Below the pieces are notes generated by a model. It saw only the letters and a program-made list of their open reading frames with translations. It was not told the DNA's origin and did no database searches. A stretch of DNA of 64,000 nt from Stutzerimonas stutzeri (lineage in GTDB: Bacteria; Pseudomonadota; Gammaproteobacteria; Pseudomonadales; Pseudomonadaceae), in the NCBI RefSeq assembly GCF_002909485.1, contig NZ_PPXG01000003.1, forward strand, positions 1-64,000, read 5' to 3'. Within the stretch, counting starts at the first letter, position 1, and each line of letters opens with the position of its first letter. This document shows, piece by piece, positions 1-64,000 of this stretch. Made by a program: the position numbers and the translations under genes.

Positions 1-2
1 AC

Positions 3-929
3 GAGTACGGCCGCGTGCGCGTTCAATTCCACTGGGACCGCGAAGGCCAGGCCGACGACAAGACCAGCTGCTGGCTACGCGTCAGCTCGAGCTGGGCCGG
101 CGACCGCTATGGCGGCATCGCCATCCCGCGGGTCGGCATGGAAGTGCTGGTCACCTTTCTCGAAGGCGACCCCGACCAACCGCTGGTGACCGGCTGCCTG
201 TACCACAAGGAACACCAGGTCCCCTACGACCTGCCGGCGAACAAAACCCGCACGGTGTTCAAGACCCTGAGCTCCCCAGGTGGTGGCGGTTACAACGAGC
301 TGCGTATCGAAGACCGCAAGGGCGCCGAACAGATCTACATCCACTCCCAGCGCGACTGGGACGAGAACATCGAGCACGACCGGAAGATCCGCGTCGGCCA
401 CGAACGCCACGACACTGTCGAGGCCAACAGCTACAGCGAATTCAAAGCCGAAGAACACCGCACCACCCACGCTGACCGTAAGACCGAAGTCCGCGCCAAC
501 GACCACCTCACCGTCGGCAACAGTCAGCACCTGAAGATCGGCACCGGGCAGTTCATCGAGGCAGGCAATGAAATTCACCTCTCCAGCGGCTTGAAAGTAG
601 TCCTCGAAGCCGGCAGCGAACTGACCTTCAAGGCAGCCGGCAGCTTTATCAAGCTCGATGCCAGCGGCATCACCATGGTCGGGCCTTTGATCCGGATGAA
701 CTCGGGGGGAAGTCCGGGTAAGGGGGCCGGTGCGGCGCCGGTGTTGCCGGGGCAAGTTAGGGCGGCAGATGCGGATGTGCCTGGGGCTGTGCTTGAACAT
801 CGACTGAAGCAAGCGAGATTCAGCCATACACCGCTAATCGAGTTGTGTCAGAAGCCTCGGGGCGGTACGCCAATGCAATGCCCGCTGACCAACTGTCCTT
901 GTCGTCATGCCGCCCAGTTAGGGAGCTGA
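3..929 (+). CDS. vgrG: VgrG (TssI) spike protein, C-terminal part, cut by window edge
   Basis: This is the 3' end of a type VI secretion spike gene; the frame is open to the left edge and starts with [15 protein letters not shown], the hallmark of the VgrG gp5-like OB-fold region. It continues with the conserved [20 protein letters not shown] segment and the repetitive beta-prism region. VgrG trimers cap the Hcp tube and carry effectors out of the cell. The extreme C-terminus departs from the core and ends in a short Cys-rich tail, CPLTNCPC, a plausible docking element for the adaptor encoded next. It is followed four bases later by the DUF4123 gene, so the genes are probably co-transcribed. 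The N-terminal gp27-like half lies outside the window. Confidence 0.95.
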
Positions 930-932
930 TTG

Positions 933-1754
933 ATGTCTGTACAGATACTCGCAGGGCTTCCCAATCTTTCTACCCCACTCTTCATGCTGCTCGAATTGGA
1001 TGAGCCCCTGCTGCAGCGGATTTACCAGCTAGAGCCTGATCCACGACCGGAAGCTCTGTTTGCCAATACCGAGCTGGGCGCTCATGTCGAACAAGGACCT
1101 TGGCTAATACAACTGGCGCCGGATAGCCCCTCGTTGTCGGCGTATCGCCAAGCGCCGGAGCAATGGCCTGGCGTGTTGTTGAGTTCCGGGCGGCCAGTTG
1201 ATGAGCTGTTGGCTCATCTGCGCGCGATGCTGGTCGTGCAGTTTGAAGGTGAGCGTAAGGGGATACTGCGCTATTACGATCCACAGGTGGCCAGTTACCT
1301 TTTCGCGGCTACCGAGGCCGTTATCACTTGGCTAGGCCCCATCGAGCAGTTGTTCTGGCATGGCGCCACCTGGGCAGACCGCAGCGAGCACATCAGCCAT
1401 TGGCGCAGCCTACGGAGCGAGTCGACCAATCATGGGGCGCCGCCGAAAGGCAAGCTGATACTCGACAGAATGCAGATTGCTGCTCTCGAACGGCAGCAAC
1501 TAGAGGCATTTGCCTATGAGCGCTGGCAGGAGCATTCACAGGCTGAGTTCAACCAGGTTTTGGGCTATCTGCAGCAGGGTCTTGCCTCTGGGTTCGACGA
1601 CGAGAAGAGCCTGGGCGCATACCTCGAAGCCCGGCTCACTTATCCCCAGCACCTAAGCCATCCCCAAATCGCATCGGGCCAGGTGCAGTTTCGTCTGCAG
1701 CAACTGCAATCCTGGCTGGAAGCCACACCAGCCCCCTCGGAGAGTCAAGGATGA
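933..1754 (+). CDS. DUF4123 (Tap/TEC-type) T6SS effector adaptor
   Basis: A 273-residue protein of the DUF4123 family, recognised from its N-terminal part (LELDEPLLQRIYQLEPD, then GPWLIQLAPDS) and its position between vgrG and a large effector. DUF4123 proteins are cytosolic chaperones that load a cognate effector onto VgrG and are not themselves secreted. I chose ATG at 933 rather than the TTG just before it. The stop overlaps the effector start in an ATGA arrangement, indicating translational coupling with its presumed client. The C-terminal third is charged and aromatic without a further recognisable domain. Confidence 0.85.
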   Translation: MSVQILAGLPNLSTPLFMLLELDEPLLQRIYQLEPDPRPEALFANTELGAHVEQGPWLIQLAPDSPSLSAYRQAPEQWPGVLLSSGRPVDELLAHLRAMLVVQFEGERKGILRYYDPQVASYLFAATEAVITWLGPIEQLFWHGATWADRSEHISHWRSLRSESTNHGAPPKGKLILDRMQIAALERQQLEAFAYERWQEHSQAEFNQVLGYLQQGLASGFDDEKSLGAYLEARLTYPQHLSHPQIASGQVQFRLQQLQSWLEATPAPSESQG

Positions 1755-4700
1755 ATGCCAAAGTAGGGAGTCTGTCCGGCAATCCGGCCTGTGAAGCTGG
1801 CAAGCTGATCGTCGAAGTGATTGGCAAAGATCACCCACCGGAACAGCGAGTGGTGATCTATGACGAAACCGATCATGAGCTGCAGGAGTGGCTAACCCAG
1901 CAGGTCAAACAAGAGCTTGTAGCTGATTCTCGGCGGAGCAGCACCCTGCATATCTGGGATTGGCAGCAGCAACCCAAGCGCCATCTCTGGCTGGAGATCG
2001 AAGCAGAGCGCGGCAGCCCCATCCGCGTGCCGCTGATGGATGACACACGCGCTACCCCGCGCCAGCGTGAGCGGCAGTGGAACTGCATCGTCCCTGCAGT
2101 ACCCATGAGCACGATGCTCGGTATCAGCGCCAACCACCAGCATCGTGAATACCCCGTGCATGTGCGCCCCGGCTTCATCTACCTGTTCTATCGCGGCAAA
2201 GTGTGGCGTGAACTGGAGATTCGTCAGGCTGAGGGGCAGGTGACTTATCACGACGTACGCCTGAGTGACTTTCGCAATGGCGACCGCTTTCGAGATGGCG
2301 CCCGCACGGCCAGTGGCAAAGGGCTGAGTGAGATTTGGCTGCCAGCCAGATGGAACAACCGCGCGGCCCCGGATATCGAGATAGGTTATGCCGAGGTGCA
2401 ATGGCCTGCCGTTCGCCTGAACGCTATGGAGCGCAATGCTCGCCTGCGTCGCGCCCGCTGCAATCGCTTAGGCCTGGCCGTGGCCGAACGCAGCTTCGGT
2501 AACACCACTTACCGGGCTTCCAGCCAGCAGCAGGCCTTCTACCTGCAAAATGTCCCCGCCCATCGTCCGCGTGAGCCCGCCCGCGAATGGTTGTTCGATC
2601 AACCGCTCAAGTATCTGCACGATCTGAGCGGCCAGTACCCCGTGCAGAGCCAGCAGTATGCTCAGCAGGTTCATCAACGCCACGAGCGCGGCGAATCCAA
2701 CCCAGGACCAACGCATCCACAGCAAACGCAGGATGACCTACGCCCGGAGACAGGCGCCTGGGCCGTTGAGCTGGGCGACACGCTACAGAACCTCCAGCAT
2801 GTCTGCAGCGCAACCAACGAACGTGAACACTGGCAGGCCGCTGCGGCTGAAACCGACATGCTGGCCACGGTCAAAAAACGCCATATCGCCGGTGTACTGG
2901 TGGTAGATGGCCTCTACCGCATGCGCCACCTGCTGGCGCGCACCAACCAGGCCCAGGCAGTGCTGCAGCTTTGCGCGCAACGGGCCACCTTCCATCCCCA
3001 TCATGCCTCGGCATTGTTGATTCAGCGGATGATGGTTCCACCCCATATCGGCGGGCAAAGCAACCCGCTGCACCGCTTCATCAGCCAGGTCAGCCAAGAG
3101 GGGCGCCAACAGATCGACCTGTGTTCGGGCCAGCATGCTCGCCAGTTGGCCATGACCTGCCTCAAAGCCGCCCAGGACAACCTCGCCGCCTGGCTGGAGC
3201 AGGCAGCCAACCAGCATGCGCTGGGCGACCATTTCTGCCTGGAGGGGCTCGACTACGCCGGCGCCTTCCAGCTTTGCAGCCAGCTATTCGTCTGCCTGGC
3301 GCGCACGGCCGATCAACAGGATCCATTCCTGGCGGCAGGCGATGCACCCCGCAGAAGCGCCGGTAGAACGCTGCTCTGCAAGATTGCGCAAAGCGCCAGC
3401 CAGCCTCTACATCGCATGCTGTGGCCAGAGGCGGACGACGACACCCTGCTCAAGCCCTATCAAGCGGTGCAAACACCGAACAACGGCGAAGGCCATTATC
3501 GTGCCGAAGCGTTGAACCAGGTGGCGCAGCTCAATGCACCGCCCGGCGAAGAGCCGGCGACCCTGGAAGGCAACACGCTCGCAGGATTGATGCAACAGCC
3601 GGACTTCCTGCTCCTGCCTTCCGCCAAAAGCGGCGCCGCCGCACTGATAAACGTATGGGAGAACCTGACCAGCGCCCAGAAGGAGGCGCAAAAAGGGTTG
3701 ACCAGCGCCAGCGCAGGACACCAACAGGCTACGACTGAGAGCAGGCGCAGCCGGGTGGAGGCGCATGACCGTGAGGGTGACCTGCGCCACGAGCAAGAGC
3801 GCGGCAATGTGCTGAAAGAGGAGCTGGGCAAGGAAGCATTCCCTGCCAAGTACCGAATGTATACCAAGGACCTGCAACTGCTGCGCAGCATGCTGCAGCA
3901 GGACTTCGGCGACATGGTGTTCGTGCCCCATAACGCCGTGAACCAGGAGAAATACTACTTCTTCGGTTTGAGCGACCTCCCGGTGTCACCACAGCAAGCG
4001 CGGCAGATCTTTGGCAAGCTTTTGAATCTGGAGGGAAGGCTGCTGGGCCTCAGCGATGAAGTCAGGGCCAATAGGGCCGGCATCGACCAGTTCGTAGAAG
4101 AGCTGCTGCTATTGGCCATCCCCAAGAACCACCGCACCGCCCGCCTGATACGAGAACTGAACCGGCAGATTGCGGAAGAACTGCGTATCCAAAACGACCT
4201 TCAGCAGGCGCGGGAGCGCCGGGAAGCCGCCCGTAGCCGCCTGAGCGAAGCCAACAATACCCTGAAACAGGCGCAAGAGCGGCTGGCCCAACAAGAGCGC
4301 GGCTGGCGCCGAAGCTCACGCGGCGTGCCCAGCTCTAAGGCCTTTCCCGCTGGTGTGTTGATTCTGGAGGTTTTTAATGTGCAGGCGGAGTTCGAGGCTA
4401 GAGATGCAACAATAAGAAATAAAGGTGAATCTAGGTCTGCTGTGGGACTAATCAGTGCAGCAACTGATTTGCTATTAGCCATGGAGTTTCTAGCCAATAA
4501 AGTCGCGCACAACCACCCACGAGTTCAAACATTTCAAAAGCGGATAGTTGATAGGGTGCTCTTCAACCCTGGGTCAGGCCTGCAAAAACTCTTTGGCGGT
4601 CGACTGGTAAGCGTGACCGGCAAACTGGCCTTCCAAACCTTTGCCGGCACGCTCTTCATCGGTATCAGCATTTACGACGCCATGCACGAAGCCAGCCTGG

Positions 4701-5524
4701 GCGATGATGCCGCCTGGGGCTACGGGCTGATGGCCGTGGGCGGCCTGGTCGGGGTAGTTGGCGGCTTCTTTACCGCCAGCGGCGCCACCTTCCTGGGCCT
4801 GGGCCCGGTTGGCTGGACTACTCTGCTGCTGATTCTGGCGGGTGGGGCGCTGGTGTGGTGGCTGGACGACAGCCCCATTGAGGAGTGGCTGACCAACGGC
4901 CCCTTCGGCAGTAACCGCAGCGCCAAGGTGCCCCACCTCTGGAACGACCCACAGGAGGCCTTCTACCGCCTGGTCAGCCTGTTTGCCGGTATTCGCATCC
5001 GCATCGGCGCCAACCCGGAGCAGGCACGCCACAGCGGCGCCATGGGCCTGCTCGACCCCGCCGAATACCATGCGATGCGCCGCGCCAATACCCTGGTGCG
5101 TATCGAAAGCAACCTGCCTGGGCTCGCCACCACCTTGGGCAGCGCCAATATCCATGCGCTCAGCCAACTGCGTAGCAGCAACCATCGCCTAAGCCCGAGG
5201 GATATGATGCAATCCAGCAGCCATAGCCTGAGCCCCATCCAGCCCCTGGCTCAGCGCCTGTACCCCGATGCCCTGGAACTGTTCTACGAGGTACCGGTTT
5301 CGCAGAGCATGCCGCGCACGCCCCCCCATCGATGGCAGACTTACACGCTGGCCGTACGCGCGCAGATAATCGTGCAAGGTGAGAATCAGACTTGGGTGTT
5401 TCCGGCGCCAGCGCCGACCGATGTCCTGCGTTACGACTCTGAACGGCATCGCGAACCCGTTTTCAGCCAAGCCAAACAACCCTTCTGGGCCAATGAACAG
5501 ACCCACCCGGACAGCCAGCCGTAA
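1751..5524 (+). CDS. VasX/MIX-like T6SS membrane-targeting effector
   Basis: A 1257-residue protein. Residues 110-150 contain IVPAVPM followed by HVRPGFIYLFYRG, which fits the hRxGhhYhh core of the MIX marker of T6SS effectors, and the whole N-terminal 250 residues resemble the 'toxin VasX N-terminal' family. Two predicted coiled-coil stretches (about 637-690 and 784-856) precede hydrophobic segments at about 951-975 and 988-1037, rich in Gly and Leu, ending near ALVWWLDD. By analogy with VasX the protein would depolarise the target inner membrane; this is inference. Residues about 872-941 are encoded by visibly AT-richer DNA, suggesting a recombined joint between delivery and toxic parts. 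Coupled upstream to DUF4123 and followed 10 bp later by the immunity candidates. Confidence 0.8.
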   Translation: MNAKVGSLSGNPACEAGKLIVEVIGKDHPPEQRVVIYDETDHELQEWLTQQVKQELVADSRRSSTLHIWDWQQQPKRHLWLEIEAERGSPIRVPLMDDTRATPRQRERQWNCIVPAVPMSTMLGISANHQHREYPVHVRPGFIYLFYRGKVWRELEIRQAEGQVTYHDVRLSDFRNGDRFRDGARTASGKGLSEIWLPARWNNRAAPDIEIGYAEVQWPAVRLNAMERNARLRRARCNRLGLAVAERSFGNTTYRASSQQQAFYLQNVPAHRPREPAREWLFDQPLKYLHDLSGQYPVQSQQYAQQVHQRHERGESNPGPTHPQQTQDDLRPETGAWAVELGDTLQNLQHVCSATNEREHWQAAAAETDMLATVKKRHIAGVLVVDGLYRMRHLLARTNQAQAVLQLCAQRATFHPHHASALLIQRMMVPPHIGGQSNPLHRFISQVSQEGRQQIDLCSGQHARQLAMTCLKAAQDNLAAWLEQAANQHALGDHFCLEGLDYAGAFQLCSQLFVCLARTADQQDPFLAAGDAPRRSAGRTLLCKIAQSASQPLHRMLWPEADDDTLLKPYQAVQTPNNGEGHYRAEALNQVAQLNAPPGEEPATLEGNTLAGLMQQPDFLLLPSAKSGAAALINVWENLTSAQKEAQKGLTSASAGHQQATTESRRSRVEAHDREGDLRHEQERGNVLKEELGKEAFPAKYRMYTKDLQLLRSMLQQDFGDMVFVPHNAVNQEKYYFFGLSDLPVSPQQARQIFGKLLNLEGRLLGLSDEVRANRAGIDQFVEELLLLAIPKNHRTARLIRELNRQIAEELRIQNDLQQARERREAARSRLSEANNTLKQAQERLAQQERGWRRSSRGVPSSKAFPAGVLILEVFNVQAEFEARDATIRNKGESRSAVGLISAATDLLLAMEFLANKVAHNHPRVQTFQKRIVDRVLFNPGSGLQKLFGGRLVSVTGKLAFQTFAGTLFIGISIYDAMHEASLGDDAAWGYGLMAVGGLVGVVGGFFTASGATFLGLGPVGWTTLLLILAGGALVWWLDDSPIEEWLTNGPFGSNRSAKVPHLWNDPQEAFYRLVSLFAGIRIRIGANPEQARHSGAMGLLDPAEYHAMRRANTLVRIESNLPGLATTLGSANIHALSQLRSSNHRLSPRDMMQSSSHSLSPIQPLAQRLYPDALELFYEVPVSQSMPRTPPHRWQTYTLAVRAQIIVQGENQTWVFPAPAPTDVLRYDSERHREPVFSQAKQPFWANEQTHPDSQP

Positions 5525-5534
5525 GGATGCCCCC

Positions 5535-6581
5535 ATGACTGCCCACTACAGCCCCAGCGCCTACCAGCCAGAGCGCATTCCCGACCAGCCGGCAGCGGTC
5601 AAGCGCAGTTGGTTGTTCCGCTTTGGCAGCTCGCGCCTGCCCTGGGGCCATACCGAGGATATCGTGCCCCATAGCATGCTGAGCCAGCCATCACCTGCCG
5701 GCCTGCGAGATGTTGAACGCTATGAGTCCGCGCTGGAAACGGGGGCGAAAAAGCGCCAGGCATACGAAATGCTGGATTACCACCAGATCATCGATCACGA
5801 ACGCTATCGACATGCGTCACTCTCCAAACGCAGCCTGTTCTGGTTTTATCTATGGGGGGGGGGACGCTTTGTTTTTTGGGTGATGATGATTATGTCGCCT
5901 ATAAGCTGGCTGCTTGTGGCTGATGCTCATCCAGAAGGTTTTACTCAAGGCTTAATTAGTGTTGTTCTAGAGACAGCGCCTTGGTTTTTGGGAGTTCCCC
6001 TAGCCTGCTGGGCCATAGGCTCCCTAGTCGTCCACAAGCTTACCAACTGGGTCGTTCGCCCTTCCAAAGGTCCGCTCTGGGAGCTCAACCGCCGCACCGG
6101 CATCGTTACGTTCTTCGATTACGACAATATGGGTGAGTACAAACGCAGCGGCACTATCGGTGAGTTCACCTGCCCCTTTTATGAGTTCGATGCCTATATC
6201 AGCAGTGGTCCTGACCGCCAGGGGTTGATCTGGCATCAACTGCATCTGGTGCATCGCTATCACGACCTGGCCATCGACCTCAGCCCCATCGTTTCCAAAG
6301 ACTCCAGCATGGCGCCGCACTTCGCCGCCTGGGATTTTCTGCAGAACTACATGGACATCAGCCGCCCCCTGCCGGATATCCCGCTGTTTGAGCAGCACCG
6401 CGCGAACGACCCGGTAACGGCAGCGCATGACCGCCGCACGGGCCGCCCCGAGCGCTACTGGCGTGATATGGACGATGAAACCTGGGAAGCGCAACTGACG
6501 CAGAATCTGGGCCGCGTCAATGCCTATGACATCACCGGCCGCCTCAACCTGATGGATCGCCATGTGCGTTATGCCGATTGA
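5535..6581 (+). CDS. Probable membrane immunity protein, copy 1 (DUF6708-like)
   Basis: A 348-residue protein with two hydrophobic segments (about 109-130 and 138-162, around FVFWVMMIMSPISWLLV and APWFLGVPLACWAIGS) followed by a cytosolic-looking domain (FFDYDNMGEYKRSGTIGEF...SSGPDRQGLIWHQLHL). From memory this resembles DUF6708 proteins, which occur beside T6SS effectors. ATG at 5535 is preceded by AAGGA at good spacing; an in-frame upstream extension would run inside the effector and was rejected. Location right after a pore-type effector and the inner-membrane topology make immunity the best guess. It is one unit of a tandem duplication (next gene). The exact function is inferred from context only. 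Confidence 0.7.
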   Translation: MTAHYSPSAYQPERIPDQPAAVKRSWLFRFGSSRLPWGHTEDIVPHSMLSQPSPAGLRDVERYESALETGAKKRQAYEMLDYHQIIDHERYRHASLSKRSLFWFYLWGGGRFVFWVMMIMSPISWLLVADAHPEGFTQGLISVVLETAPWFLGVPLACWAIGSLVVHKLTNWVVRPSKGPLWELNRRTGIVTFFDYDNMGEYKRSGTIGEFTCPFYEFDAYISSGPDRQGLIWHQLHLVHRYHDLAIDLSPIVSKDSSMAPHFAAWDFLQNYMDISRPLPDIPLFEQHRANDPVTAAHDRRTGRPERYWRDMDDETWEAQLTQNLGRVNAYDITGRLNLMDRHVRYAD

Positions 6582-6590
6582 TTGCACCCT

Positions 6591-7559
6591 ATGACTGCCC
6601 ATTACAGCCCCAGCGCCTACCAGCCGGCGCGCATTCCCGACCAGCCGACAGCGGTCAAGCGCAGTTGGTTGTTTCGCTTTGGCAGCTCGCGCCTGCCTTG
6701 GGGCCATACCGAAGATATCGTGCCCCATAGCATGCTGAGCCATACATCCCCCGCCGGTCTGCGAGATGTTGAACGCTATGAGCACGCGCTGGAAACAGGG
6801 GAGGAGCAACGAGAAGCCTACGAACTGCTGGATTACCACCAGGTCATCGATCACGAACGCTATCGACATGCGTCACTCTCCAAACGCAGCCTGTTCTGGT
6901 TTTATCTGTGGGGAGGGGGGCGCTTTGTTTTTTGGGCTCTTCTGGTTCTACTTCCTTTCGCGTGGTCTGTAGATGCCTATCACAATCCTTCAGGTTTCCT
7001 ATCAGGGTTCTGGGCTGTCGTACTAGAAACAGCACCATGGTTTTTAGGTCCCCCCCTCGCCTGCTGGGCCATAGGCTCCCTAGTTGTTCACAAGTTCACC
7101 AACTGGGTCGTTCGCCCTTCCAAGGGGCCGTTATGGGAGTTCAACCGCCGCACTGGCATGGTCACCATCTTCGATTACGACAATATGGGCGAGTACCAGC
7201 GCAGCGGCACCATCGGTGAGTTCACCTATCCCTTTCATGAGTTCGATGCCTATATCAGCAGCGGTCCCGACCGCCAAGGGCTGATCTGGCATCAACTGCA
7301 TCTGGTGCATCGCTATCACGACCTGGCCATCGACCTCAGCCCCATCGTGCCCAAGGACTCCAGCATGGCTCCGCACTTCGCCGCCTGGGATTTTCTGCAG
7401 AACTACATGGACATCGGCCGCCCGCTGCCGGATATCCCGCTGTTCGAGAAACACCGCGCGAACGACCCGACCACGGCGGCACATGACCGCCGCACGGGCC
7501 GCTCCGAGCGCTACTGGCGTGATATGGACGATGAAACCTGGGAAGCGCAACTGACTTAG
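6591..7559 (+). CDS. Probable immunity protein, copy 2, truncated by in-frame TAG
   Basis: A 322-residue paralogue of the preceding protein, near-identical at DNA level except for the first hydrophobic segment and adjoining loop (WALLVLLPFAWSVDAYHNPSG versus copy 1). It stops at TAG 7557-7559 where copy 1 has CAG (Gln). Beyond the stop the reading frame stays open and almost identical to copy 1 up to TGA 7635-7637, so the undisturbed gene would have had exactly the same 1047-bp length as copy 1. The lost tail (26 residues, starting QNLGRVNAYDITG) is hydrophilic. The protein may still fold and insert; whether it protects is unknown. Confidence 0.7.
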   Translation: MTAHYSPSAYQPARIPDQPTAVKRSWLFRFGSSRLPWGHTEDIVPHSMLSHTSPAGLRDVERYEHALETGEEQREAYELLDYHQVIDHERYRHASLSKRSLFWFYLWGGGRFVFWALLVLLPFAWSVDAYHNPSGFLSGFWAVVLETAPWFLGPPLACWAIGSLVVHKFTNWVVRPSKGPLWEFNRRTGMVTIFDYDNMGEYQRSGTIGEFTYPFHEFDAYISSGPDRQGLIWHQLHLVHRYHDLAIDLSPIVPKDSSMAPHFAAWDFLQNYMDIGRPLPDIPLFEKHRANDPTTAAHDRRTGRSERYWRDMDDETWEAQLT

Positions 7560-7637
7560 AATCTGGGCCGCGTCAATGCCTATGACATCACCGGCCGCCT
7601 CAACCTGATGGATCGCCATGTGCGTTATGCCGATTGA
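7557..7637 (+). pseudogene. Decayed 3' end of immunity copy 2
   Basis: Translation of these 81 bases past the TAG gives the same C-terminal peptide as copy 1 (NLGRVNAYDITGRL, then NLMDRHVRYAD) with a TGA at the homologous place. It is therefore the former end of the gene, separated by a single C-to-T nonsense change, and not an independent coding sequence. Confidence 0.85.
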
Positions 7638-7646
7638 TTGCGGCCG

Positions 7647-7684
7647 ACCGGGGAGGCTCCATAGCCCGTCCTATAGCTCCCGGT
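7647..7684. terminator. Imperfect hairpin between convergent genes
   Basis: The sequence accgggg...cccggt folds on itself with inner arms ATAG/CTAT and some bulges. It lies between the end of the T6SS island and the leftward DUF4105 gene. It lacks a T-run, so terminator function is only suggested by position. Confidence 0.3.
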
Positions 7685-7704
7685 AGGCCTATCGGAACCA
7701 TCAT

Positions 7705-9660
7705 CTACGGCAACTCCAACCCACCCCCAGCCTTGTGCAACCCGCGCAGATGCTCGCCGATTTGCGCCAGGTTCCCTTCGATCGCTTCCAGCTCCTTCCT
7801 CCGCTCATCGCCCAGCAGCACCCGGACTTCCTGATCCAGCTCTTCACTCAGCTGATTCAGGCGCAGTTGGCGTTGTTCGCTTTCGCGTTCCAGGCGGGTC
7901 CATTCGCTGAGCTGTGGCAGGCCGTAGCCGTCGCCATCGAGCAGTTCGGCGGGGCGGCTGAGGTAGCCGCTGTTGGCGAGGATTTCCTGCAGGGCGCCGT
8001 CGGCTTTGTTCAACGTGGCATCCCGACCGCGGCCGCCGAGGTAGCGGTTCTTCAGTTCGTCCTGGGCGAGGAGTAGCTGGCGGCGCAGCGCGGCCTGTTC
8101 GACTAGCAGCAGGGCGGCGGAGGCGCGTAGATCGGCGCGGTCGATCCATTGCTGACGGTCGGCGGCACTGAGTTCCAGCCACTGTTCGACGCTGTCCTGC
8201 GGTAGACCGAGGCGCTCCTTGAGGATGGTGAACATGGCCTGGTAGCGGTCGCGATAGGAATCGAAACGATAGCCCAGGCGCAGCGCTTCACGTGTGTCGT
8301 CGAGGACACTGGCGTCGGCCAGGCCTCGGTGGATCAGCACCTCCAGCAGCCCGTTGGGCATGATGCTGTCCAGCGCGACCAGCTCTTGGCGTGCCGTGCC
8401 GGTGCGCAGCAGCTTGAGGGTTTCCACCGCGCAGTTGTTGGACAGGAAATAGTAGTCGCCGTCGTAGCTCCAATGCAGCTCGGCGCTGCGCTCGACCAGT
8501 GCGCGAATCTCCTCGCGCTGCAGTTTCAGCGGCACCGAAGCCAGCCCGCGCAGTTCCACCTTGGTGTATTCGTCGATCACCTGGCCCAACGGCAGAATGA
8601 ACAGGCGAGAGGGATAGACGCCGGTAAGGCCGTCCCAGCTGGACAGTTGCACATCGTCGACGAAGGCACGGAAGGACAGCACCAGATGATGATCCAGATC
8701 CAGTCGGCAATCGGGACCTGGCTCGCGACTAGGTGCGCAGATCACCAGGCGCAGCATGCTGTGGCCCCAGCGACTGACCCAGGCATCGTTGGCTTCGGCG
8801 AACAGGTAGTCGACCTCATAGACCCGCTCGGGATCGAGGCTCAGCAGCGGCGTGCGGCCGAACTCGCGACCGGCGTTCAGAAACGGATAGTCGTCGGCGC
8901 AATCGGCAGCGTTTTCTGGTGCCCAACTGAAGTGGTCGCGCAGGTAGCGTTGCAGGGAGGGGCGGCGACAGGCGTAGCTGGGGTCGAGCAGGAAATACTC
9001 AAGGTTAACGGCTACGAATTCCAGCGGGCTGGTTAGCTCGTACGGGTCGGGACTGCGTACCAGTTGAGCGTTGTCGTGTTCACGCAGGCCGCGCTTGCCG
9101 ACCCTTTGCGGCCAGCCGGCCAGATCGAGCAGGCGGGGGTCATCACTGAGGGTGAAGCGCCGGCCGGTCTGCCCGCGGCAGTGGTCGGGCAGGCCGATCA
9201 GCCCTAGGTTGCCGGCACGCTGGCGGCATTGGCCCTGTAGCAGGTGCTGCTCGGGCGACCATAGGCGAGCGCGGTCGTATAGATGCGCTACTTCGTGAAC
9301 GACCGTGGCGAGTAGCTCGCGGCGTACCGTGCCGTGGGGACGATTGGTCTTCTCGCTGGCAGCGCTGCCGTCGGTAAGTGCCGGTAGCAGGCGCCGATTG
9401 AGCTGAAGGCGATTGCCGCCGGCGCGGCCATAGGCCTGCTCCGGCAGATCATCGCGCCACTGCACTCGAACTTCGCGGTCGAGGCTCTGCACCAGGCGCG
9501 GGGGCAGTGCGGCCATGGCTTCGTCCAGCAGCGCCTGGCTGGCTGCGCGTTGCTCGGCGTCCAGCGTGCGTGAGTCGAGGGCCAGTCGCAGCTCGCCATG
9601 AGCTGCGATGCTGGCCAGGCTCAGGCAGCTCGCCAGCAGCCAGGCGCCGAGGCGGGTCAC
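7705..9660 (-). CDS. DUF4105 (Lnb N-terminal periplasmic type) envelope protein with HExxH motif
   Basis: A 651-residue protein with a signal peptide (LGAWLLASCLSLASIAAHG). About residues 110-130 contain VVHEVAHLYDRARLW, an HExxH zinc-metalloprotease-like motif. The middle (about 280-430) is a DUF4105 domain: EANDAWVSRWGHSMLRLVIC and later YYFLSNNCAVETLKLL, with the conserved His and the SNNC cysteine typical of NlpC/P60-like folds. The last 200 residues are helical and charged. The domain is named after the N-terminal part of Lnb proteins, but no reaction is established for the Pseudomonas family. GTG start overlaps the stop of the upstream DUF2388 gene (GTGA), so the two are translationally coupled. 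Confidence 0.8.
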   Translation of the reverse strand: MTRLGAWLLASCLSLASIAAHGELRLALDSRTLDAEQRAASQALLDEAMAALPPRLVQSLDREVRVQWRDDLPEQAYGRAGGNRLQLNRRLLPALTDGSAASEKTNRPHGTVRRELLATVVHEVAHLYDRARLWSPEQHLLQGQCRQRAGNLGLIGLPDHCRGQTGRRFTLSDDPRLLDLAGWPQRVGKRGLREHDNAQLVRSPDPYELTSPLEFVAVNLEYFLLDPSYACRRPSLQRYLRDHFSWAPENAADCADDYPFLNAGREFGRTPLLSLDPERVYEVDYLFAEANDAWVSRWGHSMLRLVICAPSREPGPDCRLDLDHHLVLSFRAFVDDVQLSSWDGLTGVYPSRLFILPLGQVIDEYTKVELRGLASVPLKLQREEIRALVERSAELHWSYDGDYYFLSNNCAVETLKLLRTGTARQELVALDSIMPNGLLEVLIHRGLADASVLDDTREALRLGYRFDSYRDRYQAMFTILKERLGLPQDSVEQWLELSAADRQQWIDRADLRASAALLLVEQAALRRQLLLAQDELKNRYLGGRGRDATLNKADGALQEILANSGYLSRPAELLDGDGYGLPQLSEWTRLERESEQRQLRLNQLSEELDQEVRVLLGDERRKELEAIEGNLAQIGEHLRGLHKAGGGLELP

Positions 9661-9977
9661 AGCGCGAGGATGGCTTCGGCCAGTTGCAGGTCGCTGGCGC
9701 CACGCGCTGCGGGGAATTCGCTGCGCAGCGTGCCAATCGCTGCCTCCAGATGGGCACCGCGGATTTCGCCAGCACTGGCGACGAAGCTGGCGGCGTCTTC
9801 ACGGGCTTCGACGACGACTTTCATGTCGCTGATGCGGCTCGTCACGTCGGAGGTGAAGTTGATGCTGCGGTCCAGGGCACGTACGACGATGTTGCTGGTG
9901 GCGACCAAGGTTTGCGCCTGGGCAGTGCCCGCGATGACGGCCAACGCCAGCGGGACGGCGAGCAATAGCTTGTACAT
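9657..9977 (-). CDS. DUF2388 exported small protein A
   Basis: A 106-residue protein with a signal peptide ending in TAQAQ. The mature part carries the DUF2388 signature: EAREDAASFVASAGE, then GAHLEAA and a C-terminal ASDLQLAEAILAL. Two paralogues lie directly upstream (10021-10317 and 10438-10755). ATG at 9977 follows a GAGAG ribosome-binding sequence; longer in-frame starts would overlap the neighbour and lack a signal peptide. No biochemical role is known to me. The coupling to the DUF4105 gene suggests a shared periplasmic job. Confidence 0.8.
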   Translation of the reverse strand: MYKLLLAVPLALAVIAGTAQAQTLVATSNIVVRALDRSINFTSDVTSRISDMKVVVEAREDAASFVASAGEIRGAHLEAAIGTLRSEFPAARGASDLQLAEAILAL

Positions 9978-10020
9978 GGATGAATCTCTCACGGGTCGGG
10001 GCACTGGCAAGCCGGTGCGG

Positions 10021-10317
10021 TTATTGGACGAGGATCGCTTCGGCCAGCTCCAGATCGCTGGCGGCGAGCTCCGGATGCTCCTGGCGCAGGCGCGACATGG
10101 CGGCCTGCAGGCGTGCCGCGGCATGCTGGCCTTCGCTGGCGACGAAGCCGGCCGCATCATCGCGGGCATCGGCGATCAGCTTGTTGTCGAAAGGCGCGCT
10201 GGTCAGCTGGCTACTGACGTAGCTGGTCTTCACGACGCCCGCGGTAGTGACATCGAAGGCGTGTGCCGAGCCGGTAATGAAAGCGATGCACAAAATGGCG
10301 ATGGAAAACGAACGCAT
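10021..10317 (-). CDS. DUF2388 exported small protein B
   Basis: A 98-residue protein with a clear signal peptide (ILCIAFITGSAHA). It shares the family core with its neighbours, ADARDDAAGFVASEGQ and ASDLELAEAIL, but is the most divergent of the three and lacks one segment before the core. It sits 43 bp upstream of protein A's start, in the same orientation, which fits a single operon C-B-A-DUF4105. Function unknown. Confidence 0.8.
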   Translation of the reverse strand: MRSFSIAILCIAFITGSAHAFDVTTAGVVKTSYVSSQLTSAPFDNKLIADARDDAAGFVASEGQHAAARLQAAMSRLRQEHPELAASDLELAEAILVQ

Positions 10318-10437
10318 GTGAACCCTGTTACCGAGTAAAACGGCGCCAAGGCTAGCGAAACGCTTTCTCCAGAGCCAGTGTCTGGTTGCATCCGCAGGTT
10401 TCGACAGCGCTTATGCACTGTCGCAGATATCTTGGAG

Positions 10438-10755
10438 TCAGAGGGCGAGGATGGCCTGTGCCAGTTGCAGATCACTGGCGCCAAGCTGTGGCTGCTCACT
10501 GCGAATGTGCCGCAGTGCAGCCTCGAGATGAGCGCCGCGCAGATCGCCTTGGCTAGCGACAAAGCGCGCAGCATCGTCGCGGGCATCGAGCACCAGCTTA
10601 TCGTCGCGCAGGGAAGAGGTGAGGTCCGAGGTGGCATCCACGGTATTGATCAGGCCGCCGACCACCATATCGGTGGTGGCGGTGAAGCTGGCAGCCGAGG
10701 CGCCACCGCTAAGCAGAAGACCGGCGGCGAAAAGGGGAAGCAGGATTCGGGACAT
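10438..10755 (-). CDS. DUF2388 exported small protein C
   Basis: A 105-residue protein with signal peptide LFAAGLLLSGGASA, then the DUF2388 region (TATTDMVVGGLINT, LDARDDAARFVASQGD, GAHLEAAL, ASDLQLAQAILAL). It is closer in sequence to protein A than to B, so the triplet probably arose by two duplications. It is the first gene of the presumed operon; 120 bp separate its stop from gene B. Function unknown. Confidence 0.8.
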   Translation of the reverse strand: MSRILLPLFAAGLLLSGGASAASFTATTDMVVGGLINTVDATSDLTSSLRDDKLVLDARDDAARFVASQGDLRGAHLEAALRHIRSEQPQLGASDLQLAQAILAL

Positions 10756-10871
10756 GGCAGATCTCCAGTAGTGAGGCTCTAGACCGCGCCATGGGTGTGG
10801 CGTTCCCGCTGCTACGGCCTGGCAGCACGCAGCATAGTCCGAATCTGTATGCGAGGTAGATCGAGGTTGGC

Positions 10872-11072
10872 TCAGCGCCAGAACGGTTTCTCCAACTCCG
10901 CCGCGCGCATGCTGTGGCTGATGCCGACGTCAGCCAGCTGGCGATCGTCGAGCTGCGCCAGCTGCTGACGGGTACGGCTGTTGCGGTGCCAGCGGCGCAG
11001 CGCTTGCAGCATCTGCTGCCAGTGGTGCCTGACGCGGGTGACGACATAGGGACGGGGCAGCGTGCGGTCCAT
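10872..11072 (-). CDS. DUF1127 small protein
   Basis: A 66-residue basic protein whose C-terminal half, RQQLAQLDDRQLADVGIS, is the DUF1127 (YjiS-like) motif. Such short proteins are common in proteobacteria; some have been linked to RNA or regulator turnover, but nothing here specifies a role. It is separated from DUF2388 gene C by 116 bp with the same orientation and from the AraC gene by 163 bp. Confidence 0.75.
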   Translation of the reverse strand: MDRTLPRPYVVTRVRHHWQQMLQALRRWHRNSRTRQQLAQLDDRQLADVGISHSMRAAELEKPFWR

Positions 11073-11235
11073 GGCGCGTTCCTTCCCGGCGTGGCCGGGT
11101 GCGGGTTATGGGTACACAGGATCGCGTGCGCCGCCAGAGCGAAACAGCCACAGGGATTCTCGATTGTGCCGGTGCAGTTTTCCTGTGAGTGCGACTGTAT
11201 CGGTCGCATGCACTCCAACTGTTTCGGCGCTGGGT

Positions 11236-12036
11236 CTACTGGCGCGGTAGGCGCGAAAGAGCGCCCGGTGTGGTGCCGAACTGTTGGCCGAAAGCGGCGA
11301 TGAATGCCGAGGTGGATTCGTAACCGCACGCCAGCGCAACGTCGGTAACCGGCTGACCTTGCTCCAGCAGGGGAAGGGCGCTGAGCAGGCGTAAACGCTG
11401 ACGCCAGGCGCGGAAGCTGAGGCCGGTGTCGCGTTGAAATTGGCGGGTCGGGGTCTTCTCGGAAACCTGTAGGCGTTCGCTCCATTGCACTAGGTTGAGT
11501 GAAAGATCGGGTTGCTCATAGAGCGCCTCGCAGACCTGGCGAAGACGGGCGTCGCTGGGCCAGGGCAGGGAATAGCCGATCGCTGGCGCTGCGCGCAGCT
11601 GATCGAGCAGCACCGCGGCCAGTCGGCCGTCGGCACCCTGCTCGTCGTACTCCACCGGTAGCGCACCAAAGGCGCGGATCAGCTCGCGCAGCAATGGGCT
11701 GACGGCCAGCACCTGGCAACGGGAGGGCGCCCACGCCACGGCGCGATAGTCGATGTACAGGCTGCGCATCTCGGTGTGCGGTGAGCTGATTACCTCATGG
11801 AGCAAACCCGGGGGGATCAGAATGGCGCGTTGCGGCGGAGCTAGGAAGCGCCCGCGGTCGGTGTGCACCCGCAGCACACCGCTGATGGCGTAGGACAGCT
11901 GCGCCCAGGGGTGGCTGTGCCTTGGGGTGGTGGTCCGCTCAGGCAGGGATTCGCTGCGGGCGAACACTGGGCGTGGCAGCGCTTGCATTGTGGGAATGCT
12001 GCGTCGCGCAAGACCGTTTTGTCCTTTTCGCGACAT
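11236..12036 (-). CDS. AraC-family transcriptional regulator
   Basis: About 266 residues: an N-terminal cupin-like sensor part (HSHPWAQLSYAISGVLRV, PPGLLHEV) and a C-terminal pair of helix-turn-helices (LVQWSERLQVSEKTPTRQF and VTDVALACGYESTSAFIAAF). The start is uncertain: ATG at 12036, ATG at 11988 or a longer form from 12111 are all possible and none has a convincing ribosome-binding site; I used 12036. It is divergent from the SBF-type transporter gene, about 90 bp away, so that transporter is the likely target. Confidence 0.8.
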   Translation of the reverse strand: MSRKGQNGLARRSIPTMQALPRPVFARSESLPERTTTPRHSHPWAQLSYAISGVLRVHTDRGRFLAPPQRAILIPPGLLHEVISSPHTEMRSLYIDYRAVAWAPSRCQVLAVSPLLRELIRAFGALPVEYDEQGADGRLAAVLLDQLRAAPAIGYSLPWPSDARLRQVCEALYEQPDLSLNLVQWSERLQVSEKTPTRQFQRDTGLSFRAWRQRLRLLSALPLLEQGQPVTDVALACGYESTSAFIAAFGQQFGTTPGALSRLPRQ

Positions 12037-12123
12037 TTGTTTGGCCAATGGCGTTAGTCGGTTATTCGAGTCGACAGTAGACTCGCTGGCAACTTGCCGC
12101 AAGCCACGCAATCAGGAGCGCAT

Positions 12124-13113
12124 ATGGCCAGACCTCGCCTGCTACCGGACAACTTCACACTCGCGCTGCTGGGCGCTGTAGCCATCGCCACGCTGCTGCC
12201 AGCGCGTGGGCAGGGCGTGGTGGTGTTCGAGTGGATCACCAATCTGGCGATCGCCCTGCTGTTCTTCATGCACGGCGCCAAGCTCTCGGGCAGCGCGATC
12301 CTCGCAGGCATGGGGCATTGGCGTCTGCATCTCCTGGTTTTCGGCTGCACCTTCGTGCTGTTTCCGCTGCTCGGGTTGGCGCTGCGCCCGCTGCTGACGC
12401 CGATGATCGGACCAGAGCTGTATCTGGGCATGCTCTACCTCTGCGCATTGCCGGCGACGGTGCAGTCGGCCATCGCCTTCACGTCCCTGGCGCGCGGCAA
12501 TATTCCCGCTGCGGTGTGCAGTGCGGCGGCTTCAAGCCTGATCGGCATCTTCCTCACGCCGTTGCTGGTGCTGTTGCTGATGGGCGCGCAGGGCGAGGGT
12601 GGCTCGACGCTCGATGCCATCGGCAAGATCGTCGTGCAGCTGCTGCTGCCGTTCATTGCCGGGCAGATTGCGCGGCGCTGGATCGGCGACTGGGTTGCGC
12701 GCAACAAGGGTTGGCTGAAGAACGTCGACCAGAGTTCGATCCTGCTGGTGGTCTACACGGCGTTCAGCCATGCGGTGGTCGAGGGCATCTGGCACGAAGT
12801 GCCACTGCCCCAGCTGCTCGGGCTGGTGCTGGCCTGCTGCCTGCTGCTGGCGTTGGTGCTGTTCATTATCTGGCTGATCGCACGCTGGCTGGGCTTCGAT
12901 CTGGAAGACCGTATTACCATCCTTTTCGCCGGATCGAAGAAGAGTCTGGCGACGGGGATCCCAATGGCGCAGGTGCTATTCGCAGGCGGTGCATTGGGGA
13001 CGTTGATCCTGCCGCTGATGCTGTTCCACCAGATTCAGTTGATGGTCTGCGCGGTGCTTGCGCAGCGCTATGCGTCGCGGCCGGACGCTGCCCCTTTGGT
13101 GAAAGTGAGCTGA
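12124..13113 (+). CDS. Bile acid:sodium symporter (SBF-like) family transporter
   Basis: A 329-residue inner-membrane protein with about ten hydrophobic segments, beginning LLPDNFTLALLGAVAIATLL and FEWITNLAIALLFFMHGAKL, with YLCALPATVQSAIAFTSLA and FAGSKKSLATGIPMAQVLF, which are typical of the SBF/YfeH-like branch. The family moves organic anions with sodium; the substrate cannot be read from sequence. ATG 12124 follows AGGAG with ideal spacing. Divergent AraC regulator upstream. Confidence 0.85.
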   Translation: MARPRLLPDNFTLALLGAVAIATLLPARGQGVVVFEWITNLAIALLFFMHGAKLSGSAILAGMGHWRLHLLVFGCTFVLFPLLGLALRPLLTPMIGPELYLGMLYLCALPATVQSAIAFTSLARGNIPAAVCSAAASSLIGIFLTPLLVLLLMGAQGEGGSTLDAIGKIVVQLLLPFIAGQIARRWIGDWVARNKGWLKNVDQSSILLVVYTAFSHAVVEGIWHEVPLPQLLGLVLACCLLLALVLFIIWLIARWLGFDLEDRITILFAGSKKSLATGIPMAQVLFAGGALGTLILPLMLFHQIQLMVCAVLAQRYASRPDAAPLVKVS

Positions 13114-13233
13114 GTGGATGCCAATGGGTAGAGGATTCGTGACTGCTACGCAAAGATGATTTGCCGACTGCGGCCTGGGAGGCCCGCACGGCCGCGGTTA
13201 AGCTGCGCGCCATTCTGTTGCTGAGGCATTCCC

Positions 13234-13824
13234 ATGAACAAGATTCTGCTACTCAACGGCGGCAAGGCCTTTGCCCACTCGGCCGGCCAGTACAATGCCA
13301 CGCTGCACCAAGTGGCGATTGAAACCCTCGCCGCCGCGGGCTTTGAGATCAAGACTACCGAGATCGACGCTGGCTACGATGCGCAGGAAGAAGTCGAGAA
13401 AATTCTCTGGGCCGACGCACTGATCTACCAGATGCCCGGCTGGTGGATGGGCGCGCCCTGGACCGTGAAGAAATACCTCGACGAAGTGTTCACCGTCGGC
13501 CACGGCAGCCTCTACGCCAACGACGGTCGCACCCGCTCCGATGCATCGCAGAAGTACGGCAGCGGCGGCCTGCTGCACGGCAAACGCTACATGATCTCCG
13601 CCACCTGGAATGCCCCGCAGCAGGCCTTCGACGACCCCAGCGACTTCTTCGCCGGCAAAGGCGTGGACGCCGTCTATCTACCATTCCACAAGGCCCACGA
13701 GTTTCTCGGCATGCAGGGTCTGCCGACTTTCCTCTGCGTCGACGTGATGAAGCGGCCGCAGATCGAGGCGGATGTCGCGCGCTATCGCCGGCATCTGGGC
13801 GAGGTGTTTGGCTTCACGGCCTGA
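13234..13824 (+). CDS. mdaB: NAD(P)H-dependent quinone oxidoreductase MdaB
   Basis: A 196-residue flavodoxin-fold protein. The N-terminus MNKILLLNGGKAFAHSAGQYN, the WADALIYQMPGWWMGAPW segment (split by flavin contacts in the family) and HKAHEFLGM are characteristic of MdaB. It catalyses two-electron reduction of quinones with NADPH in the cytosol, limiting redox cycling. Length equals that of the family. It stands alone, ending at a strong bidirectional hairpin. Confidence 0.9.
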   Translation: MNKILLLNGGKAFAHSAGQYNATLHQVAIETLAAAGFEIKTTEIDAGYDAQEEVEKILWADALIYQMPGWWMGAPWTVKKYLDEVFTVGHGSLYANDGRTRSDASQKYGSGGLLHGKRYMISATWNAPQQAFDDPSDFFAGKGVDAVYLPFHKAHEFLGMQGLPTFLCVDVMKRPQIEADVARYRRHLGEVFGFTA

Positions 13825-13842
13825 GCGCTTCGGCCAGCAAAG

Positions 13843-13878
13843 AAAAACCCCTCGCGGCATCGGCCGGGAGGGGTTTTT
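13843..13878. terminator. Bidirectional rho-independent terminator, mdaB/pntB
   Basis: AAAAACCCCTC (13843-13853) pairs perfectly with GAGGGGTTTTT (13868-13878) over a 14-base loop that can itself pair. A-run on one side and T-run on the other serve both converging genes. Confidence 0.9.
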
Positions 13879-13896
13879 CGGTTCAGCGGTTGCGGC

Positions 13897-15333
13897 TCAG
13901 TCGACGGCCTTGACCATATCCTCGACGACCTTCTTGGCGTCGCCGAAGACCATCATGGTCTTGTCCATGTAGAACAGCTCGTTGTCCAGACCGGCATAAC
14001 CGCTGGCCATGGAGCGCTTGTTGACGATGACCGTCTTGGCTTTGTAGGCCTCGAGAATCGGCATGCCAGCGATCGCCGACTTCGGATCGGTCTTCGCCGC
14101 CGGGTTGACCACGTCGTTGGCGCCGAGCACCAGCACCACGTCGGCCTGGCCGAACTCGGAGTTGATGTCGTCCATCTCGAACACCTGCTCGTAAGGCACC
14201 TCGGCCTCCGCCAGCAGCACGTTCATGTGGCCCGGCATGCGCCCGGCGACCGGGTGGATCGCGTACTTCACGGTCACGCCCATGTGCGTCAGCTTCTCGG
14301 CCAGTTCCATCAGCGCGTGCTGCGCGCGGGCCACCGCCAGGCCGTAGCCGGGAACGATGATCACGGTGTCGGCGTTGGTCAGCAGGAACGCGGCGTCGTC
14401 GGCCGAACCGGACTTCACGTTGCGCTCAAGCTGCGCGCCCGCCGGGCCGCCGGCATCGGCGTCGGCACCGAAGCCGCCGAGGATCACGTTGAAGAACGAG
14501 CGGTTCATCGCCTTGCACATGATGTACGAGAGGATCGCGCCGCTCGAGCCCACAAGCGAGCCGGCGATGATCAGCATCGAGTTGTTCAGCGAGAAGCCGA
14601 TACCGGCGGCCGCCCAGCCCGAGTAGCTGTTGAGCATCGACACCACCACCGGCATGTCCGCACCGCCGATGGGGATGATGATCAGCACGCCGATGACGAA
14701 CGCCAGTGCCACCAGGATGGCAAAGGCGGTCAGGTTGCCGGTGAAGGTGTAGACCAGGCCCAGGCCGAGGATCGCCAGGCCGACGGCCAGGTTGACCATG
14801 TGCTGGCCCTTGAATACCACCGGGGCACCCTGGAACAGGCGGAACTTGTACTTGCCGGACAGCTTGCCGAAGGCGATCACCGAACCGGAGAAGGTGATGG
14901 CACCGATGGCCGCGCCGAGGAACAGTTCCAGGCGATTGCCCACCGGAATCGCGTAACCCATCTGCTCGACGATACCCAACGACTGCGGCTCGACCACCGC
15001 GGCGATGGCGATGAACACCGCGGCCAGGCCGATCATGCTGTGCATGAAGGCGACCAGCTCGGGCATCTTGGTCATCTCGACGCGCTTGGCCATGATGGTG
15101 CCGACGCTACCGCCGATCAGCAGGCCGACGAGCACGTAGCCGATGCCGGCGGTGGCCAGCTCGCTGCCGAGCTTGAAGATCAGGCCGACCGTGGTGAGCA
15201 TCGCCAGCCCCATGCCGATCATGCCGAACAGGTTGCCGCGTCGTGAGGTGGTGGGGTGGGACAGCCCCTTCAGTGCCTGGATGAAGCACACCGAGGCGAC
15301 CAGATAGAGCAGGGTGATCAGGTTCATGCTCAT
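13897..15333 (-). CDS. pntB: NAD(P) transhydrogenase subunit beta
   Basis: A 478-residue protein: N-terminal membrane domain of about nine helices (ITLLYLVASVCFIQALKGLSH onwards) and a C-terminal NADP-binding dIII domain with VIIVPGYGLAVARAQHAL and later VLVLGANDVVNPAA. With PntA it couples inward proton flow to hydride transfer from NADH to NADP in the inner membrane. Two ATGs lie at the start (15333 and 15327). It follows the small alpha subunit by 3 bp. Confidence 0.95.
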   Translation of the reverse strand: MSMNLITLLYLVASVCFIQALKGLSHPTTSRRGNLFGMIGMGLAMLTTVGLIFKLGSELATAGIGYVLVGLLIGGSVGTIMAKRVEMTKMPELVAFMHSMIGLAAVFIAIAAVVEPQSLGIVEQMGYAIPVGNRLELFLGAAIGAITFSGSVIAFGKLSGKYKFRLFQGAPVVFKGQHMVNLAVGLAILGLGLVYTFTGNLTAFAILVALAFVIGVLIIIPIGGADMPVVVSMLNSYSGWAAAGIGFSLNNSMLIIAGSLVGSSGAILSYIMCKAMNRSFFNVILGGFGADADAGGPAGAQLERNVKSGSADDAAFLLTNADTVIIVPGYGLAVARAQHALMELAEKLTHMGVTVKYAIHPVAGRMPGHMNVLLAEAEVPYEQVFEMDDINSEFGQADVVLVLGANDVVNPAAKTDPKSAIAGMPILEAYKAKTVIVNKRSMASGYAGLDNELFYMDKTMMVFGDAKKVVEDMVKAVD

Positions 15334-15336
15334 GGC

Positions 15337-15654
15337 TTACTTGCCCTCCGCCTTGGCCGCACTGCGGTCCTTCTTCTTGAACATTTCCAGCATGCGGCGG
15401 GTGACCAGGAAGCCCCCGAACACGTTGACCGCGGCCAGCGCCACGGCCAGGGTGCCCATGGCCTTGCCCAGCGGGGTGACGGTGAGCGCGGCGGCCAGCA
15501 TGGCGCCGACGATGACGATCGCCGAGATCGCGTTGGTGACCGCCATCAGCGGGGTGTGCAGGGCCGGGGTGACGTTCCAGACCACGTGGTAGCCGACGTA
15601 GATCGCCAGCACGAAGATGATCAGGTTGTAGATGCCGTCTGAAATCAGATCCAT
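15337..15654 (-). CDS. pntAB: NAD(P) transhydrogenase subunit alpha, membrane part
   Basis: A 105-residue protein with three to four hydrophobic helices ([55 protein letters not shown]) and a basic tail. It corresponds to the C-terminal membrane segment of E. coli PntA, here encoded separately as in many alpha- and gammaproteobacteria. It lies between pntAA and pntB in one operon. Confidence 0.92.
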
Positions 15655-15667
15655 GTTCGCGTCTCCC

Positions 15668-16789
15668 TTAACCGTTGGTCCGCACGACCTGGCCGTCGCG
15701 GCAAATCAGGCACGCGGCGACGATGTCGTCTTCGAGGTTGAGCTGGAACTGGCCGTCCTTGTCGATGACCAGCTTGAGGAAATCCAGCAGGTTGCGGGCG
15801 TACAGCGCCGAGGCGTCGGCCGCGACCAGCGTCGCCAGGTTGGCGTGGCCGACGATGGTCACACCGTGGCGCACCACCACCTGATCGATCTCGGTCAGCG
15901 GGCAGTTGCCGCCATGGCCCGCTGCCAGGTCGACGATCACCGAGCCGGGCTTCATCTGCTCGACAGTGGCTTCCTGCAGCAGCGTCGGCGCCTTGCGGCC
16001 CGGAATCAGCGCGGTGGTGATGACGATGTCCGACTGCAGCGCACGCTGGTGCACCGCCTGGGCCTGACGCGCCATCCACGAAGCCGGCATCGGCCGCGCA
16101 TAGCCGCCAACGCCTTCGGCGCATTCGCGTTCCTCGTCGGTCTCCAGCGGCACGTCGACGAACTTGGCGCCGAGCGATTCGATCTGCTCCTTCACCGCCG
16201 GACGCACGTCCGAAGCCTCGACCACTGCACCCAGGCGCTTGGCCGTGGCGATGGCCTGCAGCCCGGCGACACCGGCCCCGAGGATCAGCACGCGTGCGGC
16301 CTTCACCGTACCGGCAGCAGTCATCAGCATCGGCATGAAGCGCGGGTAGTGATGGGCGCCGACCAGCACCGCCTTGTAACCGGCGATGTTGGCCTGCGAC
16401 GACAGCACGTCCAGGCTCTGCGCCCGGGACGTACGCGGCGCGGCTTCCATGGCGAACGCAGTGATGCCGCGGGCGGCCATGCGCGCGATGCATTCGTTAT
16501 CGAAGGGGTTGAGCATGCCCAGCAGCACGCTGCCGGACTGCATCTGCGCCAGTTCCGCATCGTCCGGCGCATTGACCTTCAGCACCAGCTCGGCGGCGAA
16601 GGCCGCGGCGGCATCGCCGATGGTTGCGCCGACCGCTTCATAGGCGCTGTCCGGCACGCTGGAAAGCAACCCGGCGCCGCTTTGCAGCGTCACCCGGTGC
16701 CCTTGGCCGATCAGTTTCTTGACGGTTTCCGGGGTTGCGGCGACGCGCGTCTCCCCAGAGTGGGTTTCGAGAGGAACACCGATGTGCAT
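15668..16789 (-). CDS. pntAA: NAD(P) transhydrogenase subunit alpha, soluble NAD-binding part
   Basis: A 373-residue alanine dehydrogenase/PNT-type domain: start [21 protein letters not shown] and a Rossmann motif [21 protein letters not shown]. It binds NAD(H) in the cytosol and passes hydride to PntB. It is the first gene of the three-gene pnt operon, so the operator and promoter should lie in the 520 bp upstream, which hold two inverted repeats (see 16958-16990). Confidence 0.95.
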
Positions 16790-16957
16790 TGTTGTTGTTC
16801 TCCTGCGTGATCATGACCAGTGCTGCGGCAAGGCGCGCACCGACGTGTTTTTCACCCGCACGCTGCTCTGGCGAACGGGGGTGGAACAATTGAAGCAGGC
16901 CGGACGATGCGCAAGAACGGATTGCCCGGCGGGGCATTCTGCAAGCCTTGAAAAAAT

Positions 16958-16990
16958 CAAACAACTGTTTCAATCAAACGATTGTATTTG
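16958..16990. promoter_or_regulatory. Tandem imperfect palindromes upstream of pntAA
   Basis: CAAACaactGTTTC (16958-16971) and CAAACgattGTATTTG (16975-16990) are two adjacent inverted repeats in an AT-rich patch 170-200 bp before the leftward pntAA start. The first matches the shape C/GAAAC-N4-GTTTG/C reported for PsrA-type TetR repressors. Operator function and identity of the regulator are inferred. Confidence 0.4.
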
Positions 16991-17309
16991 ACGCGTCGGT
17001 CGCAGGATGACTACCTGTTTCCGGCGCTTCGCTGCAGATTGCGTCCTGTTTGGCTCTGCGTGCGCCCGAATTGTGTGTGTCGGACACGCGGCGCGTCTGC
17101 ATCATGAATGACGCACCATTGACGCGATATTCGTCAGCGGTGCCAAGCGCCTCCGACCTTGGTGCCGAATTAAGTCGTCATGCAGGAAAAACGCGCGCAC
17201 GTTGAAATGTCATCCAATCCTTGTAGTCCAACTAGGCTGGTTAGACCCGATTGGAGTGTTTCGAACGCGGTGACGTCGGGTCGCTGCGTATCGCTGGTGG
17301 AGCTGCACG
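16991..17309. other. Rest of pntAA-gspE intergenic region
   Basis: About 320 bp with no coding sequence I can support. It should hold the gspE promoter (rightward); I do not see a consensus sigma54 or clear sigma70 site that I would commit to. Confidence 0.5.
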
Positions 17310-18824
17310 ATGCCCGAACTCGATGTAAACGAAGTCACGACGCTGCTCGAACAGCCGGCCCAGCGGCGTCTGCCGTTCGCCTTCGCGCGGCGACATGGCG
17401 TGATTCTGCTGGAGCGTGGCGGCGAGATGCGCCTGGGCCTGCGCGAGGGCGCCGCGCTGACGGCGGTGCAGGAGGCGCAGCGGGTGGTTGGCATGCGCCT
17501 GGCGATGCAGTGGCTGCCCCAGGCGGATTTCGATCAGGCGCTCGGTGCGGCCTATCAGCACGACTCTTCCGCGGCGATGTTGATGGTCGAGGGGCTGGGC
17601 AATGATCTCGATCTGGCCAGCTTGGCCGACCAGATACAGGAAACCGAAGACCTGCTGGAGCAGGAGGACGATGCGCCGATCATCCGGCTGATCAACGCCA
17701 TTCTCGGCGAAGCGATCAACGAGAACGCCTCGGATATCCATATCGAAACCTTCGAGAAGCGCCTGGTTATCCGCTTCCGCGTCGATGGCATCCTCCGTGA
17801 AGTGGTGCAGCCCAAGCGCGAGCTGGCGGCGCTGCTGGTGTCTCGGATCAAGGTCATGGCCAAGCTGGACATCGCCGAGAAGCGCATTCCGCAGGATGGG
17901 CGCATCTCACTGCGGGTCGGCGGGCGTGAGGTCGACATTCGCGTCTCCACGCTGCCTTCGGCCAATGGTGAGCGGGTGGTGTTGCGTCTGCTCGACAAGC
18001 AGGCCGGGCGGCTGACTCTGAAGCATCTGGGCATGAACGAGCATGACCGCGAGCAGCTGGAGCATGCGGTGCGCAAGCCCCACGGCATCATTCTGGTCAC
18101 CGGGCCCACCGGCTCGGGCAAGACCACCACGCTCTACGCGGCGTTGACCACCCTCAACGACCGTACGCGCAATATCCTCACCGTCGAGGATCCCATCGAA
18201 TATCACCTCGAAGGCATTGGCCAGACCCAGGTCAACACCAAGGTCGACATGACCTTTGCCCGCGGCTTGCGTGCGATTTTGCGCCAGGACCCGGACGTGG
18301 TGATGGTCGGCGAGATCCGCGACCAGGAGACCGCGGACATGGCGGTGCAGGCCTCTCTGACCGGCCACCTGGTGCTCTCGACGCTGCACACCAACAGTGC
18401 CATCGGCGCCGTCACGCGTCTGGTCGACATGGGCGTGGAGCCGTTTCTGATTTCCTCCTCGCTGCTCGGCGTACTGGCCCAGCGCCTCGTGCGGGTGTTG
18501 TGCAATGACTGCAAGCGCGCCTATGTCGCCGATACCGCCGAGTGTGCGCTGCTGGGTGTGAGTCCCGACAATGCGCCGACGCTGTATCACGCCGAAGGCT
18601 GCGAGCAGTGTCGCGGGCTGGGGTACCGCGGGCGTACCGGCATCTACGAACTGGTGCTGTTCGACGATGCCCTGCGCACCATGGTCCACACCCGCGCCAG
18701 TGAGCAGGACATGCTGCGTCACGCTCGGGTCTTGGGCTCGAGCATTCGCGACGACGGCCTACGCAAGGTGCGCGAAGGCGTGACCACCATTGAGGAAGTG
18801 CTACGGGTGACGCGTGAGGAGTGA
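17310..18824 (+). CDS. gspE: Type II secretion ATPase GspE
   Basis: A 504-residue cytosolic ATPase. It has the N1 domain, then Walker [16 protein letters not shown] (about 263), the Asp box [19 protein letters not shown], Walker [22 protein letters not shown], His box [18 protein letters not shown], and a zinc tetra-Cys module (CNDCKRAY and [12 protein letters not shown]). It powers pseudopilus assembly at the inner membrane with GspF and GspL. It is separated from gspF by 156 bp containing a REP sequence, unlike the tight spacing elsewhere in the operon. Confidence 0.95.
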
Positions 18825-18903
18825 AGGGATGAGGTTGTTTTCGGCTCGCCTGGAGCGGCATTTGCAGCTTGACCGCAGTGGCGCGATCACGCCTTTCACG
18901 GGC

Positions 18904-18957
18904 AAGGCCGCTCCCACGGCCGCGCGCTGCCCATGTAGGAGCGGTCTCGACCGCGAA
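18904..18957. repeat. REP (repetitive extragenic palindrome) pair
   Basis: GGCCGCTCCCAC (18906-18917) and GTAGGAGCGGTC (18935-18946) are inverted copies of the Pseudomonas-type REP core, each followed by its own small hairpin (e.g. GCGGTCTCGACCGC). The pair lies in the gap between gspE and gspF and could form a stable RNA stem affecting downstream expression. Confidence 0.75.
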
Positions 18958-18980
18958 GCGCCAGCGCTGGAGCTAGCCTG

Positions 18981-20195
18981 ATGGCCGCTTTCGAATACCT
19001 CGCACTCGACCCGCGCGGTCGCGAGCAGAAGGGCCTGATCGAGGCGGACAGCCCGCGCCAGGCACGTCAGCTGCTGCGCGAAAAGCAGTGGGCGCCGCTG
19101 GAGGTGAAGCAGGCCAAGTCCAAAGAAGATGTCAGTCGTGGCGGATTCAACTTCGGCCGAGCCCTGTCGGCGCGGGATCTGGCGCTGGTCACCCGGCAGC
19201 TGGCGACGCTGGTCCAGGCCGCGCTGCCCATCGAGGAAGCCCTGCGTGCCGCAGCGGCGCAATCCACTTCGGCGAAGATCAAGTCGATGCTGCTGGCGGT
19301 GCGCGCACGGGTGATGGAAGGCCACAGCCTGGCTGCGGCGCTGCGCGAATATCCGTCGGCCTTTCCCGAGCTGTACCGAGCCACGGTAGCGGCGGGGGAG
19401 CATGCCGGTCATCTGGGGCTGGTGCTCGACCAGCTCGCCGACTACACCGACCAGCGTCAGCAGTCGCGGCAGAAGATCCAGCTGGCGCTGCTCTATCCGG
19501 TGATCCTGATGGTCGCCTCGCTGGCCATCGTCGTGCTGCTGCTCGGCTACGTGGTGCCGGACGTGGTCAAGGTGTTCGTCAACACCGGACAGGAACTGCC
19601 GGCGCTGACCCGCGGGCTGATCGCAACCAGCGACGTGGTGAAGAACTGGGGCTGGCTGATCGTGCTCGGCATCATCGCCGCGTCACTGGCCATGCGTGCG
19701 GCGTTGCGCGATCCGGCGCTGCGCCTGCGTTGGCACGCGTTCATCCTGCGGGTGCCGCTGATCGGTCGGCTGAGCAGGGCGACCAACACCGCGCGCTTCG
19801 CCTCGACCCTGGCGATCCTGACCAAGAGCGGCGTGCCGCTGGTGGAGGCGCTGTCCATTGCTGCCGCGGTGATCGCCAACCTGCGCATTCGCGAGCGGGT
19901 GGTCGAGGCGGCGCAGAAGGTTCGCGAAGGCAGCAGCCTGACCCGCGCGCTGGATGCCACCGGCGAATTCCCGCCGATGATGCTGCATATGATCGCCAGC
20001 GGTGAGAAATCCGGTGAACTGGACCAGATGCTGGCGCGTACCGCACGCAATCAGGAGAACGACCTCGCTGCCCAGGTGTCTTTGCTGGTCGGCCTGTTCG
20101 AACCGTTCATGCTGGTGTTCATGGGGGCTGTGGTGCTGGTCATCGTGCTGGCGATCCTGATGCCGATCCTTTCTCTCAACCAACTGGTGGGGTAA
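18981..20195 (+). CDS. gspF: Type II secretion inner-membrane platform protein GspF
   Basis: A 404-residue protein with two T2SSF domains (FEYLALDPRGREQKGLIEAD at the start; ARDLALVTRQLATLVQAALP; second copy ATNTARFASTLAILTKSGVPL) and three long membrane segments, the last being MLVFMGAVVLVIVLAILMPIL. It anchors GspE and the pseudopilus base. Length is standard. gspG follows after 5 bp. Confidence 0.95.
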   Translation: MAAFEYLALDPRGREQKGLIEADSPRQARQLLREKQWAPLEVKQAKSKEDVSRGGFNFGRALSARDLALVTRQLATLVQAALPIEEALRAAAAQSTSAKIKSMLLAVRARVMEGHSLAAALREYPSAFPELYRATVAAGEHAGHLGLVLDQLADYTDQRQQSRQKIQLALLYPVILMVASLAIVVLLLGYVVPDVVKVFVNTGQELPALTRGLIATSDVVKNWGWLIVLGIIAASLAMRAALRDPALRLRWHAFILRVPLIGRLSRATNTARFASTLAILTKSGVPLVEALSIAAAVIANLRIRERVVEAAQKVREGSSLTRALDATGEFPPMMLHMIASGEKSGELDQMLARTARNQENDLAAQVSLLVGLFEPFMLVFMGAVVLVIVLAILMPILSLNQLVG

Positions 20196-20200
20196 TAACA

Positions 20201-20635
20201 ATGAAGTTGCAACGACGCACGCAAGGGGGCTTCACCCTCATCGAAATCATGGTGGTGGTGGTCATCCTCGGCATCCTTGCCGCGCTGGTGGTGCCGCAGG
20301 TGATGAGCCGGCCGGATCAGGCCAAGGTCACCGTGGCCAAGGGCGACATCAAGGCGATCGCCGCCGCGCTGGACATGTACAAGCTGGATAATTTCGCCTA
20401 CCCGAGCACCCAGCAGGGGCTCGATGCACTGGTGAAGAAGCCCTCCGGCAACCCGCAACCGAAGAACTGGAACCGCGATGGCTACCTCAAGCGCCTGCCC
20501 AAGGACCCATGGGGCAACGACTACCAGTACCTGTCACCGGGAACGCAGAGCCAGTTCGACCTGTATTCCTACGGTGCCGACGGCAAGCCCGGGGGTAGCG
20601 ACCTCAATGCCGACATCGGCAACTGGGACCTGTAA
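20201..20635 (+). CDS. gspG: Major pseudopilin GspG
   Basis: A 144-residue type II pseudopilin. The prepilin site is QGG|FTLIEIMVVVVILGIL with Glu at +5. The calcium-binding C-terminal region WGNDYQYLSPG and the ending GSDLNADIGNWDL are diagnostic. It polymerises into the pseudopilus that pushes substrates through the outer-membrane secretin. Confidence 0.95.
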   Translation: MKLQRRTQGGFTLIEIMVVVVILGILAALVVPQVMSRPDQAKVTVAKGDIKAIAAALDMYKLDNFAYPSTQQGLDALVKKPSGNPQPKNWNRDGYLKRLPKDPWGNDYQYLSPGTQSQFDLYSYGADGKPGGSDLNADIGNWDL

Positions 20636-20638
20636 ACG

Positions 20639-21208
20639 ATGCGGCGCCGCGCCCGCGCCTTCACGCTGATCGAGCTGCTGGTGGTCATCGTCCTGCTGGG
20701 CATTCTGGTCAGCGTGGCGGTGCTCAGTGTCGGCGGTTCGAGCACCTCGCGCGAGCTGCGTGACGAGGCGCGCCGCCTGGCTGCACTGATCGGCGTGCTC
20801 AGCGACGAGGCGGTGCTCGACAGTCGCGAATACGGCCTGCTGGTAAACAGCGAAGGCTACCGGGTGCTGCGCTACGACGAGACGGCCACGCGCTGGCTGG
20901 AGGTTGATCGGCGCAAGCTGCACAAAGTACCGGAGTGGATGCGCCTGGACCTGGAACTGGATGGCACGCCGCTGGAACTGGTGGCCCCGCAAAAGCGTGA
21001 GGACGACCGCGCCGGATTGTCCCGCGGTGGCGAGCGAACAACTCGGAGCGCACCGCGGCTGGAGCCACAGCTGCTGATCCTTTCCAGCGGCGAGCTTTCG
21101 CCGTTCAGCCTGCGCCTGTCCGAACGCCAGCAGCGCGGCGGTGGCTGGCTGGTCACCAGCGACGGCTTTCGTCTGCCTGAGGCGAAAGTCATCGAGGATA
21201 GGCGATGA
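20639..21208 (+). CDS. gspH: Minor pseudopilin GspH
   Basis: A 189-residue minor pseudopilin. The N-terminal prepilin segment is RRRARA|FTLIELLVVIVLLGILVS; the residue at -1 is Ala rather than the usual Gly. The GspH-type body follows, with LSDEAVLDSREYGLLVN. It joins GspI-J-K at the pilus tip. The stop overlaps the gspI start by four bases. Confidence 0.9.
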   Translation: MRRRARAFTLIELLVVIVLLGILVSVAVLSVGGSSTSRELRDEARRLAALIGVLSDEAVLDSREYGLLVNSEGYRVLRYDETATRWLEVDRRKLHKVPEWMRLDLELDGTPLELVAPQKREDDRAGLSRGGERTTRSAPRLEPQLLILSSGELSPFSLRLSERQQRGGGWLVTSDGFRLPEAKVIEDRR

Positions 21209-21621
21209 GCAGACGCTCGGCCAAGGTCGGCCGTGGCTTCACGCTGCTCGAAGTGCTGGTGGCACTGGCAATCTTCGCCGCCGTTTCGGCAGTGGTACTT
21301 ACCGCTGCCGGACGCAGCCTGACCAACGCCGCGCGCCTGGAAGAGCTGACCCTGGCCGGCTGGATCGCCGACAACCGCATCAGCGAACTGCAGCTGCAGC
21401 AGATTCCCCCTGCCATAGGCCGCGCAACCCAGGAGCTGGATTACGGCGGCCGCCAGTGGCAAACCCTCAGCGAAATAGAGACCAGCGCCGACCCCGGCCT
21501 GCTGCGGGTGACCGTTTGGGTTGCGCTGCAGACGCCGCGCGGGCGCAGCGGATCGCTGCAAGAGCGTGCCGTGACCAGTCTTACCGGCTTCATTGCGGTC
21601 GGCCCCGGAGTCACGCAGTGA
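21205..21621 (+). CDS. gspI: Minor pseudopilin GspI
   Basis: A 138-residue minor pseudopilin with prepilin site GRG|FTLLEVLVALAIFAAVSAV and the family motif WIADNRISELQLQ. It nucleates the tip complex. ATGA coupling to gspH and TGATG coupling to gspJ. Confidence 0.92.
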   Translation: MSRRSAKVGRGFTLLEVLVALAIFAAVSAVVLTAAGRSLTNAARLEELTLAGWIADNRISELQLQQIPPAIGRATQELDYGGRQWQTLSEIETSADPGLLRVTVWVALQTPRGRSGSLQERAVTSLTGFIAVGPGVTQ

Positions 21622-22334
21622 TGGCCGCGCGCGCAGGCGCCAGCGCTGGCTTCACCCTGCTTGAACTGCTGATCGCCATCGCTCTGTTCGCACTGCTCGG
21701 GCTGGGCACCTACCGCATGCTAGAAGCGGTGCTACGCAGCGACGAGGCGGTGCGCGCCCAGGAATTACAACTGCGCGAACTGAGCCGTGCCGTGTGGGCC
21801 TTCGAACGCGACCTGCAGCAGGTGATCGGCCGGCCGATTCGTGATGGCTTCGGCGACGAGCGCAACGCCTTCATTGGCCAGCTCAGCGGCGAGGATGGCG
21901 CACCGGTGCTGGAGCTGACCCGCGCCGGCTGGCGTAATCCCACCGGGCTGCGCCGTTCGAATCTGCAACGAGTGCGCTGGCGCCTGGCCGGACAGAATCT
22001 CGAACGCGTCTACTGGGTGGTGCTGGACCGCGACGTCGACAGTGAGCCGCGCGTGCAGCGCGTGTTGGAGAACGTGCAGGGGCTGCAGCTGCGCTATCTG
22101 GACGAGGAGGCGGTGTGGCACGAGGAATGGCCGCCATTCGACTTCGGTCGCGGCAGTCCGGAGGATGCAGCGGAGCGCCTGCCGGTCGGCCTGGAACTAA
22201 GCCTCGAACACGCACGCTACGGTCGGATTACGCGCCTGCTGCGGCTGCCGGATGCCGCCGAGCCCGCGACGCAGCAGGCATTGCCCGGCGCCGAGGGCGT
22301 GCCCGAGCCGTTCGAAGGGGAGATGCCGCAATGA
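21621..22334 (+). CDS. gspJ: Minor pseudopilin GspJ
   Basis: A 237-residue minor pseudopilin: prepilin site ASAG|FTLLELLIAIALFALLG and the GspJ pattern REL..AVWAFERDLQQVIGRPIRD. ATG at 21621 overlaps the gspI stop; longer in-frame starts lie inside gspH-gspI. Ends in ATGA with gspK. Confidence 0.92.
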   Translation: MAARAGASAGFTLLELLIAIALFALLGLGTYRMLEAVLRSDEAVRAQELQLRELSRAVWAFERDLQQVIGRPIRDGFGDERNAFIGQLSGEDGAPVLELTRAGWRNPTGLRRSNLQRVRWRLAGQNLERVYWVVLDRDVDSEPRVQRVLENVQGLQLRYLDEEAVWHEEWPPFDFGRGSPEDAAERLPVGLELSLEHARYGRITRLLRLPDAAEPATQQALPGAEGVPEPFEGEMPQ

Positions 22335-23305
22335 GGCGCGAGCGCGGAGTCGCCTTGATTACCGTGCTGCTGGTGGTGGCCATCGTTACCGTCGTCAGCG
22401 CGACGATGGTGGCGCGCCAGCAGCTCAGCATTCGCGCCAGCAGCAATCAGATGCAGGCGCGCCAGGCCTGGCACTACGCTCTGGGTGGCGAGGCGCTGGC
22501 GCGGGCCATGCTTGCCCGCGACCTGCGGGCCGGCGCCAATGGCGAGACGGGGAACGCGGTCGATCACCTGCTTGAGCCCTGGGCGCAACCGCTACCCGCC
22601 TTCGAGATCGATCAGGGTGAAATCCTGGTGCGTATCGAGGACCTGGCCGGGCGCTTCAATCTCAACGACCTGCTGCGTGACCAGCAACCCAATGCGGCTG
22701 CGGTCGAGCAGTTCCGCCGTCTGCTGCTACGCCTGCATATCGTCGCGCCCTACGCTGAGCGCCTGCTCGACTGGATCGACCCGGACCAGCAGCCGAGCGG
22801 CGAATATGGCGCCGAAGACAATGCATACCTCGCCCTCGACCCGCCGTATCGCAATGCCGGACGCCGGCTGTACGACCTGTCAGAGCTGCGCCTGCTGCTG
22901 GACATGCGCGAGGAGGACTTCCAGCGACTGGCTCCCTATGTAGCAGCGTTGCCGCCGGGCGTGCCGCTGAACGTCAACACGGCGAGCGCAATGGTGCTCT
23001 CAAGCCTGAGCGACAACCTCAGCCTCGGTGCTGCCGAGTCGCTGGTCGAGCTGCGCCGTGCCGCGCCGTTTCGCAACAGCGCGGCATTCCTCGCGCAGCC
23101 GGCCATGGCCGGAACTACGCTGCAGGGCACTGCGCTGGCGGTTGGCAGTCAATTCTTCCAGGCCACCAGTGAAGTGCGCGTGGGTGATCGCCGGCTGGCA
23201 CTGGTCAGCTTGCTGCAACGCGAGCAGGACGGCAGCGTGCGCGTGCTCGCGCGAAATCTTGGCCAGCCTGCCCGGCTGGCCCGCTCATCCGACGGAGAAC
23301 GCTAG
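22331..23305 (+). CDS. gspK: Minor pseudopilin GspK
   Basis: A 324-residue minor pseudopilin with RRERG|VALITVLLVVAIVTVVSA, lacking Glu5 as is normal for GspK. The large inserted domain contains DLAGRFNLNDLL, LLDWIDPDQQPSGEYGAED and VPLNVNTASAMVLSSL, all characteristic. It caps the pseudopilus. Confidence 0.95.
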   Translation: MRRERGVALITVLLVVAIVTVVSATMVARQQLSIRASSNQMQARQAWHYALGGEALARAMLARDLRAGANGETGNAVDHLLEPWAQPLPAFEIDQGEILVRIEDLAGRFNLNDLLRDQQPNAAAVEQFRRLLLRLHIVAPYAERLLDWIDPDQQPSGEYGAEDNAYLALDPPYRNAGRRLYDLSELRLLLDMREEDFQRLAPYVAALPPGVPLNVNTASAMVLSSLSDNLSLGAAESLVELRRAAPFRNSAAFLAQPAMAGTTLQGTALAVGSQFFQATSEVRVGDRRLALVSLLQREQDGSVRVLARNLGQPARLARSSDGER

Positions 23306-23308
23306 ATC

Positions 23309-24442
23309 ATGGATTGCCTTTTTCTGCCCGCCGACAGCCCTGTCAGCCTTGCTGCCGATATGCGCGTCTATTGGCTGCCCAAGGACGGCCCAGGCCGCTG
23401 GCAGCCCCTGGCCGATTGCACTGGCGGCAGCGGCGCGGTCAGCCTGATCCTGCCGGCAGAAGTCTGCAGCTTCTTCGCCGTTACTCTGCCAACGCGCAAG
23501 GCGCGCTGGATTCAGCAAGCGCTGGCCTATGCCGCCGAGGAGCTGCTCGCCGAGAACGTTGACGATCTGCATCTGGCTTTGGGCGAGGCGCTGCCGGACG
23601 GCCGTCTGCGGGTAGTGGCGATCCGCCGCCAGCTGTTAGCCGGCTGGCTGGGGCAGTTGCGCGAAATGGGCCTGCTGATCGTCGCGATCCACGTCGATGC
23701 CGACCTGCTGCCTCGCGAGGCAACGCAGTTGCTGTTCATCGGCGAGCGTGGCCTGCTCGGTGGCGTTGGCGAAACGCGACTGGCCTTCGCCACTCAGGAT
23801 TGGCCGCAGCTTTCCGGCCTTTGCCCGGCGCCCTGGCATGCCCAAGGCAGCACGACCGAGCCGCCAGTGCCGTTGGACGGCTACCGACAAGTGGACGACC
23901 CCTACGGCTTTCTCGTCGCTCAGCGCGTGGCCGCGATCAATCTCGCCCAGGGAGATTTCGCCGTAGAGGTCGGCAACACTGGCCTCGGCTACTGGAAGCC
24001 GCTGTTTGCGGTCGTCGGGCTGATCCTTGTGGTGCAGCTGGGTTTCAACCTGGGCCAGGCCTGGTATTTCCAGCGCCAGGGCGATGCCTATGCCGACGCC
24101 AGCCTGGCCCTGTATCGCGAGCTGTTCCCCGAGGATGTCCGCATCGTCAACATGCGAGCGCAGTTCGACGATCATCTGGCTCAGGGCCGAGGCGGACAGG
24201 CCGGCTTTCTGCGCCTGCTCGACCATGCTGCCGCAGCGCTGGAGGACGGCATTCCGGTAACCATCGGCCAGCTTGATTACAACCAGGATCGCGGCGACTT
24301 GGCGCTGCAGGTACAGGCAATGGATTTCGCGACCTTGGAAACGCTGCGTCGTCGGCTGGGTGAAGCCGGCCAGAACGTGCAGTTGGGTTCGGCCAGTCGC
24401 GAAGGTGACGGTGTCAGCGCCCGCGTGGTCATTGGAGGCTGA
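23309..24442 (+). CDS. gspL: Type II secretion protein GspL
   Basis: A 377-residue bitopic protein. The cytosolic actin-like domain occupies about residues 1-225 (LPTRKARWIQQALAYAAEEL near 55), a single membrane helix follows (LFAVVGLILVVQLGFNLGQAW), then a ferredoxin-like periplasmic domain. It recruits GspE and pairs with GspM. The stop overlaps the gspM ATG. Confidence 0.9.
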   Translation: MDCLFLPADSPVSLAADMRVYWLPKDGPGRWQPLADCTGGSGAVSLILPAEVCSFFAVTLPTRKARWIQQALAYAAEELLAENVDDLHLALGEALPDGRLRVVAIRRQLLAGWLGQLREMGLLIVAIHVDADLLPREATQLLFIGERGLLGGVGETRLAFATQDWPQLSGLCPAPWHAQGSTTEPPVPLDGYRQVDDPYGFLVAQRVAAINLAQGDFAVEVGNTGLGYWKPLFAVVGLILVVQLGFNLGQAWYFQRQGDAYADASLALYRELFPEDVRIVNMRAQFDDHLAQGRGGQAGFLRLLDHAAAALEDGIPVTIGQLDYNQDRGDLALQVQAMDFATLETLRRRLGEAGQNVQLGSASREGDGVSARVVIGG

Positions 24443-24957
24443 TGATGAATCTCAAGCAACAACTGGCCGTGCGCCTTGCCGACTCTCCGCTTTGGCAGCG
24501 CTGGCAACGCCTGGCGCCCCGTGAACGCGCCTTGCTGAGCCTACTCGGCGCCTTCCTGATCGCGGTGCTGTTCTATATCTGGCTGTGGCTGCCGGCGCAG
24601 CGCCAGGCAGCCGATGCGCGTGAGTACTATCAGGCGCAGCGCGAGCTGTATGCCTACATGGAGCAGAACACTGAGCTGGCGCGGCAGATGGAACGCAGCA
24701 ATCAGGTCGAGCTGGCGCCGGAGCAACTGCAGGGGGTGATCACCGAGAGTGCGCAGCAGGGCAATCTGCTGATCGAGAGCTTCGACAATGGCAGCGACGG
24801 CAGTTTGCAGGTGAGCCTGCCCGGCGCCTCTTACGCACTGCTGCTGCGTTGGTTCGATACGCTGCAGGGGCAGGGCGTAAGCGTCGCCGACGTCAGCCTG
24901 GAGCGCGCCGGTGAAGGTCTGGTGAATGCGCGAGTGAGCTTCCGTGCCGGAGGTTAA
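24442..24957 (+). CDS. gspM: Type II secretion protein GspM
   Basis: A 171-residue protein with one N-terminal membrane helix (LLSLLGAFLIAVLFYIWLWLP) and a small periplasmic ferredoxin-like domain ending in ARVSFRAGG. It stabilises GspL. A GGAGG site precedes two adjacent ATGs at 24442 and 24445. It is the last gene of this operon; no gspN, gspC or gspD follows. Confidence 0.9.
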   Translation: MMNLKQQLAVRLADSPLWQRWQRLAPRERALLSLLGAFLIAVLFYIWLWLPAQRQAADAREYYQAQRELYAYMEQNTELARQMERSNQVELAPEQLQGVITESAQQGNLLIESFDNGSDGSLQVSLPGASYALLLRWFDTLQGQGVSVADVSLERAGEGLVNARVSFRAGG

Positions 24958-24976
24958 TGGCACCTCGGAGCGTTTC

Positions 24977-25016
24977 CGCCGTCGGGTCGGCGCTCTCCAG
25001 CGCAGACCCGGCGGCG
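24977..25016. terminator. GC-rich hairpin between convergent gspM and YbaK-HDOD gene
   Basis: CGCCGTCGGGTC (24977-24988) pairs with GACCCGGCGGCG (25005-25016) with one G-T pair and a 16-base loop. There is no T-run, so it may act as a barrier rather than a classical terminator. Confidence 0.4.
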
Positions 25017-25022
25017 TGGCTA

Positions 25023-26426
25023 TCAGTGTGGCTGGTTGAATTGCATCGCCAATGCACGCAATGCGGCCTCGGCGGCAAGCACCTTGGAGATCGCATCATC
25101 GGCTTTTTCTCGGGTGATACCGAGTCGATCGAACAGTTGCTGCGGCACATCAATGACCGGCTCGCCGCCGATGCCACGGCTGCGCAACAGGCGCACGGCC
25201 AGACAGACCAAGTTCGGGTAAGCGGAGTGCTCGCCTGCGTAGCTCGGATCGCTCTGAAAGCGCAGGGCGGCGGCGAGTTCTTCCGGCATTCCCCACAGGC
25301 GCATCAGCCACGCGCCGATCTGCTCACGGGTGATGCCCAGCAGGTGCTGCTCGACATGGCTGTGCGAAAGATGCGGATTGGCTTCCAAATGCCGACAGAT
25401 GAGCGAGAAATGCGGCGGGAAGACGTGGGCCAGCACCAGATAGCCGAAGCTGTGCAGCAGCCCGGCGAGGTAGCTAAGGCCGGGCTCCGGGCGCTGCTCT
25501 CGGGGAATGGCACGGGTCAGCCCTTCGATCACGGCGGCGGTGTAGATTGCCTGCTGCCAATAAGGTGTCGCGTCCTGCGGCTTGTCATTGGGCAAACTCA
25601 GCGTCTTGCCCAGCGCGAGACCCAGCGCAAGGTTGATGACAAGATCGAAGCCCAGCACGCGAACGATGGCGTCTTCTACCGAGCGAATGCGTCCTGGCGC
25701 AGCGTAATAGGGTGAAGCTGCCCAGCTGATTACCTGCGCCGCCAGGGCAGGATCGGTTTCCACCACACCGGTGATGTCGTCGACGGTTGCGTCGGGATTG
25801 ACCCGCAGCTTGATGATCTTCTGCGCCGTGTGCGGCAGTGGCGGTATTTCGATGGTTTCTTCCAGGCGCTTCTGGATGCGTCGTGCCGTGAAGCTCTGCA
25901 CCGCTAGGCTGATCTCCTTGCGGTCGTCATCCGGACGGTCCAGGTTCGGCTGGATGCTGCTCAGCGGTACTGCGAAGCTACCGGCCGTGGCCTTGCTCAG
26001 CATGCGCTTGAAGTCGCCACTGCTTACCTCTACCAGCAACCCGGGTTGGCCGGACTCGACCAGCAATCGCGGTTGTTGCAGCAGACGCTCTTCGTACAGG
26101 CAGGGTGAACTGGTCAACGGCGGCAGGCCGGGCAGACGGCTCAGCTGATGCTTGCCGAGCATTCGTGCCAGTCGCTCCGGCTTCACCGCAGCCAGCTCGC
26201 GGCCGGTGAGTTCGGCCAAGCGCGCGAGGTCGAGCAGATGGTCCTGGGGGAATAGCAGCAGCATGGCACCGATGCTGTCGTCCAACAGCACTGCCTGAAC
26301 CCGCTGGGCGGCGGGGAAGTTGGGCCGATCGCGCTGGATCTGGTAGCTCACACCGAGGTCTTTCAACAACTTGGTGATTAGCAGAGGCAGTTCGGAGCAG
26401 CTTTCGGTGTCGACAGCAGAATTCAT
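25023..26426 (-). CDS. YbaK-like deacylase domain fused to HDOD domain
   Basis: A 467-residue two-domain protein. Residues about 15-150 resemble YbaK/ProX aminoacyl-tRNA deacylase domains (LLKDLGVSYQIQ...AAQRVQAVLLDD...MLLLFPQDHLLDLARL). Residues about 190-400 form an HDOD domain (LPHTAQKIIKLRVNPDATVDD...ETDPALAAQVISWAAS...AGLLHSFGYLVLAHVFP). HDOD proteins act in signalling without HD hydrolase activity. The same combination sits next to recG-oxyR in other Pseudomonas. Whether the deacylase part is active cannot be told from sequence. Confidence 0.8.
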   Translation of the reverse strand: MNSAVDTESCSELPLLITKLLKDLGVSYQIQRDRPNFPAAQRVQAVLLDDSIGAMLLLFPQDHLLDLARLAELTGRELAAVKPERLARMLGKHQLSRLPGLPPLTSSPCLYEERLLQQPRLLVESGQPGLLVEVSSGDFKRMLSKATAGSFAVPLSSIQPNLDRPDDDRKEISLAVQSFTARRIQKRLEETIEIPPLPHTAQKIIKLRVNPDATVDDITGVVETDPALAAQVISWAASPYYAAPGRIRSVEDAIVRVLGFDLVINLALGLALGKTLSLPNDKPQDATPYWQQAIYTAAVIEGLTRAIPREQRPEPGLSYLAGLLHSFGYLVLAHVFPPHFSLICRHLEANPHLSHSHVEQHLLGITREQIGAWLMRLWGMPEELAAALRFQSDPSYAGEHSAYPNLVCLAVRLLRSRGIGGEPVIDVPQQLFDRLGITREKADDAISKVLAAEAALRALAMQFNQPH

Positions 26427-26501
26427 ATGCGGACCCGTTGTAATGACCTGCCCGAGTATAGCGAAGGCGTCAGGCGTGGACGTTGTGGCGACGAATGGTT
26501 G

Positions 26502-28574
26502 TCATACCTGGCCGTATTCCTGGCCATGACGCAGCCAACGCTCAAGCAGCGGGCTGACGTGTTGCGGCCAGCGCGCCAGCAACTCCTGCGCGGCATCACG
26601 CACGGCCGGCAGCAGTTCGGCATCGCGCATCAGGTCTGCGACCTTAAATTGCAGGAGGCCGGTCTGGCGTGTGCCGAGCATTTCGCCGGGGCCACGTAGC
26701 TCCAGATCCTTCTCGGCAATCAGGAAGCCGTCGCAGGTTTCGCGCATGATCGCCAGCCGTTCGCGACCCAATTGCGACAGTGGCGGATGGTACAGCAGCA
26801 CGCAGTGACTTGCCGCACTGCCGCGGCCGACCCTTCCGCGTAGCTGGTGCAGCTGGGCGAGACCCAGACGCTCTGGGTTCTCGATGATCATCAGACTGGC
26901 GTTGGGCACATCGACGCCCACCTCGATGACGGTGGTGGCGACCAGTAACTGCAGTTCGCCGCGCTTGAACTGATCCATCACTGCGGCTTTCTCGAGCGGC
27001 TTCATGCGCCCATGGATCAGCCCGACGCGCAGCCCGACAAGCGCCGCCGAAAGGTCCTCGAAGGTGGTTTCCGCGGCCTGGCAGGTGAGCTCCTCGGATT
27101 CCTCGATCAGGGTGCATACCCAATACGCCTGGCGCCCCTCGTTGCAGGCGATGCGTACCCGTTCAATCACTTCGAGGCGGCGGCTATCGGCGATTACCAG
27201 GGTGTTTACCGGCGTGCGGCCCGGCGGCAGCTCGTCCAGGATCGAGGTATCGAGATCGGCGTAGGCGCTCATCGCCAGGGTCCGAGGGATCGGCGTGGCG
27301 GTCATGATCAGCTGGTGCGGGCAGAGTCGCCCGTCGATGCCCTTCTGACGCAGGGCCAGGCGCTGCTGCACGCCGAAGCGGTGCTGCTCATCGATGATCA
27401 CCAGCGCCAGGCGCTTGAACACCACCTCGTCCTGAAACAGTGCGTGGGTGCCGACTACCATCGGGCAGCCGCCGGCTATCTGTTCCAGCGCGCTGGCGCG
27501 GGTCTTGCCCTTGAGCTTGCCGGCCAGCCAGGCAACCTTGATATCGAGCGGTTCGAGCCACTTGGTGAAGTTGATGAAGTGCTGTTCGGCGAGGATCTCG
27601 GTCGGCGCCATCAGTGCTACCTGGTAGCCGGCTTCGAGCGCCTGCAATGCGGCGAGGGCGGCGACGACTGTCTTGCCAGCGCCGACGTCACCCTGCACCA
27701 GCCGCAGCATGGGCTCGTCCTGAGCCAGGTCGTAGGCGATCTCGGCGCCGACGCGCTGCTGAGCCCCGGTGGGGGCGAAGCCGAGATTGGCCAGAAATTG
27801 CTTCGGAAGTCGCTGTGCCGGCGGTAGCGCCGGGGCCTGTTGGGCCCGAACCCGTTCGCGCAGGCGCTGCAGCGACAGCTGATGGGTCAGCAATTCCTCG
27901 AACGCCAGGCGGTGCTGCGCCCAGTGCCGGCCTTCAGCGAGTTCTTCCAGATTGGCGTCGGCCGGTGGCCGGTGCAGGTAACGCAACGCCTGATCCAGCG
28001 GGCCGAGGTGATAATCACGGGCCAGTTCCGCGGGCAACCAGTCCGGCAGACTGTGCGGGCCGAGACGGCTCAGTGCCTGCTCGCTGAGATTGCGCAGGCG
28101 CTGCTGGGTCAGGCCTTCGGTGGTCGGGTAGATCGGCGTCAGCGTCTGCTCAACGGGCGCTGGTTCGCCGGTCAGCGCGCGGTATTCGGGGTGGTAGATC
28201 TCCAGTCCCGAGGCCCCGGGACGTGCCTCCCCATAGCAGCGCAGCTGAGTGCCGCGCTTCATGGCTTCCTTTTGGGCCTGGCTGAAGTGGTAGAAGCGTA
28301 GGCTGAGCGTGCCGCTGCCATCCTGCAGGCGCACCAGCAGACTGCGCCGCCGCCCCATGACGATATCGGCGCCGGATACGATGCCTTCGATCACCGCGTC
28401 CTGCCCCGGCCGCAGTGCACCGATGGGCACCACACGGGTGCGGTCCTGGTAGCGCAGCGGGAGGTGGAAGAGTACGTCCTGCAGGGTTTCCAGGCCGACC
28501 CTGGCGAGCTTCTCGGCCAATGCGGCGCCGACGCCCTTGAGCGCGGTGACCGGAGTGGTCGCCAGTTCGCTCAT
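26502..28574 (-). CDS. recG: ATP-dependent DNA helicase RecG
   Basis: A 690-residue helicase: wedge/OB domain (VEGIVSGADIV region after PLRYQDRTRVVPIG), Walker A LVQGDVGAGKTVVAALAAL, DEQH box VIIDEQHRFGVQQR, TATPIPRTLAMS, and the C-terminal QLHQLRGRVGRG motif VI and TRG-like region. It remodels stalled forks and Holliday junctions. Length is standard. It lies 4 bp after oxyR, as in other Pseudomonas. Confidence 0.96.
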   Translation of the reverse strand: MSELATTPVTALKGVGAALAEKLARVGLETLQDVLFHLPLRYQDRTRVVPIGALRPGQDAVIEGIVSGADIVMGRRRSLLVRLQDGSGTLSLRFYHFSQAQKEAMKRGTQLRCYGEARPGASGLEIYHPEYRALTGEPAPVEQTLTPIYPTTEGLTQQRLRNLSEQALSRLGPHSLPDWLPAELARDYHLGPLDQALRYLHRPPADANLEELAEGRHWAQHRLAFEELLTHQLSLQRLRERVRAQQAPALPPAQRLPKQFLANLGFAPTGAQQRVGAEIAYDLAQDEPMLRLVQGDVGAGKTVVAALAALQALEAGYQVALMAPTEILAEQHFINFTKWLEPLDIKVAWLAGKLKGKTRASALEQIAGGCPMVVGTHALFQDEVVFKRLALVIIDEQHRFGVQQRLALRQKGIDGRLCPHQLIMTATPIPRTLAMSAYADLDTSILDELPPGRTPVNTLVIADSRRLEVIERVRIACNEGRQAYWVCTLIEESEELTCQAAETTFEDLSAALVGLRVGLIHGRMKPLEKAAVMDQFKRGELQLLVATTVIEVGVDVPNASLMIIENPERLGLAQLHQLRGRVGRGSAASHCVLLYHPPLSQLGRERLAIMRETCDGFLIAEKDLELRGPGEMLGTRQTGLLQFKVADLMRDAELLPAVRDAAQELLARWPQHVSPLLERWLRHGQEYGQV

Positions 28575-28578
28575 GGTC

Positions 28579-29499
28579 TCAGGCTTTCGCCGACGGCGGC
28601 TTGCCTACCGAACACAGACGGATCGAGTCGGCGAGGATTTCAATGGCCTTGGGCCGCGGAAAGCTGGCGCGCCAGGCGATCGCCACGGTGCGGAACGGTA
28701 CCGGCGGCGTCAGCGGGCGAATCTCCAGCACGCCGGGGGAGTAGTGGTGGCTCTCCACCGCCGAAAGCGGCAGGATCGATACACCCAGGCCCGAGGCGAC
28801 CATGTGGCGGATGGTTTCCAGCGAGCTGGATTCGACCGTGGTGTGGCTCGGCGCCTCGCCTTTGCGCGTGGTCGGGCAGGCTTCGAGCACCTGATCGCGG
28901 AAACAGTGGCCTTCGCCCAGCAGCAGCAGGCTCTTGTCGTTGAGCATCTCGGCGTCGATGGTTTGCTTGGCGGTCCATGGATGGTCGGCCGGCATCAGCA
29001 CGTAGAACGGCTCGTCGTAGAGCGGCTTGGTCAGCACATCCGCTTCCTGGAATGGCAGCGCAACGATGATCGCATCCAGCTCGCCGGTGCGCAGCTTGTC
29101 GCGCAGGATGTGGGTGAAGTTTTCTTCGATGTACAGCGGCATGTCCGGCGCCACGCGATGCAGCTGCGGAATCAAGTGCGGGAACATATATGGGCCGACG
29201 GTATAGATGGCACCAACCTTGAGTGGCGCGGCGAGCTGATTCTTGCCCACCTGGGCCAGCTCGCGAATGCTCTGCGCCTGCTCCAGCACCTTTTGCGCCT
29301 GTGTGACGATGCCTTCGCCGACCGGTGTCAGGCGCACTGCACTCTTGGTCCGCTCGAAGATCAATACGCCGAGCTCGTCCTCGAGCTTCTTCACGCCAAC
29401 CGAGAGGGTCGGCTGACTGACGTGGCAGCGTTCAGCCGCGCGGCCGAAGTGCTGTTCCTGGGCAAGCGTGACGATATAGCGCAGTTCGGTCAGAGTCAT
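28579..29499 (-). CDS. oxyR: Peroxide-sensing LysR-type regulator OxyR
   Basis: A 306-residue LysR-type regulator. The N-terminal winged helix is ELRYIVTLAQEQHFGRAAER; the redox pair is visible as Cys199 (GEGHC) and Cys208 (VLEAC), the exact positions of the E. coli sensor. Hydrogen peroxide drives the disulfide and activates catalase/peroxidase genes. It heads an oxyR-recG pair and is divergent from the SDR gene. Confidence 0.97.
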   Translation of the reverse strand: MTLTELRYIVTLAQEQHFGRAAERCHVSQPTLSVGVKKLEDELGVLIFERTKSAVRLTPVGEGIVTQAQKVLEQAQSIRELAQVGKNQLAAPLKVGAIYTVGPYMFPHLIPQLHRVAPDMPLYIEENFTHILRDKLRTGELDAIIVALPFQEADVLTKPLYDEPFYVLMPADHPWTAKQTIDAEMLNDKSLLLLGEGHCFRDQVLEACPTTRKGEAPSHTTVESSSLETIRHMVASGLGVSILPLSAVESHHYSPGVLEIRPLTPPVPFRTVAIAWRASFPRPKAIEILADSIRLCSVGKPPSAKA

Positions 29500-29633
29500 A
29501 GTCAGTATCCATCAAGGTGCCTGCAAGCATAGCCTTTTGCGCAGCTTAGAACCAACCAGCCGGCCCGGCTTCGAAAGTCGGTACACTTCGTTTCATACGG
29601 CCCGCGCGGCGGGTACAACTGAGGGAGCAGAAC

Positions 29634-30494
29634 ATGGGCAAGCGCCTTAGCGTATTGATCGCAGGCTGCGGCGACCTTGGCAGTCGTCTCGGCCTGCAAC
29701 TGAGCCGGGAGGGCTGGACGGTGTACGGCCTGCGGCGCAATGCCGCCGAGCTGGCGGTGCCGATTCTGCCAGTCAAGGGTGATCTCGCCGATCCGACTTG
29801 TCCGCGCAGTTGGCCCAACGGCGGTCTGGACTATCTGGTTTATGCCGCATCCGCCACCGAGCATGATGAGCCCGGCTATCGACAGGCCTATGTAGAGGGC
29901 CTGCGCAATGTGCTCGGCTGGTTGCAGCAGCGCGGCCAGCAGCCCCGGCGGCTGCTGTTCGTCTCAAGCACCGGTGTCTACGCCCAGCGCGACGGCGAAT
30001 GGATCGACGAAGCCTCGCCCACTGAACCTGGTGGCTTCACCGGAAAGGTGATGCTCGAGGCCGAACAACTCGCCCTTGGCTGTGGCGTGCCGGCCACCTG
30101 CGTACGTATGGGCGGCCTGTACGACCCATCGCGGCCCTGGCTGCAGAATCAGGTGCGCGCCGGTCTGCGTGTCGAGCGTGAACCACCGCAATACAGCAAT
30201 CGCATCCATCGCGACGATGCCGCGGGGCTGCTGGCGTTCCTGCTGCAGGCCGACGCCGGTGGTGCTGAGCTGGATGATTGCTATCTCGGTGTGGATGACG
30301 ATCCGGCACCGCTACACGAGGTAGTCGACTGGCTGCGCGAACTGCTGGGTGTCACTCAATGGGCCGAGCAAAGCATGACCCGTCGCGCCGGCAGCAAGCG
30401 CTGCAGCAATGCTCGTGTCCGTGCACTGGGCTGGAAACCCAGGTTTCCCAGCTATCGTGACGGCTACGCCGCGCTGGGTCGCAATCGGCACTAG
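29634..30494 (+). CDS. NAD(P)-dependent SDR/epimerase-like protein (YeeZ type)
   Basis: A 286-residue Rossmann protein starting LSVLIAGCGDLGSRLGLQL (glycine-rich nucleotide motif), with SSTGVYAQRDGEWIDE and RIHRDDAAGLLAFLLQ typical of extended-SDR proteins of the YeeZ group. Substrate unknown. ATG 29634 follows GGGAG. It stands alone, divergent from oxyR. Confidence 0.8.
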   Translation: MGKRLSVLIAGCGDLGSRLGLQLSREGWTVYGLRRNAAELAVPILPVKGDLADPTCPRSWPNGGLDYLVYAASATEHDEPGYRQAYVEGLRNVLGWLQQRGQQPRRLLFVSSTGVYAQRDGEWIDEASPTEPGGFTGKVMLEAEQLALGCGVPATCVRMGGLYDPSRPWLQNQVRAGLRVEREPPQYSNRIHRDDAAGLLAFLLQADAGGAELDDCYLGVDDDPAPLHEVVDWLRELLGVTQWAEQSMTRRAGSKRCSNARVRALGWKPRFPSYRDGYAALGRNRH

Positions 30495-30675
30495 ATCTTT
30501 GCCATCGGCGTGGGCGCAGCTGGCATGCAGCCCGTCGGTAAACGGGCAACTCTGGTGCGGCGCTGCTTACTAAATCCCTGACAGCACGCCGCACCGGCCA
30601 CAGGAGAGCTACAGCGAGGCAGCAAAGGGAGAATCACCGAGACGGCGTTTCCGAAACCCGACCAGGAGATTGTCC

Positions 30676-31848
30676 ATGAGAGCCCTTCGCTGGCACGGCA
30701 AGCACGATATCCGCTGCGACAACCACGTTCCCGATCCCTCCATCGAAGACCCGCGCGACGCCATCATCAAGGTGTCGTCCTGCGCCATATGCGGCTCTGA
30801 CCTGCACCTCTACGACGGCTTCATGCCGGGCATGCAGCACGGCGACATCATGGGCCACGAGTTCATGGGCGAGGTGATGGAGGTAGGCTCGGCGAACAAG
30901 AAGCTCAAGGTCGGCGACCGCGTGGTGGTGCCCTTCACCATCGTTTGTGGCGAGTGTGACCAGTGCCGGCGCGGAAATTTCTCGGTGTGCGAGCGCACCA
31001 ACCGCAACAAGGACATCGCCGACAAGGTCTTTGGCCACACCACCGCCGGGCTCTATGGCTACACCCACCTCACCGGCGGCTATGCCGGTGGCCAGGCCGA
31101 GTACGTGCGGGTGCCCTATGCCGATGTCGGGCCGGTGGTGATTCCCGAGGGGCTGACCGACGAACAGGTGCTGTTCCTGGGTGACATTCTGCCTACCGGC
31201 TGGCAGGCTGCGGCGCAGTGCGACATCCAGCCCACCGACACGGTGGCGATATGGGGTGCCGGCCCGGTCGGCCAGTTCGCCATCCGCAGCGCGGTGATGA
31301 TGGGCGCCGAGCAGGTCATCTGTATCGACAACGTGCCCGAGCGGCTGTCGATGGCCCGCGCCGGCGGCGCCATCACCATCAACTTCGATGAAGAAAGCGT
31401 GCTCGAGCGGCTCAAGGAGCTGACCCGCGGCAAGGGGCCGGAGAAGTGCATCGACTCGGTGGGCATGGAGGCGCACGCCGCGCGTTCGATCGACTCCATG
31501 TACGACCGCGCCAAGCAGGCGCTGATGCTCGAGAGCGACCGCCCGCACGTGTTGCGCGAGATGATCTACGTCTGCCGCCCGGCCGGCATCATCTCGATTC
31601 CCGGCGTCTACGGCGGGCTGATCGACAAGATCCCGTTCGGCGCGGCGATGAACAAGGGGCTGACCTTCCGCATGGGCCAGACCCACGTCAATCGCTGGAC
31701 CGATGATCTGCTCAGGCGCATCCAGGAAGGTGAGATCGACCCTTCATTCGTCATCACCCACAGCGTCAGCCTCGAGCAGGGTCCGGAGATGTACAAGACC
31801 TTCCGCGACAAGCATGACGGCTGCATCAAGGTCGTTCTGAAACCCTGA
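30676..31848 (+). CDS. Zinc-dependent alcohol dehydrogenase (formaldehyde-dehydrogenase-like)
   Basis: A 390-residue medium-chain dehydrogenase. Catalytic zinc ligands are visible in [15 protein letters not shown] and [12 protein letters not shown]; structural zinc cysteines in [16 protein letters not shown]; the NAD motif is [13 protein letters not shown]. It resembles the glutathione-independent formaldehyde dehydrogenase branch, but the alcohol is not known. AGGAG at 30664-30668 favours ATG 30676. Followed 66 bp later by a small membrane-type protein often found beside it. Confidence 0.88.
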
Positions 31849-31860
31849 AGCCTGCAGATC

Positions 31861-31885
31861 GCCGATCCCTAAAGTAGGGATCGGC
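31861..31885. terminator. Perfect 10-bp hairpin after the alcohol dehydrogenase gene
   Basis: GCCGATCCCT pairs with AGGGATCGGC over a 5-base loop. No T-run follows, so it could attenuate or stabilise the mRNA rather than terminate. Confidence 0.45.
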
Positions 31886-31914
31886 CGAGCTACGTTATCG
31901 AGCGAGGAGCCTTT

Positions 31915-32433
31915 ATGAGCATTCCACGTCAAGTCACCCGGCCCAACCAATCCGCCCGCACGCTGGCACGGGGGCTGGGCTGGTTCAGCATCGGTCTGGG
32001 CGTCGCCCAGCTGGTGGCACCACGGCAGGTCGCGCGCTTTATCGGCATGTCCGGCAGCGAAGGATTGGTCCGAGCCTGCGGACTGCGCGAGATCGCCACC
32101 GGCGTCGGCATTCTTCTGGCGGATGATCCCAAGCCCTGGATCTACGGCCGCATCGGCGGCGATGCGCTGGACCTGGCCGGTCTCGGCTGGAGTATCGAGC
32201 ATGGCAACGAGCCGGCCAATGCGGCGATCGCTGCCGGCGCGGTGGCCGGCATTACCGCGCTGGACCTGAGCTGCGCCAAGGCACTGGATGCCGAGCGGGT
32301 GCCGGTGGTCGAGTGGGACTACAGCGACCGCAGCGGTTTCCCAGGCGGCACTGCGCAAATCCGAGGCAGTGTCGAGGCTGAGTTCGCCGCCGCACGAGCC
32401 GAGCCCAACGGCTATTCGCCGTCGGTTCACTGA
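31915..32433 (+). CDS. Small membrane protein accompanying Zn-alcohol dehydrogenase
   Basis: A 172-residue protein with hydrophobic stretches (LARGLGWFSIGLGVAQLVAP, GLREIATGVGILL, AAIAAGAVAGITALDLS) and a hydrophilic tail. Similar short proteins, sometimes fused to cyclase/dehydrase (SRPBCC) domains, accompany this dehydrogenase elsewhere. No enzymatic motif is visible. Placement suggests co-expression with the dehydrogenase. Confidence 0.65.
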   Translation: MSIPRQVTRPNQSARTLARGLGWFSIGLGVAQLVAPRQVARFIGMSGSEGLVRACGLREIATGVGILLADDPKPWIYGRIGGDALDLAGLGWSIEHGNEPANAAIAAGAVAGITALDLSCAKALDAERVPVVEWDYSDRSGFPGGTAQIRGSVEAEFAAARAEPNGYSPSVH

Positions 32434-32562
32434 GCTGAAGCTCGGGGTCGACCGGGCGCTGCCTGGTTGGCCCGAGCGCGGCAATCCGTCGCATTTGCTA
32501 TGGTGGCCGGCCGTTTTGGTCGCAGGCTCCGTGCCGCGCCACCAGCTTGCAGATGAGAGTCC

Positions 32563-33495
32563 ATGTCTTCAGTCGTCAATGTCGTCCTGCCCGTCTTTGC
32601 GCTGATCCTGCTCGGTTACCTGTGCCGCCGTAGCGGGCGGATGGGGCCGACCGGCGCCTCCGAACTCAACCGTTTCGTCGTCTGGCTGGGCCTGCCGGCG
32701 CTGCTGTTCAGCGTCATTGCTACCTCTACCTGGGAACAGCTCTGGCAGCCCGGCTTCATCGCCGTGTTCGCCATCGGCTGCCTCGGGGTGTTTGCCTTCA
32801 CCCTTGGCTATCGCATGCTGCAGAAGCAGCCGCTGGTCGATGCCAGCCTGGATGCGTTGGGCGCGTCCTATGCCAATACCGGCTATGTCGGGATTCCGCT
32901 GTGCATGCTGGTGCTCGGCGATGAGGCATTGCAGCCGGCGATGGTCGCCTCCATCGTGGTGGTCTGCGTGCTGTTCGCCATCGCCCTGGCCTGCGTCGAG
33001 AGCGGCATCCATGCCGGGCAGAACGTGTTGCGCACGCTGGGCAAGGTAAGCATTGCGCTGGTGCGCAATCCGCTGGTGATCGCGCCCATGCTCGGTGCGC
33101 TCTGGGGAGCGAGCGGTCTGCAACTGCCGGTGCCGCTGGCAACGTTGCTCAAGCTGCTGGGTGCGGCCGCGGCGCCCTGCGCGCTGGTCTCGCTGGGGCT
33201 GTTTCTGGCCCAGCCACAGCCGGGAGGCAGGGTGCAGGGCGTGTGGCCGCTGGTGGGGCTGAAGCTGGTGGTGCAGCCGCTGATCACCTGGTATCTGGCT
33301 TTTCAGGTGTTCGAGCTGCCAACCCTGTGGGGCTATTCAGCACTGCTGCTCAGCGCCCTACCCACCGGGACCGGCCCCTACATGCTTGCCGAGTTCTACG
33401 GTCGGGAAGGTTCGCGGGTCTCACGGGTGGTGCTGCTGTCGACGCTGGGCTCGCTGATCACCCTGTCGCTCATTCTGGTGCTGTTGCCGGTCTAA
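32563..33495 (+). CDS. AEC (auxin efflux carrier) family transporter
   Basis: A 310-residue inner-membrane protein with about ten helices in two repeats: SSVVNVVLPVFALILLGYL at the start, ASYANTGYVGIPLCMLVLGDEA, and the C-terminal half with LPTGTGPYMLAEFYGRE. These are typical of the AEC family, which exports or imports organic acids. Substrate unknown. Confidence 0.88.
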   Translation: MSSVVNVVLPVFALILLGYLCRRSGRMGPTGASELNRFVVWLGLPALLFSVIATSTWEQLWQPGFIAVFAIGCLGVFAFTLGYRMLQKQPLVDASLDALGASYANTGYVGIPLCMLVLGDEALQPAMVASIVVVCVLFAIALACVESGIHAGQNVLRTLGKVSIALVRNPLVIAPMLGALWGASGLQLPVPLATLLKLLGAAAAPCALVSLGLFLAQPQPGGRVQGVWPLVGLKLVVQPLITWYLAFQVFELPTLWGYSALLLSALPTGTGPYMLAEFYGREGSRVSRVVLLSTLGSLITLSLILVLLPV

Positions 33496-33512
33496 TATGC
33501 GCACTCACTTGC

Positions 33513-33590
33513 GCGTGGATAAGCCTGCGGCGTTATCCACCCTACGCCTGGCCGATCGTAGGGTGGAAAACCGCGAAGCGTTTTCCACGC
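33513..33590. repeat. Compound palindromic repeat (GTGGATAA / GTGGAAAA type)
   Basis: Two stem-loops, GTGGATAA...TTATCCAC (33515-33540) and GTGGAAAA...TTTTCCAC (33563-33588), face each other with their CCACCCTACG / CGTAGGGTGG tails (33537-33546 and 33557-33566) forming a further inverted pair. Same family as the pair at 41604-41711. Sits between convergent genes. Confidence 0.75.
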
Positions 33591-33598
33591 GGGAACGT

Positions 33599-34549
33599 TC
33601 AGCTCGCCGCCCGCGTCACTTCCAGCACCACCGCGGCGATGCGATCACATTTGACATAGGCGCCACCAAGCAGCTCCTCGCCAAACACGTCCGGGTCGAC
33701 TTCACGATAGCTCCACTGCAGGTCGGTACGTTCCAGGCGCTGGCGTACTTCCGTGAGGAAGGGGTCCTGGTTGTCGATCATGGCGACCCCGGTATACAGC
33801 AGCAGCGTGCCGCCTGGGGCCAGGTGGCCGAGCGCAGCATCCAGAATCGCCAGCGACAGGCCGGCGCCGAGTGGTCCGCCACCGTGGCGGTAGGCGCGCT
33901 GGTCGGCATCCACCAGATACGGAGGATTGGCCAGGACCAGATCGAATTCTCCCTCGGCGGCGCTCAATAGATCACTGTGCTCGGTGCGCAGGTTGTCTGC
34001 GCCAGCCAGTGCCGCATTGATGCGGGTCAGGCGCAGCGCCTCGGGGTTGATGTCCACCGCCAGCACTTCGGCGCTTGGCCGCGCCAGGGCCGTGAGAATC
34101 GCACCTGCACCCGAGCCACAGCCGATGTCCACCACGCGCCGGATTTCGCCGGCATGCTGATTAAGATGGTTGCTGATGGCGCTGGCGAAGCGGTAGGTGT
34201 CCGGGCCGAAGAACACTGCATCGCTAGCTTCGGTGGGAAATGCCGAATGCAGGAACAGCTGGCCGTCGAGGCTGGACAGGCGTACCCCAGATCTCCAGCG
34301 TGAGCCATAGGGCTCCAGTACATCGGCTTGGTCCATCAGGCTGAACAGCGGCGGTGGCAAAAGCTCGTGCTGAAAAGGCCGGCTCCAGCCGAACACTCCT
34401 GGCAGATCATCGGCAAGGGCATTTTCCGGGCGCTGATTGACCCGTTCATGGGTCAACGGCGTGGGGGTGATGAAGTGATAGCCGCGATCTCGCAGGGCTT
34501 GGCCCAGATGCAGCAGGGCGCGGTCCTGCGCGGTTTCCATGGTCATCAT
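33599..34549 (-). CDS. SAM-dependent methyltransferase with NPPY motif
   Basis: A 316-residue class I methyltransferase. The SAM motif is VVDIGCGSGAGAILTALA, followed by VLAVDINPEALRLTRINAAL and the catalytic LANPPYLVD motif, which is typical of N-methyltransferases acting on glutamine or adenine (PrmB/PrmC/HemK-like). The substrate is unknown; the N-terminal domain does not match PrmC. It is downstream of and 20 bp from the heme-oxygenase-like gene, probably in one operon. AAGGA supports the ATGATG start. Confidence 0.8.
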   Translation of the reverse strand: MMTMETAQDRALLHLGQALRDRGYHFITPTPLTHERVNQRPENALADDLPGVFGWSRPFQHELLPPPLFSLMDQADVLEPYGSRWRSGVRLSSLDGQLFLHSAFPTEASDAVFFGPDTYRFASAISNHLNQHAGEIRRVVDIGCGSGAGAILTALARPSAEVLAVDINPEALRLTRINAALAGADNLRTEHSDLLSAAEGEFDLVLANPPYLVDADQRAYRHGGGPLGAGLSLAILDAALGHLAPGGTLLLYTGVAMIDNQDPFLTEVRQRLERTDLQWSYREVDPDVFGEELLGGAYVKCDRIAAVVLEVTRAAS

Positions 34550-34569
34550 TGCTTTCCTTGATTGTGCCG

Positions 34570-35991
34570 TCAGTTGAACAGACCGCTGAACAAGCGCGTA
34601 GCCAACAGGCCGGCAGCGCTGTGGTGTCGCTGGGGGGCAATTAGCGGCAGCAGCAGGCGCATGCGCGCGGCACGATCGGGAAGGCGCGCGACCTGCTGCT
34701 CGAGCAGTTGCAGTTCTTCATCGAAATCGTTGCCAGGGGCGAGTTCCGTCGACTGCGGGCCGGTAGCGCCTTGTGGCGCGCGGCGAGCGTTGAAAAGCGC
34801 CTGCCGCTGCAGAAGCGCGCCGCGTGGGCTGCGCTTGCCGTCGGCCTGCCAGTCGCCGGCAATCCAGTCGTGGATGGTCTGCTGCTCGTAGGCGCTGAAG
34901 ACGCCGAACATCGGCGCCTGTTCACCGGTAATCAGCTGCCAGAAGCGGCTTTCCTGCGGATCGTGGCCACGCTTGATCCAGCCGCGCTTGTCCAGCACCG
35001 CGAGAAACTCCTCGACGTCGTCAGCCAGCCACTGGTTGACCGTGCGACCTTCGAAACGGCAGTAGTCGGAGTGCACGAACTGGCCGACCGCGGCCTTCTT
35101 CTCGAAAATGCGCTGCACCTCGCGAGACAGATCGAAGTCGCCGATCACCGAGACGGTGCTGGCGCCAAGGTCATTGAGCCGGTAGCCATCACGCACCCGA
35201 CGATAGAAATCCGCGCTGTCGCCGACGAGCGGCAAGGCGTCCAGCACGCCTTGAACGGCCTTTTTCGCATGGCCGTTGTCGGCGTTGTCCACGGTGACGT
35301 GCAGGGTGAAGTAGTAGGGGTCGATACCCAGCTCGGCCAGCTCGTAGGAACTGATCAGCAGATGCAGGGGCAGCTGTTCGTAACCCAGATTGAAGCCGAT
35401 CACTTCAGGCAGGAACTGCTCGGCGTGCTCGGCCAGGGCCAGCTGGATGGCGCCTTGGATGAAATGGTCGTCGTCGAGATCCTGCCAGTCGTCGCAGCCC
35501 TGACTGGCTAGCAATTTGCGGTAGAGCACCACATGGTTCTTTTCCGGCAACCCTTCGCCGAGCTCTTCCAGATAGGTCTGGATCAGCGCGGTGAAGCGGG
35601 CATCGTCCCAACGCTGTAGCAAGCCATACAGCCACGCCCCATCGACCAGTTTGGTCGGTGCCACGCCCCGCAGGAAATGCAGGGCATGGGCCTTGTTGGA
35701 GAAATAGCGGCGTGCAGCACCGGCCCGACGCTGGTCCAGGTAGGTCTGGTAATGGCGTCCGACTTCCTCGGTGCGCTGCATGACCCAGGCTTCCAGATCG
35801 GCCGGATTTTCGGGCAGATCACAGGGCAGCGCGGCCGCAGCCTCAATTTGCCCTCGCAGGTAATCGGCAGCTGCATCGCGCGATTGCTCATCGGCCTCGC
35901 GGAACAGCGCGAAATAAAGGGCTCGTGATGGCTGAACCGTCTCCGGGGTGGCGGCTGGCGTGAACGGCAGGCTGCGAGAAGAGAGTTGCAT
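34570..35991 (-). CDS. Iron-containing redox enzyme, heme-oxygenase-like fold
   Basis: A 473-residue protein. The central half (about 150-300), with IQLALAEHAEQFLPEVIGFNL, GYEQLPLHLLISSYELAELG and TLHVTVDNADNGHAKKAV, matches the heme-oxygenase-like di-iron (HDO) group named 'iron-containing redox enzyme family'. Members perform oxidative chemistry on small molecules or amino acids. The reaction here is not known. Operon with the downstream methyltransferase suggests a two-step modification pathway, which is inference. Confidence 0.75.
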   Translation of the reverse strand: MQLSSRSLPFTPAATPETVQPSRALYFALFREADEQSRDAAADYLRGQIEAAAALPCDLPENPADLEAWVMQRTEEVGRHYQTYLDQRRAGAARRYFSNKAHALHFLRGVAPTKLVDGAWLYGLLQRWDDARFTALIQTYLEELGEGLPEKNHVVLYRKLLASQGCDDWQDLDDDHFIQGAIQLALAEHAEQFLPEVIGFNLGYEQLPLHLLISSYELAELGIDPYYFTLHVTVDNADNGHAKKAVQGVLDALPLVGDSADFYRRVRDGYRLNDLGASTVSVIGDFDLSREVQRIFEKKAAVGQFVHSDYCRFEGRTVNQWLADDVEEFLAVLDKRGWIKRGHDPQESRFWQLITGEQAPMFGVFSAYEQQTIHDWIAGDWQADGKRSPRGALLQRQALFNARRAPQGATGPQSTELAPGNDFDEELQLLEQQVARLPDRAARMRLLLPLIAPQRHHSAAGLLATRLFSGLFN

Positions 35992-36181
35992 AATTATGAT
36001 CTGTGGCAGTTCTAGTTAACTTTTGGCTGCTGCGCGCTTGGAATAGTTCAGCTGCACCGCTGAGCGGCCATTGGTCCAGAAAGCCGCCGTTGCGCTGCAA
36101 CTTCCATAGGCGTTGCTCTTCCTAATCGAAAGACGCTCCGCATCGTGCAGAGCGTCGTGGCGCGCAATCGAGGAGCAGCTG

Positions 36182-36391
36182 ATGAACCAGAATGAACAGG
36201 GTCGCGAAAGCGTCGAGTCCATCGATCAGACCGGCGACGCACATGAGCAGGACCCGGAAACCACCTCTACTCAGGGCGAGGTGGCCGGCGGTGACGAAAC
36301 CGATGTACCGGGCGGTGCCTATAACGTGCCGCCAGCGGTTACCGAGGAGGTGAGCGACGACTCGTCTCGCTCGGATGGTTCGTCACAATAA
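36182..36391 (+). CDS. Small acidic hydrophilic protein, unrecognised
   Basis: A 69-residue protein with no hydrophobic segment, rich in Glu, Asp, Ser and Gly (e.g. EQDPETTSTQGEV, GGDETDVPGGAYNVPPAV). AGGAG at 36171-36175 lies six bases before ATG 36182, which is the reason for accepting the gene and for rejecting a longer start. Likely intrinsically disordered; function unknown. Divergent from the heme-oxygenase-like gene. Confidence 0.55.
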   Translation: MNQNEQGRESVESIDQTGDAHEQDPETTSTQGEVAGGDETDVPGGAYNVPPAVTEEVSDDSSRSDGSSQ

Positions 36392-36557
36392 GGCGAGGGC
36401 GATCCGCTCTACGCTGATGCAGTCGATGCTGTGCGGATGATGTTCGGACTTAACTTTGCTGCGGTTTAGGTCGCCTGCTGGCTTTACACCTGCCAGCTTC
36501 CGCGGCCGCAGCCTTCCGTGCTGCGGCGGAGACGATCCATTTGCCCGAGCAACGGAC

Positions 36558-36899
36558 ATGCGCCAGCACAGACGCTTCAGCTTTCGCCACATAAGCAGCA
36601 TTCAGGTCACCAATCGCTTGAATGGCGAGCCCATGGGCTATGTCGTCGATTTATCGCTGGGCGGGCTGCGCCTGGTTTCCAGCCAGCCGCTGGCTGTAGG
36701 CGGGTGCTACGAGATGGTGCTACACATGCCGGAGCAGGGTGAGCGGGTGCGACAGATCGAGGCTGTGGTGATCTGCCAGTGGTCGCGCAAGGATTCACGC
36801 AGAGACAGCTTTGAAATGGGCTTCGCCCTGGATCGGCCGTCGGCGGACTTCGCTGCCATGGTGGCCAATCAGCTGCCGCGCCGCCGCAGGATCTACTGA
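36558..36899 (+). CDS. PilZ domain protein
   Basis: A 113-residue protein that is essentially one PilZ domain. The c-di-GMP motifs are visible: RQHRRFSF (RxxxR, residues 2-6) and VDLSLGGLRL (D/NxSxxG, residues 31-36). It ends in a basic tail, PRRRRIY. It converges with flhA of the second flagellar system, 24 bp away. A role in tuning motility by c-di-GMP is plausible from location, but flagellar brake proteins of the YcgR type normally have an additional N-terminal domain that is absent here. Confidence 0.8.
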   Translation: MRQHRRFSFRHISSIQVTNRLNGEPMGYVVDLSLGGLRLVSSQPLAVGGCYEMVLHMPEQGERVRQIEAVVICQWSRKDSRRDSFEMGFALDRPSADFAAMVANQLPRRRRIY

Positions 36900-36923
36900 C
36901 TCTCCCTGCGGCGACGCCGTTGC

Positions 36924-39020
36924 TTAACCCAGCGTACCGAGGATGTTCACACCGACGCGGTCGGGAATCTCGTTCTGCGACAGCACGTGCAGGCCCGGGC
37001 TGAAGACCCGTGCGTAGCGCGACAGCAAGGGGCGCAGCTGGGGCATCACGGTCAGGATCGGTGGATGGCCATCCTTGCGCAGTTTTTCCTTCACCACCGG
37101 CATGCTGTTCTGCAGCTGGTTGAGCAGGCTCGGCTCCACCGGGATATTGTCCAGGCTTACCTGGCCGGCTTGCTGGGCGATGGCGAGCGCATTGAGCAGG
37201 GTGTTCTCCAGCGCGTTTTCCAGCACGAACACCGCCAGCTCGCGACGATCTCCGGCAATCATCGATACGATGCTGCGACGCAGCGCATAACGCACGTCGG
37301 CGGCCAGTAGCACGGGGTCCTTGGTGGTCTCGCTGCATTCGAGGAGGGTACTGGCGATGGTTTCGATATCGCGCAGCGGCACTTCCTCCAGCAGCAGTTG
37401 GCGGTACACGCGCATCTGCTGGGTGTAGCTCAGTGCGTTCTTGAGGCTTTCGGCGAGTTTTGGGGCTTGCAGGGTCAGACGCTGCATCAGGTGCTCGACG
37501 TCGTCGTGCTTGAACAGATCGGGCAGATGCTCGCGGATCACCTTGTTCAGGTGCGTGGCGATAACGCTGGCGCAGTCGATTACCTGATAGCCGAGGTTCA
37601 GCGCGCGGGACTTGTCCGTCGGCTGAATCCACACCACCTGCATACGGTAGGCTGGATCGGTGCCGAGGATGCCGTCGATTTCGCCATACAGCTCAGCCGA
37701 CGGGATCGCCATCAGCCGGTCGGCATGCAGTTCGGCACCGTCGATCTTCTCGCCGTTGATGTAGATGTCGTACTGCGAGGCCTTGAGCCTGAGGCTGTCG
37801 CGGATCTGCACTTCCGGCAGCAGAAAGCCCAGATGCTCGGACAGTGTCTGGCGCACGCCGCGTACCCGCGCCGGCAGCGGCGCACCGGACGCTTCGTTGA
37901 CCAGCCCGACCAGCTTGTAGCCGAGCGATACCGACAACCGCTCGACCAACGGAATGTCTTCCCAGGCCAGCGATTGCGCCCGCTCCTTGTCCATTGCCTG
38001 GCCGAGCTGCTGAATCTCCTTGAGATCGGCGCCGGCGGCCGGCGGCTCGTGCAGCGAGACGCGCCAAGCGATGAAGCCGATCAGCGCGGCGAAGCCGAGG
38101 AACGCCAGGTGCGGCATGCCCGGCACCATGCCGAGCACGAAGAGGATGCCGGCGACGGTGTACAGCGAGGCGGGGTTGGCCAGCAGCTGGCGCTGGACCT
38201 GGCTGGTGATGTCGCTGGATTCGTTGATGCGGGTAACGATGATCGCCGCAGCGGTGGACAGGAGCAGCGCCGGAATCTGCGCAACCAGGCCGTCACCGAT
38301 GGTGAGCAGCGCGTATTGCTTGAAGGCTTCGCCGGCAGCCAGGTCGTGGACGAATACACCGATGGCGAAACCGCCGAAGAGGTTGATCAGCAGGATCAGA
38401 ATGCCGGCAATGGCATCGCCACGGACGAACTTTGAAGCCCCGTCCATCGCACCGTAGAAGTCGGCTTCCTTGGCCACTTCCTGGCGCCGCGCCTTGGCAT
38501 CTTCCTGGGTCAGCAGGCCGGCGTTGAGGTCGGCGTCGATGGCCATCTGCTTGCCCGGCAGGGCGTCCAGGGTGAAGCGCGCGGTGACTTCCGAGATGCG
38601 CTCGCCGCCCTTGGTGATGACGATGAAGTTGATGATCATCAGGATCACGAACACCACCAGGCCGACGATGAAGTTGCCGCCGATCACCACCTCGCCGAAG
38701 GCCTCGATCACCTTGCCCGCGGCGCCCGTACCCGAGTGGCCTTCGAGCAGCACCACGCGGGTCGAAGCGACGTTCAAGGTCAGGCGCATCAGCGTGGTGA
38801 CCAGGATCACCGTGGGGAACAGCGAGAAATCCAGCGGGCTCTTCGACGACACGCTGACCAGCAACACCAGCACTGCCATGGCGATGTTGAAGGTGAACAG
38901 GATATCCAGCAGCTGCGGCGGCAGCGGCAGGATGATCATCGCCAGAATCGACAGGATGATCAGCGGAATGCCGATCCGGCCACTGCGGAATGTGGGCGTG
39001 AGTTTCTGAATCAGGCTCAT
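36924..39020 (-). CDS. flhA: Flagellar export gate protein FlhA (lateral system)
   Basis: A 698-residue FHIPEP-family protein: about eight N-terminal helices (IPLIILSILAMIILPLPPQLL, FNIAMAVLVLLVSVSSKS), the conserved FPTVILVTTLMRLTLNVASTR, and a large cytosolic domain with the chaperone docking region. It forms the nonameric ring of the flagellar export apparatus. Last gene of the leftward fliM-N-P-Q-R-flhB-flhA operon; its ATG overlaps the flhB stop by four bases. Confidence 0.95.
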   Translation of the reverse strand: MSLIQKLTPTFRSGRIGIPLIILSILAMIILPLPPQLLDILFTFNIAMAVLVLLVSVSSKSPLDFSLFPTVILVTTLMRLTLNVASTRVVLLEGHSGTGAAGKVIEAFGEVVIGGNFIVGLVVFVILMIINFIVITKGGERISEVTARFTLDALPGKQMAIDADLNAGLLTQEDAKARRQEVAKEADFYGAMDGASKFVRGDAIAGILILLINLFGGFAIGVFVHDLAAGEAFKQYALLTIGDGLVAQIPALLLSTAAAIIVTRINESSDITSQVQRQLLANPASLYTVAGILFVLGMVPGMPHLAFLGFAALIGFIAWRVSLHEPPAAGADLKEIQQLGQAMDKERAQSLAWEDIPLVERLSVSLGYKLVGLVNEASGAPLPARVRGVRQTLSEHLGFLLPEVQIRDSLRLKASQYDIYINGEKIDGAELHADRLMAIPSAELYGEIDGILGTDPAYRMQVVWIQPTDKSRALNLGYQVIDCASVIATHLNKVIREHLPDLFKHDDVEHLMQRLTLQAPKLAESLKNALSYTQQMRVYRQLLLEEVPLRDIETIASTLLECSETTKDPVLLAADVRYALRRSIVSMIAGDRRELAVFVLENALENTLLNALAIAQQAGQVSLDNIPVEPSLLNQLQNSMPVVKEKLRKDGHPPILTVMPQLRPLLSRYARVFSPGLHVLSQNEIPDRVGVNILGTLG

Positions 39021-40159
39021 GAGCGCGCTCGGTTGAACAGTTCTTCGGGGATGTGGATGTTGCTGGCCAGCGCCGGCTTGCTTTCCCGGCGGCCCTGTTT
39101 CCAGGCCTTGAGCTGGAGGATGTAAGTCAGCACGTGAGCCACGGCGGTGTAGAGCGGCGCCGGGATCTGCTGATTGACCTGGGTGCTGTAGTAGATCGCG
39201 CGGGCCAACGGCGGCAGCTCGATCACCTCGCGCTGATTGGCCTGGGCCATCTTGCGGATGTACAGCGCCATCTCATCAACGCCACGGGCGATCACGAACG
39301 GCGTTTCGGCCTTCTTCGGGTCGTACTTGAGCGCCACGGCATAGTGGGTCGGGTTGACGATCACCACGTCGGCATCCTTGATCACCTTGGTGATCTGCCG
39401 TTGTGCCAGTGCGCGCTGCAGTTGCTTGATGCGTGCCTTCACCTCAGGGCGGCCTTCCTGGTTCTTGTGCTCTTCCTTGCGCTCCTGCTTGGTCATGCGC
39501 ATTTTTTTCAGGAAGAAGAAACGCTGCAGCGGGATGTCGATGAAGGAGAACAGCACGAACACCAGCAGCAACGAAATCGCCAGGTCGAAGGTCAGCGAGA
39601 AGGCACCGCCGATGGCGTTGAAGATATCGGTGCGCTGCAGTGCAATCAGCCTCGGCGCCGCGTAGTAAAGCTGCCAGGCGGCGATGCTGAGCAGGGCGGC
39701 GATCTTCAGCAGCGATTTGGCCAGCTCGCTCCAGTTCTGGGCGCCGACCATCCGTCCCAGTCCTGTGATGGGGTTGAGCTTGCTGAACTTCGGCGCGAAA
39801 TTCTTTGCCGAGAACACCCAGCCGCCCGGTACCAGGGCGAAGGCGATGACCAGGATCGGCGTCAGCAGCAGCGGCAGCAGCACGCTGACGAACACCAGCA
39901 GGTTGTGCAGCAGAATCACCTGCACGTCATCGATGCCGATCTCGCTCTGCTGGAAGTTGATATAGGAGTAGCTGAAGCTCTGCTGCATGCCGTCGAGAAA
40001 CACCCCAGCGCTGAGCTTGAGCAGCAACAGCGTGGCGAGCAGCGAAACGGTGGTGGCGACATCCTTGGAGCGGGTGACCTGGCCGTCGTCGCGACTCTTC
40101 TTGAGTTTCTGCTCGGAGGCCTCTTCGGTCTTTTCCTGACTGCTGTTCTGCTCAGACAT
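39017..40159 (-). CDS. flhB: Flagellar export switch protein FlhB (lateral system)
   Basis: A 380-residue protein: charged N-terminus (QEKTEEASEQKLKKSRDDGQ), four membrane helices and a C-terminal cytosolic domain with the autocleavage motif NPTH (around residue 267, in VIVNPTHYAVALKYDP). Cleavage switches export from rod/hook to filament substrates. It overlaps fliR by 8 bp at its start. Confidence 0.95.
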   Translation of the reverse strand: MSEQNSSQEKTEEASEQKLKKSRDDGQVTRSKDVATTVSLLATLLLLKLSAGVFLDGMQQSFSYSYINFQQSEIGIDDVQVILLHNLLVFVSVLLPLLLTPILVIAFALVPGGWVFSAKNFAPKFSKLNPITGLGRMVGAQNWSELAKSLLKIAALLSIAAWQLYYAAPRLIALQRTDIFNAIGGAFSLTFDLAISLLLVFVLFSFIDIPLQRFFFLKKMRMTKQERKEEHKNQEGRPEVKARIKQLQRALAQRQITKVIKDADVVIVNPTHYAVALKYDPKKAETPFVIARGVDEMALYIRKMAQANQREVIELPPLARAIYYSTQVNQQIPAPLYTAVAHVLTYILQLKAWKQGRRESKPALASNIHIPEELFNRARS

Positions 40160-40949
40160 GGCCGCCGCTCCTGAGCAGAACGCCGATCTTGTCCAGCAGG
40201 TCGCGGGTCAGGTGCAGGTAGGCCTCGGCGAGGTTCGGCAGGGTCAGGTAGATCAGCGACAAGCCGGCGAGGATCGCCATGGGAAAGCCCAGGGAGAACA
40301 GGTTCATCGCCGGCGAGATGCGGTTGAGCAGGCCGAAGCAGAACTGCACCAGGGTCATGCAGAAGACGATCGGCAGGGCGATCAGCAGGGCCGCCGAAAT
40401 CACCCAGGCCATCGACCAGGCGATGGTCTGCAGACCGTCGTAGAACAGCCCGCTGCCGATCGGCCAGTAGACGAAGCTCTGGTAGATGATGCTCACCGTG
40501 ACCAGATGCCCGTCGATGGCGAAGAACAGCAGTGCCAGCAGGATGAAATACAGCTGGTAGATGATCGACGCTGAGGACACGCCGTTCATGGGGTCGTTGA
40601 ACACCGCCATGGACAGCCCGAGCTGGGTCGAGACCACGTCACCGATCAGGGTGAACACGGTGAACACCAGCAACAGCGCCAGGCCCAGCAGCAGGCCCAT
40701 GGCGATCTGCTCGATGGCGGCCAGCATGCCTGCCAGCGACAGCGGGTCGAGCGTCGGCGGTGTCGGCAAGGCCGCGCCCAGCACCAGGGTCAGCGCCAGC
40801 GCCAGGAGGATGCGCACACGCACGCTGATCGCCTTGTGACTGAACATCGGCGCCAGACTGAGCACGGCCATGATCCGGCAGAACGGCCACCAGTAGGCGA
40901 GCAGCGATTGCAGGTATTGGCCGGCGTGCATCAGGGGATCGTTGGGCAT
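40152..40949 (-). CDS. fliR: Flagellar export protein FliR (lateral system)
   Basis: A 265-residue protein with about six hydrophobic segments, including AVLSLAPMFSHKAISVRVRI near the N-terminus and LVQFCFGLLNRISPAMNLFS, matching the FliR signature. It assembles with FliP and FliQ into the helical core gate. Three bases separate its start from the fliQ stop. Confidence 0.93.
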   Translation of the reverse strand: MPNDPLMHAGQYLQSLLAYWWPFCRIMAVLSLAPMFSHKAISVRVRILLALALTLVLGAALPTPPTLDPLSLAGMLAAIEQIAMGLLLGLALLLVFTVFTLIGDVVSTQLGLSMAVFNDPMNGVSSASIIYQLYFILLALLFFAIDGHLVTVSIIYQSFVYWPIGSGLFYDGLQTIAWSMAWVISAALLIALPIVFCMTLVQFCFGLLNRISPAMNLFSLGFPMAILAGLSLIYLTLPNLAEAYLHLTRDLLDKIGVLLRSGGHV

Positions 40950-40952
40950 GAT

Positions 40953-41225
40953 TCAGCCGACCAGGCGACCCGCCTGCTGGAAGGTTTCGATGAACAGGTC
41001 GCTCAGCGTACGCAGGATCCAGTGCCCGGCGAACACCAGCATGCCGAGGGTGATCAACAGACGTGGGAGGAAGCTCAGCATCTGTTCGTTGATCTGCGTG
41101 GCGGCCTGGAAAATGCTGATCAGGAGGCCGCCGAGCAGGCTCGGCACGATCAGCACGCAGACCACCAGGACGATCACGTGAATGGCGTTGGAAACGATAT
41201 GGACGGCGGTGTCGGGGGTCAGCAT
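40953..41225 (-). CDS. fliQ: Flagellar export protein FliQ (lateral system)
   Basis: A 90-residue protein with two membrane hairpin helices (VIVLVVCVLIVPSLLGGLLIS and LLITLGMLVFAGHWILRTL) and the FliQ motif QAATQINEQMLSFLPRL. Standard length. Its start lies 908 bp from the end of fliP because of an inserted repeat element; in other systems the genes are adjacent. Confidence 0.93.
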   Translation of the reverse strand: MLTPDTAVHIVSNAIHVIVLVVCVLIVPSLLGGLLISIFQAATQINEQMLSFLPRLLITLGMLVFAGHWILRTLSDLFIETFQQAGRLVG

Positions 41226-41328
41226 GGGAGCACCTGGGCGGCGATACAGCCGCTACAGGTCGCGGCGAGCTGGTAGTGGCTTTGGCTTCGGGTGTAATGG
41301 CTCTTTGTTGTAGTTGGCTGAGGCAGTG

Positions 41329-41988
41329 GTTTCGCCCTGCTGGGCGACTCACTTTTTTCAGTCGCGAAAAAAGTAAGCAAAAACGCTTGCCCCTCCATCC
41401 GGCCCCGGCTGCGCCGGGGTTCCCTCGCTCCGGTGACGCTCCAGGGGCCCGCCGCGAAGGGCCATCCCTGGCCCATCGCGGCTCTCGCGGCATCCATGCC
41501 GCTCAACCCCTTCCACGCCACCTGCGCTCGGCCTCCTGAAAGGGGCGACTCGGTCGCGCCTGAAAGGCCGTGCAGCGAAGTGTATGTGCGGGCTTCAAGG
41601 GATCGTAGGGTGGGTAACGCGTAGCTTACCCACCGATTTTTGCGCGCAACGTTCGAGACCAATCGCTGTGTCGCTTGCGGTGGAAAATGCTTCGCAGTTT
41701 TCCACCCTACGGCGTCCGCCTGCGGGCAAAGCTGCTTTTCCATTGCACGAACTGCCAGGCGACGCGAAAAGCCCCTTTCAGGAGGCCGAATGGAATCCGC
41801 GCGGAGGGGAGCGAGCGGCATGGATGCCGCAAGAGGCGTAAAGGGCCATGGATGGCCCTTGTACGCCGGCCCCCGGAGCGGGGATGGAATGAGGGAAGTC
41901 GAGCGCAGCGAGACCCGGATGTAGGGGCAAGACCTTTTGGTTCCTTTTGGGGCAACTGCCAAAAGGGACTCGCCCAGCAGGGCGAAAC
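41329..41988. repeat. 660-bp inverted-repeat element separating fliQ and fliP
   Basis: Two 218-bp arms, 41329-41546 and 41771-41988, are imperfect inverted copies. The outer ends match 21 of 22 bases (gtttcgccctgctgggcga / tcgcccagcagggcgaaac), the inner ends match as gcctcctgaaaggggc / gcccctttcaggaggc, and CTTGCCCCT-CATCCGG and GCGGCATCCATGCCGCTC recur at equivalent places. The 224-bp centre contains a second palindrome family (41604-41711). I see no transposase; spurious reading frames cross it on both strands. It resembles non-coding repeats scattered in Pseudomonas genomes. Confidence 0.8.
41604..41711. repeat. Paired palindromes in the centre of the inverted-repeat element
   Basis: CGTAGGGTGGGTAA...TTACCCACC (41604-41634) and GGTGGAAAA...TTTTCCACCCTACG (41679-41711) are two stem-loops in inverted orientation, bounded by CGTAGGG and CCCTACG. 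Same family as 33513-33590, where the two copies face the opposite way. Confidence 0.75.
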
Positions 41989-42133
41989 CAATGCGTCGGT
42001 CGACTCCGCCAATAGGCCCTGGCCTAGGGAGCCCAAGCCCAGCAGCTTCGCGGCCAAGGTCGCTCTCACAAACGCGCCCTGCCTCCCCATTCTCCAAGCC
42101 CCACCGCACGGCCAACGCCTTCATCCCCATCAC

Positions 42134-42889
42134 CTAAAACGGCTGAATACTGGTGGTCAACGTCCCCATCAACAGCGCCCAGCCGTCAACCAGCACGAAC
42201 ACCATCAACTTGAACGGCAACGAAATCATCATCGGCGAGAGCATCATCATGCCCATCGCCATCAGCACGCTGGCCACCACCAGGTCGATCACCAGAAACG
42301 GCACGAAGATCATGAAGCCCAGCTGAAATGCAGTCTTCAGCTCGCTCAGCACGAACGCCGGCAGCAATAGCGAGAAGTCCAGGTCGTCGAGGTTCTCCGG
42401 CAGCTCTTCGCCGGCCAGCGCCACCATGGTTTCCAGGGAGTTCTTGTTGGTCTGTGCCAGCATGAAACCGGCCAGGCTGCCCTTGGCCGAGTCCAGCGCC
42501 TGTTCGAGGGTGATCTCGTCGTTCTGGAACGGCTCGTAGGCCTGGCTGTGGATGTCCTGCCAGACCGGGCGCATCACCAGCAGGGTGACGATCAGGGCGA
42601 TGCCGATTAGCACCTGGTTCGGCGGACTCTGCTGCAGGCCGATGGCCTGGCGCAGGATGGCCAGTACGATGATGAAGCGGGTGAAGCAGGTCATCATCAT
42701 CAGCATCGCCGGCAGGAAGCCGAGCAGGGTCATGATGATGAGGATCTGCAGCTTCACCGAGAATTCCTGGCCGTTCTCGGTATCGTTCAGGTTGAACAGG
42801 GTGATTTCGCCGCCGGCGGCCTGGGCTGCCAGGGGCATCAGGCCGATCAGCAGCAGGCCGAGCAGGCTCAGGCCGCGACGCAGGTTCAT
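42134..42889 (-). CDS. fliP: Flagellar export protein FliP (lateral system)
   Basis: A 251-residue protein with a signal peptide (LSLLGLLLIGLMPLAAQAAG) and the FliP signatures LPAMLMMMTCFTRFIIVLAILRQ (split over the core helix) and FMIFVPFLVIDLVVASVLMAMG. It forms the FliPQR gate. ATG 42889 overlaps the fliN stop; a longer frame inside fliN was rejected. Downstream the operon is interrupted by the inverted-repeat element. Confidence 0.95.
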   Translation of the reverse strand: MNLRRGLSLLGLLLIGLMPLAAQAAGGEITLFNLNDTENGQEFSVKLQILIIMTLLGFLPAMLMMMTCFTRFIIVLAILRQAIGLQQSPPNQVLIGIALIVTLLVMRPVWQDIHSQAYEPFQNDEITLEQALDSAKGSLAGFMLAQTNKNSLETMVALAGEELPENLDDLDFSLLLPAFVLSELKTAFQLGFMIFVPFLVIDLVVASVLMAMGMMMLSPMMISLPFKLMVFVLVDGWALLMGTLTTSIQPF

Positions 42890-43257
42890 GAGGCGAAGGC
42901 GTCCAGGCTGGTGCCGGACAGTTCGACGATACGCAGGCCGTAGTTGCCGTTCATCACCACCACCTCGGCCTTGGCGAACAGGGTACCGTTGACCTTCACG
43001 TCCAGCGGTTCGCCGGCCAGCTTGTCGAGCACGATCACGCTGCTGGTATCGCACTCCATCAGCTCCTTGAGGGAGATTTCCGCGGAGGCAACCTCGAGGG
43101 TGACGTTCACCGGGATCTTGCCGAAGAAGCTCAGGTCCTGGCGCGGCGCAGGCGCTGCGGCAGGGGCTTCGAGCGCGGGGGCGTCGACGGCATCCAGGCT
43201 GAGGTCGCCTTCGTTGATGAGGTTTTCGAATTCGTTATCGGAAAGATGGCCGTTCAT
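42886..43257 (-). CDS. fliN: Flagellar switch protein FliN (lateral system)
   Basis: A 123-residue protein: a disordered acidic/Pro-Ala N-terminus (residues 1-40) and a SpoA domain (FFGKIPVNVTLEVASAEISL...LDKLAGEPLDVKVNGTLFAKAEVVV...YGLRIVEL). It forms the lower C-ring with FliM. Overlaps fliM by four bases. Confidence 0.93.
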   Translation of the reverse strand: MNGHLSDNEFENLINEGDLSLDAVDAPALEAPAAAPAPRQDLSFFGKIPVNVTLEVASAEISLKELMECDTSSVIVLDKLAGEPLDVKVNGTLFAKAEVVVMNGNYGLRIVELSGTSLDAFAS

Positions 43258-44093
43258 TGGGTGTTCACGCTTTCAAGTGAAGTAAGGAACAGGGCCCCGT
43301 CCTCTTCGAAGATGGTGCCGCGATAGAGCTTCTGTTGGTTGATGCGCACTTCGTAGCGGTCCAGCGGGCGCAGCATCAGGATGTCGTCGAGCTGTAGAGC
43401 GAGTACCTGGGCCAGCGGCATCTGTGCCGACGCCACCACGCAATCGAGGTGTACAGGCAAGTGCTTGATGTGATCGATGGGGTTTCCCGGCATGCGCGCC
43501 GGTGGTGGCCCGGCCAAGCGGCTGGTCAGTTCGTCGACCAGATCGGTATCCAGATAGATGTAGATCGAGGAGCGGCTACCGGTGATATGGCTGATGTACT
43601 CGTACTCGGCCACATATTCCCAGCTGGTTTCCTCGTAGTCATTTCGATAACTGTCGAGTTTGCCGAATGTCTCGCCGGACAATATCGAGCGGGCAAATAT
43701 GTCAGTGATGTCCATGCCCAGACGGTTGCGCATTCGCTGTTCTGACGTGCTGATCGGCGGTGTGTCCTGACTTGCCAGGACGGTGCCGCCGTAATAACAC
43801 TCGAGTGCTTCAGTCAGTAGTGCCCGGTCAATCGAAAATCCAACTTTCCCCATGGCCGACCGGTATATGCAGTCCGGCTCGTCGCTGCGCTCTTCCTGAA
43901 CATCGATCCGGTTCAGTTCGAGGTTGATTCGATAGTTGCGCAGGAAGTAATCGCCGATCAGGCGCGGGTTCTTGTTGGTCGTTTCCTTAATGTATTGAGG
44001 AATCTTGTGGTGATGCCGTCCCAGCTTCTGCGGTTTCAATACAGTCAGGCTTTGGGCGGGCACGCCATGGTGGACTTTTGAGTTGCCAGTCAT
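43254..44093 (-). CDS. fliM: Flagellar switch protein FliM (lateral system), lacking CheY-binding peptide
   Basis: About 279 residues, shorter than the 320-335 of polar FliM. The middle CheC-like domain (IPQYIKETTNKNPRLIGDYFLRNYRINLEL onwards in pieces) and C-terminal SpoA domain (LPVHLDCVVASAQMPLAQVLAL...LRPLDRYEVRINQQKLYRG) are present. The N-terminus MTGNSKVHHGVPAQSLTVLK has no LSQxEIDALL-type CheY-binding peptide. First gene of the leftward operon. A longer frame (to 44192) has no better start; ATG 44093 was chosen. Confidence 0.85.
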   Translation of the reverse strand: MTGNSKVHHGVPAQSLTVLKPQKLGRHHHKIPQYIKETTNKNPRLIGDYFLRNYRINLELNRIDVQEERSDEPDCIYRSAMGKVGFSIDRALLTEALECYYGGTVLASQDTPPISTSEQRMRNRLGMDITDIFARSILSGETFGKLDSYRNDYEETSWEYVAEYEYISHITGSRSSIYIYLDTDLVDELTSRLAGPPPARMPGNPIDHIKHLPVHLDCVVASAQMPLAQVLALQLDDILMLRPLDRYEVRINQQKLYRGTIFEEDGALFLTSLESVNTQ

Positions 44094-44506
44094 GTTGTGA
44101 ACTGTATTTCCTGGAGTCGGTGAACACGGCGGCGATGCCGCTGGCCATTTATGCAGAGCGTTGGCTGGCTGGCACGGGTGTTTTCCGGGCACGGCTCTAG
44201 CGTGCCGCCATCCTAGGCCTGGGCGCGTGAGGGGTTAAATCAAGAGATATCAAATGAGCTTTTTTGAGCTCGTCAGGCGTCCATTGATTTCAATTAAGCA
44301 GAACTGATTGGGTGATTGAGGCAGCGTCCTGATAGCGTGCGCGCACTTGTTCGGAGTGCCGACGAAAGTGCGCTGGGTCGATTGCGAGTCAGAAGCCAAA
44401 AAGACGGCAAACAGTTCCGAAAAATTAAACAGATTTTTTCTTTCGCATTCCGTTGGGCCGCAATTCGAGTAATTGCAGCGGTGCCAGGAAGGCAAGGTGG
44501 GTCACA
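44094..44506. other. Divergent control region fliM / LafK-like gene
   Basis: About 410 bp, AT-richer than the surroundings between roughly 44230 and 44460. It should carry both divergent promoters. No sigma54 site passes inspection with confidence; the closest, GGCACGGCTCTAGC (44188-44201, rightward), has the -24 element but a poor -12. No gene seen. Confidence 0.5.
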
Positions 44507-45910
<1,404 letters not shown>

Positions 45911-45930
45911 ATGATCGGGGAAGAACAGCC

Positions 45931-46251
45931 ATGAGTTCCATCACTCAGGTACAGCAGGATCTGCTGGGCCGCATGCAACAACTGGCGGGTGTCGCCGAGG
46001 GACAGGCGGTCCGTCCGTCGAGCATGGCGACCAATGCGATCAGTAGCTCGTTCGAGGCCGCGATGCGCTCAGTGGATGCCCAGCAACATCAGGCCAGCGC
46101 GGCGATGGCGGCGGTCGACAGCGGCAAGAGCGACGATCTGGTCGGCGCGATGGTCGACAGCCAGAAGGCCAGCGTGTCGTTCTCCGCCCTGCTGCAGGTG
46201 CGCAACAAACTGACGACGGCGTTCGACGACGTCATGCGAATGCCGCTGTAA
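45931..46251 (+). CDS. fliE: Flagellar hook-basal body protein FliE (lateral system)
   Basis: A 106-residue protein with the FliE signature [17 protein letters not shown] and C-terminal [22 protein letters not shown]. It links the MS ring to the proximal rod. ATG 45931 is preceded by GGGGAAG. First of the fliEFGHIJ genes. Confidence 0.93.
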
Positions 46252-46271
46252 TCGGCCCAGAGAGCTAAGAC

Positions 46272-47948
46272 GTGCTGCAGAAACTCAAATCCAGGTTGCC
46301 CGCAGGTGGGCTGCAACTCGATCCGCGTGTGACGCTGGCCGGTATGGCGGTGATCGCCGCGGCGTTGGCCGTGGCCGTGGCGTTCTATCTATGGCGCGAC
46401 AATGGCTCGTTCCGCCCGCTGCACGGAGCTGGGGAATCTTTCCCGGCGGCCGAGGTGATGCAGGTGCTCGACGGTGAGGCACTGCAGTACCGCATCCATC
46501 CGCAGAGCGGGCAGATACTGGTCCGCGAGGACCAGCTGGCACAGGCGCGCCTGCTGCTCAACGCCAAGGGCGTGAAGGTGGCACAACCGGCCGGCTACGA
46601 GCTGTTCGACAAGGAAGAGCCGCTGGGCACTAGCCAATTCGTTCAGGACGTGCGCCTCAAGCGCAGCCTGGAAGGCGAGCTGGCGCGCACGGTCATGGCA
46701 CTCAAGGGCGTGCAGCATGCGCGGGTGCATCTGGCGCAGGAGGAGAACAGTTCCTTCGTGGTCAGTAAGCGTGCGCCGAGCAAGGCGTCGGTGATGCTGC
46801 AGCTGGAGCCGGGCTACGCGCTCACCCACGATCAGGTTGGGGCCATCATCAATCTGGTCGCCAACAGCGTGCCGAACCTCAAGCCCGAGGATGTCGGCGT
46901 GGTCGACCAATACGGCGCGCTGCTTTCGCGCGGGCTCAACGTTGGCGGCGGGCCCGCGCAGAACTGGCAGGCGGTGGAGGATTATCAGCAGAAGGCGGTG
47001 GGCAACATCGAGCAGGTACTTGCGCCCGTGCTGGGCTTGGGCAACTACCGCATCAGCGTCGCCGCCGATATCGACTTCAGCCAGAAGGAAGAAACCTTTC
47101 AGTCCTATGGCGAGACGCCGCGGCTGCGCAGCGAGGTGTTGCGCAACGAGAGCGCGCTCGATCAGCTTGCTCTGGGAATTCCCGGGTCGCTGGCCAACCG
47201 TCCCGTGGCGCCGCCGAAGGAAGGCGAGGAGCCCGCGGCCGGCAGAGGCGAAACCAAGGGTGCTACGTCGCTGCGTGAAGAGTCGACTCGCCAAATGGAT
47301 TACGACCAGAGCGTGGTGCACGTCAAGCACGCCGGCTTCGCATTGCGCCAGCAGAGCGTGGCGGTAGTGCTCAATTCGGCGGCTGCACCAGAGGGCGGAT
47401 GGACCGACCAGGCCCGCGCCGAGATGGAGGCCATGGTGCGTAGTGCCGTGGGCTTCAAACAGGAGCGCGGTGATCTGCTGACCCTCAGCGTGCTGCCATT
47501 CGCCGCTGTCGAACGGATCGACGAGCCATTGCCCTGGTGGGAAAACACTCAGGTGCACGCGCTGGCCAAGATTGCGCTGGCAGGGCTGATCGCCCTGTTG
47601 CTGCTGCTCATCGTGGTGCGCCCAGCGGTGCGCAATCTCACCCAGCGCGACGTTCAGGCCCTGCCTCAGGCAGAAGGGCTGGAGGGCAGTCTGGTCGAGC
47701 CTGGGGCGTCTGCTGCCCTCGAAGGAGATGCCCGCCCGGCGCTGGCCAGCCCTCGTGAGGCCGGTGGCGCGCACATCTTCGGCGAGCTCAACCCGCTATC
47801 GGAAATCCGCCTTCCGGCGCCGGGGTCGGGCCTGGAGCTACAGATCGAGCATCTGCAGATGCTCGCCAAGAACGATCCCGAGCGTGTATCGGAAGTCATC
47901 AAGCATTGGATAGGGCGCAATGAAAGAGACCTCAACCCAGCCGGCTGA
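46272..47948 (+). CDS. fliF: Flagellar MS-ring protein FliF (lateral system)
   Basis: A 558-residue protein: N-terminal membrane helix (VTLAGMAVIAAALAVAVAFYLW), YscJ/FliF ring-building motifs (MQVLDGEALQYRIHPQSGQI, VRLKRSLEGELARTVMALKG), the RBM3 region, a second helix (LAKIALAGLIALLLLLIVV) and a C-terminal FliG-binding tail. GTG start. It overlaps fliG by 29 bp. Confidence 0.95.
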   Translation: MLQKLKSRLPAGGLQLDPRVTLAGMAVIAAALAVAVAFYLWRDNGSFRPLHGAGESFPAAEVMQVLDGEALQYRIHPQSGQILVREDQLAQARLLLNAKGVKVAQPAGYELFDKEEPLGTSQFVQDVRLKRSLEGELARTVMALKGVQHARVHLAQEENSSFVVSKRAPSKASVMLQLEPGYALTHDQVGAIINLVANSVPNLKPEDVGVVDQYGALLSRGLNVGGGPAQNWQAVEDYQQKAVGNIEQVLAPVLGLGNYRISVAADIDFSQKEETFQSYGETPRLRSEVLRNESALDQLALGIPGSLANRPVAPPKEGEEPAAGRGETKGATSLREESTRQMDYDQSVVHVKHAGFALRQQSVAVVLNSAAAPEGGWTDQARAEMEAMVRSAVGFKQERGDLLTLSVLPFAAVERIDEPLPWWENTQVHALAKIALAGLIALLLLLIVVRPAVRNLTQRDVQALPQAEGLEGSLVEPGASAALEGDARPALASPREAGGAHIFGELNPLSEIRLPAPGSGLELQIEHLQMLAKNDPERVSEVIKHWIGRNERDLNPAG

Positions 47949-48987
47949 AGACAGCAAGGCGTCGTCCCGGGAGATCAAGCCGCGGCCGTTGCAGTTGCGC
48001 TCGGTCAGCTCACTGGACCAGGCGGCAATCCTCATGCTGAGCATGGGTGACGAGATTTCCGCGGGGATCCTGCGCAACTTCTCCCGTGAGGAAATCATCA
48101 GCATCAGTCAGGCGATGGCACGGCTGTCCAACGTCAAGCAGCCGATGGTCTCGGATGTGATCAGCCGCTTCTTCGACGACTACAAGGAGCAGAGCAGCAT
48201 CAAGGGCGCTTCGCGTTCGTATCTGTCCGGGATGCTCGGCAAGGCGCTGGGCGGCGACATCACCCGCTCGCTGCTGGACTCCATCTACGGTGAGGAAATC
48301 CGCGCCAAGATGGCCAAGATGGAGTGGCTCGATCCCAAGCAGTTCGCTGCGCTGATCGCCAAGGAGCACGCGCAGATGCAGGCGGTGTTCCTTGCTTTCC
48401 TGCCGCCGGGCATGGCGACCGAGGTACTCGAGTGCATGCCGGCCGAGCGCCAGGACGAGCTGCTGTATCGCATCGCCAACCTCTCGGAAGTCAACAGCGA
48501 TGTAATCGCCGAGTTGGAGCAACTGATCGACCGCAGCCTCAAGGTGCTCAGCACTCAGGGTTCGCAGGTGCGCGGCGTCAAGCAGGCGGCGGACATCATG
48601 AACCGCTTCAAGGGCAATCGCGACCAGATGTTCGAGCTGCTACGCGCCCACAACGAGGAGCTGGTCGGCAAGATCGAGGATGAAATGTACGACTTCTTCA
48701 TCCTCTCGCGGCAGAACCAGGACGTCCTGCAGACTCTGCTGGAAGTCATCCCGCTGGACGAGTGGGTGGTTGCCCTCAAGGGCGCCGAGCCGGAGCTGGT
48801 CAAGGCCGTTCAGGCCGCCATGCCCAAGCGTCAGGCGCAGCAGATGGAGTCGATCAACCGACGCCAGGGCCCGGTGCCGTTGAGCCGTGTCGAGCAGGTG
48901 CGCAAGGACATCATGGGCGTAGTGCGCGAGATGTCGGCCGACGGCGAACTGCAGGTCCAGCTGTTCCGCGAACAGACGGTGGAATGA
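47920..48987 (+). CDS. fliG: Flagellar motor switch protein FliG (lateral system)
   Basis: A 355-residue protein. The N-terminal FliF-binding domain starts near LDQAAILMLSMGDEISAGIL, the middle EHPQ-like region is present around LAFLPPGMATEVLECMPAE, and the C-terminal torque domain has the charged helix region NRDQMFELLRAHNEELVGKIEDEM... It couples stator force to the rotor. Slightly longer than polar FliG (about 335) due to its N-terminal tail. Confidence 0.95.
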   Translation: MKETSTQPAEDSKASSREIKPRPLQLRSVSSLDQAAILMLSMGDEISAGILRNFSREEIISISQAMARLSNVKQPMVSDVISRFFDDYKEQSSIKGASRSYLSGMLGKALGGDITRSLLDSIYGEEIRAKMAKMEWLDPKQFAALIAKEHAQMQAVFLAFLPPGMATEVLECMPAERQDELLYRIANLSEVNSDVIAELEQLIDRSLKVLSTQGSQVRGVKQAADIMNRFKGNRDQMFELLRAHNEELVGKIEDEMYDFFILSRQNQDVLQTLLEVIPLDEWVVALKGAEPELVKAVQAAMPKRQAQQMESINRRQGPVPLSRVEQVRKDIMGVVREMSADGELQVQLFREQTVE

Positions 48988-48988
48988 G

Positions 48989-49687
48989 ATGACGGTCAAG
49001 GTGATCAAGGGTGCCGACCGCAGTTGGCGGCCGTTCCGCTTTCCGCCGCGGGTGAAGACTCCGGCGCAGACTGCGGCTGATTTGGCCGGTGACCCGGCCG
49101 CGCTGCAACGCGCGGTGGCCGATGGCTTTCAGGAAGGCATTGACAAGGGCTACCGCGAAGGGCTGGAGCAGGGCCGCGAGGCTGGGCACCGTGAAGGCTT
49201 CCAGCGCGGGGTCGAGGATGGCAAGGCGCTGGGCCTGGAAGAGGGCCGTCTGCAGGGCCGTCGTGCTTTCGACGAGGCGGGTCAACCATTGGACCGCTTG
49301 ATCGAGGCGTTCGAAGGCTTTCGTCAGGAGTACGAACAGGCGCGTCGCGAGGAATTGCTGGAGCTGGTGCAGAAGGTCGCGCGCCAAGTGATCCGCTGCG
49401 AGCTGACCCTGCATCCGACCCAGTTGCTGACCCTCGCCGAGGAAGCACTGAATGCCATGCCGGGTGATCAGGAAGACGTGCGTATCCAGCTCAACCCGGA
49501 AGAGTGCGCGCGCATCCGCGAGCTGGCGCCGGAGCGTGCCACCGCCTGGCGCCTGGTGCCGGACGAGAAGCTCGCGCTTGGCGAGTGCCGTGTGCTGACC
49601 GCCCAGGCCGAAGCCGACATCGGCTGCCAGCAGCGGCTGGACTCGTGCATGGAAACCCTCGCTGAACACATCACGGCGCAGGGCTGA
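48989..49687 (+). CDS. fliH: Flagellar export regulator FliH (lateral system)
   Basis: A 232-residue protein with the glycine-repeat helix typical of FliH (EGIDKGYREGLEQGREAGHR and onward to residue 90) and a C-terminal V-ATPase E-like domain (LVQKVARQVIRCELTLHPTQ). It dimerises with FliI and regulates its ATPase. Confidence 0.92.
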   Translation: MTVKVIKGADRSWRPFRFPPRVKTPAQTAADLAGDPAALQRAVADGFQEGIDKGYREGLEQGREAGHREGFQRGVEDGKALGLEEGRLQGRRAFDEAGQPLDRLIEAFEGFRQEYEQARREELLELVQKVARQVIRCELTLHPTQLLTLAEEALNAMPGDQEDVRIQLNPEECARIRELAPERATAWRLVPDEKLALGECRVLTAQAEADIGCQQRLDSCMETLAEHITAQG

Positions 49688-49690
49688 CCG

Positions 49691-51025
49691 ATGGCCCTGC
49701 GCGACAGCTTCCGCCTCGACGAGGCCCTGCGCTCGCTGGACAACGTGCAGCTGGCCAAGGTCAGCGGGCGGCTGGTGCGCGTCTCCGGGATGCTGCTGGA
49801 AAGCCTCGGCTGCCAGCGCATGACCGGCCAGCGCTGCTATGTCGAGCAGGGCGACGGCAGCATGCTCGAAGCGCAGGTGGTGGGCTTCAACCGCGATATC
49901 ACCTACCTGATGCCGTTCAAGAAGCCTGTGGGGCTGACTGCCGGCTCGCGGGTGTTCCCGGCGCCGGACGACGCCAAGCTGCATATCGACGAATCCTGGC
50001 TGGGCCGCGTGGTCAACGGCCTCGGCGAACCGCTGGACGAACTGGGCAAGCTCGGCGGTCGCGACCCGCTGCCGACCGAGCTGCCCTCGGTCAACCCGCT
50101 CAAGCGCAAGCCGGTCAGTGAAGCGCTGGATGTCGGCGTGCGCGCGATCAACGCCACCCTGACGCTGGGCAAGGGGCAGCGCGTCGGCCTTTTCGCCGGC
50201 TCCGGCGTTGGCAAGAGTGTGCTGCTGGGCATGATCACCCGGCAGACCAAGGCCGACGTGGTGGTGGTCGGACTGATCGGCGAGCGTGGCCGCGAGGTGC
50301 AGGAGTTCGTTCTGCATTCGCTGGGCGAGGAGGGGCTGAAGAAAGCCGTGGTGGTGGTCGCCCCGGCCAACGAATCGCCGCTGATGCGCCTCAAAGCCAC
50401 CGAGCTGTGCCACAGCATCGCCGCCTATTTCCGCGATCAGGGCCATGACGTGCTGTTACTGGTCGATTCACTGACCCGCTACGCCATGGCCCAGCGGGAA
50501 ATCGCCCTGGCCCTCGGCGAGCCACCGGCGACCAAGGGCTACCCGCCATCGGTGTTCGGCATGCTGCCGGAGCTGGTGGAGAGCGCTGGCAACGGTGCCA
50601 GCGACAACGGCAGCCTGAGTGCCATCTATACCGTGCTGGCTGAAGGCGACGACCAGCAGGACCCCATCGTCGACTGCGCGCGGGCGATTCTCGACGGTCA
50701 CATCGTACTCTCGCGGCGCCTGGCCGAAGCCGGGCATTACCCGGCCATCGACGTTTGCGCCTCGGTCAGCCGCTGCATGACCCAGGTCGGCCAGCCGGCG
50801 CATCTGGGCGCGGCGCGCCAGCTCAAGGAGTGCTACAGCACCTTCGAGAAGATCAAGGAGCTGATCCCGCTCGGCGGCTACACGCCGGGCGCCGACATCA
50901 AGACCGATCGTGCGGTGCAGCTGGCGCCGACCATCGAGCGCTTCCTGCGCCAGGATGTGGGCGAAGCCGCCGAGCTGGAAGCCAGCGTTGCCACCTTGCA
51001 GAACATCATCGGGAAGCCGCGATGA
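49691..51025 (+). CDS. fliI: Flagellum-specific ATPase FliI (lateral system)
   Basis: A 444-residue F1-beta-like ATPase. Walker A is GLFAGSGVGKSVLLG (about 167-181), Walker B VLLLVDSLTRYAMAQRE, with the family segment PPATKGYPPSVFGMLPELVE. It energises unfolding and delivery of export substrates. The stop overlaps the fliJ start. Confidence 0.96.
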   Translation: MALRDSFRLDEALRSLDNVQLAKVSGRLVRVSGMLLESLGCQRMTGQRCYVEQGDGSMLEAQVVGFNRDITYLMPFKKPVGLTAGSRVFPAPDDAKLHIDESWLGRVVNGLGEPLDELGKLGGRDPLPTELPSVNPLKRKPVSEALDVGVRAINATLTLGKGQRVGLFAGSGVGKSVLLGMITRQTKADVVVVGLIGERGREVQEFVLHSLGEEGLKKAVVVVAPANESPLMRLKATELCHSIAAYFRDQGHDVLLLVDSLTRYAMAQREIALALGEPPATKGYPPSVFGMLPELVESAGNGASDNGSLSAIYTVLAEGDDQQDPIVDCARAILDGHIVLSRRLAEAGHYPAIDVCASVSRCMTQVGQPAHLGAARQLKECYSTFEKIKELIPLGGYTPGADIKTDRAVQLAPTIERFLRQDVGEAAELEASVATLQNIIGKPR

Positions 51026-51447
51026 AACAGCAGATCGAAACCCTTGGCCGGCTGGCCAGCCTGCGCAGCCACCGCGTGCGGCAGATGCTGGGGCGGGTGC
51101 AGTACCAGCAGAACCTCTGCCAGCGTTACCGCAACAACATCACCGGGCTGAGCCGTCTGTGCGGATTTTCCGTGCCGATGAGCACACCGCTGCAGCGCGA
51201 CAATCAGCAGCGCTACAAGGCCACCCTGTACAAGATGGTGGAGCTACAACGCCGCGAACTGGCGGTCGCCGAGCAGGCGCTGGAACGTATTCAGCGTGAG
51301 CTGCTGCAGGCCATGCGCAGCGAGAAGGTGGTCGAGCACATGATCGACGACAAGATGCGGCAATGGCAGCAGCTGCTTGCGCAGCAGGAACAGAAAATCC
51401 AGGACGGCCTGGCGGCGCAAAGCTGGTGGCGTAATCGGATGGCCTGA
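51022..51447 (+). CDS. fliJ: Flagellar export protein FliJ (lateral system)
   Basis: A 141-residue coiled-coil protein (LASLRSHRVRQMLGRVQYQQ through RMA), matching the size and two-helix nature of FliJ. It links the FliI ring to FlhA. ATGA overlap with fliI. Sequence conservation in this family is low, so position supports the call. Confidence 0.88.
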   Translation: MKQQIETLGRLASLRSHRVRQMLGRVQYQQNLCQRYRNNITGLSRLCGFSVPMSTPLQRDNQQRYKATLYKMVELQRRELAVAEQALERIQRELLQAMRSEKVVEHMIDDKMRQWQQLLAQQEQKIQDGLAAQSWWRNRMA

Positions 51448-51637
51448 CGTGTAGCCGGCCTGCGGGCGCTCGGCCTCGGCTCCTTGCCTCGCTTGCGCGC
51501 AGAGGGCCAGATCGAGGGTGGATTCGATCGGTGCAGCGGTGCGAAACATACCGTTGTCCATCCTTTGAAAAATAGATTTAAGCTTTTCACCCAAGCGGTC
51601 GCCTGTTTGGCATTAACCACCGAGTTGGAACGAAATC

Positions 51638-51913
51638 ATGGAAATCAGCCGGCATTTCAAGCCCGCCCCTGCATCGGCCTCCGAGGCCAGCTCTACCCGG
51701 CAACCCCTCACGCGCCCAGCGCCAGAGGCCGCCGTGCGCCAGGCAGAAACTCTGCCGCTCGAGCAAATGCATGACGCTCTGCGCGCCATGCCAGACGTTG
51801 ATCTGGACCGCGTTGCGGCTATCAAGCAAGCCCTGCAGAACGGCGAAATCTCGACCGATCCGGCCGAGCTGGCGGGTAGCATGCTGGCCTACCATCGTGG
51901 AAGCGATGCGTGA
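51638..51913 (+). CDS. flgM: Anti-sigma28 factor FlgM (lateral system)
   Basis: A 91-residue protein whose C-terminal half has the FlgM motif VDLDRVAAIKQALQNGEIS and ELAGSMLAYHRG. It holds FliA inactive until hook completion and is exported thereafter. It lies 190 bp after fliJ and overlaps flgN by four bases, an unusual place since flgM commonly follows flgA. Confidence 0.9.
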   Translation: MEISRHFKPAPASASEASSTRQPLTRPAPEAAVRQAETLPLEQMHDALRAMPDVDLDRVAAIKQALQNGEISTDPAELAGSMLAYHRGSDA

Positions 51914-52350
51914 ATCAGCGAGACAAGCTGCTAGAGATCGTCGCCAGTGATCTGCAGCAGGATTGCGAAGACTATTTGGCCCTGCGCGATCTGATGCAGG
52001 CGCTTTACGCATTCCTACTCGAGCGCGACAGCCCGGAAATCGATCGACTCAACCTGCAGATCACCACGCGTGTCGAAACCATCGGTGCGCGAGCCCAGCG
52101 TCGGACCAAGGTGCTGGGCGCCTTTCGCCTTCAGCCTGATGCCGAGGGTATGCAGCGTCTGCTGAGCTGCTATCCAGACGAACAAGCCGTGCGCCTGAGT
52201 CAGCTATGGCAGCAGCTTGGTGCGTTGGCTAGTCAGTGCCAGCAGATCAATGAGCGCAACGGCAAGTTGCTCGCCATGCATCACGAGATACTCGGCCAGC
52301 TGCTGGCCGGCAGTCACGATGCACGGCTCTATCAGCCGCAGATGTATTGA
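51910..52350 (+). CDS. flgN: FlgN-like chaperone for hook-associated proteins (lateral system)
   Basis: A 146-residue helical protein starting NQRDKLLEIVASDLQQDCEDY with the FlgN-type C-terminal INERNGKLLAMHHEILGQLL. It chaperones FlgK and FlgL to the export gate. GTG start inside the flgM stop. Confidence 0.88.
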   Translation: MNQRDKLLEIVASDLQQDCEDYLALRDLMQALYAFLLERDSPEIDRLNLQITTRVETIGARAQRRTKVLGAFRLQPDAEGMQRLLSCYPDEQAVRLSQLWQQLGALASQCQQINERNGKLLAMHHEILGQLLAGSHDARLYQPQMY

Positions 52351-52675
52351 GGTCGCGACGTCGATCCACGTACGGCTTTGCTTCTCTCCTCCGCGCGTTT
52401 ATGTCGGCTTTAGCCGGCAGACATGCTCGGCGCTTTCAAAACACTCCCGCACACATGGCGCGTGACGCGATAAAGCGTTCAGGCGCCTGCGCCCTGCTGT
52501 TTATTTGCACCAAGCCTTAAGTGCTACCCCCCTGACCGTCGCCTTTATAGAGAGATGATCCGCCGTTTTGCCGGGCGGAAACGGTATTTCCTCGTTTCCT
52601 CATCTAGCGACCGGGCGGAAGCTCCTCTTCTGCGTAAGAAGAAGAAAAACGCATATAAATCAATTAGTTATGAAT
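52351..52675. other. Leader region upstream of fliD promoter
   Basis: About 325 bp without a gene. It contains GC-rich then AT-rich stretches, and would be the place for activator (LafK-like) binding sites upstream of the sigma54 promoter at 52676; I cannot identify such sites by eye. Confidence 0.5.
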
Positions 52676-52691
52676 TGGCACTCAACTTGCT
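52676..52691 (+). promoter_or_regulatory. Sigma54 promoter of fliD operon
   Basis: TGGCACTCAACTTGCT matches the -24/-12 consensus (TGGCAC-N5-TTGC) with the exact GG-N10-GC spacing. The fliD ATG begins 29 bases downstream, preceded by AGGAAGGGG. It requires an AAA+ activator, most likely the LafK-like protein. Confidence 0.9.
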
Positions 52692-52719
52692 CTAGAGAGC
52701 ACAGGAAGGGGATCGGTAA

Positions 52720-53988
52720 ATGGCGATAGATTCAGATTACGTAAAGCAGATGTCGACGCAGCTAGCGACCTATGAAGTTCAGTCTTCGCTGGATCGGCTC
52801 AATCGCAACGAAAGCAACTACAAGACTCAGCGTGACGCGCTGAGCAAGTTGCGTACCTCCCTGACGACTTTCAAGTCCGCTGCTTCGGGCCTGAAGACGG
52901 GCAGCGCGACCATGCTGGTCAACAGCGCCACCGTCAGCCAGGAAGGCTATGTCACCGCGAATGTGGGTACCAAGGCACAAGCTGGCAGCTATCAGTTCTA
53001 TGTCGAACAGCTGGCCAGCAAGCAGCAGATTGCCGTGCAAGGGCTGGTCGATGGCAACCTGGGCGGGACGCTGACCCTCAAGGGACAGGCGTTCGAGCTG
53101 GGTGGTTATGCCACCCTCGACGAAGCGGCCAAGGCGATCAATGCCACCGCCGACCTGGGTGTGCAGGCGACGCTGGTGCGCAGCAATGGTGAAGTCAGTC
53201 TGGTACTGACCAGCGCCGAAAGTGGCACGGCCAATGCCTTCGCGCATTCGCTGACGGGCAGTGCCGCTACGACCACTACTCTTTCCACGGCGGCCGACGC
53301 GCGCATTCGCATGGGCGGCAGTTTTGGCGACGGCGGCATCGAGCTGACCAGTTCGAGCAACACCTTCGACAACGTCATCGATGGTGTAAGCCTATCCGTC
53401 AACAAGGTTCACACAGCCACCGATTCGGCGCTGACGCTCATCGTGGACCAGGACAAGAGTGCTACCAAAGGCAAGGCGCAGAGCTTTGTCGATGCCTTCA
53501 ATGCCCTGATGACCAGCTTCGACTCGCTGACCGCCAGCGGCAGTGACAGCAGCGCCCGGGGCGCATTGGCCGGCGACTCCAGCGTCCGTGCTATCGAGAG
53601 CCGGCTGAACGCATTGTTGCGGACTGACTTTGGCGGCAACAGCCTGATCAACTTCGGCATCAGCGCCGATCGAAACGGCAAGCTGACCATCGACAACGCA
53701 CGCTTCGAGGCGGCAGTGGCCAAGAATCCCGAGGGTTTCGAGGCACTGTTCACCGGCAAGGACAACCTGCTCGACAGCATCGACAAGACGGTGGCCAGCT
53801 ACACCAGCAACACCAACGGCATGCTCAAGAACCGCATGGATACGCTGGACTTGAACCTGCGCCGCATTGACGAGCAGTTCGAGAATCTGCAGCAGCAGTA
53901 CGACACCTATTACTCCCGCTACCTCAAGCAATACACCTCCATGATGCAGACCATGCAGAACATGGAACAGACCTTCGGAATGTTCTGA
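52720..53988 (+). CDS. fliD: Flagellar filament cap FliD / LafB (lateral system)
   Basis: A 422-residue protein: FliD N-terminal region (SDYVKQMSTQLATYEVQSSL, SYQFYVEQLASKQQIAVQG) and C-terminal region (KGKAQSFVDAFNALMTSFDS, LINFGISADRNGKLTID, ending LKQYTSMMQTMQNMEQTFGMF in two parts). It caps the filament and catalyses flagellin folding. It is the first gene of the operon fliD-S-T-K-L-A-motAB, matching lafBCDEFSTU of Vibrio lateral systems. Confidence 0.93.
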   Translation: MAIDSDYVKQMSTQLATYEVQSSLDRLNRNESNYKTQRDALSKLRTSLTTFKSAASGLKTGSATMLVNSATVSQEGYVTANVGTKAQAGSYQFYVEQLASKQQIAVQGLVDGNLGGTLTLKGQAFELGGYATLDEAAKAINATADLGVQATLVRSNGEVSLVLTSAESGTANAFAHSLTGSAATTTTLSTAADARIRMGGSFGDGGIELTSSSNTFDNVIDGVSLSVNKVHTATDSALTLIVDQDKSATKGKAQSFVDAFNALMTSFDSLTASGSDSSARGALAGDSSVRAIESRLNALLRTDFGGNSLINFGISADRNGKLTIDNARFEAAVAKNPEGFEALFTGKDNLLDSIDKTVASYTSNTNGMLKNRMDTLDLNLRRIDEQFENLQQQYDTYYSRYLKQYTSMMQTMQNMEQTFGMF

Positions 53989-54383
53989 TGACCTACCTAC
54001 CCAACGACAGTTATGACAGCTATCGATCGGTGGATCTCGAAGCGCGCGCCGCTTCGGCATCGCCCTATGAGCTGGTGCTGGTGCTGATGGATGGCCTGCT
54101 CGACGAGTTGGCCCGCGCGCGTGGCCATATCGAGCACAAGCGCTATCAGCAGAAGGGCGCCTCGCTGGAAAAGTGCATGAACATCCTCAACGGACTAAAC
54201 GGTGCACTGGATGAGGAAGGCGGCGGTGAGGTGGTGCAAGGCCTGGCGCGGCTCTACGAATACTGCATCTATCGCCTCTCCGACGTCAGCGTGACGCTTT
54301 CGCTGGAAGGGCTCGACGAAGTGGTGAATCTGCTCGGGACGCTGCGTGAAGGTTGGGAGGGCGTCAGTGCCGCGCGCAAGTGA
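53988..54383 (+). CDS. fliS: Flagellin chaperone FliS / LafC (lateral system)
   Basis: A 131-residue helical protein with the FliS pattern SYRSVDLEARAASASPYELVL (ligand-binding N-terminus) and SLEKCMNILNGLNGALD, YEYCIYRLSDVS. It keeps flagellin from polymerising before export. Overlaps fliD stop. Confidence 0.92.
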   Translation: MTYLPNDSYDSYRSVDLEARAASASPYELVLVLMDGLLDELARARGHIEHKRYQQKGASLEKCMNILNGLNGALDEEGGGEVVQGLARLYEYCIYRLSDVSVTLSLEGLDEVVNLLGTLREGWEGVSAARK

Positions 54384-54687
54384 CGAGCAACGCCTGCAGG
54401 CGTTGCATGGACGACTGGCAGCCGCGTTACGCAGCAGCGACTGGCGTGCCGTCGGCGAAGTCGATCAGGCGATTCGGCATTGCCTCGAGCAGCTACCGCG
54501 CGCTTCTCAGTCCGAGGCAGTGGATACCGCCAGGCAGCAGCTCAAGCGCTTGCATGGGCAGGCCTTGAAGGCCTGCGCAGAGGAGTGTGAGCGCCTGCGT
54601 CTGCTGCTGGTGAATCATCTGGAGTATGCCGAAGGGCGTGCCGCCTACCAACGCATCGACATGTACCAGGCGGGAGACGGCCGGTGA
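54367..54687 (+). CDS. FliT/LafD-like flagellar chaperone
   Basis: A 106-residue helical, charged protein in the position of lafD between fliS and fliK. Sequence itself (LQALHGRLAAALRSSDWRAV, QQLKRLHGQALKACAEECER) is only generically similar to FliT-type chaperones. GTG 54367 has GGGAGGG upstream; a longer start overlaps fliS further. Overlaps fliK by four bases. Confidence 0.65.
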   Translation: MPRASDEQRLQALHGRLAAALRSSDWRAVGEVDQAIRHCLEQLPRASQSEAVDTARQQLKRLHGQALKACAEECERLRLLLVNHLEYAEGRAAYQRIDMYQAGDGR

Positions 54688-55850
54688 TCCAGTCTATTGC
54701 AGGTTCGACCACTGCCGCCGCACCGGCTGAGCCGTCGGCACATCCCCTTCGGCCGGTTTCGTTGGGTGGGCATGGGGTATCAGGTTCGACAGCGGGTGCA
54801 GCCGAGCTTCCTGCAGGCTTTCGTGGGCGCATGTTGCAAGCGGCTGCGGATCTGCACGCAGATGGCGCGCCGCAACACATGTCATCGACGCTGACTCTTG
54901 ATCCGCTTACGCCCGATGAACTGCCGGAGCTTACCGAGACAAGCGTTGACGAAGTCGCTGAACAGGACGCAGCCGAGCAGTGGTTGCTGAGCATGTTGGA
55001 CCAGCAGCAGGTGGTGGTGCAGGCTCGTGAAGCGATCAGCACCGGGCTGCCTGCAGCTTTGCCATTTGCAGCGGCGCAGGCCGAAGCGGCGACAGCCAGC
55101 CTCGGCGAATCTGCTGAGCAGCGGCCGGCTTATCTAGGCGCGCCCTTGCCGGCCGTGCAGCTCGAAGGTCACGGCGAGCGCTTCGCCGAGCACCAGTCTG
55201 GCAGTGTTGCTGTCCTGCGCGCCGCGTTCGATAGAGCCGCACCGCCGTCAACGCCAGCGCCAGATGCGTTGCTGCTCAGCCTGGAGCAGGACAGCGCGTT
55301 GCCTGTCGAGCACATATCCGCTCTGGTCGATGCGGGCGAGGGTCATGAAACGGCCATTCTAGGCGGCGAACGCCCAGCCGGCAGCGGAGTGCAGGTCGCG
55401 GAGCGCCTGATCAAGCTGCAAGGGCCCGATGCCAAGTGGGGCGAGCAGATGTTGCACGCGCTGCGCGAACACGTGGAAGTGCAGCTTCAGCAACGTCAGC
55501 AGAGCGCAACCATTCGCCTCGATCCACCAGAGCTGGGAAGCCTGGAAATCCATCTTAGCCATGACGCCGGCCGCCTCACCGTACAGCTGAGCGCTGCCAA
55601 CGCAGACGTCGCGCGGCTGCTGCAGCAGACCAGTGACCGTCTGCGCCAGGAGCTGGTGGCGCAGCACTTCGTGCAGGTCAACGTTCAGGTCGGTGCCGAT
55701 GGCCAGTCGGGCCGCCAGGGCCAGTCACGACAGTCGGAGCATGGCGAGGACGTGCTCGCCAGCGCCGCTGCCCCAGGCAGTAACACCACACCGGTCGGTG
55801 GCAGTGGACGTTCGGTCAGCCGTACAAACGATGTGCTGGTCACGGTCTGA
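54684..55850 (+). CDS. fliK: Hook-length control protein FliK / LafE (lateral system)
   Basis: A 388-residue protein: low-complexity Ala/Pro-rich N-terminal two thirds and a conserved Flg_hook C-terminal domain (MLHALREHVEVQLQQRQQSA, IRLDPPELGSLEIHLSHDAG, LTVQLSAANADVARLLQQ). It measures hook length and triggers FlhB switching. GTG start. Confidence 0.88.
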   Translation: MIQSIAGSTTAAAPAEPSAHPLRPVSLGGHGVSGSTAGAAELPAGFRGRMLQAAADLHADGAPQHMSSTLTLDPLTPDELPELTETSVDEVAEQDAAEQWLLSMLDQQQVVVQAREAISTGLPAALPFAAAQAEAATASLGESAEQRPAYLGAPLPAVQLEGHGERFAEHQSGSVAVLRAAFDRAAPPSTPAPDALLLSLEQDSALPVEHISALVDAGEGHETAILGGERPAGSGVQVAERLIKLQGPDAKWGEQMLHALREHVEVQLQQRQQSATIRLDPPELGSLEIHLSHDAGRLTVQLSAANADVARLLQQTSDRLRQELVAQHFVQVNVQVGADGQSGRQGQSRQSEHGEDVLASAAAPGSNTTPVGGSGRSVSRTNDVLVTV

Positions 55851-55880
55851 CCGGCTCAACCCCAACTACAGGATTGTGAA

Positions 55881-56345
55881 TTGGTTATGTCGACGCCCCG
55901 TCTGGTTCTTCTGATGCTGCTGCTCAATGTCGTCACCGTCGCCGGTGGCGTCGGTGCCGCCTACTGGCTGCTCAAGCCGGGCATGTCCGGCATGACTGGG
56001 GGCGAGGTGGTGGCCGAAACCATTGAGCCGGTGGAGTACCAGTTCTATCCGGTGCCGAAAATCATCGTCAGCCTGCGCGGGGATGGCCGCGAGCATTACT
56101 TCGTGCTCGATCTCGCCTTACAGGCCGAAGCGTCGGACGAGCCGAAGAATTTCGAGCAGATCGAGCCGTTGGTGCGTAATTCAGTGGTCAGCTACCTTTC
56201 TGGATTAGCGTTCGCCGACCTGCGTGCGATGCCAATTGGCGAGCTGCAGACCCGTCTGGAGGAGGCGCTGTTTGCCGATTTCGCCAGCAAGAAAGCCGTA
56301 GTGCCGTTCCGGCACGTGCTGGTCAACAAACTGATCGTTCAATAA
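55881..56345 (+). CDS. fliL: Flagellar basal-body protein FliL / LafF (lateral system)
   Basis: A 154-residue protein with a single membrane helix (LVLLMLLLNVVTVAGGVGAAYWLL) and a periplasmic FliL domain (YQFYPVPKIIVSLRGDGREH...VRNSVVSYLSGLAFADLRAM). It surrounds and stabilises stators. The TTG at 55881 has AGGA seven bases upstream; ATG 55887 is the alternative. Confidence 0.85.
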   Translation: MVMSTPRLVLLMLLLNVVTVAGGVGAAYWLLKPGMSGMTGGEVVAETIEPVEYQFYPVPKIIVSLRGDGREHYFVLDLALQAEASDEPKNFEQIEPLVRNSVVSYLSGLAFADLRAMPIGELQTRLEEALFADFASKKAVVPFRHVLVNKLIVQ

Positions 56346-56356
56346 AGGCCCGCGCC

Positions 56357-57091
56357 ATGAACGCCACCTGTTCCGTCGACTGTTACGGCGCCAACCCGGC
56401 AGGCCACATGCTGTTCGCGCCTGGCGCCGAGCAGCGCTGGCTGATGCAGTATTTGCCGCTGGTCAAACGCATCGTGCGTCAGCTTTCGTTGCAGGCGAAT
56501 CAGGTGCTCGACCGCGAGGATATGGAGCAGATCGGCATGATCGGGCTGCTCGAAGGTCTGCGCCGCTATGGCGAACCGGATGAGCAGTTCGGGCGCTTCG
56601 CCGCGCTGCGCATTCGCGGCGCCATCCTTGATGAGCTAAGGCGTCAGGACTGGCGGCCGCGGCAGGTGCGCCAGCAGGCGCACAAGGTTCGCGATGCGAT
56701 TCGCGAGCTCACCCGTCAGCTCGGGCACACACCCAGCGACGAGGAAATCAAGACCTTCACCGGGCTGGACGAGAAGGACTACCAGGCCTTCCTCTGGGCT
56801 GATTCGTCCGAGGCCATCGAGAGCCTCGACGAGCTGTTGCAGAGCGGTCACGAACACTTCCCGGATACCTCCGAAATGTTCGAGGAGCGGCTGCTCAAGG
56901 AGCGCCTGTTGGAACAGGCCCTCGCGCGGCTGGATGAGCGCGAGCGGCTGGTGCTCACGTTGTATTACCAGCACGAACTGAGCCTGAAGGAAATTGCCCT
57001 GGTACTGGAAGTCAGCGATGCCCGGGTCTGTCAGCTGAGCAAACAGGCGATCGGCAAGGCCTGTCGTTTTTTAGGGTCTGCGAACCCTTAA
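56357..57091 (+). CDS. fliA: Flagellar sigma factor FliA / LafS (lateral system)
   Basis: A 244-residue sigma28: region 2 with LVKRIVRQLSLQANQVLDRED and MEQIGMIGLLEGLRRYG, RIRGAILDELRRQDWRPRQVR, region 3, and a region 4 helix-turn-helix (YYQHELSLKEIALVLEVSDA). It transcribes late genes such as flagellin and is held by FlgM. Position directly before motAB matches lafS-lafT-lafU. Confidence 0.94.
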   Translation: MNATCSVDCYGANPAGHMLFAPGAEQRWLMQYLPLVKRIVRQLSLQANQVLDREDMEQIGMIGLLEGLRRYGEPDEQFGRFAALRIRGAILDELRRQDWRPRQVRQQAHKVRDAIRELTRQLGHTPSDEEIKTFTGLDEKDYQAFLWADSSEAIESLDELLQSGHEHFPDTSEMFEERLLKERLLEQALARLDERERLVLTLYYQHELSLKEIALVLEVSDARVCQLSKQAIGKACRFLGSANP

Positions 57092-57112
57092 CCGAGAGAA
57101 GTCAGTAACGTC

Positions 57113-57985
57113 ATGCAGAAAGTATTAGGTGCGTTCATCATCATCGGTTGCGTGCTGGGCGGCTACGCCATGGCCAACGGCGACATGCGCATGCTCTGGC
57201 AGCCGGCCGAGGTCGTCATCATCGTCGGCGCGGCACTCGGTAGCCTGGTCGTGGGCAATCCGAAAGAAGTGCTGATCGAGATGCTGCATCAGATCAAGGG
57301 TGTGTTCGCCTACCAGCGCCGCGGCGAGGAATTTCAGCGCCAGTTGCTGATGCTGCTTTATGAGCTGCTGGAGATGGTCGATGTCGGCGGCCTGAAGGTG
57401 CTCGACTCGCACATCGAGGAGCCTGAGCAGAGTGACCTGTTCGTGCGTTATCCGCTGATCCTTCAGGAAAAGAACCTGATGGCCTTCATCGCCGACAACT
57501 TTCGCCTGATGGCCATGGGCAAGATCACGGCGCACGAGCTGGAGGGCTTCCTCGAGCAGGAGCTCGAAGCCATGGAGCACGCCCTGCTACAGCCGGCGCG
57601 TTCGCTGCACAAGATTGGCGAGGCGATGCCGGGGTTCGGCATCCTCGCGGCGATCATGGGCATCATCATCACCATGGGCAGCATCGGCGGCAGCGTTGCG
57701 GAAATTGGCGCACACGTGGCGGCAGCTCTGGTGGGCACCTTTCTTGGCATTTTCTTCTGTTATTGCCTGATGGACCCGCTCTCCAATGCCATGAGCCAGC
57801 GCATCAAGACCGAGCTGTCGGCGCTGGAATGCGTGCGCACCACGCTCGTCGCCCATGTCGCCGGCAAGCCCACGCTGCTGGCGGTGGATGCCGGTCGCAA
57901 GCTGATCGAGCAGGACGTCAAACCCGCTTTCCGTCAGCTGGAAAAATGGGTCACCCAGTATGAGGAAGAAAGGGACGCCGCATGA
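57113..57985 (+). CDS. motA: Flagellar stator MotA / LafT (lateral system)
   Basis: A 290-residue inner-membrane protein with four helices (LGAFIIIGCVLGGYAMANG, VVIIVGAALGSLVVGNP, MPGFGILAAIMGIIITMG, AALVGTFLGIFFCYCL). Conserved loop residues KIGEAMPGFG precede TM3. With MotB it forms the ion channel that drives rotation. Overlaps motB by four bases. Confidence 0.95.
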   Translation: MQKVLGAFIIIGCVLGGYAMANGDMRMLWQPAEVVIIVGAALGSLVVGNPKEVLIEMLHQIKGVFAYQRRGEEFQRQLLMLLYELLEMVDVGGLKVLDSHIEEPEQSDLFVRYPLILQEKNLMAFIADNFRLMAMGKITAHELEGFLEQELEAMEHALLQPARSLHKIGEAMPGFGILAAIMGIIITMGSIGGSVAEIGAHVAAALVGTFLGIFFCYCLMDPLSNAMSQRIKTELSALECVRTTLVAHVAGKPTLLAVDAGRKLIEQDVKPAFRQLEKWVTQYEEERDAA

Positions 57986-58920
57986 GAAGCAGAGGCAAGG
58001 GCGGCGCAGGCGGCGAGCACGAGATCATCATCAAGCGTCGCGGCAAGAAGGGCCACGACGACGAGCATGGCGGTGCCTGGAAGGTTGCCTTCGCCGACTT
58101 CACCCTGGCGATGATGGCGTTGTTCATGGTGCTGTGGATCATCCAGCCGCAGATGAACCAGAGCAATCCGGCGTTCGGTGAGCAGGAGAGCAATCCGTTG
58201 GTCGATGGTGGGGCGGGCATCTTCGATGGCACCAGCACCTCACCGCTGGAGCTCGATGGTGTGCCGATCCGGCAGGCGCAGAGCGAACCGGAGCGGCGAC
58301 GTGATGAGAGTGTGCGTGGGGAAGATGAGGCCTCCGTGGAGGGAAGCCGTCGCTACGCCTCGACTGCCGAGCTTCAGGCCCTCGCTGCGCTGATGCGGGA
58401 AGTGGCGGGGCAGGTCGATGCTCTGGCAAACCTGGAAGTGGATGTGGTGCCTCAGGGCCTGCGTATCCTGATCAAGGACGATCAGCAGCGCTTCATGTTC
58501 CAGCGTGGCAGCGCCATCCTCAATCCGCATTTCGCCCAGCTACTCGGCGTGCTGGCGGGTGTGCTGGGCAAGGTCGAGAACAAGCTGATCATCAGTGGGC
58601 ATACCGATGCCACGCCATACCGTCTGCAATCTGGCTACAACAACTGGAACCTGTCTGGCGATCGCGCCTTGCGTGCACGCAACGTGCTGGTGGATGCCGG
58701 TTTGCCGAGTCGGTCGGTGCTGCAAGTGACTGCGCAGGCGGACGTCATGCCGTTGCGTCCCGATGCGCCTGAAGATGGTGCCAATCGGCGTGTGGAGATT
58801 CTCCTACTGACCGATTCGGCCGAAGCGCTCTACAGGGAGCTGTTCGGCGACGCATACGGCAAGGTGCGTTTCTCGGAGAGTGGCGCGCAATACAGCGGGG
58901 AGCGCCAGGAGGGGATCTGA
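57982..58920 (+). CDS. motB: Flagellar stator MotB / LafU (lateral system)
   Basis: A 312-residue protein: short cytosolic Lys/Arg-rich N-terminus, one helix with the ion-binding Asp39 (WKVAFADFTLAMMALFMVLW), a periplasmic linker and an OmpA-like peptidoglycan-binding domain (LIISGHTDATPYRLQSGYNN and NWNLSGDRALRARNVLVDAG). A proton-type stator is likely but not proven. Last gene of the fliD operon. Confidence 0.95.
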   Translation: MRSRGKGGAGGEHEIIIKRRGKKGHDDEHGGAWKVAFADFTLAMMALFMVLWIIQPQMNQSNPAFGEQESNPLVDGGAGIFDGTSTSPLELDGVPIRQAQSEPERRRDESVRGEDEASVEGSRRYASTAELQALAALMREVAGQVDALANLEVDVVPQGLRILIKDDQQRFMFQRGSAILNPHFAQLLGVLAGVLGKVENKLIISGHTDATPYRLQSGYNNWNLSGDRALRARNVLVDAGLPSRSVLQVTAQADVMPLRPDAPEDGANRRVEILLLTDSAEALYRELFGDAYGKVRFSESGAQYSGERQEGI

Positions 58921-58947
58921 CGGTTGTCGACCGTCGGGTGGTGGCGG

Positions 58948-59430
58948 TCAGCGCTGAGCTACGGTGTGCTCGGCACAGTAAACCTGCTGAGTCTCGACGC
59001 CATAGAGACAGGCGCCGACCTGTTCGAGGGTGATGCGCGCGCCTTTGTGCTTACCATAGAACAGGTTGAAGATCAGCTCGTCATCCAGTCCCGCGGTAGC
59101 TGCGAGGCCATTGATTTCGCCTTCTTCAACCACCAGCCGGGCGCGTCCGAGGAAGTCGGTTTCTACCCGCCCCGAGGCTTCGACAATCGCCGGATTGTTC
59201 CGCGTCATCGAATAAAAGCGGCCCTCCTTGAACACCACGCTCTGACTGATCTGAACCAGCTGTCCATTGCTGAGCAGAACCTGGCCTGTCGAGGCGTAGC
59301 GGCCGTCAAGATTGGCGCTGTAGTTCGTCGTCGTGCCCATTGCCACGAAAGCCCAGAGTGCCAGTGCCGTCGGCACCATCACCCGTAGCACTCGCTTGCT
59401 CGCCGAGCCGGCCTCGGAGTGAATACTCAT
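58948..59430 (-). CDS. ToxS-like membrane partner of the adjacent ToxR-like regulator
   Basis: A 160-residue protein with one membrane helix near the N-terminus (VLRVMVPTALALWAFVAMG) and a periplasmic domain of about 125 residues (YASTGQVLLSNGQLVQISQS, ARLVVEEGEINGLAA). Size, topology and its coupling (ATGA) to an upstream membrane-bound winged-helix regulator recall ToxS, though I see no clear sequence identity. Converges with motB, 27 bp away. Function inferred from arrangement. Confidence 0.6.
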   Translation of the reverse strand: MSIHSEAGSASKRVLRVMVPTALALWAFVAMGTTTNYSANLDGRYASTGQVLLSNGQLVQISQSVVFKEGRFYSMTRNNPAIVEASGRVETDFLGRARLVVEEGEINGLAATAGLDDELIFNLFYGKHKGARITLEQVGACLYGVETQQVYCAEHTVAQR

Positions 59431-60269
59431 CGTAAACATCCTTGAAGTGTTTCGTTCGGGATCGCGTTCACCTGGCTGCGGTGGATCTTCAGCCAGTTGA
59501 CCTGACCATCGTTTCGCAGGCAGCGCAGTTCGTAGAATCCGGGTGACATGTTCACAATCAGCCGACTAGGCCGTGTGCTCAGGCCAGCCACCGAGGCAAC
59601 CAGCAGGCGAGTCTCCTGCATCATCCGTTCCAGCAGCTGCTGGCTCTTTTCAACGTACAGCACTTCTAGCTGGCCAATGGAAAGGGTGTATGTCAGCGAG
59701 CCCTTGGGTGCATGGACGAAGCGATAGCCCAGAGTGGCTATGGCCAGCAGTAGAGCGACGGTGGTGCCCACTACCGTGGGCGAAAGCCAAACGGAACGGC
59801 GTGCTGCGGGCTGCGCGATGTGGATGATCTCAGTGGAGGTCTCTCCTGCTGCGGGCTCGCTAGGCATCGGCAGGTCGGTTGCTGGCGCTTGCTCGCACGT
59901 AACCAGATAGTTCGGGTTGAACAGGTAACCACGCCGCGGCAATGTCTGAATGATCTGACTGTCACTGTCGAACAGTATCTGGCGCAGGGTATAGATCTGC
60001 TGGTTCAGGCTGCCCTGACCAACTACCCGGTCTTCCCAGGCGTGCCGCAGCAGCTCATCTCGGGTGACAACTTCGCCCGGTGTTTGCAGCAGTCGTTCGA
60101 GCACCCTGCTCCCGGAAAAACCGAGGTCGACCTTTTTCACCGCATCTTCAGTGGTCAGTGACAGCTGGTAAAGCGAGCGATCGAAGCGAGCCAGGCAGCC
60201 GTCGCGGCCGCTCTTCAGGAGCGGGCAGATGATGCCATCGGTGGCCTTCCTGGTCAGAGATGAAGTCAT
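59427..60269 (-). CDS. Membrane-anchored winged-helix regulator, ToxR/LafZ-like
   Basis: About 280 residues from ATG 60269. A cytosolic OmpR/PhoB-type winged helix occupies about 45-120 (SRVLERLLQTPGEVVTRDEL, VVGQGSLNQQIYTLRQILFD, IIQTLPRRGYLF); after a Pro/Ser linker a single helix at about 163-184 (SPTVVGTTVALLLAIATLGY) leads to a periplasmic part of about 95 residues. This is the ToxR/CadC design. A transmembrane regulator (lafZ) is known in the E. coli Flag-2 locus, so it may control these lateral genes. Confidence 0.8.
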   Translation of the reverse strand: MTSSLTRKATDGIICPLLKSGRDGCLARFDRSLYQLSLTTEDAVKKVDLGFSGSRVLERLLQTPGEVVTRDELLRHAWEDRVVGQGSLNQQIYTLRQILFDSDSQIIQTLPRRGYLFNPNYLVTCEQAPATDLPMPSEPAAGETSTEIIHIAQPAARRSVWLSPTVVGTTVALLLAIATLGYRFVHAPKGSLTYTLSIGQLEVLYVEKSQQLLERMMQETRLLVASVAGLSTRPSRLIVNMSPGFYELRCLRNDGQVNWLKIHRSQVNAIPNETLQGCLR

Positions 60270-60563
60270 AGAGCCCTGAAAATTTAAACGAGTTGTCTGT
60301 GATCTAGGGCAAGGCTTTGCCATGAACTAGTCGGCAGTATATTGGCGTCGTTTTTTTGAACTTACAAGGGAACTAATCGGGCTGATAGTTGTATTCTATG
60401 ATGGCTAGATGACATCATCATTGCTGTCAGGATAGATTCTGCATACGTTAAAAAAGCCTGTAACCCTTGGCCTGCGGGGCTTTTCAGACTGCTCGAGGAT
60501 TTTTTGAAAGCTATTTTCCTCCGCTAACCATTGGTCGGATGGACATGTCGCAGTTTCCCGGAA
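60270..60563. other. AT-rich region between ToxR-like gene and flagellin terminator
   Basis: About 290 bp, markedly AT-richer than its surroundings. It should carry the leftward promoter of the ToxR-like gene. A weak hairpin AAAAAGCC...GGGCTTTT (60451-60484) is present. No gene I would support. Confidence 0.5.
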
Positions 60564-60602
60564 AAACGAAAACGCCCCGAACCAGTCGGGGCGTTTTCGT
60601 TT
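60564..60602 (-). terminator. Strong rho-independent terminator of flagellin gene
   Basis: AAACGAAAACGCCCCGA (60564-60580) pairs perfectly over 17 bp with TCGGGGCGTTTTCGTTT (60586-60602), loop 5 bases. It lies 43 bp past the flagellin stop on the minus strand. Confidence 0.93.
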
Positions 60603-60644
60603 GTTGCAAGGTGATCGGCCATGCGCTGACCGATCCAGCGGTCT

Positions 60645-61484
60645 TTAGCCCAGCAGGCCCATGACCATGCTCGGCATTTGGCCGGCTTGTTTGAGCATCG
60701 AGATGCCGGACTGCATCAGCATGCTGTTCTTGGTCATGTTGGCGCTCTCCGAGGCGAAGTCGGCATCCATGATGCGACCCTTGGCCATCTCGGTGTTGTC
60801 CTTCATATTCGCCAGGTTGTTGGCGGTGTGGTTCAGACGGTTGACCGAGGCACCGAAGGCTGCGCGGGTCTTGCCGACTTGGTCCAGCGAGGTGTTCAGC
60901 GTATCGATGGCAGCGTTGGCACCGGTGGTCAGGTCCAGGGTGGCGATGTCTGTCGTCAGCGCGGTCACAGTGGTCGCGATGTCGGTAGTGGCGGCCGCCA
61001 GGGTGTAAGTCTCTGCCTGGGAGGCACCGATCTGGAAGGTAACGTCAGCTGCCAGCTTGCCGCCTGTTGCGAACAGCGCGTCGCCGGCGTAGGAAGTGTT
61101 GTCGGTGATGTTCTGCAGCTCGGCGACCAGCTCGGTGTATTCGGCCTGGACAGCTTCGAGGTCCTTGTCGGCATTGGTGCCGTTGGCCGCTTGAGTGGCC
61201 AGATCCTTCATGCGCTGCAGAATGTCGGTTGCTTCGTTGAACGCGCCTTCTGCGGTCTGCAGCATCGACACGGCATCGCTGGTGTTGCGCATGGCAACGC
61301 CCATGCCGCGGCTCTGAGCATTCAGGCGCGTGGCGATCTGCAGGCCGGCTGCGTCGTCGGCAGCGCTGTTGATGCGCAGGCCGGTACCCAGGCGCTGCTG
61401 GTTGGTGCCCAGCGCATTGTTGGTCTTGCTCAGGTTGGTCTGAGTAACCAGCGAGGAATAGTTGGTATGAATGGACAGGGCCAT
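60645..61484 (-). CDS. lafA: Lateral flagellin LafA/FliC
   Basis: A 279-residue flagellin, short compared with typical polar flagellins, indicating a minimal D2/D3 region. N-terminal D0/D1: SIHTNYSSLVTQTNLSKTNN and RINSAADDAAGLQIATRL; C-terminal D1/D0: TRAAFGASVNRLNHTANNLA and KNSMLMQSGISMLKQAGQMP. The middle (about 150-200) is Ala/Thr-rich. A candidate sigma28-type promoter lies in the 120-bp leader but is not convincing. Terminated by a strong hairpin. Confidence 0.95.
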   Translation of the reverse strand: MALSIHTNYSSLVTQTNLSKTNNALGTNQQRLGTGLRINSAADDAAGLQIATRLNAQSRGMGVAMRNTSDAVSMLQTAEGAFNEATDILQRMKDLATQAANGTNADKDLEAVQAEYTELVAELQNITDNTSYAGDALFATGGKLAADVTFQIGASQAETYTLAAATTDIATTVTALTTDIATLDLTTGANAAIDTLNTSLDQVGKTRAAFGASVNRLNHTANNLANMKDNTEMAKGRIMDADFASESANMTKNSMLMQSGISMLKQAGQMPSMVMGLLG

Positions 61485-61605
61485 GAGTAAATCCTTCGTG
61501 CTAAGTGGGCTGTAGGAGCTGGCTTGACTGCCTGCTGAAAAGGTAAGGCGACAGCACTTCGGGAAGGATTAAACCCTGACGTCAAATTTTTTTGTTTTTC
61601 TCGAT

Positions 61606-62403
61606 TTAGAACGTACTCGTCACCACCCCCGGGCTCACTACCTTTGCGTCGATGACTTTGCCGCTACGTGTGTTGCGCACACGAATGACGTCGCCTGGTT
61701 GACCGTCGCCCAGGGCTTCACCGGAGGTGGAGGCTTCGATGCCGTCGTTGCTGGCGACGATCCTGACCGGTTGGCCGCGCCTGACGGCCATGGCCTGTTC
61801 GATCAGCGCGGGGGTAATGGTCTGGCCGGCGCGGATGCGTCGTTTGGCAGCAAGGCCGACAACCTCATCAAGACGGTTGTAGTAGCCGCGGCGGGCCTTG
61901 GCAATGTTGATGCGCTGCAGCTTGAGATCGCCGGCCGTGAGGGTCTGGCCACGATCGATGATGCCTTCAGCGTGGACGACCGGCAGCAACACATGGGTTT
62001 GCCCGGTGGCGTTCAGGTGCCAGCCATCGGGGCATTCGACTCGCAGTTGCTGGCGATCCATCAATGAAGGTGCGTCGCCCGTGGCCTGGATTCGCAGTGT
62101 GCCAGAGCACTGCGCCAGGTTAGCCGAGCTAGCAGGCAGGCTGACGTCATAACGCAGTTGCATGCCCTGCCAGCCATGACGCTCCGCGTGCCGCTCAAGC
62201 ATCAAGCGCAAATGCTGTTCCACCGCTTGCCGCACCTGCGCAGTGGCGTCCGCGCGGGTCTCGGTGCTGATCATCAGCGACAGGAATGCGGCGAGCAGGC
62301 AGGCGGAAGCCGCTTTTCCGCTTTCCTTGATGCGGCTCCGCCGATGCGGAAACGGTAGCTCTCGGCGCACTTCAGGGGCTGCGTTTTCAGCTATATAAAT
62401 CAA
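61606..62403 (-). CDS. flgA: Flagellar P-ring assembly chaperone FlgA (lateral system)
   Basis: About 265 residues with a late signal-peptide-like segment (ASACLLAAFLSLMISTETRADA) and the SAF-type C-terminal domain (RGQTLTAGDLKLQRINIAKA, LAAKRRIRAGQTITPALIE, SGKVIDAKVVSPGVV). It helps FlgI assemble in the periplasm. TTG 62403 follows GAAGGTAA at good spacing; GTG 62370 is possible. Divergent from flgB. Confidence 0.9.
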   Translation of the reverse strand: MIYIAENAAPEVRRELPFPHRRSRIKESGKAASACLLAAFLSLMISTETRADATAQVRQAVEQHLRLMLERHAERHGWQGMQLRYDVSLPASSANLAQCSGTLRIQATGDAPSLMDRQQLRVECPDGWHLNATGQTHVLLPVVHAEGIIDRGQTLTAGDLKLQRINIAKARRGYYNRLDEVVGLAAKRRIRAGQTITPALIEQAMAVRRGQPVRIVASNDGIEASTSGEALGDGQPGDVIRVRNTRSGKVIDAKVVSPGVVTSTF

Positions 62404-62426
62404 TCAGTTACCTTCTTTTGTTGGTC

Positions 62427-62442
62427 CGGCACGCTTTCTGCA
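62427..62442 (+). promoter_or_regulatory. Sigma54 promoter of flgB operon
   Basis: CGGCACGCTTTCTGCA matches -24/-12 (YTGGCACG-N4-TTGCW) with GG and GC separated by exactly 10 bases. It lies 65 bases before the flgB ATG, in the gap divergent from flgA. Activation by the LafK-like protein is expected. Confidence 0.8.
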
Positions 62443-62506
62443 ATGTCTTCCCGACATTGCTGCGGGCAGCTGTTCGAGCCCGCCAGGCTGCAAAGGGTAT
62501 CGGTGA

Positions 62507-62872
62507 ATGAGTATACGGATTGAAGACGCCCTGGGCGTCCACGAGCGCGCCCTTGGTTTGCGCATGCAACGCAGCGAAATACTCGCAGCGAACCTGGCCA
62601 ACGAAGACACGCCCGGCTTTCAGGCGCGAGATATCGATTTCAGCAAAGAGATGCAGCGGCTGGAAAGCAGCAGCTCGACGCGCAAGGCCATTGCCGGGAC
62701 TGATCCGAGTCTGCTGTTCCGCGTGCCGGGGCAAGCCTCCCAGGACGGCAATACCGTCGAACTGTCCACCGAACAGGCGCAGTTCTCACGCAATTCCATG
62801 GATTTTCAGACCAGCCTGACCTTCATCACGATGAAATTTCGTGGCCTGAAGCAGGCCATCGAGGGACGTTGA
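62507..62872 (+). CDS. flgB: Proximal rod protein FlgB (lateral system)
   Basis: A 121-residue protein with the FlgB rod signature RSEILAANLANEDTPGFQAR and DFQTSLTFITMKFRGLKQAI. It builds the proximal rod in the periplasm. Start ATG; 4 bp before flgC. Confidence 0.95.
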   Translation: MSIRIEDALGVHERALGLRMQRSEILAANLANEDTPGFQARDIDFSKEMQRLESSSSTRKAIAGTDPSLLFRVPGQASQDGNTVELSTEQAQFSRNSMDFQTSLTFITMKFRGLKQAIEGR

Positions 62873-62876
62873 AGAC

Positions 62877-63305
62877 ATGTCATTCGATTCCATCTATCGC
62901 ATCGCTGGCTCTGCCATGAACGCGCAGACCGTGCGCCTCAATACTGTGGCGAGCAACCTGGCGAATACCGATTCGGCAGCCAACAACGCCGCCGACGTCT
63001 ACAAGGCGCGCAAGCCGATGTTCGCGGCCGTCTACGAGAACAATTCGCTGACCCGCGGCGTTGGCCTGGGCGGAGCCCATGTGCAGGTGCTCGATGTGGT
63101 GACGTCCGGTGCCGAGCCCAAGCGTCGCTATGAGCCGGGTAACCCGCTGGCCGATGGTGAAGGCTATGTCTTCTACCCGGACATCAATGAGATCGAGGAA
63201 ATGACCGACATGATGTCGGCCACCCGCAGCTTCGAAACCGGTGTCGAGGTGCTCAATCGTGTGAAAAGCATGCAGCAAAGCCTGCTGCGTCTGGGAGAAG
63301 TCTGA
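62877..63305 (+). CDS. flgC: Proximal rod protein FlgC (lateral system)
   Basis: A 142-residue protein with the rod motif AQTVRLNTVASNLANTDSAA, YKARKPMFAAVYE and C-terminal VEVLNRVKSMQQSLLRLGE. Overlaps flgD by one base. Confidence 0.95.
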   Translation: MSFDSIYRIAGSAMNAQTVRLNTVASNLANTDSAANNAADVYKARKPMFAAVYENNSLTRGVGLGGAHVQVLDVVTSGAEPKRRYEPGNPLADGEGYVFYPDINEIEEMTDMMSATRSFETGVEVLNRVKSMQQSLLRLGEV

Positions 63306-63970
63306 TGAGCACCGTCAATTCCGCGCTCGATAGCAGCCTGGCCGGCAACGCGATCGATCAGGTCAAGCGCGCCGTCAACGTCAGCGACGCCACCACGATG
63401 GAGAACAACTTCATCAGCCTGATGGTGGCGCAGATCAAGTATCAGGACCCGACCAAGCCGGTCGACAGCACCGAGTTTCTCAACCAGTTCTCGGCGATGT
63501 CGCAGGTCAAGAGCATGGAGAACATGACCAGCCTGGCGCAGAACAACCTGGTGCTGATGGACAACCTGCAGACCCTGACCGCCGCCGGCCTGGTCGGCCA
63601 GCAGGTGCGGGTGGCGGTGGACAGCCTGCAGTTGGTCGGTCAGCCAGTACAAGGGCAATTCACTCTGGAACATGCCTCCAATCGCACGGCCGTGGTGCTG
63701 ACCGATTCCAACGGCCTGAAGACCACCATCGAACTCGGTGCTCGCTCGCCCGGCCAGGTGCCATTCGACATCGATCCGCAGCGCCTAGGCCTGCCTGCCG
63801 GCCAGTACAGCGTGGTGATCGAGTCCGACAACGGCGAATACCCGCAGGTGGAAGTCGCCGGTCTGGTTGGCAACGTACGTGTCAGCGCCGAAGGCCCCCT
63901 GCTGCAGATTGATGGGGTGGGATCGGTACCGTTCTACAACATTCTCGAGTTCGGTGCCGGCAGCGCCTGA
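63305..63970 (+). CDS. flgD: Hook-scaffold protein FlgD (lateral system)
   Basis: A 221-residue protein: NNFISLMVAQIKYQDPTKPV and STEFLNQFSAMSQVKSMENM are the FlgD N-terminal signature; the C-terminal part is a FlgD Ig/Tudor-like domain (VPFDIDPQRLGLPAGQYSVV). It caps the growing hook and is later discarded. The operon (flgE and onward) continues beyond the window. Confidence 0.95.
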   Translation: MSTVNSALDSSLAGNAIDQVKRAVNVSDATTMENNFISLMVAQIKYQDPTKPVDSTEFLNQFSAMSQVKSMENMTSLAQNNLVLMDNLQTLTAAGLVGQQVRVAVDSLQLVGQPVQGQFTLEHASNRTAVVLTDSNGLKTTIELGARSPGQVPFDIDPQRLGLPAGQYSVVIESDNGEYPQVEVAGLVGNVRVSAEGPLLQIDGVGSVPFYNILEFGAGSA

Positions 63971-64000
63971 GTGCGACGGCCATCCACGAACCTCCATTTC

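Follow-up and report, generated by a model that had tools for sequence, protein, structure and literature searches.

The question raised by this locus is what a pair of overlapping genes, one of them encoding a membrane-anchored winged-helix protein, does between the stator and flagellin genes of a lateral flagellar cluster. P. stutzeri and P. mendocina have been reported to form lateral flagella on solid media. The window (the whole 64,000-nt stretch of DNA analysed here) is part of a 4.8-Mb genome of the genus Stutzerimonas. Its part from approximately 36.4 kb onward is occupied by one lateral-type flagellar cluster, delimited by Pfam and NCBIfam matches, position and E. coli annotation; according to open reading frames recognised by eye, the cluster continues for about 9 kb beyond the window. 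It comprises flhA, fliP, a sigma54 activator, fliEFGHI, fliD, fliS, fliK, fliL, fliA, motA/motB, the pair, lafA, flgA, flgB and onward, several of these names being assigned by position or E. coli annotation. An earlier note on this DNA had proposed a regulator pair in the motB-flagellin interval of a lateral flagellar locus, and both open reading frames and the flanking lafU and lafA were confirmed, with the minus-strand pair (lafZ and its partner) sitting between lafU/motB and lafA. The genes concerned are as follows.

44453..45910, + strand: sigma54-dependent activator (context); many NCBIfam sigma54 activators match, the best being FlbD at 352 bits, under the FlbD cut-off
57982..58920, + strand: lafU, lateral MotB-type stator gene (context); 45 per cent match to annotated E. 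coli lafU
58948..59430, - strand: ToxS/VtrC-like partner gene; alignment of 41, model, fold matches to VtrC and ToxS, hydropathy
59427..60269, - strand: lafZ-like gene; Trans_reg_C, ToxR as best solved match, hydropathy, model, invariant Cys
60645..61484, - strand: lafA, lateral flagellin (presumed target; context); NCBIfam lat_flg_LafA_2, 388.8 bits against a cut-off of 365

The activator is probably LafK, a name that follows from its position. The pair itself is best read as a sensor of the lateral flagellar system built on the co-component plan of VtrA/VtrC and ToxR/ToxS, a reading to which we give a probability of about 0.7.

The lafZ open reading frame spans 59427-60323; relatives align with a start at its in-frame ATG at 60269, from which residues are numbered here. 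LafZ comprises a winged helix (residues 14-125, approximately; Pfam Trans_reg_C, E 3.7e-13), a linker, a likely membrane helix (about 160-185) and then a predicted periplasmic domain. Hydropathy analysis gave one hydrophobic 19-residue peak, with residue 160 as its first, and the structural model (mean pLDDT 81.6) has a helix at 164-185. In profile searches of the PDB, ToxR was the closest solved structure by sequence (E 1.8e-15), with CadC at 1.7e-8. By fold, four ToxR-DNA entries matched the winged helix with Z scores of 15.4-16.3 over 103-106 residues (top match Z 16.3, 104 aligned, 1.8 A), compared with 14.4 for the best response regulator, although the DNA-binding domain of ToxR solved by NMR reached only Z 11.5, under many response regulators. 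The proposal that the first protein is a ToxR-like membrane winged-helix regulator therefore stands, its winged helix being nearest to ToxR by sequence and by fold. No other LafZ match occurs in the genome at E 0.001.

The periplasmic part of the LafZ model consists of two strands (192-198, 201-207), two helices (210-219, 221-230), three strands (235-242, 245-251, 257-263) and a final helix (272-279), which gives the order bb-a-bbb-a. In the available text on ToxR bound to ToxS, the periplasmic domain is described as a hairpin followed by one helix, a sheet of three strands and a last helix at the C-terminus (PMC10624426), and the predicted LafZ order equals that of this published ToxRp in the complex, strand and helix order alone being compared (PMC10624426). 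Two cysteines, C250 and C278, are invariant in 41/41 sequences, and the 280-residue protein ends two residues after C278.

The partner open reading frame spans 58948-59439, and its start at 59430, from which residues are numbered, aligns in relatives. It has a single hydrophobic 19-residue peak with first residue 14, a likely N-terminal membrane helix. The model predicts an eight-stranded barrel with a helix between strands five and six at a mean pLDDT of 73; in ten-residue blocks, confidence is 82-90 over residues 41-110 and 87-88 over 131-150, falling to 65-77 over 111-130 and to under 50 in the membrane segment. Searches of the partner against Pfam, NCBIfam and PDB sequences gave no family above cut-off; the ToxS family was absent from the Pfam hits of 41 partner members at E 1 and a ToxS chain from the PDB hits of the partner at E 10, and recognisable sequence similarity to ToxS was not found. 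Fold comparison gave a different picture. Foldseek placed VtrC at ranks 1-5 (best E 5.1e-3, probability 0.99-1.00), with no match at E 0.001 or better, and VIA-align put V. cholerae ToxS at the top (Z 10.2, 118 aligned, 3.2 A), with VtrC in second place (9.8) and V. parahaemolyticus ToxS in fifth (9.1). The fold by itself does not decide the matter, since no Foldseek match reaches E 0.001 and unrelated barrels, namely designed ones and those of small lipoproteins, score Z 8.6-9.2 in VIA-align, about one Z unit under the top. The second protein had been proposed to be ToxS-like, and the predicted barrel, with VtrC and ToxS as top matches, agrees with this; a lack of structural similarity to ToxS, named in the earlier note as what would refute it, was not borne out by the fold comparison of the predicted partner. 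C141 and C152 are invariant in the alignment of 41, lie within the last hairpin and, from the strand positions in the model, would face each other over it.

The two genes are joined by a short overlap.

59427..59430, - strand: stop/start overlap of lafZ and partner, 4 nt, ATGA; [A/G]TGA in 44/44 loci

The overlap reads ATGA in 28/28 loci of the first genome set, and the 16 further Pseudomonas loci, among which L056 and L057 are near-duplicates, contribute 15 ATGA and one GTGA; the count leaves out L035-L050 as genomes already counted, and L067, L068 and L073-L075 are copies of the window. If the partner began at an alternative start 9 nt earlier, its overlap with lafZ would be 13 nt. The overlap, read in the earlier note as translational coupling, is constant in these loci. 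Purifying selection acts on both genes, with dN/dS values of 0.07-0.12 (partner) and 0.16-0.22 (lafZ) in six pairwise comparisons each, and because both proteins are conserved, the pair is not a product of chance. Furthermore, the order lafU-partner-lafZ is kept in 40/40 Pseudomonadaceae loci (L021-L028, L035-L066; several genomes occur twice), and lafA comes next in 38 of these, the other two being a contig end (L040) and a locus with no lafA found in the flank examined (L055).

Systems of this architecture, represented by VtrA/VtrC and ToxR/ToxS, were defined as "co-component" systems in the available text of Kinch 2022 (PMC9214523). They resemble the pair in (i) a regulator whose ToxR-type winged helix is followed by a single membrane helix, a likely one in LafZ, and by an alpha/beta domain in the periplasm, predicted in LafZ, and (ii) a gene downstream, in many cases overlapping, whose product is an eight-stranded barrel anchored in the membrane, likewise predicted here. 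The sections of that paper available state that regulators of this kind, VtrA excepted, retain a disulfide cysteine close to the C-terminus, in the stretch that the following gene commonly overlaps (PMC9214523); ToxR has such a cysteine, like C278 of LafZ. The pair shows most of the testable defining features: a CadC/ToxR-like winged helix in the regulator, cysteines near its C-terminus (C250/C278, a putative disulfide pair), an adjacent downstream same-strand gene that overlaps it and, on predicted structure, an anchored eight-stranded barrel, the periplasmic fold of LafZ being predicted as well. VtrC and ToxS differ from the partner in that no sequence similarity between them was found and in that both partner cysteines lie in the last hairpin. 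In addition, the pair described here belongs to a lateral flagellar locus of Pseudomonadaceae and not to a virulence locus.

MarT/FidL and YqeI/YqeJ of Enterobacterales have the same two-gene design, with an 8-nt overlap between yqeI and yqeJ. In disulfide-containing families near FidL, the bond is said in the available text to join the first and last strands (PMC9214523), and YqeJ has cysteines near both ends, whereas those of the partner are both at the end (141, 152). A profile comparison (hhalign) of the partner with YqeJ gave a probability of 0.2 per cent, under the 0.6 of an unrelated FlgA control; neither the first-last strand disulfide nor the sequence similarity of the FidL/YqeJ family was found in the partner. 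The responses of YqeI include flagellum synthesis, with YqeJ as associated protein, in Table 1 of PMC10269533, the part of that paper used here, so a link of such pairs to flagella is not wholly new. The available text of PMC9214523 also mentions a Pseudomonas cluster and an overlapping pair of P. fluorescens C1 whose location is not given, and the partner family described here may or may not be among these Pseudomonas members. The strings 'flagell' and 'lateral' do not occur in the main text of PMC9214523, nor do 'flagell' or 'Pseudomonas' in the available text of a 2026 ToxS preprint (PMC13042144). The ToxR/ToxS analogy is better supported than sequence alone could make it; the co-component kind is known and its place here is unusual. 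Such systems have been portrayed as switches of virulence in enteric pathogens. Here, a pair of this kind is a constant neighbour of the flagellin gene in the lateral loci of Stutzerimonas and the P. mendocina group.

The distribution of the pair follows that of the lateral system. A search of 97 relatives at E 0.001 gave the partner in 28 genomes (27 from the same genus, including the window, and one from another genus of the family). At E 1e-60, 29 of the relatives have lafU, which was taken to indicate a lateral system; the partner occurs in 28/29 lafU-positive and 0/68 lafU-negative genomes. Named relatives with the pair (32 loci) are Stutzerimonas species, the Pseudomonas mendocina / chengduensis / alcaliphila group and a few others. 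In a class-wide sample, the partner profile matched 1/369 genomes, that of the window itself. Among Enterobacterales and Vibrio, the lateral loci covered were those of E. coli. Searches for Flag-2 or Vibrio-type loci beyond the Pseudomonadaceae, by LafW in 1 and in 138 genomes and by the LafA family NF033376 in 132, returned nothing, and as searches run without a positive control these are uninformative on absence. One genome found by the LafA and lateral FliA families, G368, has a lateral-type FliA/MotA/MotB region with no lafZ or partner within 20 kb at E 0.001, and its other region holds a lone flagellin only.

These patterns bear on the possibility that the pair is a genuine co-component sensor whose main target lies elsewhere, reading envelope or lipid stress for genes outside the lateral flagellum. 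Known relatives do govern diverse targets, as the available text of PMC9214523 indicates. However, a regulator of unrelated genes would hardly be expected to occur in 28/29 genomes with lafU and 0/68 without it, to lie beside lafU in 40/40 loci and beside lafA in 38, and to share an upstream pattern that occurs in the genome only at lafZ and lafA (see below); we consider such a remote target improbable and retain the reading of a sensor belonging to the lateral flagellum.

The sole lafU-positive genome without the partner, G040, carries two lafA copies and a LafZ open reading frame of 286 residues, and no partner match was obtained even at E 10 in 12 kb. In its partner-free lateral locus (L071, G040:C11:384500-396500, 183-3573), other sequence occupies the space up to lafU. 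A second case is the LafZ of E. coli Flag-2 (PMC6993521), a transmembrane winged-helix regulator beside lafA in the Flag-2 locus, as is LafZ in the lateral locus here. E. coli lafZ is on the strand opposite to lafA, whereas both genes are on the minus strand here. The two proteins align only in their DNA-binding part (35 per cent identity over 102 residues), and comparison of the sequences does not support orthology of the periplasmic part of LafZ with that of E. coli LafZ. An annotated same-strand gene after lafZ was found in none of the five lafZ-carrying regions among six E. coli regions. With lafA and LafZ but no partner in G040, and with LafZ by itself in the five E. coli loci, the partner is not an absolute requirement, and E. 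coli Flag-2 and G040 offer partner-free cases for comparison.

The 'VR2' cargo gene between lafW and lafZ, known from the available text of PMC6993521, was considered as the missing partner and rejected for the E. coli loci examined. Two of these have inserts at lafW-lafZ, one a RelE/ParE-type plus HTH pair and the other an HTH fragment, both on the strand opposite to lafZ. The RelE/ParE-type toxin and HTH gene lie at 1287-1937 of L033 (NZ_CP121087.1), and a two-gene toxin/antitoxin at this place is already published for E. coli 042 (PMC3032704, available text).

The solitary LafZ of G040 and the five E. coli loci would also fit a partner that is an envelope accessory, such as an assembly or stator helper with a common small-barrel fold, LafZ acting alone as in E. 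coli, and the nearly equal scores of other barrels to those of ToxS and VtrC point the same way. Such a helper would not account for the overlapping genes in 44/44 loci, for VtrC occupying Foldseek ranks 1-5 or for an adjoining regulator of the ToxR type, and it seems to us quite unlikely. For the co-component reading, comparison with other lateral clusters, which the earlier note had suggested, gave a divided result: the pair is present in 40/40 Pseudomonadaceae loci, whereas E. coli Flag-2 LafZ is solitary in five.

Bacterial Flag-2 papers name LafZ, in their available sections, as a regulator or as a toxin/antitoxin neighbour and mention no partner there (PMC6993521, PMC7526173, PMC3032704), and the corresponding text of a paper on Pseudomonas sp. 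M1 names LafA and neither LafZ nor ToxR (PMC13111069). No description of a ToxS-like partner in a lateral locus was found in the literature, which was covered mostly as titles and abstract starts and so gives a weak negative. The suggestion that such a partner is undescribed in lateral loci is consistent with these sources and with the five E. coli loci; its novelty does not extend to the co-component kind, which is itself published (PMC9214523, in the text available).

Regulation of lafA by the pair is addressed by two upstream elements.

60339..60355, - strand: A-tract plus GACGCCAATAT element upstream of lafZ (candidate operator or promoter core); one of two genome matches
61573..61591, - strand: A-tract plus GACGTCAGGGT element upstream of lafA; the other of two genome matches

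An A-tract plus GRCGYCARNNT pattern matches the 4.8-Mb genome at exactly two places, one ahead of lafZ and the other ahead of lafA, and a reversed control has no match; as the pattern was drawn from these two sites, which match by design, only its rarity elsewhere is informative. The core [AG]CGYCARNAT occurs in 44/45 lafZ upstream regions of 250 nt, compared with 0.34 on average and at most 3 in shuffles that preserve base composition only, the loci being related and partly duplicated (L056/L057; several genomes under two ids) and the counts hence not independent. Only L007 has a lafZ upstream region without the element, and in L071 it lies at -197 versus -61 to -83 elsewhere. Upstream of lafA, a related element behind an A-tract was found with the strict pattern in 17/49 regions, all from Stutzerimonas-group loci; excluded in advance from this count were L001 and L067, which both cover the region of L068, as well as L069, the E. 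coli loci, hits short of the lafA start and upstream regions under 100 nt. The strict lafA element was found in none of the mendocina-type loci L051-L066 and not in L028, and the window copy L068 deviates from it by one base. Ten loci (L025, L037, L041, L042, L047, L051, L054, L059, L060 and L065) have two lateral flagellin genes with differing upstream regions; the strict element precedes one lafA copy only in L037, L041 and L042 and neither copy in the other seven.

In the mendocina-type lineage, GGCACAAGACTTGC, a site of sigma54 consensus form, lies 29 nt before the element in 15/45 lafZ upstream regions, all among 16 mendocina-type loci. These sites (L051-L065) are 95-99 nt before lafZ, and none was found in Stutzerimonas loci. 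The lineages thus appear to have different promoter types at lafZ, with the downstream element retained in both. A sigma54 pattern allowing one mismatch gave 33 matches in the window versus 32.1 expected, which is chance, and use was made only of the exact site before fliD and of the conserved mendocina-type lafZ site. A FliA pattern allowing three mismatches gave 38 matches versus 23.5 expected, yet most of the listed places were outside flagellar promoters and it was set aside.

Two roles are conceivable for the element common to lafZ and lafA, that of a LafZ operator and that of the core of a LafS-type promoter, and its presence at both genes hints at lafA control. In the second case, it would be a promoter of LafS (lateral sigma28), and lafZ would be a late gene with feedback or other targets, the pair not binding at lafA. 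Part of the Stutzerimonas loci have a TAAG-like -35 before the lafZ element, spaced close to the FliA consensus, and a similar A-tract block is found upstream of E. coli lafA. However, the element is kept in 15/16 mendocina-type loci despite the different sigma54-type site 29 nt upstream, which is not what a sigma28 promoter would lead one to expect. We regard the LafS promoter as a possible, rather doubtful explanation; it concerns the regulatory step only and is compatible with the co-component reading. For direct control of lafA by LafZ, the odds are about even. The suggestion of the earlier note, that the pair could read envelope or surface-contact signals and set lateral flagellum expression, has this common element as its sole evidence.

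Under the co-component reading, LafZ would cross the inner membrane once, with its ToxR-type DNA-binding domain inside and the predicted alpha/beta domain outside, where the partner would be a membrane-anchored, lipocalin-like eight-stranded barrel. The two periplasmic domains may form one barrel-based receptor, LafZ completing the barrel, and the invariant cysteines would make one disulfide in each protein. An envelope ligand or condition (amphiphile, lipid, redox or pH) would alter the stability or dimerisation of LafZ, which would then act at the element common to the lafZ and lafA upstream regions and so control the lateral flagellin and itself. The fuller proposal, that a dedicated co-component receptor gates the flagellum, with the barrel reading an envelope lipid, redox or surface-related cue and LafZ passing it to lafA and to its own promoter, while in E. 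coli Flag-2 a solitary LafZ whose sensor domain has been replaced would suffice without a partner, is tentative and has, in our estimate, somewhat less than an even chance. If lafA control is true, the pair would be a concrete candidate for how cells decide on lateral flagella and a small laboratory system for what a ToxS-like barrel senses outside the gut.

Two minor observations concern other parts of the cluster. Two small open reading frames before fliD (about 51638-52351, + strand) resemble, by eye only, flgM (anti-sigma28) and flgN. At the cluster end, beside flhA, lies a PilZ-domain gene (36456-36899, + strand; Pfam E 1.4e-7), a possible c-di-GMP input to the lateral cluster.
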